Source: Nautiliaceae bacterium (GTDB lineage Bacteria > Campylobacterota > Campylobacteria > Campylobacterales > Nautiliaceae). From it: a DNA stretch of 42,300 nt. The stretch spans positions 32,772 through 75,071 of the forward strand of contig JALVTJ010000056.1 of the NCBI GenBank assembly GCA_027036005.1, written 5' to 3'. Position numbers and translations under genes: made by a program. Shown here piece by piece: positions 1-42,300 of the stretch. Below the pieces are notes generated by a model, which was not told the DNA's origin, searched no databases, and saw only the letters and a program-made list of their open reading frames with translations. How positions within the stretch are numbered: position 1 is the stretch's first letter; every line of letters begins with the position of its first letter.

Positions 1-33
1 TAAATTAATATCAGTGTCAGAGATTGTTTAGTG
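1..33. repeat. 33-bp inverted repeat, left copy
   Basis: These 33 bases are exactly the reverse complement of 20611-20643. The core reads ATCAGTGTCAGAGATTG. The repeat lies at the window edge, so it may extend further left. The sequence following it (34-180) also resembles the reverse complement of 20506-20610, but with many differences, so the 33-mer is the best-conserved end of a longer composite repeat. Confidence 0.9.
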
Positions 34-215
34 AGTAGTGGGAAGTGTTAAATGCTTAGTGTCGAGTTTTAATGTTGAGCTTTGAGTGTTAAATTCATAA
101 CTCAAACTTGAAATTCGGAACTCAAAACTTGAAACTTTCTTCTTCCCTTTTTCTTACTTCCTGTTTATCCATTCACCCATCAACTCATCAACTTATCTAC
201 CCATTCACTCATTTT
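34..215. repeat. Composite degenerate repeats downstream of mutS2
   Basis: No gene is seen here. The stretch is a chain of short degenerate repeats. It holds variants of AGTGTTAAATG and GAGTTTTAATG at 45-93, and two copies of an AACTCAAA(A)CTTGAAA unit at about 100-137. A pyrimidine-rich block follows at 138-170. Last comes an ~8-mer tandem array of CATTCACC, CATCAACT and CATCAACTTAT variants at 170-210. The array ends at the mutS2 stop codon. The order of blocks matches, inverted, the one at 20506-20643. Confidence 0.7.
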
Positions 216-2381
216 CTACAATTTAACAATCTTTGCACCGTATCCTCCCATATGGGGCGGGGCGTCTTTAAATTCTTTAACAAGAGGATGATTTTTCAAA
301 AGTTGCGTAATTCCTTTGGCTAAGATCCCTTTTCCTAATCCATGGTAGATAATAACTTCTTCCAATCCTGCAAGAGCGGCGTCGTTTAAATATTTTTCGG
401 TTTTTTCAAGCGCTTCTTCAAGCCTTAATCCGTGTAAATCAAGTTTGATATCAACTCTTGAAGGTTTGGGCTTATAGATTTTAGCTTCTTTTTTAAGAGG
501 CATTAAATAATGCGTCAATTCGCTTTTTGGAATAAAAAGTTTTTTTCCATCGAATTCCACAAGAGCGTTTTTGCCTTTGATATCAACGATTTCACCTACA
601 TTTGAGCGGTATTTTACCTTATCTGTGATTTTGAATTCTTTTTTAATTTCTTCACTCGGAGTTTTTATAAGAGAGCGGATTTTATTGGCTTCGTTTAGTT
701 TTCTGTGAGCTTCTTTTGTCGATTTTGCCCTTAAGGCCTCTTTTGCTTTTTTTATCGCTTCGTTATATTCTTTTAAAAGTTTTTCTTTTTGCAGTTTGAT
801 TTTTTCATTGAATTGCTGTTTTTGTCTTATAAGGGATTCTTTTAGCATTTTGACATCTTCAAGCTCGTTTTCAAGCTCTTTTATCTTTTGTTTTTGGATA
901 AATTCAAGTTTTGCCGATTTTTCTATTAATGCGTCAAGTTTTTCCAAATCCTCAGAATATTCTTCTTTTGCTTTATTAACAATATTCAGAGGAATTCCGT
1001 ATCTTTTTGCCGTTTCAAACGCATAACTTTTGCCAATAGTGCCTTTTATGAATTCGTATGTGGGTTTTTGGTTTTTTTCGTCATATACTGCTGCAAGCAA
1101 TTCAACATCTTCGTTTTGAGCCAAAAGACTTGCAAGTCTTTTATGATGTGTTGTTATTACAATTCTGTTTTTTTTCATAATTTCTTCAATTATTACTTTA
1201 AAAAGACTTGCCGCTTCGTTTGCATCCGTTCCGAGTTCTATTTCGTCAACCCCGATTAAAATGTTTTCTTTGTGAAATACTTCTTTGAACTGATTGATTC
1301 TACCTGCAAATGTCGAAATATCGTTTTTGACGTTTTGAGGGTCTTGTATTATCGCTTTTATTTCTTTAAAATGCGGAATTACGGAATTTTCTCTTATTTT
1401 CATAGGCAGCAGGTATTTTGCCATAAAAGCAGAACTGAGAATAGATTTTAAAAGCATGGTTTTTCCGCCTGCATTTACCCCGGTTATGATTAAAACCTGT
1501 TTTTCCCATTCAAAATTTACGGGTTTGCACGCATGTAAAGCCGGATGACAAAAGTCTCTTAAATACATTTTTTTTGTTTTTGAAAGGATTATAAATTCGA
1601 GATTTTCGTTTTTAGCCATAAATATTCTGGCCTGAATAGCATCAAACTTATCAAACTCATTATTTATAAATTCAAGAAATTTTAACCATTTTCTTAAAAC
1701 AGTGCTGAAATTTTTTGCTATTTTATATAAAATTTCTTCTTTTTTGCTCTCTAAATTATCAAGTTCTTTTTTAAGTTTTTCAATTCCTCTTGGAAATACA
1801 TAAAAAAACCCGCTTGCACTTCTCCCTAAAATTTCAGCGTCCAAAACTTTATTGAACCCTCCTCTTAAAAGCAACGTTTCTTCGTTTGAATGTAGATGTA
1901 TCTGTTTGTCTACCAAAAAAGGTTCAAGTTTTTTAGAATTTATGTATTTATATAATTGCTGTCTGATTGAGGCTTTTGTTTCTTTTATTTTTTGATTTAT
2001 AAGATCAATTTCTTCAAATCCTATAACTTCGCCTTTGTCATTATAATGTTTCGTAAGGTTTAGAATTTCATCCGGAATTTTGATTTTATCGAACCATTCA
2101 GCGAGGTCTTGCCAGTTTCTTGATTTTAGATATAAAAAGTAATTAATTATTTTTATAAATTCAAAAATTTGTGAATGTGATAAATCCCCGTATTTTTTAA
2201 GATGCATAAGCTCCGTATCAAGATTTTTTAGTTGAGGAGGCGCTTTAAAATCTTTGTTTGAAAGTTTTTTTATATATTCGAAATTTTTTCTTATATCTCC
2301 TTGTAAAATATGACTTTTTTCCCTTGCGAAAAGAGCAGAGAGTTTGTTTATATAATCTTGTAAATCTAATTTTTTAATCAT
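216..2381 (-). CDS. mutS2: Endonuclease MutS2 (MutS-family ATPase with Smr domain)
   Basis: This is a MutS2-type DNA-binding ATPase of 721 aa, a little shorter than the usual ~730-790. It has a MutS core with Walker A GVNAGGKT at residues 301-308 and a Walker B/signature stretch around 374-390 (ILIGVDE, GTDANEA). A long charged coiled coil spans about 485-600. A KOW-like linker leads to a C-terminal Smr nuclease domain (about 645-721) with LDLHG and HGLGKG. There is no N-terminal mismatch-recognition domain, as expected for MutS2. Family members act on recombination intermediates or collided ribosomes; which applies here cannot be read from sequence. The gene is last in a minus-strand run after uvrB and a carbonic-anhydrase-like gene, 3 bases from the latter. 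The ATG start at 2381 is the first in frame. Confidence 0.93.
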   Translation of the reverse strand: MIKKLDLQDYINKLSALFAREKSHILQGDIRKNFEYIKKLSNKDFKAPPQLKNLDTELMHLKKYGDLSHSQIFEFIKIINYFLYLKSRNWQDLAEWFDKIKIPDEILNLTKHYNDKGEVIGFEEIDLINQKIKETKASIRQQLYKYINSKKLEPFLVDKQIHLHSNEETLLLRGGFNKVLDAEILGRSASGFFYVFPRGIEKLKKELDNLESKKEEILYKIAKNFSTVLRKWLKFLEFINNEFDKFDAIQARIFMAKNENLEFIILSKTKKMYLRDFCHPALHACKPVNFEWEKQVLIITGVNAGGKTMLLKSILSSAFMAKYLLPMKIRENSVIPHFKEIKAIIQDPQNVKNDISTFAGRINQFKEVFHKENILIGVDEIELGTDANEAASLFKVIIEEIMKKNRIVITTHHKRLASLLAQNEDVELLAAVYDEKNQKPTYEFIKGTIGKSYAFETAKRYGIPLNIVNKAKEEYSEDLEKLDALIEKSAKLEFIQKQKIKELENELEDVKMLKESLIRQKQQFNEKIKLQKEKLLKEYNEAIKKAKEALRAKSTKEAHRKLNEANKIRSLIKTPSEEIKKEFKITDKVKYRSNVGEIVDIKGKNALVEFDGKKLFIPKSELTHYLMPLKKEAKIYKPKPSRVDIKLDLHGLRLEEALEKTEKYLNDAALAGLEEVIIYHGLGKGILAKGITQLLKNHPLVKEFKDAPPHMGGYGAKIVKL

Positions 2382-2384
2382 TAT

Positions 2385-2924
2385 TTACCTTATAAAATTT
2401 ATATATTCGTTTTTATATTTAACATAATTTTTGGCGTTTTGATAAATTTTTTCAACTTCTTTATCGTTAAGTTCTCTGATTACTTTGGCGGGACTTCCTA
2501 AGATAAGGCTTCTTGGCGGAAATTTTTTGCCCCCTGTAACCAAAGCTCCGGCTCCTACTATGCTTTCTTCCCCTATCTCAGCTCCGTCTAAAATGGTTGC
2601 GCTCATTCCAATTAAACAGGCATTTCCTATAATGCATCCGTGAAGCATAACTTTATGTGCTATTGTTACATCATCTCCTATAATGGTTGGATAGCCATCT
2701 CCTATTATTTTTTCTTTTTCAAAATGTGTTACGTGAATCATCGTAAGATCTTGAATAGATGTTCTTTTACCTATTTTTATATAATGCACATCACCTCTAA
2801 CAACGCATCCGAACCATACCGAGCTATCTTCTCCAATTTCCACATCACCGATAATATCGGCGCTTGGCGCTATCCAAGCAGAATTGGCGATTTTTGGAAA
2901 ATCTTTTTTGTATCTTAAAATCAT
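2385..2924 (-). CDS. Gamma-carbonic anhydrase family protein (left-handed beta-helix)
   Basis: This 179-aa protein is built of hexapeptide repeats such as IGDVEIGEDS, IGDDVTIAH and LIGMSATILDGAEIG. These form a left-handed beta-helix with a C-terminal helix. The three zinc-ligand histidines of gamma-class carbonic anhydrases are visible as H67 (VTHF), H90 (IAHK) and H95 (LHGC). Members of this YrdA/PaaY/CaiE-like family are metal-binding trimers; only some have proven carbonic anhydrase activity, so the reaction is uncertain. A role in CO2/bicarbonate supply would suit an autotroph but is inference. The gene lies between uvrB and mutS2 with gaps of 9 and 3 bases, so it is probably co-transcribed. 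A GGAG Shine-Dalgarno sequence precedes the ATG. Confidence 0.88.
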   Translation of the reverse strand: MILRYKKDFPKIANSAWIAPSADIIGDVEIGEDSSVWFGCVVRGDVHYIKIGKRTSIQDLTMIHVTHFEKEKIIGDGYPTIIGDDVTIAHKVMLHGCIIGNACLIGMSATILDGAEIGEESIVGAGALVTGGKKFPPRSLILGSPAKVIRELNDKEVEKIYQNAKNYVKYKNEYINFIR

Positions 2925-2933
2925 TATTTCTCC

Positions 2934-4964
2934 TTATTTCATTTTTTTAAGCTCTTCTATTTTATCTCTAAGCATTGCCGCTTTTTCAAATTCGAGCATT
3001 TTTGCTGCTTCTTGCATCTCTTTTTTTAATTTAGCAATTATAGTTCTTTTTTCTTTGGCTGGGATTTTGTTTTTTTCTCTAAGTTCTTTACTTATAGCTT
3101 CAAAACCTTCTTCTTTTAAGGATCTTTCAAGCTGCCTTTTGGTGCTTTTTGGCGTAATACAGTGAATTTTATTATATTCTTTTTGTTTTATTCTTCTTTT
3201 TAAAGTAGTTTTAATCGCTCTATACATTGAGCCTGTGATTTTGTCTTTTATTTTTTCAAGTTCATTTAAATTATCATCTAAAATTATAGGCTCAGTGATT
3301 TTTCCTGCAAACATTAAAACTCTTCCGTTTACATTTCTTGCTGCTCTTCCCATTGTTTGTATAAGGCTTGTTTCACTTCTTAAAAACCCTTCTTTATCGG
3401 CATCAAGAATTGCTACCGTGCTAACTTCCGGTAAATCAAGACCTTCTCTTAGAAGGTTTATTCCAATTAGCATATCAAATTCACCGCTTCTAAGCCCTCT
3501 TATAATTTCGTTTCTTTCAACCACGTCTATGTCTGAGTGCATATATTTGACTTTAAGACCAAGTTCTAAGTAGTATTTTTGCAGCTCCTCTGCCATTTTT
3601 TTTGTAAGTGTAGTTACTAAAACTTTTTCGCCTTTTTTAATAACTTCTTTTGTCTTGTCATAAAGGGTTGCAACCTGATTTTCGCTTGGATAAAGTTCGA
3701 TTATCGGATCAAGCAGTCCTGTTGGTCTAATTATCTGTTCAGCTATGCAAGTTGATATGTTAAGTTCGTATTCACCCGGCGTTGCTGAAACAAATAGATA
3801 ATGCGGGGCTTTATTTATAAATTCATCAAACTTATATGGTCTGTTATCAAGTGCGCTTGGTAATCTGAAACCATATTCGACCAGCACTTCTTTTCTGGCT
3901 CTATCGCCGTTATACATCCCTCTAAATTGCGGCAAACTTACATGTGATTCATCTACAATCACCAAATAAGGCTTGGCTTTTATTTCGAAATAATCAAGTA
4001 AAGAATAAGGCGTCTCTCCCGGTTTTTTACCAGTTAAGTGTCTTGAATAATTTTCTATTCCTTTGCATGTCCCTGTGGTTTCGAGCATTTCAAGGTCAAA
4101 TTCGGTTCTTTGTTTAAGACGCTGGTATTCTATGATTTTGCCTTCGTTTTCAAATTCTTTGAGCCTAATTTGGAGTTCTTTTTCGATGGAATTAATAGCC
4201 TCGGCCAATCTGTTTGCCCCTACGATAAACTGATTTGCGGCATATATTGTAATTTCTTTAATATCTTGAATTTTTTCTTTTGTAATATAATCGATTGTAT
4301 AAATTCTATCTATTTCATCGCCGAAAAATTCTATTCTTATAACGTCTTCTTCAAAATATGTTGGAAAAATATCGATAACTTCTCCGTTTACTCTGAAATT
4401 TCCCCTTTCAAAATATTTATCGTTTCTCGTATATCCCATTGAAAGAAGCCTCATCATAAATTCACGTTGGTTAATTTCATCCCCCAGTGCGATTTTGGCT
4501 ACCATTTTTTTGTATTCAAGTGGATTACCAAGTCCATAAAGCGCCGAAACGCTTGCTACGACTATAACATCGTCGTATTCAAGCAAACTTGCCGTGGCGG
4601 ATACTCTTAATCTTTCAAGCTCTGCATTAATTGAAGAATCTTTTTCTATATATAAATCCTGCCTTGGTATATAGGCTTCTGGCTGATAATAATCATAATA
4701 ACTTATAAAATACTCAACGTGATTTTTTGGGAAAAATTCTTTAAATTCGCTGTAAAGCTGGGCGGCTAATGTTTTATTATGCGTAAGTATTAAAGTGGGA
4801 ATTTGCAAGTTTTTAATAATGTTTGCCATTGTAAAAGTTTTGCCGCTGCCGGTTACTCCTATTAAAGTATTATATCTTGAATTGTTTTTTATGCATTCGC
4901 TTAATTTTTCAATTGCTTTTGGCTGATCGCCTGTTGGTTTGAAATTTGAATTTAATTTGAACAA
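2934..4964 (-). CDS. uvrB: Excinuclease ABC subunit B (UvrB)
   Basis: UvrB is the damage-verifying helicase of nucleotide excision repair, acting with UvrA and UvrC. Length is 676 aa, normal for the family. Visible features are Walker A GVTGSGKT (residues 36-43), the beta-hairpin region [12 protein letters not shown], Walker B VDESH, the helicase motif TMGRAARN, and a C-terminal UVR domain of the [12 protein letters not shown] type for UvrC contact. The start codon is TTG at 4964, chosen because the family N-terminus [14 protein letters not shown] follows directly and an AAGGAGAGA ribosome-binding site sits just upstream. The gene heads the minus-strand run uvrB-carbonic-anhydrase-like-mutS2. 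Its promoter overlaps that of the divergent ZapB-like gene. Confidence 0.97.
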
Positions 4965-4979
4965 ATCTCTCCTTTTTAT

Positions 4980-4989
4980 TATAATTATA
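4980..4989. promoter_or_regulatory. Overlapping divergent -10 elements, uvrB / zapB-like
   Basis: The 47-bp gap holds TATAAT on the plus strand at 4980-4985 and TATAAT on the minus strand at 4984-4989. Each is suitably placed before an AAGGAG site (plus 5001-5006 for the gene at 5012; minus for uvrB). The two -10 boxes share two base pairs, so polymerase could occupy only one at a time. No clear -35 boxes are seen, which is usual in this phylum. Confidence 0.6.
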
Positions 4990-5011
4990 ACAAATGTAAA
5001 AAGGAGAAATT

Positions 5012-5233
5012 ATGGATATATTAAATAAGCTCGGAGAAAGAATAGATGATCTTCTAAAAAAATACGAGGAAATGAAAGAAGAAAATGAAAAAATAAAACT
5101 TGAAATTGAAAATTATAAAAGTTCACTTCAAGAAAAAGAAACGGAACTTTTGGAATGCAAAGAACAGATGGCGCTTAAAGAATTGGAACTTGAAGAAGTG
5201 CTTGCCAAAATTGAAGCAATTATCGGAAAATGA
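5012..5233 (+). CDS. ZapB-like coiled-coil protein
   Basis: This is a 73-aa, almost wholly alpha-helical protein starting MDILNKLGERIDDLLKKYEE and rich in E, K and L heptads, with no membrane segment. The pattern (a short helix, then LKxEN-type heptads, ending LAKIEAIIG) resembles the ZapB/TIGR02449 family of small coiled coils that bind ZapA at the FtsZ ring. This rests on pattern and on the next gene, which looks ZapA-like; coiled coils are low-information, so another scaffold role is possible. The ATG is preceded by AAGGAGAAAT. The gene overlaps the next by 4 bases (ATGA) and has its own -10 box at 4980-4985. Confidence 0.5.
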   Translation: MDILNKLGERIDDLLKKYEEMKEENEKIKLEIENYKSSLQEKETELLECKEQMALKELELEEVLAKIEAIIGK

Positions 5234-5427
5234 AAAAAAACATAATTCTTTATGTAATGGGCGAAAAATTTGAAATTTCTCTCGAAGATGAATTTTTGGA
5301 GTTTGTAAAAGCGGATTTGCTAAAACTTCAAAATCCTACACCAAAGGATCTTTTGTTTTTCATTCTCGAAAAAAACAAAAAAGAGTATGAGCTTTTAAAA
5401 AAACTTGAAAAAGCGGAGAAAAAATGA
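5230..5427 (+). CDS. ZapA-like small protein
   Basis: This 65-aa soluble protein has an N-terminus MKKNIILYVMGEKFEISLED matching the start of ZapA (an unstructured Met-Lys, then beta-strand, GxxFxI, beta-strand). A helix rich in E, K and L follows. ZapA bundles FtsZ filaments. At 65 residues this copy lacks most of the long dimerising helix of standard ZapA (~90-110 aa), so it is either a shortened form or a different small protein. It overlaps the ZapB-like gene upstream and the first prepilin gene downstream by 4 bases each (ATGA), which implies tight translational coupling. Confidence 0.42.
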   Translation: MKKNIILYVMGEKFEISLEDEFLEFVKADLLKLQNPTPKDLLFFILEKNKKEYELLKKLEKAEKK

Positions 5428-5876
5428 AAAAAGCATTTACAATGATAGAATTAATATTCGTTATAGTAATAATAGGTATTTTAGCTGGGATTGCAATTCC
5501 GAGATATTTTGCCGTAGGTCAGCATGCACATCAGGCCGTTTTAATCTCTTTTGTGAGAACTCTAAATAGAACAACAGGAGAAGATTTATGGTCAAGGAGT
5601 ATAAGTGAGGGCAAAAACGGAAGTATTGTAAATCTTGCTTCTAATGAAGATTCGGTGTTTTTAAGTAAATATATCCAAATACCAAAAGAAATAAATGCAA
5701 GTAGTATTGATTTAAGCAAATGCGGAAACGGCGTATATAAAACAGTAATGATAGCAAATCCTAAAATTGCAGGGGAAGAATACAATATCACCTGCAAAGA
5801 TGGAACCGCTACAACATCTCCTTATTTTCGACTTATAAGACTTAAAGATAATAAAATATTAGTTAGCAGGGATTAA
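5424..5876 (+). CDS. Type IV/II prepilin-like protein, paralogue 1
   Basis: This is a 150-aa prepilin with the class III leader [20 protein letters not shown]. The leader is followed by a hydrophobic helix (residues 5-25) and a soluble head. Cleavage by prepilin peptidase would fall after Ala4, where Gly is usual; Ala is tolerated in this phylum. Glu at position +5 of the mature protein is present. The head has two cysteines (LSKCGNG, ITCKDG) that could form the usual disulfide. It is a clear paralogue of the next gene, sharing SFVxTLNRTxGxxLWSxSIS and a CKDG...SP ending. Whether it is a pilus subunit or a type II secretion pseudopilin cannot be told; pilT at 25544 favours a pilus. It has no obvious Shine-Dalgarno of its own beyond GGAG inside the upstream gene. 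Confidence 0.85.
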   Translation: MKKAFTMIELIFVIVIIGILAGIAIPRYFAVGQHAHQAVLISFVRTLNRTTGEDLWSRSISEGKNGSIVNLASNEDSVFLSKYIQIPKEINASSIDLSKCGNGVYKTVMIANPKIAGEEYNITCKDGTATTSPYFRLIRLKDNKILVSRD

Positions 5877-5901
5877 TTTTTGTAAAATTTATGTAATTTG
5901 A

Positions 5902-5929
5902 TTGACTTTTTTTTTAAATTATATATAAT
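5902..5929 (+). promoter_or_regulatory. Sigma70-type promoter before the second prepilin gene
   Basis: TTGACT (5902-5907) and TATAAT (5924-5929) are separated by 16 bases. The start at 5957 follows, with AAAGGAG before it. This is unusually complete for an organism whose other genes mostly show only a -10 box. It suggests the second prepilin is expressed independently and probably strongly. Confidence 0.65.
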
Positions 5930-5956
5930 AACTCAAAAGAATAAAGGAGAAAAACA

Positions 5957-6520
5957 ATGAAAAAAGCATTTACTATGATCGAACTGATTTTTGTGATTGT
6001 TATCTTAGGTATCTTAGCGGCAGTTGCACTTCCGAAATTTTTGGGTGTTTCTCAACAAGCACATGAAGCTAATCTAAAATCGTTTGTCGGAACATTAAAC
6101 AGAACAGTAGGACCTACATTATGGAGTAAATCAATTAGTGATGGAAAAGATGGCAATATATCTTATACAGATTTGGAATATTACAAAGGAAGTAATGACA
6201 ATAATTTGACTACATATATAGATATGCCAAAAGAAATTCAAGATATGAATTTAAGTCAATGTGATGATCCGAATTCTTATAAAATTGTAGGTTATGCAGA
6301 TAAAGGAGTTGCAGGGGCAAATTATTTTATTGCATGCAAAGACGGAAACGCAAATCAATCACCGATGTTTGTTTTGTATAAAGAAACAACAGATAGTAAA
6401 CAAATACCTGCTAAATTAGGTGATAAAAATGCCACTGCTTTTGACGCAAATCCAGCTGGTTATAATGCTGATGGTTCATCAGGAAGCTATAATGAAAAAG
6501 GAACATTATTGTTAAAATAA
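5957..6520 (+). CDS. Type IV/II prepilin-like protein, paralogue 2 (candidate major pilin)
   Basis: This 187-aa prepilin has leader [20 protein letters not shown], mature Glu5, a single N-terminal hydrophobic helix and a larger head than its neighbours. The core aligns with the preceding gene (LNRTVGPTLWSKSIS, YFIACKDGNANQSP), so the two are tandem duplicates. This copy has an extra C-terminal stretch of about 30 residues (polar, Gly/Asn/Asp-rich) after the shared core. Its own near-consensus promoter at 5902-5929 and a good AAAGGAG site make it the best candidate for the abundant subunit; that is inference. The stop overlaps the next ATG (TAATG). Confidence 0.85.
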   Translation: MKKAFTMIELIFVIVILGILAAVALPKFLGVSQQAHEANLKSFVGTLNRTVGPTLWSKSISDGKDGNISYTDLEYYKGSNDNNLTTYIDMPKEIQDMNLSQCDDPNSYKIVGYADKGVAGANYFIACKDGNANQSPMFVLYKETTDSKQIPAKLGDKNATAFDANPAGYNADGSSGSYNEKGTLLLK

Positions 6521-6933
6521 TGAAAAAATCATTTACATTAATGGAGCTTATTTTTGTAATAGTAATAATCGGTATTTTGGCGGGGCTTGCCATTCCAAGA
6601 CTTTTCCCCGTCATTACCACTTCTAAAATAAAAAAACTACAATCTCAGGTTTCTGCAATAAGGGTTGCGATAGGCAATAAATACTCAAAGAATATTATCA
6701 GTGGTGTTAATCACTGTCCTTCTTTGGAAAAAAGCACTACCGATAATACTCTTTTTGAAAATATTTTAACTTATCCTATTCAAAAAAACAGCGGGGATAT
6801 TAAATGGGATGGAAACGGAACGGATTATAACGCTACAATCGGCAGTATGGTTGTAAAATTTCATTACGATAATAATCCTGATGATAACTGTAAATTCGAA
6901 TGCACTCAAAATTGTGATAAAATAAATGAATGA
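6520..6933 (+). CDS. Type IV/II prepilin-like protein, third member
   Basis: This 137-aa prepilin has leader [20 protein letters not shown], with Ser rather than Gly or Ala before the cleavage site. Mature Glu5 is present. The head differs from the two upstream paralogues: it has charged residues after the helix ([15 protein letters not shown]) and cysteines in NHCPSLEK and [12 protein letters not shown] near the C-terminus. It may be a minor pilin or pseudopilin. It overlaps the preceding stop by one base and the priA start by 4 bases (ATGA), so pilin and primosome genes share a transcript. Confidence 0.82.
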
Positions 6934-8729
6934 AATATTACGAAATTGCACTTTTAAATACTCCGAATATTTTCACTTATCATTATGAAAAGCCTTTAAA
7001 AAAGGGCGATATTGTCGAAATTCCGATAAAAAGCAAAACCACAAAAGGCATTATAGTTAATGAAGTTTCAAAACCTTTTTTTAAAACAAAAAAGATAATT
7101 CGAAAAATTTCTTCAATTAACAAAAAATATAAAATAATAGAATTCATATCTAAGTATTATCTCTGTTCTATTGGAGAAGCGGCGGGGCTTTTTTATATAA
7201 GTGAAAAGTGTAAAATTAAAAATGAAAAGTTAAATGTAAAAACCAATATTAATCTTTCAGATAAGCAAAAAGAGGCTTTGGAGTTTTTAGAAAAAAACAA
7301 TGTCTGCATACTTTTTGGCGATACTGGAAGTGGGAAAACTGAAATTTATATAAAACTTATAGAAAAAACAATAAATGAAGGTAAAGAAGTTATATTTTTG
7401 TTGCCTGAGATTGCGATAACTTCACAGATGGAACATAGACTTAAAAAGCATTTCGGGAATTTGGTGGAAATTTGGCACAGTAAAATTAGCAAAAAGAAAA
7501 AAGAAAAAATTTTAAAAGAAATAAGTGAAGGGAAAATAAAAATAATTGCCGGGGCGAGAAGCGCTTTGTTTTTGCCGTTTGAAAATATAGGACTTATAAT
7601 AGTTGATGAAGAACACGACGATTCGTATAAATCTGAAAAATCTCCCAGATATAACGCAAAAGATTTGGCAATTGTATTTGGAAAAGAATTGGGTGCGAAA
7701 GTCGTGCTTGGAAGTGCTACTCCTTTGGTCAGTGATTTATATAAATTTTTGCATTTCAGACTAAAAGGGACTTTTTTTAAAACAAACAAAAAAAGATATT
7801 TTGTAGATAGCTTGAACGATTTTGTTTTGAATAAAATCAAAAGCATCCTTGAAGAAAAAAAACAGATTATAATCTTTATTCCTACAAGAGCGAATTTCAA
7901 ATATATGATATGTGCAAAATGCGGCGAGGCTGTTAAATGTCCGAACTGCGACGTTGCAATGAGCGTTCATAAACAAAAAAGAGCACTTGTGTGTCATTAC
8001 TGCAATTATACCCAAAGGATTCCGAAAGTATGCGCAAAATGCGGGAGTGATGAATTTTTGAACGAAAGAATAGGCACGAGTGAACTAAAAGAGCGTCTTG
8101 AAAAAATTTTCCCCTCAGCAAAAATAGAAAAATTTGATAGGGACGTTATTACTTCAAAAACAAGGTTAGACAAAATTCTCAAAAATTTCAGCGAAAAAAA
8201 GATTGATATTTTAATAGGGACTCAGATGTTAAGCAAGGGGCATGATTATCCGGATGTAAAACTTGCAGTTGTTTTGGATATTGATTTTTTACTCAATTCA
8301 GCCGATTTCAGAGCGGGCGAGAGGGCATTTGCGCTTGCAAGGCAGGTTGAAGGAAGAGCAGGCAGAAAAGAAGACGGGGAAGTTATAATCGCTACGTTAA
8401 ATCCCGAATTTTTCGACAGAAATTACGAGGAATTTTATAATGAAGAAATAAAAATGCGAAAAGAGCTTGGTTATCCTCCTTTTGCGAGAATGGTTAAACT
8501 TGAATTTTCCGATAAAACAAAAGAGAGGGCGTTTTTAAAAATGCAAAAATTTCTAAATTGCATTGGAGAAAAAAAAGAAATAATCGGATTTGGTGAAGCT
8601 CCGATTTTTAAGCTTAAAAACAGATATCGTTATCAGGTTTTGCTTAAAGGCAAAAATTTACAAAAATTAATTTATCCATGTATTGAAAAAGATGTTAAAA
8701 TAGACGTTGATCCCGTGAATTTTATTTGA
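6930..8729 (+). CDS. priA: Primosomal protein N' (PriA replication-restart helicase)
   Basis: PriA reloads the replisome at stalled forks. This 599-aa version is shorter than the ~730-aa E. coli enzyme. The N-terminal 3'-end-binding domain covers about 1-90. Walker A GDTGSGKT is at 130-137 and the DEEH box is in [13 protein letters not shown] zinc-binding insert has eight cysteines in [13 protein letters not shown]...CHYC...CAKC. C-terminal helicase motifs include [12 protein letters not shown] and EGRAGR. The winged-helix domain that normally separates the first domain from the helicase appears absent. In its place is a short Lys/Asn-rich linker (91-106, [16 protein letters not shown]) encoded by a repeat also seen in thiL. 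The start overlaps the prepilin stop (ATGA). Confidence 0.96.
7198..7245 (+). repeat. GAAAAGTGTAAAAT-type repeat in frame inside priA
   Basis: This A-rich stretch begins GTGAAAAGTGTAAAATTAAA and encodes PriA residues 91-106. Its middle is close to thiL 16881-16905: both have a GTAAAATT-AAAATGA core, and both encode the peptide KCKI(K/E)NE. It lies exactly at the domain boundary before the helicase, so it looks like an accepted insertion rather than conserved PriA sequence. Confidence 0.6.
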
Positions 8730-8739
8730 AAGGGAAATA

Positions 8740-9237
8740 ATGATAAGAAAAAAAGATAATTTTTATACTAACAAAGACAGCGAATTTTTAAAAGAATCGG
8801 ATTTGGTGATTTATTATAATAAAAAGCCTAAAAATCTGCTTAAAAATGTTGCCGTTATAGGCGGAAAATCGGATTTTTCCAAAGTTGATATACCGAAAAC
8901 AAGCGAAAAACTGCCGCTCCTATTAGCAAGACTTGCTTATGTGTTCGAAATATACGAAGAAGAGCTTAAAAATTCAGACGAATTTGAGGATTTTGTCGAA
9001 ATTTTAAAAGGTATAAGGGTAAAAAAAGAGATACAAAACCATAACACCACGCTTGAAGAAGTTGCCGGGATTTTGTATTTGATGGACGAAGCTAAAAAAA
9101 TTAGTGTAATAATAGGTGATGTTGATGAAGAGGAACTTATGAATTTATTGAGCTTTTTGAAAATGTTTGAAAGTAAAATAGGGGTTTTTAGCAAAAACGA
9201 TATAAGCGGGTATGAAATTAGTTTTTATGATGTGTAG
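8740..9237 (+). CDS. Conserved hypothetical protein downstream of priA
   Basis: I do not recognise this 165-aa protein. It is acidic and soluble, without a signal peptide or membrane segment. The first ~50 residues alternate strands and charged turns (DLVIYYNKKPKNLLKNVAVIGGKSDF). The middle is helical (LPLLLARLAYVFEIYEEELKN). The C-terminal third reads like an alpha/beta fold (KKISVIIGDVDEEELMNLLSFLKMF). It follows priA by 10 bases with a GAAAGGGAAATA site before its ATG, so it belongs to the same transcript. Its last 20 bases overlap the convergent 31-aa gene at 9218-9313. Confidence 0.75.
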   Translation: MIRKKDNFYTNKDSEFLKESDLVIYYNKKPKNLLKNVAVIGGKSDFSKVDIPKTSEKLPLLLARLAYVFEIYEEELKNSDEFEDFVEILKGIRVKKEIQNHNTTLEEVAGILYLMDEAKKISVIIGDVDEEELMNLLSFLKMFESKIGVFSKNDISGYEISFYDV

Positions 9238-9313
9238 GAGTGTCTCTAAATATATAAAAAACACTGAATATTGCAATTGCTCCCATTATCATTAATGTTA
9301 TTACGTAAATCAT
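9218..9313 (-). CDS. 31-aa single-pass membrane protein
   Basis: This very short gene encodes MIYVITLMIMGAIAIFSVFY followed by IFRDTPTHHKN, a single membrane helix with a short positively charged tail. It is supported by a GGAGAAATTAA ribosome-binding site, by the ATGA overlap with the 76-aa gene upstream, and by the lack of any other use for the spacing. The shape recalls small accessory subunits of membrane oxidases (CcoQ/CydX-like), but no diagnostic residue proves this. The 3' end runs 20 bases into the convergent gene at 8740-9237. Confidence 0.55.
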   Translation of the reverse strand: MIYVITLMIMGAIAIFSVFYIFRDTPTHHKN

Positions 9314-9540
9314 TTAATTTCTCCTATTTTGTTAATTTCTTTTTTTAATTTTATTCCTGTTAAAATTATTGATACCAATAATATAAATCCTCCAATATTT
9401 ACAATTAACAATTCCCAATCTGTTAAATTTTTATATTTATTAAAAATAAATGCAATTAGCCCGAACAACGATGCCAATAAAAAGAAAAACAAATTTCTAA
9501 AAAAAACGATTTTTTCTTTTTGTTTATCAATTTCAGCCAT
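9310..9540 (-). CDS. Small two-helix membrane protein
   Basis: This 76-aa protein starts at MAEIDKQKEK (ATG at 9540). The frame stays open upstream to 9633, but that part would lie across the promoter and into argD. There are two membrane helices, about residues 13-33 (NLFFFLLASLFGLIAFIF) and 43-62 (LLIVNIGGFILLVSIILTGI), with lysine-rich ends facing the cytoplasm. I do not recognise the family. A TATAAT at 9560-9565 (minus strand) lies at the right distance, and the stop overlaps the start of the 31-aa gene, so the two form a small operon. Confidence 0.6.
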   Translation of the reverse strand: MAEIDKQKEKIVFFRNLFFFLLASLFGLIAFIFNKYKNLTDWELLIVNIGGFILLVSIILTGIKLKKEINKIGEIK

Positions 9541-9559
9541 TATTAATTCTTTTTTTGAT

Positions 9560-9567
9560 ATTATAAC
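9560..9567. promoter_or_regulatory. Overlapping divergent -10 elements, small membrane operon / argD
   Basis: TATAAT on the minus strand (9560-9565) overlaps TATAAC on the plus strand (9562-9567) in a 43-bp gap. The plus element would serve argD (AAAAAGGAAAC then ATG at 9584); the minus element would serve the gene ending at 9310. The arrangement repeats the one between uvrB and the ZapB-like gene. Confidence 0.5.
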
Positions 9568-9583
9568 ACAAAAAAGGAAACGG

Positions 9584-10741
9584 ATGCTTCTTAATACGTA
9601 TACAAGGTTTGACGTTAAATTTGTAAAAGGCAAAAACGCAACTCTTTGGGATGAAAATAATGAAAAATATATCGATTTTACAAGCGGAATAGGAGTTGTG
9701 AGTGTAGGACATGCAAACGAGAGACTTTTTAACGCAATATGCGAGCAGGCTAAAAAAATAATTCATATTTCAAATCTTTATAAAATCCCGCCACAGGAGA
9801 AATTAGCCGAAATTTTGGTTAAATATTACGGGGAAGGCGGAGTGTTTTTTTGCAACAGCGGTGCGGAGGCAAATGAAACGGCTTTGAAGATAGCAAGAAA
9901 ATACGGGGAAGTCGAAGGTAAGATTAAAAGATATAAAATTATTACTCTTGAAAATTCATTTCACGGAAGAACCATTTCAACACTCAAAGCTACTGGACAG
10001 CCTAAATTTCATCAATATTTCGGACCTTTTCCGGATGGGTTTACATATGCAAAGGATATAAAAGATATCTATAATAAAATAGACAATAAAACCGTCGGGG
10101 TTATGATTGAGCTTATTCAAGGCGAGGGCGGAGTTAATCCGTTTGATAAGAGTGAGATTAAAAAGCTTGAAAAAGAGTTGAAAAAAAAAGATATTTTGCT
10201 GATTGTAGATGAAGTGCAAACGGGAATTTACAGAACAGGGGAATTTTATGCAAGCGATTTATACGAAATTTGCCCCGATATTATCACACTTGCAAAAGGT
10301 CTTGGAGGGGGTGTTCCAATCGGAGCAGTCGTTACGAGACTTACGAATGTATTAAAACCGGGAGATCATGGTAGCACGTTTGGAGGAAATTACCTCTCAA
10401 CCCGTGCCGGAATTGAAGTTTGCGAAATATTACAAAAAGAAAAAAAATCCGGAAAGCTTGATGAGAGAATAGAATATTTTGAGAATAAACTCGTCGAAAT
10501 TGCAAAAGAATTTCCTTTGATGTTTGAAAGCGTGGCGGGATACGGACTTATGAGAGCGTTGAAAACAAAAGATACAAAAACAAGGGATGAAATAATTAAA
10601 AAAGCATTTGAAGAAAAAGTGTTGGTTTTAAAAGCCGGAAGTCATTCGGTTAGGTTTTTGCCTCCGCTTACTATTAGTTTTGAAGAAATTGATGAAGGGT
10701 TTGAGAGGTTAAAACTTGCATTAAACAAAGGGAAAAATTAA
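9584..10741 (+). CDS. argD: Acetylornithine aminotransferase
   Basis: This class III PLP aminotransferase of 385 aa would convert N-acetylglutamate semialdehyde to N-acetylornithine in arginine synthesis; many ArgD enzymes also act in lysine synthesis as DapC. Visible motifs are the phosphate-binding NSGAEANETALK, FHGRT, the Asp pair region IVDEVQTGIYRTG and the PLP lysine K238 in TLAKGLGGGVPIGA. The frame extends upstream to 9329, but the family N-terminus MLLNTYTRFDV, an AAAAAGGA site and the promoter position fix the start at 9584. The stop overlaps the ATG of the TolC-like gene (TAATG). Confidence 0.93.
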   Translation: MLLNTYTRFDVKFVKGKNATLWDENNEKYIDFTSGIGVVSVGHANERLFNAICEQAKKIIHISNLYKIPPQEKLAEILVKYYGEGGVFFCNSGAEANETALKIARKYGEVEGKIKRYKIITLENSFHGRTISTLKATGQPKFHQYFGPFPDGFTYAKDIKDIYNKIDNKTVGVMIELIQGEGGVNPFDKSEIKKLEKELKKKDILLIVDEVQTGIYRTGEFYASDLYEICPDIITLAKGLGGGVPIGAVVTRLTNVLKPGDHGSTFGGNYLSTRAGIEVCEILQKEKKSGKLDERIEYFENKLVEIAKEFPLMFESVAGYGLMRALKTKDTKTRDEIIKKAFEEKVLVLKAGSHSVRFLPPLTISFEEIDEGFERLKLALNKGKN

Positions 10742-11925
10742 TGAAAAAAGTTTTATTATTTATTCCTTTGTTGCTTTTTGCAAACATATTAAGCGATTTG
10801 GAGCGTAAAAATTTTGAAATTCAAGAAAAAAATTCGATAGAGCAATCCGATATAACGAAAAAATCATGGATTAATCCGATAATACTTCAATATAGCGTTT
10901 CAAAAAACAATACTTTAAAACCAAATACCCAAATAACAAACACATTCAGCGTTACATTAAATCAGCCTGTTTTTAAAAGCGGGGCGATATATTATTCGAT
11001 AAAATACGCTAATGTTTTAAAAAATTTCAATTTAAACAATATTGCTTTGCAAAGAAAAACTTTGATAAAAAATGCCTATTCTTTGGCTATTGATTATAAA
11101 ATAAACGAATTAAACAAAAAAATAATTTTACTTCAAATCAAAAACGCTAAAATAGATATAAAAAGAAAAAAAGAAGAATATAAAAACGGCACTCTTGATA
11201 TAAATTTTTTAAACGACGCTCTACTTTCGTTGAACGATTTGAGATTGTCATTGAAAGATTTGGAATATTCAAATCAGGAAATTATATATGAATTTAAAAA
11301 CATATCCGATATGAATATAAAAAATGTCAATACGAAACTTTTTAATATAATAAATGAAAAAGAATATCTTAAAAACAATATAAAACTCCATTTAAGCCAA
11401 AAACAGAAAAAAATAAATTACGATTTATATAAAATGCAAGTAGGAGATACTCTTTTTAGTGTATTTATAAACGCTTCTTTGAATTATCAAAAAACTCATT
11501 ATACAGATAGTTCAATATCTTTTCAGGATTCAAAACAAAATTTTTATAATATAGGAGTTGGTATTTCATTCCCTTTGGATATAACAGCAAAAAACAAAAT
11601 CGAAAGTGCAAAATTAAATTATCTAAAATCAAATCTTGATATATTGCAGACAAAAAGGGAATTGATAAATAATTTCAAAAAAACCTTAAAAGAAATTAAA
11701 TATTTAAACGACAAAATAGATATTTATAAAGACAATATAAGAATTTATAATTCTTTAATAGCTTCGACAAAAGATTCCATTAAAGCAGGAGATGCAACGA
11801 AGGATGATTTGGAAATTCTCCAAAATTCCCAAAAGACAAATTATTTGAATATCAAAATTTTAAAACTTCAAATTCAAAAACTTCTTTTGAATCTTTATTA
11901 TACAACCACGCTTTTCGGTAACTAA
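10741..11925 (+). CDS. TolC-like outer-membrane efflux protein
   Basis: This 394-aa protein starts with a signal peptide (MKKVLLFIPLLLFANILS, cleavage near residue 18). Two long helical repeats follow (about 80-190 and 275-390) separated by beta-rich segments such as FINASLNYQKTHY and YNIGVGISFPLDI, the pattern of the OEP/TolC family. It is shorter than TolC (~470 aa) and lysine- and asparagine-rich. No membrane-fusion protein or inner-membrane pump is adjacent, so the system it serves is unknown. It is coupled to argD by a one-base overlap and is followed by a strong terminator. Confidence 0.78.
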   Translation: MKKVLLFIPLLLFANILSDLERKNFEIQEKNSIEQSDITKKSWINPIILQYSVSKNNTLKPNTQITNTFSVTLNQPVFKSGAIYYSIKYANVLKNFNLNNIALQRKTLIKNAYSLAIDYKINELNKKIILLQIKNAKIDIKRKKEEYKNGTLDINFLNDALLSLNDLRLSLKDLEYSNQEIIYEFKNISDMNIKNVNTKLFNIINEKEYLKNNIKLHLSQKQKKINYDLYKMQVGDTLFSVFINASLNYQKTHYTDSSISFQDSKQNFYNIGVGISFPLDITAKNKIESAKLNYLKSNLDILQTKRELINNFKKTLKEIKYLNDKIDIYKDNIRIYNSLIASTKDSIKAGDATKDDLEILQNSQKTNYLNIKILKLQIQKLLLNLYYTTTLFGN

Positions 11926-11951
11926 AAGTAACATTTTTTTGTTACTTTTTT
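11924..11951 (+). terminator. Intrinsic terminator after the TolC-like gene
   Basis: AAAAGTAAC (11924-11932) and GTTACTTTTTT (11941-11951) form a 9-bp stem with an 8-base loop, ending in a run of T. It begins within the stop codon and separates the argD operon from sdhA. Confidence 0.8.
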
Positions 11952-12003
11952 ATAAAAATTTCTTATATTAAATTGATTTTAAAACAAAAAAGGACAAATT
12001 TGA

Positions 12004-12009
12004 TATAAT
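12004..12009 (+). promoter_or_regulatory. -10 element of the sdhA promoter
   Basis: TATAAT lies 27 bases before the sdhA ATG, preceded by a T/A-rich stretch rather than a clear -35 box. A CGAAAGGGAT ribosome-binding region follows. Confidence 0.6.
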
Positions 12010-12036
12010 TTTTAAAAGGCTAACGAAAGGGATAAT

Positions 12037-13743
12037 ATGAATGTAGACGTATTAATTATAGGTGCGGGAGGAGCAGGTTTGTATGCGGCTTTGAGCGCTG
12101 TAAAAGAAAACAAAGATTTAAATATTGCCGTTTTAAGCAAGGTTTATCCTACACGTTCACATACAGGTGCAGCACAAGGCGGTATTAACGCTGCATTGGC
12201 AAATGTTGATCCGAGTGACAATGAGGAATTGCATACATTTGACACAATTAAAGGTAGTGATTATTTAGCCGATCAGGAAGCTGTTAAATATATGTGTTAC
12301 GAGGCTCCTAAGATCATAAGGGCAATGGAGCATATGGGGGTTCCTTTTTCAAGATTAAACAACGGAAAAATAGCACAGCGTCCTTTTGGTGGAGCAAGCA
12401 AAGACAGGACTTGTTACAGTGCGGATAAAATGGGACATGTAATGCTTCATACTCTTTTTGAGCAATGTATAAAAGAAGGGGTGAAATTTTTAAACGAATG
12501 GTTTTTATTGAATATTGCACATAATGGTAGAAGAGTTGCAGGAGTTAGCGCTATAAACATAGCAACTGGTCGAGTGAATTTTATTAAAACAAAAGCTATA
12601 ATTTTGGCAACCGGGGGACACAGCAGAATATACTGGGGGTATACTTCAAATGCTCTTGGATGCACAGGCGATGGCAGTGCTGCGGCACTTAGAGCTGGAT
12701 TGCCTCTTAAAGATATGGAATTTTTACAGTTCCATCCGACTGGTCTTAGAAAATCGGCTATTCTTGTAACCGAAGCGGCAAGAGGCGAGGGTGGACATCT
12801 TTTGAATAACAAAGGTGAAAGATTTATGCAAAAATACGCTCCTGGTAAAATGGAACTGGCACCAAGGGATTTGGTAAGTAGAAGCATTATGGGCGAAATA
12901 AGAGAAGGCAGAGGTTTCAAAGATGATGAAGGAAGAGAGTATGTTCATCTTGATCTTACCCATTTGGGATCTGAAAAAATTAAAGAAAGACTTCCTCAAA
13001 TCAGAGAACTTGCAATAGATTTTGAGGGGATTGATCCTATTAACGAACCAATACCTATTAAACCGACTGCTCATTATGCGATGGGAGGCATTGGGACTAA
13101 TATAAAATGCGAAACTGAAATAGAAGGTATTTATGCTGCGGGGGAAGCCCAGTGTGTAAGTGTTCACGGGGCGAACAGACTTGGAGGAAACAGTTTGCTT
13201 GATATAGTTGTTTTCGGTCATATTGCAGGTAAAGAGGCTGTTAGGTATGCCGAAGCTACAAACTTTTTAAATAATGATTACGGAATACTCGAAAAAGATA
13301 AAAAATTTATAAGTGAACTTATGAATAAACAAAGCAAAGAAACGCTTGGAGATATGAGGGTGGAACTTGGTGAAATTATGTTTAAACATTTCGGTGTGTT
13401 TAAAAACGAAAAAGAGATGGTCGAAGGTTATGAAAAATTAAAAAATTTAATCGACAGGGCCAATAAAAATTTGGGAGTTGTGGATAAATCGAAAGTATTT
13501 AACATAGATTTGCAATCTACTCTTGAATTTTTCAATTTATTGGAAATTGCCAATGTTTTGGCTTTTGCATCTCTTAATAGAAAAGAGAGCAGAGGAAGCT
13601 TTTACAGGGATGATTATCCAAAAAGAGATGATGAACATTATCTTTATCATTCAATTATTAGAAAAAAAGACGACGGAAGTTTTGATTATCAAAAAGGTGA
13701 AGTTGATATTTCTCTTTATGAACCGGCAGAGCGTAAATATTAA
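12037..13743 (+). CDS. sdhA: Succinate dehydrogenase/fumarate reductase flavoprotein, SdhABE type
   Basis: This 568-aa flavoprotein carries the FAD and the succinate/fumarate site. It shows the dinucleotide fold GAGGAG (9-14), the covalent-FAD histidine H42 in SHTGAAQGG, and H233 in FHPTG. It also has [16 protein letters not shown], the substrate-site H346 in [12 protein letters not shown], and [14 protein letters not shown]. Homologues in Campylobacter and Wolinella (Mfr, methylmenaquinol:fumarate reductase) carry a twin-arginine signal and work in the periplasm. This protein begins directly at the FAD fold, so it should stay in the cytoplasm. With sdhB and sdhE downstream it would make or use fumarate in the TCA or reductive TCA cycle. 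Direction in vivo cannot be read from sequence. A minus-strand tRNA gene begins 8 bases after the stop. Confidence 0.94.
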
Positions 13744-13750
13744 TTTAAAT

Positions 13751-13827
13751 TGGTCTCCCGGGCGGGATTTGAACCCACGACCTTCGGATTAGGAATCCGA
13801 CGCTCTATCCTGCTGAGCTACCGGGAG
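13751..13827 (-). tRNA. tRNA-Arg (anticodon CCT)
   Basis: This 77-nt tRNA lies on the minus strand. The acceptor stem CTCCCGG pairs perfectly with CCGGGAG and is followed by discriminator A and an encoded CCA (plus-strand TGG at 13751-13753). The D-arm contains GCTCAGCAGGATAGAGC. The anticodon stem TCGGA/TCCGA holds loop TTCCTAA, giving CCT, which reads AGG. The T-arm is GTGGG-TTCAAAT-CCCGC. It sits between sdhA and sdhB, antisense to their transcript, and has its own -10 box at 13835-13840. Confidence 0.96.
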
Positions 13828-13834
13828 AGAGGAA

Positions 13835-13840
13835 ATTATA
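13835..13840 (-). promoter_or_regulatory. -10 element for tRNA-Arg
   Basis: TATAAT on the minus strand ends 7 bases before the mature 5' end of the tRNA. Initiation would therefore begin at or within a base or two of position 1, leaving little or no 5' leader. It also lies in the region just before sdhB on the other strand. Confidence 0.55.
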
Positions 13841-13873
13841 GCAAATTTTTATAGAAAATATAAAGGATTGGTA

Positions 13874-14833
13874 ATGGAAAAAATCAAATACACAGCCAGA
13901 ATAAAAAGATATAACCCCGATGAAAATAAGAGTTATTGGCAAGATTTTGAAGTTGAGGTAGAAGATACTTTAACTGTGCTTGAACTTTTGATGCATATCA
14001 AAGATAAAATTGATCCAACTCTTACATTCAGAGCCTTTTGCAGAAGTGCCATTTGCGGAAGCTGTGCAATGATTATAAACAATAGAGCCGCACTTGCTTG
14101 TAAAGTTCAAGCCAAAGAGAAAATAAAAAACGGAGTAATTAAAATAGAACCTTTAAAAACATTAAAACCTATTAGGGATTTGGTGGTGGACCAAGAAGAA
14201 GCTTTTGATAAATTCAAACAGATAAAACCTTATCTTGTGCCAGATCCGAAAGTTGTTCCGGATAATACAAAAGTCGAATCATTAGTATTGCCGGAAGAAT
14301 TCGCAAAATATGACAAACAAACGGATTGTATTTTGTGTATGGCTTGTTACGGGCAATGCAATGCGCTTGAAGGAGATGAAAAATATTTGGGGCCTTTTCA
14401 ACTTACTAAGGCTTTCAGATTTGTAATGGATAAAAGAGACGGTTTGGAGATTGAAGAAAGAATAAATCTTGTTGAAAAAAGTGGAATTTGGGATTGTGTT
14501 CAGTGTCAAATGTGTCTTGCGGCTTGCCCTAAGGGAATAAAGCCTGCGGAGGATATATTGGAACTCAGAAGAATTGCAAAAGATATAGGAGAAGATAAAA
14601 TCGGAACAAGACGGGCGAAATTTTGGTTTGCAACGGTATTTGAAACAGGCCAGATTGATAAATTTAATTTACCTGAAATTGCTTTAAATGATGAAGAAGG
14701 CGAAAAAATAAAAGAAAATATGGAAAAAGAATTTAGAAAAAGAGGTATACCAGAAGAAGAGTTTGGACCTAAACCGTTTGAAAAAATAGAAGATTATCAA
14801 AAATTCATTAAAAAATTTGAAAAGGAATTGTAA
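13874..14833 (+). CDS. sdhB: Succinate dehydrogenase/fumarate reductase iron-sulfur protein, SdhABE type
   Basis: This 319-aa electron-transfer subunit is about 80 residues longer than classical SdhB (~240), mainly by a charged C-terminal tail. A plant-type 2Fe-2S site is formed by C56, C61, C64 and C76 (CRSAICGSC...C). Two further clusters come from C152/C155/C158/C162 and C208/C211/C214/C218. In classical enzymes the position of C211 is not cysteine and the centre is 3Fe-4S. The extra Cys predicts a second 4Fe-4S centre, as reported for non-classical SdhABE enzymes. The start is ATG 13874 with AAAGGATT upstream rather than the in-frame TTG at 13868. The stop overlaps the sdhE start. Confidence 0.93.
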   Translation: MEKIKYTARIKRYNPDENKSYWQDFEVEVEDTLTVLELLMHIKDKIDPTLTFRAFCRSAICGSCAMIINNRAALACKVQAKEKIKNGVIKIEPLKTLKPIRDLVVDQEEAFDKFKQIKPYLVPDPKVVPDNTKVESLVLPEEFAKYDKQTDCILCMACYGQCNALEGDEKYLGPFQLTKAFRFVMDKRDGLEIEERINLVEKSGIWDCVQCQMCLAACPKGIKPAEDILELRRIAKDIGEDKIGTRRAKFWFATVFETGQIDKFNLPEIALNDEEGEKIKENMEKEFRKRGIPEEEFGPKPFEKIEDYQKFIKKFEKEL

Positions 14834-15660
14834 TGAAAAAAATAGGGATTTATCCGGGGTGCTGTTTTCAAGGAGCGGATGTTCATAATTACGATATCAC
14901 AATAAAATTTTTGCAAAATCTGGGTCTTGAAGGTGTTTTGCTTGATAGGGCGGCATGCTGCGGCGGTGGAGTTATCGATGAAACAAACAAAAAAATAGTT
15001 TACGGGCTTAATGCAAGAAATATAGCTTTGGCGGAAGAGAAAGGAGTTGATTTATATACTCCTTGTAATACGTGTTATATGATTATTGCAAAAACAAAAC
15101 TTGCAATTGACACTGACCCAGAGCTTAAAAAAAAGATAAATGAAATACTTGCCGATGAAGGTCTCGAATATAAAGGCGAGGCAAAAATATATCATACTTT
15201 GAATTTAATAAGGGATTTTGTGGGGCTTGATGAATATAAAAAAAGAATAAAAAGAAAAATTTCGGGAATTAAAATCGCACCTTATTACGGATGTCATGTA
15301 TTAGCTCCTAATGAAGTTGCCGTTGATGATCCTGAAAATCCTACCATTTTAAAGGAAATATTAGAGCCTTTGGGAGTTGAAATTATTGAAGGATATAAAA
15401 ACGAAAATACATGTTGCGGATATCATGCAAGTTATACCAATCCTAAACAAAAAGAAAAATTAGCTATAAAACCGCTTACAGGAGCAAAAGAAGCGGGGGC
15501 CGATATAGTTGCAACACCTTGCCCGTTATGTCATAAAGCGATGGACGGGTATGACGAACCGATTTTGCAAGTAGCGCAGCTTATAAATGTTGCATGTGGA
15601 AACAGCCCTGAGGAGACGGGAATTAATCTTAACAAAACGGAAGTTAAACTCTCGATTTAA
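14833..15660 (+). CDS. sdhE: CCG-domain subunit SdhE (heterodisulfide reductase B-like)
   Basis: This 275-aa protein has two cysteine-rich CCG domains in place of the usual haem-binding membrane anchors. The first has PGCC (C10, C11), CCGGG (C42, C43) and CNTC (C78, C81). The second has YGCH, CCGYH and CPLCH. In HdrB-type proteins such motifs hold a noncubane 4Fe-4S centre, and in SdhE they link SdhB to the quinone or other partner at the membrane. There are no transmembrane helices, so attachment would be peripheral. It is coupled to sdhB by a one-base overlap. The name SdhE here means the CCG subunit, not the FAD-assembly factor also called SdhE. Confidence 0.9.
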   Translation: MKKIGIYPGCCFQGADVHNYDITIKFLQNLGLEGVLLDRAACCGGGVIDETNKKIVYGLNARNIALAEEKGVDLYTPCNTCYMIIAKTKLAIDTDPELKKKINEILADEGLEYKGEAKIYHTLNLIRDFVGLDEYKKRIKRKISGIKIAPYYGCHVLAPNEVAVDDPENPTILKEILEPLGVEIIEGYKNENTCCGYHASYTNPKQKEKLAIKPLTGAKEAGADIVATPCPLCHKAMDGYDEPILQVAQLINVACGNSPEETGINLNKTEVKLSI

Positions 15661-15669
15661 TTTTTGTTT

Positions 15670-16206
15670 ATGAAATTTGAAATAATTGAAAAAATAGGAG
15701 AAGGAAATAGGGGAGAAGTTTATAAAATAAAATTAAAAATGGGTGAAATTGCAGCATTAAAATATGCAAAAAATTATGAAATTGGAAAAGAATGGCAAAT
15801 TTTAAAATTTTTAAACGGATTTTACGCTCCTAAACCTATTTATAAAAATAAAAAATTTTTTATAATGGAGTATATTGAAGGGAAAAGTTTGAAAGAACTT
15901 CAAAATACTCCTGAATACTATGATGCATTAAAATATGCTTTAAAAGCCGCTTTTTATCTTGATGAGAAAAAGATATTTCATAAACAGCTTGGAAGATATT
16001 ATCATATTATTTTTAACGGTAAAAATGTTAAATTTATTGATTTTGAAAGAAGCGTGATTAGTAAAAGTCCTAGGAATTTTTTACAAATAATAGGATATTA
16101 TTTAAAAAGAGACAAATTATTGGATCAATCAAAGATAGATTTCTTATTGAATTTATATTTTAAAGATAAAAAACGCTCTTTAATTGAAATATTAAAACTT
16201 TTTTGA
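15670..16206 (+). CDS. COG2112-like predicted Ser/Thr protein kinase
   Basis: This 178-aa small kinase-fold protein has a glycine loop GEGNRGEV (10-17), an ATP-lysine in AALKYAK (K31) and a hinge EYIEGKSL. The catalytic-loop position reads HKQLGRYYH (104-112) where HRDLKPEN is usual, so the catalytic Asp is replaced. The metal-binding position is DFE (124-126) instead of DFG. From memory this HxxLxRxxxHI...IDFE pattern is that of COG2112, a family mostly known from archaea, so the protein may be an active divergent kinase rather than a dead one. ATG 15670 is used; TTG 15664 is possible, and neither has a good Shine-Dalgarno. It follows sdhE by 9 bases. Confidence 0.68.
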   Translation: MKFEIIEKIGEGNRGEVYKIKLKMGEIAALKYAKNYEIGKEWQILKFLNGFYAPKPIYKNKKFFIMEYIEGKSLKELQNTPEYYDALKYALKAAFYLDEKKIFHKQLGRYYHIIFNGKNVKFIDFERSVISKSPRNFLQIIGYYLKRDKLLDQSKIDFLLNLYFKDKKRSLIEILKLF

Positions 16207-16267
16207 AAAATACTTACAAATTAGTATTCCAATTAATTAAAATAAAATCATTAAATAATTTAAATGG

Positions 16268-16296
16268 TATAATTATAATAATAACTTTCAAGGAGG
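16268..16296 (+). promoter_or_regulatory. Promoter -10 and strong Shine-Dalgarno for the PAS gene
   Basis: TATAAT at 16268-16273 is followed by a perfect AGGAGG at 16291-16296, seven bases before ATG 16303. No -35 box is evident. The ribosome-binding site is among the strongest in the window, suggesting high expression. Confidence 0.62.
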
Positions 16297-16302
16297 GGAA
16301 AA

Positions 16303-16812
16303 ATGGCTGTAAAACCTAATGTAAAACCGCTTGATATTGAAGCAACTTTTAAAGAAGAAGGGCTTGATGCAAGGGCTTTGATTACCAGAACGGATAAAAA
16401 AGGAATAATTACGTTCGCTTCCAAAGCTTATAGGGATATGACTAAATATTCAAGAAACGAGCTTGTCGGAAAGCCTCATAGCATTGTGCGACATCCTTTA
16501 ATGCCAGAAGCTGCATTCAGAGAGATGTGGGATACAATCCAAAGGGGCGAACATTGGGAAGGGATGGTAAAAAATTTGAGAAAAGACGGGAAATATTATT
16601 GGGTTATCGTTCAAATAGATCCGATTGATGAAAACGGAAATATAATTTATCATAAACCGGAAAAAATTGCCGGATATGTGGCGGTAAGAAGAGAACCAAG
16701 CAGAAAAGAGATTGAAGAAGCAGACTCACTATATAAAAAATTAAGAAAAGCGGAGCTTTTGGCAAAACAGAATTTAAAAAATTGGGAAAAAGAAGTGTTA
16801 GAAAGCTTATGA
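16303..16812 (+). CDS. PAS-domain sensor, CetB/Aer-like
   Basis: This 169-aa protein is a single PAS domain (about residues 20-140) with a charged helical C-terminus. Motifs such as GIITFASKAYRDMTKYS, HSIVRHPLMPEAAF and the YYWV strand match the FAD-binding PAS of Aer and of Campylobacter CetB, a 165-aa stand-alone energy-taxis sensor. There is no membrane or methyl-accepting domain, so it would need a CetA-type partner, which is not in this window. The likely role is to report redox or electron-transport state to the flagellar motor. FAD binding is inferred from family likeness. The stop overlaps the thiL start (ATGA). Confidence 0.82.
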   Translation: MAVKPNVKPLDIEATFKEEGLDARALITRTDKKGIITFASKAYRDMTKYSRNELVGKPHSIVRHPLMPEAAFREMWDTIQRGEHWEGMVKNLRKDGKYYWVIVQIDPIDENGNIIYHKPEKIAGYVAVRREPSRKEIEEADSLYKKLRKAELLAKQNLKNWEKEVLESL

Positions 16813-17648
16813 AAGAGGAATTTTTTATAAAACAATTTGACTCCCGTTACATAGGAGATGACGGGGCGGCGTTAAAAATGGAAAATGTAAAATGTAAAAT
16901 TGAAAATGAAATAATAGCGAGTGATTCGTTTTTTGAGGATGTGCATTTTAAAAAAGAATGGATGAGTTTAGAAGATATAAGCTATAAAGCCAGTTTGGTT
17001 AATATAAGCGATATGATTGTTATGAACGCAAAGCCTGTTTTTGCAATTTTAAATGTCGGATTTCCTAAAAGTTTCAGTTTGAAAGATATAAAAAATTTGG
17101 CCGAGGGGTTTAAAAAAGCGGCGAGGGAATATCATTACGAAATAATTGGTGGTGATACGATAAGAAATAACAAAATAGCAATTTCCGTTACGCATATAGG
17201 ATTTACAAAAAAAGCGGTTTTTAGAAAAGCAAAATTAAACGAATATGTGGCTTTTACGGGAACATTGGGTTCTAGTGCAAAGGATTTGAAAGAGGCTTTG
17301 AGGTTTGGTAAAATAAATAAAAATTCAAAATTAATTAAGCCTCTTTTAAGAGATAAATTTTTTTATAAAGCTTCAAAATACATAACCGCCGCATGCGATA
17401 TCAGCGATTCTCTTTTTAAAGAACTTGAAAGAATTTCCAAAATGTCAAAAATCGGATATAAATTTTTGAAAAATTATGATAAAAATATTGGATGCAGCGG
17501 TGAAGAGTATGAAATACTTTTTACTTTTCCAAAAAAAAACATTGCGGCTATTAAACATATAGCACGAATAACCAGAACAAAAATAACAATTTTTGCCGTA
17601 ACTAAAAGAGGAAAATACCGCTCGTTATGCAGGGAAAACCATTTTTAA
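16809..17648 (+). CDS. thiL: Thiamine-monophosphate kinase
   Basis: This 279-aa enzyme phosphorylates thiamine monophosphate to the pyrophosphate cofactor. It shows the N-terminal IGDDGAAL metal site, the ASDSFFEDVHF strand, VNISDMIVM, the GGDT motif (EIIGGDTIRN) and the C-terminal CDISDSLFKEL. A short insertion KMENVKCKIENE (about residues 24-35) separates the first two motifs. It is encoded by the same A-rich repeat seen in priA. The start is ATG 16809, coupled to the PAS gene by ATGA; the frame is open further upstream but that part overlaps the PAS gene. The product is needed by ThDP enzymes such as Dxs, also in this window. Confidence 0.92.
   Translation: MKEEFFIKQFDSRYIGDDGAALKMENVKCKIENEIIASDSFFEDVHFKKEWMSLEDISYKASLVNISDMIVMNAKPVFAILNVGFPKSFSLKDIKNLAEGFKKAAREYHYEIIGGDTIRNNKIAISVTHIGFTKKAVFRKAKLNEYVAFTGTLGSSAKDLKEALRFGKINKNSKLIKPLLRDKFFYKASKYITAACDISDSLFKELERISKMSKIGYKFLKNYDKNIGCSGEEYEILFTFPKKNIAAIKHIARITRTKITIFAVTKRGKYRSLCRENHF
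16877..16911 (+). repeat. GAAAATGTAAAAT-type repeat in frame inside thiL
   Basis: This A-rich stretch contains GAAAATGTAAAATGTAAAAT and encodes MENVKCKIENE. It shares a GTAAAATT-AAAATGA core with priA 7207-7226 and lies in a loop between two conserved ThiL motifs. It is read in frame and does not break the gene. Confidence 0.58.
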
Positions 17649-17656
17649 GGAAAAAA

Positions 17657-18343
17657 ATGAATGCTTTTAAAGATCTCTTTGATGCCAAAATTTTGAAATA
17701 TACTGTTTTGCCTTTTTTTATAGATTTGATTTTTTGGTTTTTTGTTTATTTGTTGTTTTCAAATAAAATAATTTCCTTTTTTGTGTTTTTGTTAAATCAA
17801 CTGCCTTTCGGGGAGCATTTTTCACAAACGGCCGGTAATATAAGCGGGATTGTATTAACAGTGCTTTTTTATTATATTAGCGTAATTTCGACGCTTGGGA
17901 TATTTACGTCATTTTATATAGATAAAATCGTTTTGAGAATAAATGAAAAACATTTTAATTTAAAACCAAAAATTCCGGGATTTAAAGACACGTTAAAAGG
18001 TGTTTTTGTTTCTATAAAAGCTTTTTTTATATTTTTAATTATTTTTGTTTTTACTTTTTATTTGATTTTTGTGCCGGTTGTAAATATTTTTTATCAAATA
18101 TTTATGATGAGTATATTAAATAAAAAACCCCTCGTTTTCGACAGTTCTTATCTTTTTTGTGAATCTAAATTAATAGAAGAAAAATATAATCTAAAAATTT
18201 GGATGTTGGTAATTATAACTTCGGCGATTTATTTAATTCCGATTATTTCTCTTTTTGGATATACTTTTCAGTTGGTTTTTGTAAGCTATTTTGTGTTAAA
18301 AAAATTAAAGGAAAACAATGATATACAACCATACATCGCTTGA
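17657..18343 (+). CDS. EI24/CysZ-like integral membrane protein
   Basis: This 228-aa protein has about five to six hydrophobic segments: IDLIFWFFVYLLF, IISFFVFLLNQL, IVLTVLFYYISVISTLGIF, FFIFLIIFVFTFYLIFV and YLIPIISLFGYTFQL. The spacing and the PFxxD/GY patterns suggest the EI24 family, which includes the sulfate permease CysZ. A substrate cannot be assigned. The ATG at 17657 has AAGG immediately upstream; an earlier ATG at 17627 would overlap thiL and lacks a site. The 3' end overlaps truD by 26 bases. Confidence 0.68.
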   Translation: MNAFKDLFDAKILKYTVLPFFIDLIFWFFVYLLFSNKIISFFVFLLNQLPFGEHFSQTAGNISGIVLTVLFYYISVISTLGIFTSFYIDKIVLRINEKHFNLKPKIPGFKDTLKGVFVSIKAFFIFLIIFVFTFYLIFVPVVNIFYQIFMMSILNKKPLVFDSSYLFCESKLIEEKYNLKIWMLVIITSAIYLIPIISLFGYTFQLVFVSYFVLKKLKENNDIQPYIA

Positions 18344-19370
18344 TTTTGTTTTTAATAAAAATTCAGATAATTTTTTTGTAGAAGAAATTCCTCTTTATCC
18401 ATTCGCTCATACTGGCGAATGGCTTATGTTAAAAATCAGAAAAAAAAATATAACAACACCAGAGATGATTAAAAGAATTGCTAAATATTTGAATATTTCG
18501 AAAAACCTTATAGGTTATGCCGGGCTTAAAGACAAAGAAGGTTTGACAATTCAATGGATTAGTATTCCCAGAATTTACAGGGATGAAATTAATAAATTTC
18601 AAGATAGAGAAATTAAAATATTAGAACAGGATTTGCACAGAAACAAGCTTAAAATAGGGCATTTGAAAGGAAACAAATTTTTTGTGAGGTTTAAAAAGGT
18701 AACACCTACAACGGCAAAAATTCTTTTTTCGCTTATAAAAGATATAAAAGAATACGGAATTCCTAATTTTTACGGGGAGCAAAGGTTTGGGAAATTCGGA
18801 AATAATTTTGAAGAGGGCAAAAAAATAATAGAAGGTGAAAAGTTCGTTAAAAACAAAAGATTAAACAAACTTTTGATAAACGCTTATCAGTCCAAACTTT
18901 TTAATGAATGGTTAAAAGAGAGGATAAAATTTAGCTCTCTTTTTGAATTAAGCCAAAACGAACTTTTAAATGCAGGTTTTGAAAAAGAGCTTATTAAGTT
19001 TGTCAAATCTCAAAAACACCCGTTTAAGCTTTTAAAAGGGGATGTTATGACACATTATCCCCTTGGACGACTTTTTTATCTTGAAGAAGACGAGAGCGAG
19101 AGGTTTTTGAATAAAGAAATAGTCCCCACAGGTCTGCTGCCGGGCAAAAAAGCAATGAGGGCAAAAGGTTTTGCGGAGGAAATCGAAAAAAATTTCGATG
19201 ATTTTATCCCTGCTAACTGGGATAGGAGAATGGCTTGGATTTTCCCTGAAATTCTTGAAAAAAATTATAATAAAAACAAAGCTTGGTTTGAAATGAGCTT
19301 TATTTTGCCAAAAGGAAGCTATGCAACTGTTTTGGTTAAAATTTTACAAAACGGAATAAAAGGGTTTTAA
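18318..19370 (+). CDS. truD: tRNA pseudouridine(13) synthase TruD
   Basis: TruD makes pseudouridine at position 13 of tRNA-Glu. The 350-aa protein has the catalytic-Asp motif GYAGLKDKEG (D72), the NFYGEQRFG motif and an inserted TruD domain ending near PTGLLPGKKAM. Length is normal. The start ATG 18318 lies inside the end of the upstream membrane-protein gene, with AAGGAAAAC before it. It closes the PAS-thiL-membrane protein-truD run; a stretch of short repeats follows. Confidence 0.94.
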   Translation: MIYNHTSLDFVFNKNSDNFFVEEIPLYPFAHTGEWLMLKIRKKNITTPEMIKRIAKYLNISKNLIGYAGLKDKEGLTIQWISIPRIYRDEINKFQDREIKILEQDLHRNKLKIGHLKGNKFFVRFKKVTPTTAKILFSLIKDIKEYGIPNFYGEQRFGKFGNNFEEGKKIIEGEKFVKNKRLNKLLINAYQSKLFNEWLKERIKFSSLFELSQNELLNAGFEKELIKFVKSQKHPFKLLKGDVMTHYPLGRLFYLEEDESERFLNKEIVPTGLLPGKKAMRAKGFAEEIEKNFDDFIPANWDRRMAWIFPEILEKNYNKNKAWFEMSFILPKGSYATVLVKILQNGIKGF

Positions 19371-19408
19371 TACTAATCCACAAAACAAATATAATTTTGT
19401 ATGGGAAA

Positions 19409-19450
19409 GATGAGGAAAAGATAAGGAAAAGATAAGGAAAAAAGAAGGAA
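19409..19450. repeat. 11-bp tandem repeat GATAAGGAAAA
   Basis: GATGAGGAAAA (19409-19419), GATAAGGAAAA (19420-19430) and GATAAGGAAAA (19431-19441) stand head to tail, with a decayed fourth unit AAGAAGGAATG. The rest of the 238-bp gap between truD and the efflux gene is A/T-rich with no gene seen. Purine-rich blocks of like composition occur at 20510-20552 and 32038-32065. Confidence 0.75.
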
Positions 19451-19539
19451 TGTAAGGTTTTTAATTGGTTTTGGTATTAAAAATTAAAGTTTTATAATAA
19501 TAAATAACAAAACAATAACAATCTTAATATATTTTTATA

Positions 19540-19568
19540 TTGACATATGCTCATAAAAATAATATAAT
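19540..19568 (+). promoter_or_regulatory. Consensus sigma70 promoter of the cation-efflux gene
   Basis: TTGACA (19540-19545) and TATAAT (19563-19568) are both perfect consensus and are separated by exactly 17 bases. This is exceptional here, where most genes show only a -10 box. A basal level this strong would fit a gene held down by a repressor, and two candidate operators overlap and follow it. Confidence 0.8.
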
Positions 19569-19592
19569 TCCATTGGAACATATGTTCATAAA
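19543..19592 (+). promoter_or_regulatory. Two candidate operator sites, ACATATGYTCATAAA
   Basis: ACATATGCTCATAAA (19543-19557) and ACATATGTTCATAAA (19578-19592) match at 14 of 15 positions and lie 35 bases apart start to start. Each holds a TATG-NN-CATA palindrome. The first overlaps the -35 box and spacer; the second covers the likely start of transcription. The layout suggests a metal-responsive repressor (ArsR/SmtB, MarR or Fur type), but no regulator gene is adjacent. Confidence 0.55.
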
Positions 19593-19608
19593 TTTTAAAA
19601 GGATTAAT

Positions 19609-20505
19609 ATGAGTATAGAAAGAAAAGCTACATTTGTAGCGATTATAGTAAGTATTGTTTTGGCGATTGCGAAAGTAACGGTCGGGATTTTAAGCGGAAG
19701 TGTCGCTGTTGTTGCGAGTGCACTTGATTCCGTGATGGATATGTTTGTAAGTATTTTCAATAATATCGCTCTTAAAATTTCGGAAAGTTCGCCTAATAAA
19801 AAATTTAATTACGGAAAAGGTAAAATCGAAGGTCTCGCAGCACTTTTTGAAGGTTTGATAATTATTGCAAGCGGTTTGTTTATTATTTTCGAAGCAATTA
19901 AAAAAATGATAGATAAAGAAATAATTACGCATATAAACGCTTCGATTTATGTAATGTTTTTTTCAATAGTTATAGTCGCCGGATTGGTTGCTTTTTTGGT
20001 TTATATTGCGAAAAAAACAAATAATCTTGTAATAAAATCGGATGCTCTTCATTATAAAACTGATTTGGTTACAAACGGAATAGTGTTGATATCTCTTTTT
20101 ATCGTAAAATTTACCGGATGGTATTTTGTCGATTTTATTCTTTCTTTCGGACTTGGGATTTACATTATCAAAGAAGCTTTTGAAATTGTCAGGGAAGGCT
20201 TTGAAATTTTGCTTGATGTAGCACTTGATTTTGAAACGGTTGAAAAAATAAAAAAAATTATAAAAAAAGAACCTTTGGTAATAGATTATCACTGTTTAAG
20301 AACAAGAAAAGCGGGAAATAGGAACTTTGTGGATGTTCATCTGGTATTAACGCCTGATATGAAACTGAAATTAGCTCATAGCATTATAGAAAACATTGAA
20401 GAAAAAATAAGAGAAATTGATCCTGATAGGAAATGGGTAATTAATATTCACGCCGATCCTTATGATGATTCGACAATAAATAAGATTTTAGAAGAGTGCG
20501 AATGA
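19609..20505 (+). CDS. Cation diffusion facilitator (metal efflux transporter)
   Basis: This 298-aa CDF-family antiporter would expel Zn2+, Fe2+ or similar divalent metal in exchange for protons. Six membrane helices are followed by a cytoplasmic alpha/beta domain from about residue 205. The transport site shows D40 and D44 (SALDSVMD) and H148 and D152 (ALHYKTD). The D/D plus H/D set resembles FieF. The C-terminal domain has histidines (YHCLRTRKAGN, DVHLVL, NIHADP) that could bind regulatory metal. ATG 19609 is chosen over the in-frame ATG at 19540 because AAAGGATTAAT precedes it and the promoter lies between. It is convergent with the DUF505 gene. Confidence 0.92.
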   Translation: MSIERKATFVAIIVSIVLAIAKVTVGILSGSVAVVASALDSVMDMFVSIFNNIALKISESSPNKKFNYGKGKIEGLAALFEGLIIIASGLFIIFEAIKKMIDKEIITHINASIYVMFFSIVIVAGLVAFLVYIAKKTNNLVIKSDALHYKTDLVTNGIVLISLFIVKFTGWYFVDFILSFGLGIYIIKEAFEIVREGFEILLDVALDFETVEKIKKIIKKEPLVIDYHCLRTRKAGNRNFVDVHLVLTPDMKLKLAHSIIENIEEKIREIDPDRKWVINIHADPYDDSTINKILEECE

Positions 20506-20610
20506 ATCATATGAAAATGAGGGAGAAGAAATGAGAGATGAGGTAAGAAAAAAGTTCCAAGTTTCAAATTTTAAGTTTTAAATTTAGCATTACCTACTTA
20601 TTCTTCTCCT
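20506..20610. repeat. Composite degenerate repeats, right arm
   Basis: No gene is seen. A purine-rich block (GAGGGAGAAGAAATGAGAGA) is followed by GTTCCAAGTTTCAAATTTTAAG and then TTCTTCTCCTC. Read on the minus strand, the order of blocks matches that of 34-180 at the left end of the window, with many substitutions and small length changes. Confidence 0.6.
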
Positions 20611-20643
20611 CACTAAACAATCTCTGACACTGATATTAATTTA
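20611..20643. repeat. 33-bp inverted repeat, right copy
   Basis: This is the exact reverse complement of positions 1-33, about 20.6 kb away. The core reads CAATCTCTGACACTGAT. A partial relative, CTCTGACACTAATTTT, occurs at 22835-22850. Confidence 0.9.
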
Positions 20644-20650
20644 GTGTTTC

Positions 20651-20760
20651 TACTTTAAAACCCTATAACCTCTAATACCTCTAATACTTTAATACCTCTA
20701 ATACCTTTAATACCAATACACCAATATACAAATATACCAATAACTCTACATTTCTCACTT
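20651..20760. repeat. TAATACCTC nonamer array and CCAATATAC repeats
   Basis: The stretch holds nonamer variants head to tail (ACCTCTAATACCTCTAATAC, then TTTAATACCTCTAATACC). These pass into ACCAATACACCAATATAC and ATATACCAATAAC. The nonamer recurs at 30898-30943 and the CAATATACC unit at 32079-32098. No coding potential is seen. It fills the gap between two convergent genes. Confidence 0.75.
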
Positions 20761-20798
20761 AGCACTTTCAAGTAAAAAAGAAAGGGAACATTGAAAAA

Positions 20799-22652
20799 TT
20801 AGCCGTTTAAAACCTCTACGGCTTTTAACATAAGAAGCCCAGCTTCATTTACGCTGTTTCTTCCCAAGTATTTGGCTTCTCTTGCGGCAATATAGGCTTT
20901 TTCAAAACTTTCTTTGCTTAAAGATGATTTTTTAATGGATTCTTTTAAATTTTCAGGTAAAATTCTAACTTTTTTCTCTTTTACATACATACTTCCCGTT
21001 TCGGCGATAGCTTTTACAACTCTGTATATAATCGGATTGATAGGCGCTCCAAATCCTTCCGGAACCCCGCTCATAGCTTCATCCATCATTTTTCCGTATT
21101 GGGTTTCAATAATATGTCCATCTGGCAATATTTCGATAAAACCTTTGGCTTCCAATTTGTCAATGGCTTCGTAAATTTTTCTTTTTTCTTCTTCATCGCC
21201 TTTTAAAATATCTTTACAAGAAATTCCACTATCCGGAATCATTTTAAAAATATCCATTTCATATTTTGTTACAAAAGGAAATTTTTTATGGGTTGCAAGC
21301 TCTTCATAAAATAAACCTGATTTTGTAGGTTCATATGTTCCTAAAATTCTTTCACGTCTAGCTTCTTCTACCCATTCTTTATTAGGAGCGCTGAAAAGTT
21401 TGTTTGAAATAGCCAGTGTTTTAACTGAGTAGCTGTGGATAGCTCTTTCGTCATAATTTTGATCTTCAAGCACCTTTTTACCGTCTTCCGTGATATAATA
21501 TACTGTCTTAGCGTTTTTATCGATACTCTCTTTTATCAAGCCGAAAGCTTCAAGCGAATACAAATATTCCCTCAAATCGAAATTTTCTTCGAACCATTTT
21601 TTCTTATCTTCTATTTCAGCGTATTTTTTGGCAATTTCTCGTTTTTTCTTAGGCATTTCATCAAGTCTTCTGCCGTATTTTTCAAGTAATTTTTTATATT
21701 CTTTTATTTTTCTTTCAATTAATTCGGCTTTTATTTCTTCAAATGTAGGAGTTTCCTCAGGATTTTCAGGCACTTTTTCATCCCAGATTTTTTGAATTGT
21801 TTTAAGAGTTTGAATTTCTTCATTTTCAATAGCAAATGTTTTTAGAGGTTTTTCCGATTTATCTTTATAAATTTTGTAAACTTCAAGAGCTTTTTTACCG
21901 GCTTTTGTGAGAGTATCCACATCTTGAATATAACCTAAGCTTTCAAGATTTGTAAGTGAGATCAAATTAATCTCTTCTCCATCGGCAACTTTTGCAATAT
22001 CTTCTAAAATGGAAATATCAAGAACGCTTCCTTCATTCGCCCATCCACCATAAGTTAATGTTTCTTTTATCGCTTGGCCTAATTCGGTAAAAGTAAAATA
22101 TTCGCCTCTCGGGATGGAATATGAAATAAGTCTCATTGATTCAAGTAAATCTTTATTATTCCCTTCAATAGGTAGATAATGAGCGTCAGTCGGTCCCGTT
22201 GGAGATTTTCTGATGAAATTTGCAAGTTTTGCATCAATTACAAGTTCCGGTTCGATTATTTTATAAGCTTCATACAAATCAATTGCCTCTTTTGTAAGCT
22301 CTCCATCTTTTGCAAATCCTCTTTTTTCGAGTTCTTCATTTGTAATATCTGTTGTTTTGTTATTGTTTTTTATAGCGCATTCGATCATTGTAATTATTTC
22401 GCTGCTAACCCATTTGAAACTATCTTTCCAATTTTCTATTTTTTCTATTTTATCTTTTACTTTGTTTAAAACATCGGCTATAATGCTTCCTCCATAAGTA
22501 AATTCGACAATGGCGGGCATTGGAAATCTAATAACTCCGCTTAAATTCAATTCTTCCAAAGCTTCGTTGTTAAGAGCTTCGGTTTTAATTGTTTTTGTAT
22601 TGCTATTTAATAATTCAAGTATTATTTTTGCACCTTGTTTTTTGATTATCAT
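20799..22652 (-). CDS. DUF505-family protein with repeated winged-helix-like units
   Basis: This 617-aa soluble protein matches, from memory, DUF505 (PF04458), a family of unknown function found in archaea and thermophilic bacteria. A motif of the form LExxGxI....LTxxGxxxLExY recurs at about residues 35 (NLSGVIRFP), 107 ([13 protein letters not shown]), 236 ([14 protein letters not shown]), 367 ([10 protein letters not shown]) and 500 ([14 protein letters not shown]), with a weaker one near 592. The four from 107 to 500 are about 130 residues apart. The shape suggests serial winged-helix domains, so binding of nucleic acid or protein is possible, but no function is known. It has a near-consensus promoter and a strong GAGGAGGG site, and is convergent with the metal-efflux gene. 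Confidence 0.7.
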
Positions 22653-22678
22653 TGCGTCCCTCCTCTTTATTTTTTATA

Positions 22679-22707
22679 ATTATAACAATATATAAAAATT
22701 TAGTCAA
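22679..22707 (-). promoter_or_regulatory. Near-consensus sigma70 promoter of the DUF505 gene
   Basis: On the minus strand TTGACT (22707-22702) and TATAAT (22684-22679) are separated by 17 bases. A GAGGAGGGACGCA ribosome-binding region then precedes ATG 22652. Like the efflux promoter it is far closer to consensus than those of neighbouring housekeeping genes. Confidence 0.7.
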
Positions 22708-22834
22708 GAAGACTTAAAATTTTTTAGTATTAAAATAAGCAAATCGCATATTGCCAACTTTTTTGCATTATTCACTATTTATTTTGTATTTAACGTTTCT
22801 TTTTATAAAATTTGCACAAAATTCCATTAAATAG

Positions 22835-22860
22835 CTCTGACACTAATTTTCTAATACATT
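22835..22860. repeat. Partial relative of the 33-bp repeat
   Basis: CTCTGACACTAATTTT followed by CTAATACATT repeats the CTCTGACACT core of the 33-mer and then a fragment of the TAATACC family. It lies in the 294-bp gap between the DUF505 promoter and tatC. No gene is seen in the rest of that gap. Confidence 0.4.
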
Positions 22861-22933
22861 GGTATTGAATTTTTTGCTATGTTATTTTAAAAATTTTATA
22901 ATCTTATTGAATTGATAAACTAATATGCAGCAA

Positions 22934-22960
22934 TAAAAAAAGAGTTTTATTCCTCTTTTT
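22934..22960 (-). terminator. Intrinsic terminator of the tat operon
   Basis: On the minus strand AAAAAGAG pairs with CTCTTTTT across an 8-base loop and is followed by further T. The upstream arm overlaps the last codons of tatC. Confidence 0.75.
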
Positions 22961-23669
22961 CCGGATTTACAACTTTGGCTATTATTATCGATACGCCGTA
23001 TAATACCAGTAGGGGCACTGACATTGCAAGTTGAGAAAACAGATCAGGAGGTGTTAAAACAGCGGCTAATATAAAAATAACCACAATTGCGTATCTTGAA
23101 AAATCAATTAAAGTTCTATCCGTTATTAAGCCTAATTTTGCAAGAAAATAAGTAACTACGGGCATTTCGAATGCTATTCCGAAACCAAGCATCAGTTTGC
23201 CAAAAAAGCTTACATATTCGCTCATTTTCGGCATTGCAGTAAATTGCGAACCACCAAATGTTATCAAAACTTTAAAACCTATTGGAAATACAACATAATA
23301 AGCAAATGCGGCACCCAGCACAAACATAATTGTTCCCCAAAAAACGAATGGTAAAATGAGTTTTTTTTCGTTTTCATAAAGCCCCGGTGCTACAAAAGCC
23401 CAAATTTGATATAGAATAAAAGGCAATGAAAAGAAAAAACCTGCAAAAAGCGATATTTTTACCGCCGTAAAAAAAGGCTCCGCAAGTCCGGTAAAAATTA
23501 TTTCTCCGTGTTTTTCAAGTTTAAGCGCTTGAAGCAAAGGTTCGCTCATCCATGCAAATATATGTCTCCAAAAAACAAAGGCTATTACGAAAAATATGAA
23601 ATAAATAACTACAATTTTAATTAGCCGGCTACGAAGCTCGGCTATGTGAGGTTTTAATTCTTCAAGCAT
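22947..23669 (-). CDS. tatC: Sec-independent protein translocase TatC
   Basis: TatC is the twin-arginine signal receptor of the Tat export pathway. This 240-aa protein has six membrane segments. It has the typical N-terminus EELKPHIAELRSRLIKI, the periplasmic-loop motif FVAPGLYENEKK, and FGIAFEMPVV. It overlaps tatA by 8 bases. Tat substrates in this phylum include hydrogenases and other metalloenzymes; none of the genes in this window carries a clear Tat signal, including sdhA. Confidence 0.96.
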   Translation of the reverse strand: MLEELKPHIAELRSRLIKIVVIYFIFFVIAFVFWRHIFAWMSEPLLQALKLEKHGEIIFTGLAEPFFTAVKISLFAGFFFSLPFILYQIWAFVAPGLYENEKKLILPFVFWGTIMFVLGAAFAYYVVFPIGFKVLITFGGSQFTAMPKMSEYVSFFGKLMLGFGIAFEMPVVTYFLAKLGLITDRTLIDFSRYAIVVIFILAAVLTPPDLFSQLAMSVPLLVLYGVSIIIAKVVNPEKEE

Positions 23670-23898
23670 TTATTTCTTTTTCTTTTGTGCTTGTTGAAGT
23701 GTTTTGTGTTGAATCTTTTTCATCTAATTTTTCAGTAGGTTTGATAGTGTTTTTTTCTTCTTCACCTTCTTTTACCGCATCTTTGAAATTTTTAATACCT
23801 TTTCCAAGACCTTGTGCTAATTCAGGCACTTTTTTACCCCCGAAGAGTAATAATACAACCAATAAAATAACGATAACTTGCCATGTTCCAACTGCCAT
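23662..23898 (-). CDS. tatA: Sec-independent protein translocase TatA/TatE
   Basis: This 78-aa protein has one N-terminal membrane helix (GTWQVIVILLVVLLLFGGKK), the FGGKKVPELAQGLG hinge and amphipathic helix, and an acidic, Thr/Lys-rich tail. The pattern is TatA/E rather than TatB. ATG 23898 is chosen because AAAGGATTAGAT precedes it and the family start MAVGTWQ matches; an upstream in-frame start at 23928 would add ten atypical residues. tatB is not seen here, as is common where TatA serves both roles or tatB lies elsewhere. Confidence 0.92.
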   Translation of the reverse strand: MAVGTWQVIVILLVVLLLFGGKKVPELAQGLGKGIKNFKDAVKEGEEEKNTIKPTEKLDEKDSTQNTSTSTKEKEINA

Positions 23899-23918
23899 AT
23901 CTAATCCTTTTTTTGAGA

Positions 23919-23950
23919 ATTGTAACATATTTTGATAAAATTGTATAAAA
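23919..23950. promoter_or_regulatory. Divergent promoter region, tatA / serB
   Basis: The 65-bp gap holds TACAAT on the minus strand (23924-23919) for tatA. On the plus strand, TAAAAT (23936-23941) or TATAAA (23945-23950) could serve serB. Assignment is tentative because neither side has a clear -35 box. Confidence 0.38.
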
Positions 23951-23963
23951 AAATGGAGAAAAA

Positions 23964-24587
23964 ATGTTTAAACTTGCGATTTTTGATTTTGATTCGACTT
24001 TAATGGATGGGGAAACAATAGATTTTTTAGCCGAACCTCTCGGACTTAAAGATAAAGTAGCCGCTATTACCGAAATGGCAATGAGGGGTGAACTTGATTT
24101 TTTCGAAAGTTTAATAATGAGAGTTAAGCTTTTAGAAGGTCTCGAAGAAAAAAAAGTGAATGAAATATGTCATAATCTCCCTTTTATGCCGGGAGCTGAG
24201 GAGACGATAAAAACTCTTAAAAAAGAAAATTATAAAATTGCGGTTTTTAGCGGCGGATTTAAAAACGCTACTTCTTATGCAAAAGAAAAATTAGGCTTTG
24301 ATGCGGATTTTAGCAATATTTTGCATTCTAAAAACGGGCTATTAACGGGACTTGTAGGCGGAGAGATGATGTTTAATAATTCAAAAGGAGAAATGTTAAA
24401 AAGACTTCAAGCCGTTTTGAATATAGATAAAAAGAACACTTTGGTTGTGGGAGATGGGGCGAATGATTTGAGTATGTTTAAATATGCAGGAAAAAAGATA
24501 GCTTTTTGCGCAAAAGAAGTATTAAAAAAAGAAGCCGATTTTATAATAGAAGAAAAAGATCTTACAAAAGTTTTGGAATTTATATAA
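23964..24587 (+). CDS. serB: Phosphoserine phosphatase
   Basis: This 207-aa HAD-family enzyme releases serine from phosphoserine, the last step of serine synthesis. HAD motif I is DFDSTLMDGE (D8, D10), motif II VFSGGF, motif III a lysine in the NSKGEM region and motif IV GDGANDLSM. Glu in MDGETIDFLA suits the SerB cap domain. It lacks the N-terminal ACT domain of longer SerB proteins. A GGAGAAAA site precedes the ATG; the transaldolase gene follows after 9 bases. Confidence 0.93.
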   Translation: MFKLAIFDFDSTLMDGETIDFLAEPLGLKDKVAAITEMAMRGELDFFESLIMRVKLLEGLEEKKVNEICHNLPFMPGAEETIKTLKKENYKIAVFSGGFKNATSYAKEKLGFDADFSNILHSKNGLLTGLVGGEMMFNNSKGEMLKRLQAVLNIDKKNTLVVGDGANDLSMFKYAGKKIAFCAKEVLKKEADFIIEEKDLTKVLEFI

Positions 24588-24596
24588 GGAGATATA

Positions 24597-25535
24597 ATGA
24601 TTGGAATATGGGTTGATTATTTAGATAGAGAATTTTTGGATAATAATTTTAATAAGCTTGTAAATAGTGGTTTGGTAAACGGTTTGACAAGTAACCCGGC
24701 CATTTTTTCAAATGCTTTGAAAAAAGATATATATAAAAAAGATTTGGAAACATTAAAAGGAAAATCTTCAAAAGAAAAATATGAAAAGATGGCGATTAAA
24801 GATATTCAAAAAGCTTGTGATATTTTAAAACCTTTATATGACGAAGGTAATGATGGTTTTGCGAGTATAGAAATTGATCCGAGATTAATTGATGATGCAA
24901 AGGGAAGTATTGACGAAGCTTTGAGATTGTATGATATGATTGAAAGAGAAAATGTAATGATAAAAATCCCTGCGAATGAAGCCGGGTTTAAAGCAATGGA
25001 GGAACTTGCTAAAAGAGGAATCAATATAAATGCAACTTTGGTTTTTTCTCCAAATCAAGCAATGAAAGCGCTTGAAGCTATTAATAAGGGAAATGTCGAA
25101 GGAGTGATTTCCGTTTTTGTGAGTAGATTTGACAGAAAATTAAATCCTTTGCTTGAAAAACATAATTTGGCAAAAGACAGGGTAGGATTTTTTAATGCGA
25201 TAAAAATATATAATCAAATTCAAAACGCTAATATCCCTAATATAAGAACTTTATTCGCATCAACGGGGGTTAAACAGCAGTATTTACCGAAAGATTATTA
25301 TGTTCAAAATCTTTATTTGCCAAATTCCGTGTTAACATTGCCTCTTGATGTAATAGAGACGATAAAAGATAAAGAAATACAAGAGAGTTTTTTGTTTCAA
25401 ACAAAACATATAGATGCATTTTTTTCTTTTTTGACACCTTCTGGAATTAATTTGCAAAGGACATATCGGGAATTGTTTGATGAAGGAGTTAAAGCGTTTG
25501 AAGAAGCGTTTGAAAATATGTTAAATTCAATTTAA
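24597..25535 (+). CDS. tal: Transaldolase
   Basis: This 312-aa TIM-barrel enzyme moves a three-carbon unit between sugar phosphates in the non-oxidative pentose-phosphate pathway. It shows the N-terminal LTSNPAIFSNA motif, the Schiff-base lysine K123 in VMIKIPANEAG, the NATLVFSPNQA strand and SVFVSRFDRK. In an autotroph without the oxidative branch it would make ribose and erythrose phosphates. It sits between serB and pilT with gaps of 9 and 8 bases, so all three are probably co-transcribed. Confidence 0.94.
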   Translation: MIGIWVDYLDREFLDNNFNKLVNSGLVNGLTSNPAIFSNALKKDIYKKDLETLKGKSSKEKYEKMAIKDIQKACDILKPLYDEGNDGFASIEIDPRLIDDAKGSIDEALRLYDMIERENVMIKIPANEAGFKAMEELAKRGININATLVFSPNQAMKALEAINKGNVEGVISVFVSRFDRKLNPLLEKHNLAKDRVGFFNAIKIYNQIQNANIPNIRTLFASTGVKQQYLPKDYYVQNLYLPNSVLTLPLDVIETIKDKEIQESFLFQTKHIDAFFSFLTPSGINLQRTYRELFDEGVKAFEEAFENMLNSI

Positions 25536-25543
25536 GGATCAAA

Positions 25544-26671
25544 ATGATAAGAGAAGAGCTTAATAAATATTTAAGTGTTTTAATCAGTAAAGGTGGGAGC
25601 GATTTGCATATAAAAGCAGGCAACGGCATTAGAGCAAGAATACAAGGTGTTTTATATAAAATGGAATCTCCTCATTTGACAAGGGAGAGTGTAATTAACC
25701 TTTTAAAAGAACTTTTAAGAAGCAGGTTTGAAGAATTTGTCAAAAATAAAAATATAGATTTTTCATATAAACTTAATGAAAATTTTAGATTCAGAGCAAA
25801 TGCTTTTTTTCAAATTGACGGTCCTTCCGTTGTTTTCAGGGTTATTCCGATTGAAATTCCTACAATAGAAGAGCTAGGTTTTCCTAAAATAATTAAACAA
25901 ATAGCGAATGAAACGGAAAGAGGGCTTGTTTTAGTAACAGGGGTTACAGGAAGTGGGAAATCAACAACACTTGCGGCAATGATTAATGAAATTAATCATA
26001 AAAAAGCTAAGCATATTATTACAATAGAAGATCCGGTTGAATTTGTGCATAAAGACGATAAATGTTTAATTAATCAGAGAAATTTAGGAGAAGATACAAT
26101 CAGTTTTACAAGTGCCTTGCGTGCTGCTTTGAGAGAGGATCCGGATATTATTTTAGTAGGCGAAATGAGAGATAGAGAAACGATGGATATAGCTTTGCAT
26201 GCTGCGGAAACAGGGCATTTGGTTTTTTCTACATTGCATACGCTTGATGCCAAAGAAACATTGAATAGAGTAGTTGGAGTATTTCCTCCAGACGAACAAA
26301 ATAGGGTAAGATTGGTTTTAGGATCGGTTTTGGAAGGAATTATATCTCAAAGATTGGTTCCTACGGTTGAGGGGAAAAGAACGGCGGCAATGGAAATTAT
26401 GATAAAAACGCCAAGGATAAAAGAATTAATTTTAAAAAACAGGGATGCAGAAATTAAAGATGCCATTGAAGAGGGCAAAAAGGTATACGGAATACAAAGT
26501 TTCGATCAGCATCTTGTTGACTTGGTATTGAGCGGGAAAGTTTCGGAGGATGTCGCAAAAGAATATGCTACAAGCAGAGACGATTTTATTTTAAGACTTA
26601 AAAAAGAACAAATGAGAAGGGGTATAAAAATAGATCGTAACGATGAAACCATTTCATTGAAAAGAAGTTGA
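25544..26671 (+). CDS. pilT: Type IV pilus retraction ATPase PilT
   Basis: This 375-aa secretion-superfamily hexameric ATPase would pull pilin subunits back into the membrane. The N-terminal PAS-like domain covers about 1-105 (SKGGSDLHIKAG). Walker A GVTGSGKS is at 133-140, followed by an Asp box, Walker B in DPDIILVGEMRD and a His box HAAETGHLVFSTLHT. The C-terminal AIRNLIRE motif of model PilT is not seen in that exact form; IKTPRIKELIL is the nearest. It supports the view that the prepilins at 5424-6933 build a retractable pilus, although the genes are 19 kb apart. Confidence 0.92.
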   Translation: MIREELNKYLSVLISKGGSDLHIKAGNGIRARIQGVLYKMESPHLTRESVINLLKELLRSRFEEFVKNKNIDFSYKLNENFRFRANAFFQIDGPSVVFRVIPIEIPTIEELGFPKIIKQIANETERGLVLVTGVTGSGKSTTLAAMINEINHKKAKHIITIEDPVEFVHKDDKCLINQRNLGEDTISFTSALRAALREDPDIILVGEMRDRETMDIALHAAETGHLVFSTLHTLDAKETLNRVVGVFPPDEQNRVRLVLGSVLEGIISQRLVPTVEGKRTAAMEIMIKTPRIKELILKNRDAEIKDAIEEGKKVYGIQSFDQHLVDLVLSGKVSEDVAKEYATSRDDFILRLKKEQMRRGIKIDRNDETISLKRS

Positions 26672-26678
26672 ATTTTTT

Positions 26679-26695
26679 TATAATTTGGTTATAAT
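26679..26695 (+). promoter_or_regulatory. Tandem -10 elements before rplY
   Basis: TATAAT occurs twice, at 26679-26684 and 26690-26695, 11 bases apart, upstream of an AAGGAG site and ATG 26725. Either could serve the rplY-pth transcript; both give short leaders. Confidence 0.5.
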
Positions 26696-26724
26696 TTCAG
26701 TTCAATTTAAATTAAGGAGTTATT

Positions 26725-27261
26725 ATGTTACAAGGAATTATCAGAGAGAGTACCTCAAAAGCCGAAACAAAAAAGCTTAGAAGGGATGGTTATCTGATTG
26801 CAAACATTTATGGTAAAAATCAAGAGAACATAAATGCCGCATTCAAAAAAAACGATTTTATCAAATATATGAGAAACAAAGAACATTTAATTTTTCCCGT
26901 AAAGCTTGGGGAGAAGGAATTAAAAGTAGTTGTTCAGGAATATCAGAAAGATCCCGTAAAAAGTGATATATTACATGTGGATTTATTAATAGCGCAAGAT
27001 GGCATAAAACAATATTTTTATGTTCCTATTAAAGTCAAAGGAACACCAAAAGGACTTAAAAACAAGGGTGTTTTAATTTTTCATAGAAGAAGAATCAAAG
27101 TAAAAGCTGCACCTGAAAATTTACCTGATTTTTTTGAACTTGATGTGAGTGATCTGGATGTTGGAGATAATATTTTAATAAGAGATATTCAAATGCCTGA
27201 TGGAGTTGAATGTTATTTAAATCCTTCAATTCCGGTGGTCGGTGTTATTAAAGCCAAATAA
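26725..27261 (+). CDS. rplY: Large ribosomal subunit protein bL25 (CTC type)
   Basis: bL25 binds 5S rRNA. This 178-aa protein is the long two-domain form, with the N-terminal L25 domain ([30 protein letters not shown]) and a C-terminal TL5-like beta domain ([28 protein letters not shown]). Pairing with pth next door is common across bacteria. An AAGGAG site precedes the ATG. Confidence 0.95.
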
Positions 27262-27265
27262 TTTC

Positions 27266-27279
27266 TTCCCTTCGGGGAA
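27266..27279 (+). promoter_or_regulatory. UUCG-tetraloop hairpin between rplY and pth
   Basis: TTCCC-TTCG-GGGAA forms a compact 5-bp stem with the very stable UUCG loop, 5 bases after the rplY stop. No T run follows on the plus strand, so it is more likely an mRNA stability or processing element, or a weak attenuator, than a full terminator. Confidence 0.5.
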
Positions 27280-27286
27280 AATAAAA

Positions 27287-27315
27287 ATGAAAAGTAAAAA
27301 GTGAAAAGTGAAAAA
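27287..27315 (+). repeat. GAAAAGTGAAAA-type repeat at the pth start
   Basis: ATGAAAAGTAAAAAGTGAAA and the following AGTGAAAAA repeat a 7-base GTGAAAA-like unit about three to four times. Related A-rich units occur in frame in priA and thiL. It covers the place where the pth ribosome-binding site should be. Confidence 0.55.
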
Positions 27316-27849
27316 TTGATTGTAGGGCTCGGAAATCCTGGAAAAAAATATTTAAAAAACAGGCATAATGCCGGATTTTTGGCACTTGATTTTTTAATAG
27401 ATAAATTTAACGCTTCTAAAATTTCTTCCAAATTCAAAGGCGAATTATTTAAATCGGATAATTATTTTTTTTTAAAACCTTTAACATATATGAATTTAAG
27501 CGGTGAGAGTGTTTTATCGGTAAAAAATTTTTATAAAATCAATAATGATAATATCATTGTAATTCATGATGATATCGATTTAAAACTCGGTGCTTTGAGA
27601 TTCAAAAAAGGCGGAAGCAGCGGGGGGCATAATGGATTGAAATCTATTGATAACCTGATAGGAAACGATTATTACAGGATTAGAATAGGAATTGGAAGAC
27701 CCGAAAGAAAAGAAGATGTTATAAATTATGTATTAAATGATTTTGATGAAAAAGAGATGCAATGTGTAGAAAAAACATTTGAAAATATATATAAAGCTAT
27801 TTTGGATATCGAAAATGCAAATTCAAAATATTCAAAAAAAGAGTGTTAA
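27301..27849 (+). CDS. pth: Peptidyl-tRNA hydrolase
   Basis: Pth recycles tRNA from stalled peptidyl-tRNA. The ~180-aa protein has LIVGLGNPGKKY, the catalytic His in RHNAGF (H22), the catalytic Asp in VIHDDIDLKLG, and GGSSGGHNGLKSI. The start is uncertain. GTG 27301 adds KSEK, encoded by the repeat, before the conserved LIVGLGNPG. TTG 27316 would begin exactly at the family core. Neither has a Shine-Dalgarno, because the A-rich repeat occupies that place. The lptG-like gene begins at the base after the stop. Confidence 0.93.
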   Translation: MKSEKLIVGLGNPGKKYLKNRHNAGFLALDFLIDKFNASKISSKFKGELFKSDNYFFLKPLTYMNLSGESVLSVKNFYKINNDNIIVIHDDIDLKLGALRFKKGGSSGGHNGLKSIDNLIGNDYYRIRIGIGRPERKEDVINYVLNDFDEKEMQCVEKTFENIYKAILDIENANSKYSKKEC

Positions 27850-28866
27850 TTGTATTTTATTTATATTTCAAAAAAATTTTTGAAAAATTTTTTAATTGTT
27901 TTTGTTTCGTTTATTATTTTATATACGATTATCGATATAATGTTTAATGTTTCCGATTTGCCTTCTTCTTCAAATTTGTTTATTTTATATCTGTTTTATG
28001 TTGCTTTGTATTCAATGTTTTTATTATATCCTCTCTCGATTGTATTTGCTTTTTTATTAACATTACAAGGTTTAATAAAATTTAATGAATTTGTCAGTTT
28101 TTATTCTTTGGGATTTTCTCCTAAGAAGTTATTGAAACCTTTTTTATATTTTAGTTTTTTTTTAATTTTTATTATGTTTTTACTTCAAAGTGGAAAATTG
28201 GCTTATTCAAGAGAGTATGCCATTGCAATAAAAAATGCGAATAAATTAACCACTCAAAATTTGTTTTTAAAATATAATAATAAAATAATTTATATACAAG
28301 AGTTAAATCCCATATTAAAAACCGCAAATAATATAAATGTATTTTATATAAAAAATAATAAAATAATTAAAAAATTAACCTCTAAAAAAGCTTTTTTCAA
28401 AAACGATGTTTGGTTTTCCCAAAACGCTGAAATTACATTTATCACTGATAATAAGTGGTTAACAAAACATAAACGTCTTTTTTTTCTTAAAAACTTCAAA
28501 CCAAAAATACTTTCCAATTTGCAAAAATTAAGAAATATCTCTTTTTATGACGCATATCTTACAATCAGGTATTTTAAAAATATAAATCTTAATAAAATTC
28601 TTTCAATTGTATTTTTTAAAATTTTTACACCGCTTAGTATTTTACTTTTGATGATTTATATTTTTTTTAGTGCTCCAATTCATATTAGAATTTCAAACAT
28701 TGCTTTTTTTATGTTGAAATCAATTTCTTTTTCTGTTCTTTTATGGGGATTTATGCTTATTTTATATAAATTTGCAAAACAGGGAACTCTCCCTTTTTGG
28801 AGTCTTTCGGTTCCTTTTTTATTTTTGATTATTCTCGATATTTATTCATTAAGGAGAAATTCATGA
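27850..28866 (+). CDS. LptF/LptG family lipopolysaccharide export permease
   Basis: This 338-aa inner-membrane protein has three N-terminal helices (around 10-30, 45-70 and 90-112), a periplasmic beta-jellyroll-like middle, and three C-terminal helices (from about 255). That is the layout of LptF and LptG, which with LptB pull LPS out of the inner membrane. It is likely the LptG-like member of the pair, but the two are hard to tell apart without alignment. The start is TTG, immediately after the pth TAA; the next in-frame ATG would remove the first membrane helix. It overlaps lysA by ATGA. Confidence 0.82.
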   Translation: MYFIYISKKFLKNFLIVFVSFIILYTIIDIMFNVSDLPSSSNLFILYLFYVALYSMFLLYPLSIVFAFLLTLQGLIKFNEFVSFYSLGFSPKKLLKPFLYFSFFLIFIMFLLQSGKLAYSREYAIAIKNANKLTTQNLFLKYNNKIIYIQELNPILKTANNINVFYIKNNKIIKKLTSKKAFFKNDVWFSQNAEITFITDNKWLTKHKRLFFLKNFKPKILSNLQKLRNISFYDAYLTIRYFKNINLNKILSIVFFKIFTPLSILLLMIYIFFSAPIHIRISNIAFFMLKSISFSVLLWGFMLILYKFAKQGTLPFWSLSVPFLFLIILDIYSLRRNS

Positions 28867-30071
28867 ATTTTGATAAACTTGCTTTAAAATATGGAACACC
28901 TTTATATGTTTATGATTTCGATTATTTTAAAAACAGGTTTAAAAAGCTCAAAAAAGCCTTCAAAGCCAGAAAAAGCATCATTGCGTATGCCGTTAAGGCT
29001 AATTCAAATCTTTCGGTTATTAAGCATTTTTCACTTCTTGGAAGCGGAGCCGATTGCGTAAGCATTGGTGAAGTGAAAAGAGCGCTTTTGGCAGGGGTTG
29101 ATAAATATAAAATAATTTTCAGCGGAGTAGGCAAAAGGGATGACGAAATAAAAGAAGCTCTAAGTAAAGATATTTTGATGATAAATGTAGAAAGTGAAGC
29201 GGAACTTGCAAAAATTGCCGAAATTGCAAAAAAAATCGGCAAAATTGCAAGAATAAGCATAAGAGTTAATCCTAATATAGATCCAAAAACACATCCTTAT
29301 ATTTCAACAGGCCTTCACGAAAATAAATTTGGAGTAGATATAGAGACGGCTAAAAAAATGTATATTTTTGCCAAAAAAAGCGATTTTTTAAACCCAATCG
29401 GAATTCATTTTCATATAGGCAGTCAATTGACACAACTTGAACCTATAAGGGAAGCGAGTGCGATTGTTGCGGATTTGGTTAGAAGTTTAAAATCCATAAA
29501 TATAGATATCAAATTTTTTGATGTAGGTGGAGGGCTTGGTATCAGATATAAAGAGGAAAAATTAATAGAACCTTACGATTATGCACAGGCTATATTAAGC
29601 ACTTTAAGCGGACTTGACGTTACTATAATATGTGAGCCGGGAAGGTTTTTGGTAGGAAACGGAGGATATTTTATAACAAAAGTTCTGTATGAAAAGGTAA
29701 ATGGGGACAAAAGGTTTATTATTGTAGATGGAGCAATGAACGATTTAATAAGAATTAGTTTATATAAAGCTTATCACAAAATCGAAGTTTTAAGCTCGGT
29801 TGAAAATGCGGAAATTTCAAAAGCCAATATAGTGGGACCCGTGTGTGAGAGCGGAGATTTTTTTGCAAAAAATATAAAAGCACCTAAAACAAATCCTGGG
29901 GATTTGATTGTTATTCATTCTGCGGGAGCTTACGGATTTTCTATGAGCAGTAATTACAATACAAGAGAAAGAGCCGCCGAAGTAGCCGTTGAAAACGGTG
30001 TGGATAGGCTTATTAGAAGAAGAGAAACATTTGAAGATTTAATAAGTTGCGAGATTGATTATCTTGTATGA
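28863..30071 (+). CDS. lysA: Diaminopimelate decarboxylase
   Basis: This 402-aa fold-III PLP enzyme makes lysine from meso-diaminopimelate. The PLP lysine is K45 in YAVKANSN. HFHIGSQ, the phosphate-loop DVGGGLG, CEPGRFLVG and the active-site cysteine in GPVCESGDFF are all present. An AAGGAGAAATTC site precedes ATG 28863, which overlaps the lptG-like stop. It is coupled by ATGA to the HAD gene that follows. Confidence 0.95.
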   Translation: MNFDKLALKYGTPLYVYDFDYFKNRFKKLKKAFKARKSIIAYAVKANSNLSVIKHFSLLGSGADCVSIGEVKRALLAGVDKYKIIFSGVGKRDDEIKEALSKDILMINVESEAELAKIAEIAKKIGKIARISIRVNPNIDPKTHPYISTGLHENKFGVDIETAKKMYIFAKKSDFLNPIGIHFHIGSQLTQLEPIREASAIVADLVRSLKSINIDIKFFDVGGGLGIRYKEEKLIEPYDYAQAILSTLSGLDVTIICEPGRFLVGNGGYFITKVLYEKVNGDKRFIIVDGAMNDLIRISLYKAYHKIEVLSSVENAEISKANIVGPVCESGDFFAKNIKAPKTNPGDLIVIHSAGAYGFSMSSNYNTRERAAEVAVENGVDRLIRRRETFEDLISCEIDYLV

Positions 30072-30826
30072 GAGCGTTTTTTATTGATATTCAAGGAACG
30101 TTGATAGATGATAAGAATTTTTTACCTTTACCGGGTGCTAAGGAATTTTTGAAATATTTAAACGGACAAAAAATTCCTTTTGTTCTTGTTACAAACAATT
30201 CCAAAAGAAATTCGAAAGATTTTATAGCATACCTTCAAAAATTGGGATTTGAATTTAACGAAAGCAACTATATAGACCCTTTAATGATTATGAAAAACGA
30301 ACTTAAAAATCTTTCTTTAAAACCTTATGGTAATGATAATTTTATTAGAATAATTTCTGAAAATTTTAATATTTCCAACAAACCTGATGCTTTGATACTT
30401 GGAATTAAGATATATAAACCGAACGAAATATCGGAAATTATAGAATATCTTTTGCAAGGCGTGAAACTTTATGGAATGCATAAAACGTCTCTTTATGTAA
30501 AAAATAATAAACGTTATCCGGGACTTGGAGCAATTCTTGAAATGTTAAAATATGCAACAGGAAGAGAATATGAAATTTTCGGAAAACCGAGTTTGATGTT
30601 TTTTGAAGCTGCAAAAAAGAAAATCTCTCGAAATTTTGATAAAATTACCATTATAAGCGATGATTTATACGCAGATTTGCTTCCGGCAAAGAAACTCGGA
30701 ATGAGAGGTGTTTTGGTTTTAAGCGGGAAAATAAAAAGTGAGAAAGAGATTAGTAAAAAACCAGATGAAATATATAAGAATTTAGGGGAATATTTAAAAA
30801 AGGTTGTAGAGGTTGATAAAGGTTAG
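30068..30826 (+). CDS. HAD-superfamily (NagD-like) hydrolase with a motif I variant
   Basis: This 252-aa HAD protein has a type-II cap arrangement like NagD. Motif I reads FIDIQGTL: the nucleophile D7 is present, but the second Asp (acid/base) is Gln9. Motif II is VTNNSKR, motif III includes the lysine of FGKPS, and motif IV is IISDDLYADL. The substrate is unknown; the neighbours make lysine and phenylalanine. A homologue in the same place is present in Campylobacter jejuni as I recall. The last residues (KKVVEVDKG) and the stop are encoded by the GGTTAGTAGA repeat array. Loss of the second Asp suggests slow or altered phosphatase chemistry. Confidence 0.82.
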   Translation: MRAFFIDIQGTLIDDKNFLPLPGAKEFLKYLNGQKIPFVLVTNNSKRNSKDFIAYLQKLGFEFNESNYIDPLMIMKNELKNLSLKPYGNDNFIRIISENFNISNKPDALILGIKIYKPNEISEIIEYLLQGVKLYGMHKTSLYVKNNKRYPGLGAILEMLKYATGREYEIFGKPSLMFFEAAKKKISRNFDKITIISDDLYADLLPAKKLGMRGVLVLSGKIKSEKEISKKPDEIYKNLGEYLKKVVEVDKG

Positions 30827-30943
30827 TAGAGGTTAATAAAGGTTAGTAGAGGTTAGTAGAGGTTAGTAGAGGTTAGTAGAATTTAATATCTTTATAACTT
30901 CTAATACCTCTAATACCTTTAATACTTCTACAACCTTTAATAC
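30799..30943. repeat. Decamer/nonamer array forming a large imperfect inverted repeat
   Basis: The left arm (30802-30880) is a decamer array: GGTTGTAGA, GGTTGATAAA, GGTTAGTAGA, GGTTAATAAA, then GGTTAGTAGA four times. The right arm (30898-30943) is the TAATACCTC nonamer family seen at 20651-20710. The arms are related in inverted sense: AAAGGTTGTAGA (30799-30810) is the exact reverse complement of TCTACAACCTTT (30927-30938). The left arm overlaps the last nine codons and stop of the HAD gene. No gene is seen between the HAD gene and pheA. Confidence 0.88.
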
Positions 30944-30968
30944 AATTACTAAATATGGAGAATTGGGG

Positions 30969-32036
30969 ATGGAAAGTAAATTAGAAAAACTTAGAAAAGA
31001 AATAGATAAATTAGATAATGATATTTTAAAGCTTTTAAATAAAAGAATGGAAATAGTAAAAAAAGTGGGTGAACTTAAAAATAATCTAAATGCTCCTATT
31101 TACAGACCTGAGAGGGAAAAAGAGATTATCGAAAGATTGGTTGAAATATCAAACAAACAAAACGGAATACTTAATAAAGATGAAATTGAAGCGGTGTTTT
31201 TGGAAATTTTTGCTATAAGTCGGGCACTTGAAAGAAAAGAGAGAATAGCTTTTTTAGGTCCAATCGGGACATATACGCATCAAGCGGCCGAATTTAAATT
31301 CGGAGCAAATGCAAAATATCTGCCTCTTTTGAATATAGAGGCTGTTTTTAAAGCCATTGCCAATAAAGAAGCAAAATACGGAGTTGTCCCGATTGAAAAT
31401 AATACCGAAGGGGTAGTCGGTATAACTCTTGATTCTTTAAAAAAATACGGGGTAAAAATAGTGTCGGAAATTTGTCTTGATATTCATCACTCTTTTGCTT
31501 CTTTGCAAGATGACATAACAAAAATAAAAAGAATATATTCGCATCCGCAAGGGTATAATCAATGTCTTAATTTTTTGGAAACACATAATCTTTTGGATGT
31601 TGAGTTTATACCCACCGAATCTACGGCAAGAGCGGCCGAGCTTGCCGGTAAAGATGAATTTTCAGGGGCAATATGCTCTAAAATCGCCGCCAAAATAAAT
31701 AATGTGCCTTTGTTGTTTGAAAAAATAGAAGATAATTTGGCAAATAGAACAAGATTTATTATTATCAGCGATTTTAAAACTAATTGTTCTGGAAAAGATA
31801 AAACAAGTGTAATTGCCAAAACATCTCATAAAACAGGGGCACTTTTTGAGTTGCTTAAAAATTTCAAAGAAAAAAACATAAATCTTTTAAAAATTGAGAG
31901 CAGACCTAATAAGGACGATACATTTAATACATGGTTTTATATAGATTTCGAAGGTCATATCGATGAAGAAAAAGTTAAAAATATAATCGAAAAAGAACAA
32001 ATGATATGGCTTGGAAGTTATCTTAGGGAATGTTGA
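30969..32036 (+). CDS. pheA: Bifunctional chorismate mutase/prephenate dehydratase (P-protein)
   Basis: This 355-aa enzyme turns chorismate into phenylpyruvate. The N-terminal chorismate mutase (about 1-85) has the helical pattern LRKEIDKLDNDILKLLNKRM. The dehydratase domain follows (FLGPIGTYTHQAA, PIENNTEGVV, with the Thr-Arg-Phe motif NRTRFIIIS). A C-terminal ACT domain has the phenylalanine-binding IESRP motif. ATG 30969 is preceded by GGAGAATTGGGG; the in-frame TTG at 30963 is less likely. Feedback inhibition by phenylalanine is expected from the intact ACT motif. Confidence 0.95.
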   Translation: MESKLEKLRKEIDKLDNDILKLLNKRMEIVKKVGELKNNLNAPIYRPEREKEIIERLVEISNKQNGILNKDEIEAVFLEIFAISRALERKERIAFLGPIGTYTHQAAEFKFGANAKYLPLLNIEAVFKAIANKEAKYGVVPIENNTEGVVGITLDSLKKYGVKIVSEICLDIHHSFASLQDDITKIKRIYSHPQGYNQCLNFLETHNLLDVEFIPTESTARAAELAGKDEFSGAICSKIAAKINNVPLLFEKIEDNLANRTRFIIISDFKTNCSGKDKTSVIAKTSHKTGALFELLKNFKEKNINLLKIESRPNKDDTFNTWFYIDFEGHIDEEKVKNIIEKEQMIWLGSYLREC

Positions 32037-32100
32037 AAATAGGGGGAAGAAAAAAAGAAGAAATGATGAATAATTATCAATATACCAATATACAAAAATA
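32036..32100. repeat. Purine block and CAATATACC repeat before hisC
   Basis: The short gap between pheA and hisC holds a purine-rich block (GGGGGAAGAAAAAAAGAAGA) and then TATCAATATACCAATATAC. The second part matches the CCAATATAC units at 20715-20745. No promoter is obvious. Confidence 0.5.
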
Positions 32101-32115
32101 AATGAAAGGTAATTA

Positions 32116-33186
32116 ATGTTTGAAAAGCTTAAAAATCTAAAAACTTATGAAGCGGGAAAACCTGTTGAGCTGGTTGTAAGGAAATACGGAATCAAACCGG
32201 AAGAAATAATAAAACTTGCAAGTAATGAAAATCCATACGGCCCTTCCCCGAAAGTTATACAAGCCGTTAAGCAAAATACGCCTTTTATGCACAGATATCC
32301 GGATGACAGTTATTATGAATTAAAAGAAAAACTTTCAAAAAAACATAATGTAAAAAATTCGAATATCATCATTGGTGCAGGAAGCGATCAGATTTTGGAA
32401 TTTGCAATTCACGCAATAAAACCGAAAAAAGTTTTAACGGCGGGAATTACATTTGCAATGTATGAAATATATTCCAAACAAGTTGGTGCTGAAATTTTAA
32501 AAACACCATCAAAAGAACATAATTTGAATGAATTTTATGAAATTTATCAAAAACAAAAACCTGAAATTATATTTTTATGTGTTCCGAATAATCCTTTGGG
32601 AGAGTGTTTGGATGCAAAGGATGTTTTTGATTTTCTTGAAAAAATAGATTCCGAAACGTTGATTATAATTGATGGGGCATATCAGGAATTCGCCGCTTTT
32701 AAAGATAAAAACAAAGAAATAATACCTTCGAAAATTTTGGATTATCCCAATGTTTTGTATACAGGAACGTTTAGCAAGGCATATGCTCTTGGCGGAATGA
32801 GGGTAGGATATGGGATAGCAAATGAATATATAATTAAAAATTTATATAAATTAAGGCCTCCTTTTAATATAACGACGCTTTCATTAATTGCCGCTGTAAA
32901 AGCACTTGAAGATGAAGAATGGGTCAAAAAAGGGATAGAAAATAATTTTAAGCAGATGCAAAAATATATTGACTTTGCAAATGAAAATAATTTGAAATAT
33001 ATAAATAGTTGGACAAATTTTATTGTTTTTTATATAAAAAATTCAACAAAAATTGCAAATGAGCTTTTAAAAAAAGGTATAATTATAAGAGATATGTCGA
33101 GTTATGGTTTCGATGCATTAAGAATTACAATAGGAAAACCCGAAGAAAACGAAAAATTATTAAAAATATTAAGGGAAATTAATTGA
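32116..33186 (+). CDS. hisC: Histidinol-phosphate aminotransferase
   Basis: This 356-aa class II PLP aminotransferase makes histidinol phosphate from imidazole-acetol phosphate; related enzymes also handle aromatic amino acids, which would suit its place after pheA. It shows ASNENPYGPS, the RYPD motif, NNPLG, and the PLP lysine K221 in TGTFSKAYALGGMRVGY. A GAAAGGTAATTA site precedes the ATG. The stop overlaps the TTG start of fliF (TTGA). Confidence 0.93.
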   Translation: MFEKLKNLKTYEAGKPVELVVRKYGIKPEEIIKLASNENPYGPSPKVIQAVKQNTPFMHRYPDDSYYELKEKLSKKHNVKNSNIIIGAGSDQILEFAIHAIKPKKVLTAGITFAMYEIYSKQVGAEILKTPSKEHNLNEFYEIYQKQKPEIIFLCVPNNPLGECLDAKDVFDFLEKIDSETLIIIDGAYQEFAAFKDKNKEIIPSKILDYPNVLYTGTFSKAYALGGMRVGYGIANEYIIKNLYKLRPPFNITTLSLIAAVKALEDEEWVKKGIENNFKQMQKYIDFANENNLKYINSWTNFIVFYIKNSTKIANELLKKGIIIRDMSSYGFDALRITIGKPEENEKLLKILREIN

Positions 33187-34856
33187 ATTTTGAAGCTATT
33201 TTTAAGCAGATAATATATTTTTTTAATAAATTAAATAAAAAGCAAAAATATATTATTATAGGAAGCACTGTTGCTGTTGTCGCTGTTTTGTCTTTTTTAA
33301 TAATTTTTTCTTCAACTGAAAATAAAACAAAAAGCTCCTATGCCGTGCTTTTTGAAAATTTAAAGCCCAAAGACGCAGCTTTAATAGTGCAATATTTGAA
33401 TAAAAAAGATATTCCTTATACTATTCCTCAAAGTGGGATTATAGAAGTTCCAAGTAATATGGTTCAAAAGGCTAGATTGGAAGTGGCAGCTCAGGGATTA
33501 CCCAAATCCAGTATTGTAGGGTTTGAGCTTTTTGATAAAAATTCTTTTGGAGCAACGGATTTCGAACAAAAAATAAAATATTTAAGAGCTCTTGAGGGAG
33601 AGTTGGAAAAAACAATTGATTCAATAAATGCCGTGGAAGATTCAAAAGTCAATATTGCAATTCCTAAACAATCGATATTTGTTTCAAGACAAACTCCTCC
33701 TACGGCTTCCGTTTTGATAACATTAAAACCGAATATGATTTTAAATCCAATGCAAATTCAAGGAATTAAAAATCTAATAGCCGCTGCGGTTCCGAGGTTA
33801 AAACCTTCGAATGTGAAAATCGTCGATCAATTTGGAAATCCTCTTGGGGAAAATGATGAACTTACAAAAACAAACAATCTGTTAAAAACGGAAATGATTT
33901 ATAAAAGAAGAATGGAAAAACAACTTGAAGATAATATTGTTTCCATTTTAGCTCCTATTGTAGGAGGAAGAAATAAAGTTGTGGCTAAAGTAAATATCGA
34001 TTATGATTTTTCTCAGGTAAAATCAAAAGCCACTATTTATGATCCTAATAATGTTGTTCGAAGTGAGCAGACAATAGATGAAAGTAAAATAGGCATAAAA
34101 CCCAAACAAGTAGGGGGAGTTCCGGGTGCGGTGAGCAATATAGGCCCCGTTCAAGGGCTAAAAAATTCACAAACAACAGAAAAATATACCAAAAGCGAAG
34201 ATACTACCAATTATGAAATATCAACTACAATTAAAAATATAATTGAACCGCTTGCAAAAATAAAAAGAATTACGGCTGCAGTTGTGGTGGACGGACATTA
34301 TGAAAAAAACAAAAACGGAAAAATCAAATTTGTTCCTTTAAGTAAACTTGAAATAGCAAATATTGAAAATCTTGTAAAAAATACCATAGGTTTTGATCCT
34401 AAAAGAGGGGACAGTGTTAGTGTAACATCTTTTCAATTTACACATTTAAATTCTCAAAACAATTCCAAAACAGGAAAAATTATGCATATGGTAAATGAAT
34501 ATTTAGGACCTGTGGAAACAATTTTAAAATATCTTTTGTTGATAATTGTTTTATTTGTTTTTTATAAAAAAGTAATTGTGCCGTTTACTCAAAAGATGCT
34601 TGAAGTTAAAATAGAAGAAGAAAAACCTGTTAAACACGAAATAGAAATAAACGAAGAAGAAATCGAATCGACTTATGATAAAATAAAAGAGCTTAAAGAA
34701 AAAGTGGAGCAGCAATTGGGAATAAGCGGCAATATTAATGAAGAAGAGTTAAAATATGAAGTATTGCTTGAAAGAGTAACCAAATTGGTTGAAGACAATA
34801 CCGAACAAGTGGCAAAAGTGCTGGATAATTTAATTAGAGAAGAACATCCCGAGTAA
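33183..34856 (+). CDS. fliF: Flagellar MS-ring protein FliF
   Basis: FliF forms the membrane-embedded MS-ring on which the flagellum is built. This 557-aa protein has an N-terminal membrane helix (about 24-42), the YscJ/FliF ring-building domains (SYAVLFENLKPKDAALIVQYL, IPKQSIFVSRQTPPTASVLI), a second membrane helix (about 445-463), and a cytoplasmic C-terminus that binds FliG. The start codon is TTG 33183, overlapping hisC. The order fliF-fliG-fliH matches other Campylobacterota. Confidence 0.95.
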   Translation: MNFEAIFKQIIYFFNKLNKKQKYIIIGSTVAVVAVLSFLIIFSSTENKTKSSYAVLFENLKPKDAALIVQYLNKKDIPYTIPQSGIIEVPSNMVQKARLEVAAQGLPKSSIVGFELFDKNSFGATDFEQKIKYLRALEGELEKTIDSINAVEDSKVNIAIPKQSIFVSRQTPPTASVLITLKPNMILNPMQIQGIKNLIAAAVPRLKPSNVKIVDQFGNPLGENDELTKTNNLLKTEMIYKRRMEKQLEDNIVSILAPIVGGRNKVVAKVNIDYDFSQVKSKATIYDPNNVVRSEQTIDESKIGIKPKQVGGVPGAVSNIGPVQGLKNSQTTEKYTKSEDTTNYEISTTIKNIIEPLAKIKRITAAVVVDGHYEKNKNGKIKFVPLSKLEIANIENLVKNTIGFDPKRGDSVSVTSFQFTHLNSQNNSKTGKIMHMVNEYLGPVETILKYLLLIIVLFVFYKKVIVPFTQKMLEVKIEEEKPVKHEIEINEEEIESTYDKIKELKEKVEQQLGISGNINEEELKYEVLLERVTKLVEDNTEQVAKVLDNLIREEHPE

Positions 34857-34866
34857 AAGGTAAAAA

Positions 34867-35892
34867 ATGGCTTTATCTCCGCAGCAGCAGGCAATATTAG
34901 ACGAACTTTCAATGCCTGAAAAAATAGCGATTTTGTTAATTCAATTAGGAGAAGATTTAACCGCACAAATTTTTTCGTATATGGACGTGGATACTATTAC
35001 GGAAATTTCCAAATATATTGCAACGGCCAAAACCATTGACAAAGCAATTGCCGCAGCGGTGTTGGAAGAATTTTATGTAATATTCCAATCAAATCAATAT
35101 ATCGCAAGCGGAGGGCTTGAATATGCAAAAGAAATTCTTTATAAAGCATTAGGTCCGGATGAAGCTAAAAAAGTATTGGATAAACTTTCAAAATCACTTC
35201 AAAGCGAACAGAATTTTGGATTTTTGCAAAAAGTTAAACCTCAACAACTTGCAGATTTTATTATAAACGAGCATCCTCAAACCATTGCTTTGATTTTGGC
35301 TCATATGGATCCGAGTAGTGCAGCTGAAACACTTAGTTATTTTCCTGATGAGCTTAGAGCCGAAGTATTAATGAGAATGAGTAATTTGGGAGATATTTCT
35401 CCTCAGGTTATCAAGAAAGTAAGTGCTATACTTGAAACAAAACTTGAATCTTTAACCGGATATAAAGTGGAAATAGGAGGGGTGAGATATGTTGCTGAAA
35501 TTTTTAATAGACTTGGACAAAAAGCGGCAAAATCGACACTTAAACATATAGAACAGATAAATACCGAATTAGCCGAACAAATTAAAGAAAAAATGTTTAC
35601 TTTTGAAGATATTCTCAAACTCGACAATACAGCTATAAGAGAAATTTTGAAAGAAGTTGACAAAAATACACTAATGATTGCTTTAAAAGGTGCTCCGGAA
35701 GAACTTAAAGAAAAATTTCTTGCCAATATGTCTCAAAGAGCAGCAGCGGCTTTTGAAGAAGAGATGCAATTCTTAGGTCCCGTAAAAGTTAAGGAAGTGG
35801 AATCGGCACAAAGAAAAGTTATTGAAGTTGTTCAAAAACTTGCAGAAGAAGGAAAAGTATCAATTGGAGCGGAGGAAGAAGTAATTGAGTAA
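34867..35892 (+). CDS. fliG: Flagellar motor switch protein FliG
   Basis: This 341-aa rotor protein couples the stator to the MS-ring and switches rotation. The armadillo-type domains include EHPQTIALILAHMDPSSAAE and GGVRYVAEIFNRLG. The C-terminal torque domain is present with charged residues in the LKGAPEELKEKFLANMSQRAA region. ATG 34867 has AAAAGGTAAAAA upstream. The 3' end overlaps the fliH start by 8 bases. Confidence 0.96.
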   Translation: MALSPQQQAILDELSMPEKIAILLIQLGEDLTAQIFSYMDVDTITEISKYIATAKTIDKAIAAAVLEEFYVIFQSNQYIASGGLEYAKEILYKALGPDEAKKVLDKLSKSLQSEQNFGFLQKVKPQQLADFIINEHPQTIALILAHMDPSSAAETLSYFPDELRAEVLMRMSNLGDISPQVIKKVSAILETKLESLTGYKVEIGGVRYVAEIFNRLGQKAAKSTLKHIEQINTELAEQIKEKMFTFEDILKLDNTAIREILKEVDKNTLMIALKGAPEELKEKFLANMSQRAAAAFEEEMQFLGPVKVKEVESAQRKVIEVVQKLAEEGKVSIGAEEEVIE

Positions 35893-36634
35893 AATAATAA
35901 ACGGGGGAAAAGTTAAAACACATACGGTAAAATCGTATGAATTTAAAGAAATAAGTGAGAAAAAAGAGATGAATTCGGATGAAAACATTAAAAAAGAAAA
36001 TAGTGTTAAAAACACTTTATCCGAAAATTCCAACGAACAAAACAAAACAATAGAAAAGCTTCTTTTGAAAATCGAAGAACTTTCAAACAATATAGTAAAC
36101 ATTCAAAACGAATTTAGCAAACAAATAAACGAATGCAAAAAAAGTGCAGAATTGCAAAAAAACGAAAGCTACGAAAAAGGTAAAAAAGAAGGAATTGAAG
36201 AAGGAAAGAAAATATGCGAAGAAGAAATGAAGGAAAAAATAAATTTGCTTGAAAATTCCATTAAAAAACTTGATAAAATAAATGAAACGTTCGAAGAAAA
36301 AATACTATCCGTTGAAAAAGAGCTCATCTCGGTTGCTTTGGATATAGCAAAAGAGGTCATTCAAAAAGAAATTTCAAAAGAATCAGAAAACATTGCTTAT
36401 AATTTGGCGAAAAATTTAATGGATGATATTAAAGAAGCCACAAAAATAAAACTAAAAGTAAATCCGAAAGACGCCGAATTTTTAAAAGATAAATTCAAAA
36501 ACGTCGAAATAATTCCCGATGAAGCTATTAAAGAGGGAGGAGTTGTCATTATAAGCGATTTGGGAAATATTGACGCTCAGGTTAATGAAAGATTCGAAGC
36601 TGTTAAAAAAGCGGTAATGGAAAATAATAATTAA
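35885..36634 (+). CDS. fliH: Flagellar assembly protein FliH
   Basis: FliH regulates the flagellar export ATPase FliI and links it to the C-ring. This 249-aa protein has a polar, Lys/Glu/Asn-rich N-terminal third. A GxxxG-like helical stretch (YEKGKKEGIEEGKK) follows, then the conserved FliH C-terminal domain (ALDIAKEVIQKEI, VNPKDAEFLKD, GGVVIISDLGNIDAQV). The start is TTG 35885, inside the end of fliG. fliI is not in the window. Confidence 0.9.
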   Translation: MSKIINGGKVKTHTVKSYEFKEISEKKEMNSDENIKKENSVKNTLSENSNEQNKTIEKLLLKIEELSNNIVNIQNEFSKQINECKKSAELQKNESYEKGKKEGIEEGKKICEEEMKEKINLLENSIKKLDKINETFEEKILSVEKELISVALDIAKEVIQKEISKESENIAYNLAKNLMDDIKEATKIKLKVNPKDAEFLKDKFKNVEIIPDEAIKEGGVVIISDLGNIDAQVNERFEAVKKAVMENNN

Positions 36635-36646
36635 AGAGGTTTTTAA

Positions 36647-38458
36647 ATGACAGATATTAAAACAATGAATATTAAAGAGTTGCAAGATTTGGCAAAAAAA
36701 ATAAGAGAAAAAATTCTTTTAACAGTTTCCCAAAAAGGAGGACATTTAAGTTCGACTCTGGGGGCTGTGGATTTGATTATAGGAATGCATTATGTATTTG
36801 ATGTTAAAAAAGATCCTTTCATATTTGATGTTTCTCACCAAGCATATGCGCATAAACTTTTAACTGATAGATGGGATAGATTTGATACATTAAGACAATT
36901 CGGGGGCATAAGCGGCTATACGAAACCTGCGGAGAGCGAATACGATTATTTTGTTGCGGGTCATTCGTCTACTAGTATTTCAATTGCCGTAGGTGCAGCA
37001 AAAGCGATTAAACTCAAAAAAGAAAATCGAATACCTGTCGTTTTAATTGGTGATGGGGCTATGAGTGCCGGTATGGTATATGAAGCTTTAAACGAACTGG
37101 GGTATTTAAAACTTCCGGTAGTTATTATACTTAATGATAATGAAATGAGTATAGGAAAGCCAATCGGCGCAATTAGTAAATATTTAACCAAACTCAAAGC
37201 AGGTAAATTTTATCAGGGATTTAAAGAAAAATTTAAAACTTTTTTGAATTCAATGCCAAAAGATATTAAATTTACAGCTAAAAAAATAGAGGAATTTTTT
37301 AGTGTAAACGGTATTTTTTTCGAAGAATTTGGACTTGAATATATAGGGCCGATTAACGGACATAATTTGGAAGAAATTATTGAAACGTTAAAAATTGCAA
37401 AAATGCTTAAAAAACCTGTAATAATTCATGCAAAAACAATAAAAGGAAAAGGTTACAAACAAGCCGAAGGGTATTACGAACATTGGCATGGTGTATCTCC
37501 TTTCGATTTAAAAACCGGGAAACCTTTGAAAGAACCTACGATGAGTGCAACGAAAGTTTTTTCAAAAAAACTTTTAGAACTTGCAAGCAGGGATGAAAAA
37601 ATAGTAGGAGTTACCGCAGCGATGCCAAGCGGGACTGGAATGAAAGATTTGATGAGCGAATTTCCCGAAAGATTTTGGGATGTAGGTATTGCCGAACAGC
37701 ATGCAGTAACTTCAATGGCCACTTTGGCAAAAGAGGGTTTTAAGCCTTTTGTTGCAATTTATTCTACATTTTTGCAAAGAGGATACGATCAGGTTATCCA
37801 TGATGTCTGTATAGGAAATTTTCCGGTTAGATTTGCAATAGACAGAGCGGGTATCGTCGGAGCTGACGGTGAGACGCACCAGGGGGTTTTCGATGTGGGA
37901 TATTTAAGAATAGTGCCTAATATGGTTCTTTTTGCACCGAGGGATTTTGAAACTTTGAAAAAAGCGGTGGAATTTGCTTATATTTATGAGAAATCTCCTT
38001 GTGCGTTCAGATATCCTCGCGGCGCTTTTGAATTAGATGACGGTATTTTCGAGGTAAAAGATTTTGAATTGGGAAAAGCCGAAATATTAATTGAAAATAA
38101 AAAGATTATGTTAATAGGTTATGGAAACGGGGTCGGAAAAGCATATAAAGTATGGAAAATTTTAAAACAAAACGGTATTGATGCGGGAATTGTTGATCTT
38201 AGATTCGTAAAACCCTTGGATGAAGAACTTTTGAAAACCATTGAGGCGGATAAATGGTATGTTATAAGCGATAATGCCAAAAAAGGCGGTATAGGGGAAA
38301 TGCTTGCAGGTTTTGTTGAAGAGAATAATTTGAATAAATATATAAAATCATTTGAATATCCTGATGAATTTATTCCTCACGGAAGCGTAAAAGAAGTGGA
38401 AAAATTTTTAAAAAAAGATGAAGAAAGTATTGCAAAAGAGATAATAAAAGATTTATAA
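36647..38458 (+). CDS. dxs: 1-Deoxy-D-xylulose-5-phosphate synthase
   Basis: This 603-aa ThDP enzyme condenses pyruvate and glyceraldehyde 3-phosphate, the first step of the MEP isoprenoid pathway. It shows GGHLSSTLGAVDL, FDVSHQAYAHK, the ThDP motif GDGAMSAGMVYEALN, the second-domain glutamate in DVGIAEQHAVT, DRAGIVGADGETHQG, and a C-terminal transketolase-like domain. Length is slightly under the usual ~620. An AAAGAGG site precedes ATG 36647. It ends the flagellar-biosynthetic run. Confidence 0.96.
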   Translation: MTDIKTMNIKELQDLAKKIREKILLTVSQKGGHLSSTLGAVDLIIGMHYVFDVKKDPFIFDVSHQAYAHKLLTDRWDRFDTLRQFGGISGYTKPAESEYDYFVAGHSSTSISIAVGAAKAIKLKKENRIPVVLIGDGAMSAGMVYEALNELGYLKLPVVIILNDNEMSIGKPIGAISKYLTKLKAGKFYQGFKEKFKTFLNSMPKDIKFTAKKIEEFFSVNGIFFEEFGLEYIGPINGHNLEEIIETLKIAKMLKKPVIIHAKTIKGKGYKQAEGYYEHWHGVSPFDLKTGKPLKEPTMSATKVFSKKLLELASRDEKIVGVTAAMPSGTGMKDLMSEFPERFWDVGIAEQHAVTSMATLAKEGFKPFVAIYSTFLQRGYDQVIHDVCIGNFPVRFAIDRAGIVGADGETHQGVFDVGYLRIVPNMVLFAPRDFETLKKAVEFAYIYEKSPCAFRYPRGAFELDDGIFEVKDFELGKAEILIENKKIMLIGYGNGVGKAYKVWKILKQNGIDAGIVDLRFVKPLDEELLKTIEADKWYVISDNAKKGGIGEMLAGFVEENNLNKYIKSFEYPDEFIPHGSVKEVEKFLKKDEESIAKEIIKDL

Positions 38459-38479
38459 TAAAACAAAAAAGGAGCCGTT

Positions 38480-38779
38480 ATGGAAAAATTTGAAGATATA
38501 CTTAAAATCGGAATAGGAGCCGCATTTTTGGCAAAAGAAAAAATGCAAGAATTCATTGAAGAGGCGAAAAAAAGAGGTGAACTTACGGAAAAAGAAGCAA
38601 ACGATTTGATTGAAGAGCTTAAAAAAGAATCGAATGAAAAAATGAATGAAATTCAAGCTTTTATAAAAGAAGAAATCAAAAAACAGTTGAATGAACTTGG
38701 TTTGGCTACCAAAGAAGATATTGAAAAACTTCAAAAAGAATTGGAAGAAGTTAAAAATTTATTAAAAAATGAAAAATAA
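38480..38779 (+). CDS. Phasin-like coiled-coil protein
   Basis: This 99-aa, highly charged helical protein begins MEKFEDILKIGIGAAFLAKE and continues into heptads (ELTEKEANDLIEELKKES). It ends with EDIEKLQKELEEVKNLL. The pattern matches the short phasin-like/PhaI-type proteins often found beside ABC1-kinase genes. No granule synthesis genes are present, so a membrane or scaffold partner of the next gene product is as likely. A strong AAAAAGGAGCCG site precedes the ATG; the end overlaps the UbiB-like start by 11 bases. Confidence 0.6.
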   Translation: MEKFEDILKIGIGAAFLAKEKMQEFIEEAKKRGELTEKEANDLIEELKKESNEKMNEIQAFIKEEIKKQLNELGLATKEDIEKLQKELEEVKNLLKNEK

Positions 38780-40388
38780 AATATATGAATTAAAAAGAAC
38801 AAAAGAGATAATATTTGTTTTGGCCAAATACGGTTTTGGCGATATAATTGAAACATTCGGAATTAAAGTTCCGTTTAAAAAAAAACCTAAAATTTCGCGA
38901 AGCGAAAGAATAAGAAAAGCTGTTGAAGAATTGGGTCCTACTTTTATTAAAATGGCTCAGGCTCTTTCTTTAAGACCTGATCTTATTTCTCTCGATTTGG
39001 TTAAAGAATTCGAAAAGCTCCAAGACAATGTAACTCCGCTTCCTTTTAATGAAATGAAAGCTGTATTGGAAAATGAACTTGAATGTAAAATAGAAGAAAT
39101 TTTCGAAGGCAAGTTTGTTCTTCTTGCAAGTGCGTCCATAGGACAAGTTTATAAAGCTAAATTACTTTCTGGAGAATACGTTGCGGTAAAGATTTTAAAA
39201 CCGGGGATTGAGGAGAAAATTTTTGCCGATTTATATATTTTGGAATATTTTGCAAAAATATTCAGAGATAAATTTTTGATGTATGGAATTGATCTTGAAA
39301 AAATTCTATGGGAGTTTGCTAAATCAATTAAAAAAGAGCTTAATTTTAATTTGGAAGCTTTAAATTTAAAAAGATTTTATTTTAATTTTAAAAACAATAA
39401 CAATATTATAGTTCCGAAATATTATGAAGAACTTTCTTCAAAACGTGTTTTGACAATGGAATATATCAACGGAATCAAAATATCCGATAAGGAAAAACTG
39501 ATAAAAGCGGGATATTCATTGAAAGATATAACCAAAAAAGGTTTTGATTTGATTTGCGAACAGATTTTTTTGCACCGTTTTTTTCATGCGGATCCTCATC
39601 CGGGAAATTTAATGATATATGAAGGAAAGATTGTTTTTTTAGATTTCGGGATAATGGGGAGAATTAGCGAGGAAGATAGAAAAAATTTGGTAGATCTTAT
39701 TTATTATGTAATAAAAAAACAAGAGGAAAAAGCAGCGTTATATATATTAAAACTTTCCAAAATTGAAAAAGAAATTGATGTTTCTTCATTTCAAAGAGAA
39801 ATGGCGGATATTATAGCCAGTTATTTTTATTCTTCACTCAAACAGATAGAATTGAAAAGTATGCTCGATGATGTTTTAAAAGTTATGCAAAGATATAAAA
39901 TCTTTTTTAAAGAAGATAATTATCTTTTTATTAAATCGCTTGTAACAATGGAAGGGGTTGGTAAACAGTTATATCCCGATTTCAATGCTGCAAAAGAGAT
40001 CGCCCCATTTATCAAAAAATTATATCTTTCCGCTTTTTCTTTTAAAAATATTTTTTTTAAAACAAATGAAGTAAATAAATATATTTTGGATTTTTTATAT
40101 ACTCTGCCGGTAGATTTGAGTGAAATTATTAAAAAAATAAAAAAAGGTAATTTAAAAATCGAATTTGAACATGTAGGTCTTGAAGAATTTGAAAAAACAA
40201 TTGCCAAATCATTTAACAGACTTTCTATTTCAATTGTTATCGCTTCCATTTTGATAGGTTCGTCCATGCTTTTAAGCTCACACGTTCCGCCTCTTTTTAA
40301 AAACGTTTCTATTTTCGGGATAATTGGATTTTTCTCTGCATTTGTTTTAGGAATGTTTTTAATAGTGGAAATTTTAAGGAATAAATAA
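38769..40388 (+). CDS. UbiB/ABC1 (AarF) family atypical kinase
   Basis: This 539-aa protein has the atypical kinase fold of UbiB/COQ8, which supports quinone synthesis or lipid handling. The family KxGQ motif reads KMAQ (61-64), with Ala for Gly. The alanine-rich nucleotide loop ASASIGQV (about 120-127), the lysine of VAVKILKP (K141), HADPHPGN (273-280) and LDFGIMGR are all present. Two C-terminal membrane helices (about 480-535) anchor it. This group of bacteria uses menaquinones, so a role in ubiquinone synthesis proper is unlikely. It is coupled on both sides: 11 bases with the phasin-like gene and one base with the WD40 gene. Confidence 0.88.
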   Translation: MKNKIYELKRTKEIIFVLAKYGFGDIIETFGIKVPFKKKPKISRSERIRKAVEELGPTFIKMAQALSLRPDLISLDLVKEFEKLQDNVTPLPFNEMKAVLENELECKIEEIFEGKFVLLASASIGQVYKAKLLSGEYVAVKILKPGIEEKIFADLYILEYFAKIFRDKFLMYGIDLEKILWEFAKSIKKELNFNLEALNLKRFYFNFKNNNNIIVPKYYEELSSKRVLTMEYINGIKISDKEKLIKAGYSLKDITKKGFDLICEQIFLHRFFHADPHPGNLMIYEGKIVFLDFGIMGRISEEDRKNLVDLIYYVIKKQEEKAALYILKLSKIEKEIDVSSFQREMADIIASYFYSSLKQIELKSMLDDVLKVMQRYKIFFKEDNYLFIKSLVTMEGVGKQLYPDFNAAKEIAPFIKKLYLSAFSFKNIFFKTNEVNKYILDFLYTLPVDLSEIIKKIKKGNLKIEFEHVGLEEFEKTIAKSFNRLSISIVIASILIGSSMLLSSHVPPLFKNVSIFGIIGFFSAFVLGMFLIVEILRNK

Positions 40389-42205
40389 TGAAAAAGTTTT
40401 TTAAAATCAATAAAAAAATCTCTTATATTTACACCAACAACAAATTTTTGATTTTGGTAGATGAGGAAAACAGATTTTTTTATTTCGACGAATCGTTTAA
40501 ATTTATAAAAGGAATCAAATTTAATCTTCCTTCAAACAAATCAGATGAAAACGGTGTTAAAATTTCAACTGATGCTAAATATGCGCTAATTGCAATAAAA
40601 AATGTTTTAACGCTTTGGGATTTGGAAAGTAAAAAACATCTTGCTTCTTTTTTGCATAAAAAAGATATTTTAAGTGTCGCTATTAGTAAGGATAACAAAT
40701 ATTTTGCATCGGGGGATATAGAAGGGAAAGTATTTGTATATAATTTGAATTTAAAGAAAAAAACGTATGAATTGAAAAAACACAGAGATTTTATTACCGA
40801 TTTAAGCTTTTATGAAGACAGAAGTCATTTGGTTGCAGGAGGATATGATAAATGCGTTATTTTTTATAATTTACATACATTTGATAAAAAAGATAAATAT
40901 TATCATTTAAAACCTGTAAAAAAAATAAAATTGGATAAATATTTGATAAGTGTGGATGAAATCGGCACAATTATAAATTGGGATAAACTGAAAAAGGAAT
41001 TCAAAGACATAAGCAAATTTTATAATAATTTTAGGGATTTTGCTCTTTTTAGAGAATATATAATTATTGCAAGTGATAAAAATGTAATTATTTATAATTT
41101 AAAAGATTTAGTTATTGAAAACGATAATTTTTTGGAATTTGAAAATATCGATAAAATAGCGATATTTAAAGAATTTTTAATTATTTCAAATAAAAGCGGT
41201 GAAATATATTTCAGAAGTCTTTTTGAAGAAGAAAAACTGTTTTTGGATTTGATTATAAAAGAGGATTTTAAAAGCGCTTTTGAATTGATAGATAAAAATC
41301 CTTTTTTAAAATTTTCCAAAGGTTATGAAAGGTTAAATAAAATAATTGAACTTTATATAAACAAAGCAAAAGATCTTTTTTTAACAAACGAAGCAAAAGC
41401 TTTGGAAATTTTGGATAAATTTTTGTTAATTCCTCAACTTCGAGAAAAAATTCAAAAAACAATTAATCATTTTAAAAATTATAAAAAATTTGTTTTTGCA
41501 ATAAAAAAAGAAAATTTTGCTTTGGCTTATTTTCTTGCGAATCGCTATGAAATGTTAAAAGAGACGAAATATTACAGATTGCTTGAAAAAAGATGGGAAA
41601 TCGCTTTTGAAAAAGCAAAAGAATATGCTCTTAAAGGGGATAACTTAGATGTAAAAGAGATATTAGAGCCTTTTATGATAGTTAAAGAAAAAATTCCATT
41701 AATTGAATTGTTGTTAAACGAACCAGATGTATTTAAAAGTTTAAAGGAAAAATTGAGTGAAAGGGATTTTAAAGGATTTTTTGAAATTATAAAAAAATAT
41801 CCGGAATTAAAAAATACAGCCGAATATAAAAAAGTAATCAATTATGCAAACGAATTATACAAATTTGCAAATAAATTTATTTCAGAAGAAGAATTTGAAA
41901 AAGCTAAAAAAGCCGCTTTAATTTTTAAAAACATCGAAGGTTTTGAAGATAAAGCCGAAAAATTGCTTGAAGAAATAAAAATAGGATTAAAATTTTTGGG
42001 TTATATTCAAAAAAAAGAGTATCAAAAAGCTTTTGAATTAACTGAACGATATGCATTTTTAAAAAATCTAAAAAGTTATAAGGATTTGATCAAAAAACAT
42101 AACGATGTTTATGAAAAAGCCGAAAAATTAATCGCAAACGGAAAAACTGAAAAAGCAAAAGAACTTTTGCAAAACGAAGGCGTATTAAAAAGAATATCAT
42201 TATAG
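40388..42205 (+). CDS. WD40-type beta-propeller with four tandem alpha-helical repeats
   Basis: This 605-aa protein has no signal peptide or membrane helix. Residues 1 to about 285 form WD40-like blades (LTLWDLESKKHLASF, LSVAISKDNKYFASGD, ITDLSFYEDRSHLVAGGYD, SVDEIGTIINWD). From 290 to the end is alpha-helical. A motif of acidic residue, aromatic, two residues, then AFELI...LK-x(2,4)-Y recurs with its first aromatic at F294, F377, F461 and Y545, spacings of 83, 84 and 84. The lysines closing the motif (K308, K391, K475, K559) keep the same spacing. This is a propeller followed by a solenoid, a scaffold architecture. The function is unknown; coupling to the UbiB-like gene suggests a shared membrane process. 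Confidence 0.78.
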   Translation: MKKFFKINKKISYIYTNNKFLILVDEENRFFYFDESFKFIKGIKFNLPSNKSDENGVKISTDAKYALIAIKNVLTLWDLESKKHLASFLHKKDILSVAISKDNKYFASGDIEGKVFVYNLNLKKKTYELKKHRDFITDLSFYEDRSHLVAGGYDKCVIFYNLHTFDKKDKYYHLKPVKKIKLDKYLISVDEIGTIINWDKLKKEFKDISKFYNNFRDFALFREYIIIASDKNVIIYNLKDLVIENDNFLEFENIDKIAIFKEFLIISNKSGEIYFRSLFEEEKLFLDLIIKEDFKSAFELIDKNPFLKFSKGYERLNKIIELYINKAKDLFLTNEAKALEILDKFLLIPQLREKIQKTINHFKNYKKFVFAIKKENFALAYFLANRYEMLKETKYYRLLEKRWEIAFEKAKEYALKGDNLDVKEILEPFMIVKEKIPLIELLLNEPDVFKSLKEKLSERDFKGFFEIIKKYPELKNTAEYKKVINYANELYKFANKFISEEEFEKAKKAALIFKNIEGFEDKAEKLLEEIKIGLKFLGYIQKKEYQKAFELTERYAFLKNLKSYKDLIKKHNDVYEKAEKLIANGKTEKAKELLQNEGVLKRISL

Positions 42206-42246
42206 TTTTAAAATTTATTAATCAATATAAAATTAATTAATTACCC

Positions 42247-42278
42247 AAAACTTTCTGAGACTAAAACAATAAAGTTTT
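42247..42278. terminator. Hairpin between convergent genes at the right edge
   Basis: AAAACTTT (42247-42254) and AAAGTTTT (42271-42278) pair over 8 bp with a 16-base loop and A/T-rich flanks. It lies after the WD40 gene and before a possible minus-strand stop codon, so it may work in both directions. The loop is long, so it is a weak candidate. Confidence 0.35.
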
Positions 42279-42300
42279 ATGTGGTACCGGCGGTGTGTAC
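42277..42300 (-). CDS. Possible 3' end of a minus-strand gene cut by the window edge
   Basis: Reading leftward from the edge gives VHTAGTT followed by TAA (42279-42277). The last bases are much more G+C-rich than the flanking non-coding DNA, and a hairpin lies just beyond, as for a convergent gene end. Seven codons are too few to name a product or to be sure it is coding. Confidence 0.25.
   Translation of the reverse strand, partial: VHTAGTT

Follow-up and report, generated by a model that had tools for sequence, protein, structure and literature searches.

A Campylobacterota protein family with a predicted WD40 propeller followed by a solenoid of 84-residue helical repeats

Background

The window analysed here, a stretch of 42,300 nucleotides that ends with its contig in a 1.4-Mb draft genome, carries a gene for a protein predicted to consist of an N-terminal WD40 beta-propeller and a C-terminal alpha-solenoid built from 84-residue units. 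The gene belongs to an uncharacterised family of Campylobacterota whose repeat is absent from Pfam, and the protein is probably a cytosolic two-domain scaffold, in which propeller and TPR-like solenoid would bind partner proteins. A 2010 survey of 225 proteomes, updated in 2009, reported proteins with a propeller followed by a solenoid from eukaryotes and the planctomycete group only and linked the architecture to internal membranes (PMC2799638). The initial annotation of the present gene had described a coat-like architecture. The layout stands in the structural models, whereas no coat protein was matched by sequence or among the top fold matches and no sign of a membrane association was seen, and the best reading is that the family is coat-like in layout only. 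Our search of the open-access literature found no papers on the family, an absence that is weak evidence.

The gene and its surroundings

The gene is intact and occupies positions 40388..42205 on the plus strand, encoding 605 amino acids, as judged from the list of open reading frames, the sequence itself and two copies from the same genus (606 and 601 aa, 67-68% identical to the window protein). AAGG precedes the start codon, and the ATG shares one base with the stop codon of an ABC1/UbiB-family gene (TAATG), which lies directly upstream at 38769..40388 on the plus strand and is identified by Pfam (PF03109) and synteny. Since ubiB adjoins the propeller-solenoid gene in six of the ten mapped Nautiliaceae copies, it is treated as context and not as a proven partner; the proposal that UbiB is an obligate partner was dropped, ubiB being missing at that spot in the other 4/10 related loci. 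In Nautiliaceae, fliG-fliH-dxs come first, msrA, a phasin-like gene and ubiB follow in combinations that vary, and the propeller-solenoid gene comes after these. The phasin-like gene, which is conserved near the propeller-solenoid gene in this family of bacteria, encodes in the window a 99-aa helical protein (38480-38779, plus strand) with a Phasin-family match of 31.7 bits against a cut-off of 28.8.

The last bases of the window, 42285-42300, resemble by eye the reverse complement of a conserved 16S rRNA stretch, with no Rfam match at such length; because of this resemblance, an rRNA repeat may be the cause of the contig break. Elsewhere the window encodes a 617-aa DUF505 protein (20799-22652, minus strand; Pfam E 1.2e-223) and its sole tRNA, a tRNA-Arg (CCT) at 13751-13827 on the minus strand.

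Predicted structure

The propeller spans residues 3-277 (40394..41218, plus strand), on the evidence of Pfam PF00400 (41.5 bits, the cut-off being 27), the strands of the AlphaFold2 model and Foldseek. The model of the window protein, with a mean pLDDT of 88.4 and a pTM of 0.71, places strands at 3-277 and helices at 282-596. Its propeller is partly degenerate, having 27 strands with one weak blade and a pLDDT below 50 at residues 200-204. A 714-aa relative gave a more regular model (pLDDT 91.7, pTM 0.80), in which 28 strands form seven blades of four and helices run from 300 to 702. The best fold match of the propeller was PDB 5yzv, the WD40 domain of PkwA, with a TM-score of 0.88 normalised to the PDB chain. 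As modelled, the domain is a closed seven-bladed propeller of ordinary WD40 fold. The order of domains put forward by the initial annotation, a propeller and then a solenoid, is thus upheld by Pfam, by AlphaFold2 and by the fold match to a solved WD40 domain, and the structure prediction that it had proposed as a check returned both a propeller at the N-terminus and repeated helices with a period of 84 residues. No transmembrane segment was found in the window protein by hydropathy, the highest 19-residue value being 1.28.

The same genome holds a further WD40 protein (locus L048, contig C68, 4-2548, minus strand), cut at the contig end, with a TIR domain, an nSTAND1 NTPase and a C-terminal WD40 region; its domains suggest a possible signalling or defence ATPase.

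The 84-residue repeat

The repeat was confirmed by self-comparison both of the single sequence and of profiles. Matched against itself, the segment of residues 282-605 scores best at lags of 168, 84 and 42, and the BLOSUM62 sum at lag 84 is +62, against a mean of -136 for 2000 shuffles (sd 26, maximum -40). When profiles were aligned with hhalign, units 286-369, 370-453, 454-537 and 538-605 matched one another nearly end to end, with pair scores of 53-108, whereas controls with shuffled columns did not exceed 18. Inside a unit the two 42-residue halves show no match to one another, but corresponding halves taken from different units mostly match; the true period is therefore 84.

All four units lie on the plus strand. 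Unit 1 (41243..41494) and unit 3 (41747..41998) are delimited by hhalign and AlphaFold2, and unit 2 (41495..41746), the most conserved across the family, by hhalign and conservation. Unit 4 (41999..42202) is shortened and was placed by alignment with relatives of ~700-713 aa and by the model of the 714-aa relative. The AlphaFold2 models give all units a common order of helices, of 10, 5 and ~22 residues, followed by two or three shorter ones.

The residues on which the repeat had been proposed were located correctly: the aromatics F294, F377, F461 and Y545 are spaced by 83, 84 and 84 residues, and the lysines K308, K391, K475 and K559 are where they were said to be. The motif given for each unit, (F/Y)xxA(F/Y)xLxxxYxxLKxxxxY, needs correction for unit 1, which has N304 in place of tyrosine at the tenth position, and for unit 3, which has F464 in place of alanine at the third. 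The lysines described as closing each unit are present in the window copy and are not conserved family-wide; among 40 members they occur in 30, 53 and 50% at units 1-3, and the equivalent position of unit 4 is mostly glutamate. The core that is conserved in the family begins with an aromatic-A-aromatic helix, NP or YP, a leucine and a tyrosine, and continues with E..W, an alanine and then G, A, F, P and K.

The observation that the last unit is cut short also proved right, as the window copy ends inside unit 4. Relatives of about 710 aa (about 700-714) have four full units and a C-terminal cap, which the window copy lacks. The last unit is short because the window copy is in a fast-evolving clade of Nautiliaceae that has lost the C-terminal end, and since complete same-genus copies likewise stop near 601-617 residues, the shortening is a property of the clade and not an error of assembly.

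Relation to TPR and other known repeats

The solenoid falls in no Pfam family. No TPR model reached its curated cut-off and none is listed for the window solenoid; TPR_19 matches four of 28 family members weakly, with a best E of 0.006. Nor does the spacing fit the 34-residue TPR hairpin, the period being 84 residues and the sub-period 42. Among PDB sequences the best matches of the unit profile are designed helical repeats, the top one being a designed TPR-like protein with 42-residue spacing, whose whole-chain E of 1.3e-7 is the sum over five weak copies, none of them significant singly; a consensus TPR protein comes next, at E 0.1. We read the solenoid as TPR-like in kind, on the strength of a weak nearest resemblance which does not imply membership in the TPR family. 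The comparison with coatomer and TPR families that the initial annotation called for therefore yielded this weak TPR-like similarity and, by sequence, no coat protein, neither the solenoid profile nor its unit profile having matched one.

Distribution and phylogeny

The solenoid profile matches 121 of the 397 Campylobacterota genomes sampled, a search which serves as its positive control. The named relatives are from Nautiliales and other Campylobacterota, and the named carrier contigs include Nautiliaceae, Sulfuricurvum, Sulfurimonas, Hydrogenimonas and others. The same profile found nothing that reached E 0.001 in 308 genomes from three other phyla (149, 80 and 79 genomes from the phyla of the loci L099, Pirellulaceae, L103, Blastocatellia, and L096, Planktothrix, respectively); one short match at E 0.005 was seen among the 149 genomes of the Pirellulaceae phylum. 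Set against these three phyla, the family is provisionally restricted to Campylobacterota. A search of plasmids returned no match covering more than 80% of the query, and the ten matches listed all fell in the propeller.

In the tree, the window copy belongs to a Nautiliaceae clade on a long branch beside copies linked to polA; in a reduced tree it falls outside both the polA-linked and the ilvA-linked copies. Gene order had hinted at orthology with the dxs-linked copies of f7 (f7, f20, f16 and g52 are group codes, and L-numbers denote loci), a grouping with the window clade that involves long branches and that the AU test rejects (p 4e-6).

Gene neighbourhoods in relatives

The main subfamilies stand beside unrelated housekeeping genes (ilvA and gppA, polA, recJ, dprA-ruvX, ispG and ubiB), so that gene order yields no single function. 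In three lineages the propeller-solenoid gene has a PAS and/or response-regulator gene as its immediate upstream neighbour at 25 of 26 loci: 18 of the 19 f20 loci with the upstream flank present, 4/4 in f7 and 3/3 in genus g52 of f16. These loci are not all independent, since L161 and L162 are nearly identical, and at L168 and L175, both of f20, the signalling gene is seen in part because the flank ends. The exception, L179, lacks such a gene in that position; the second gene upstream there is a histidine-kinase ATPase gene. At L161, the first f20 pair examined, the two genes overlap by about 22 bases. Upstream signalling genes lie on the minus strand at L145 (9589-10875), L146 (8815-9639) and L154 (9123-9926), where the encoded proteins resemble one another, and further ones occur at L161-L178, L184-L187 and L196-L198. 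In seven upstream proteins examined, Pfam sees receiver and PAS domains only, and no output domain was recognised.

Function

As WD40 and TPR-like domains are in general protein-binding modules, the family most likely acts as a cytosolic scaffold. The seven-bladed WD40 propeller would be joined to a TPR-like solenoid of 84-residue units, each predicted to form two helical hairpins. By analogy with other WD40 and TPR proteins, each domain may bind partner proteins or peptides and the two together may hold these in proximity; the process served would most probably be signalling or some other regulated one in the cytosol. In part of the family, gene order in relatives suggests signalling, and a signalling role is supported by that evidence for some relatives only. 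The window copy is a shortened, fast-evolving Nautiliaceae paralogue that has no signalling neighbour.

A narrower proposal is unlikely, namely that all family members, the window copy included, serve PAS and response-regulator proteins specifically as their output or scaffold partner. The directly upstream signalling genes of the three lineages, their overlap with the propeller-solenoid gene in f20 and the mutual similarity of the upstream proteins all argue for such a partnership; however, no PAS or response-regulator neighbour is seen at the window locus or beside the ilvA-, polA-, recJ- and dprA-linked copies, and the three lineages rank among the more diverged branches of the tree. Where these operons do exist they offer an immediate route to functional tests.

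We regard a role in DNA processing as improbable. Copies beside DNA polymerase I, RecJ and DprA-RuvX, and near RecN, brought it to attention, with neighbours annotated as polA, recJ, dprA and ruvX and recN named from its sequence only. The pattern was, however, noticed after the fact; polA is oriented divergently, ilvA, gppA, ispG and ubiB are also among the contexts, and no nucleic-acid-binding domain was seen.

Although its predicted domain order and size class match the membrane-coat architecture of eukaryotes and planctomycetes (PMC2799638), it is very doubtful that the protein is a bacterial membrane coat or pore scaffold that curves or lines a membrane like clathrin, Sec31 or the Y-complex nucleoporins, given that no sequence link to coat proteins was found, that none is among the top 50 listed fold matches, that the 149 genomes from the phylum of a Pirellulaceae contig gave a single weak, short match, that there is no transmembrane segment and that some relatives adjoin PAS or response-regulator genes.

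Comparison with known systems

The eukaryotic coats and nuclear-pore scaffolds (clathrin, Sec31, the COPI subunits, Nup120/133) share with the window family the order of a propeller and then an alpha-solenoid. In contrast to them, the window family has one propeller and a short solenoid, with no sequence similarity found and no sign of a membrane link. The fold queries were two full-length models, those of the window protein and of the 714-aa relative, for which propellers fill the top lists; among the best 50 PDB fold matches listed for each there was no coat protein or nucleoporin, and all were WD40 or other propellers. With no coat protein found by sequence or in the fold lists, the suggestion that the likeness may be convergent is the better-supported reading. 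It is most improbable that members of the family oligomerise into coat-like assemblies on a membrane or a polar structure of the bacterium, as a propeller-solenoid coat invented independently outside eukaryotes and planctomycetes. Campylobacterota are not known to have internal compartments.

The coat-like proteins of Planctomycetes, Verrucomicrobia and Lentisphaerae (Santarella-Mellwig 2010, PMC2799638) are also bacterial and have the same coarse architecture, and the 605-720 aa of the present family fall inside the 500-1500 aa range screened in that survey. They would differ in sequence, as the 149 genomes tested from the phylum of the Pirellulaceae contig gave no convincing match to the solenoid profile. 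If the scaffold reading is right, a propeller followed by a solenoid does not by itself identify a bacterial membrane coat; the same layout in ~30% of the sampled Campylobacterota, with no sign of a coat role, would make the architecture alone weaker evidence for coats.

The WD40 domain of PkwA (PDB 5yzv) is alike in its propeller fold. PkwA itself is a kinase and is not known to have a comparable solenoid. Compared with the proteins that combine WD40 and TPR-like solenoid domains, the window family has a repeat that is truly of 84 residues, with unlike halves, and that stands outside every Pfam family; it is like them in its N-terminal seven-bladed WD40 propeller, in its C-terminal helical-hairpin repeats and in probably being soluble.
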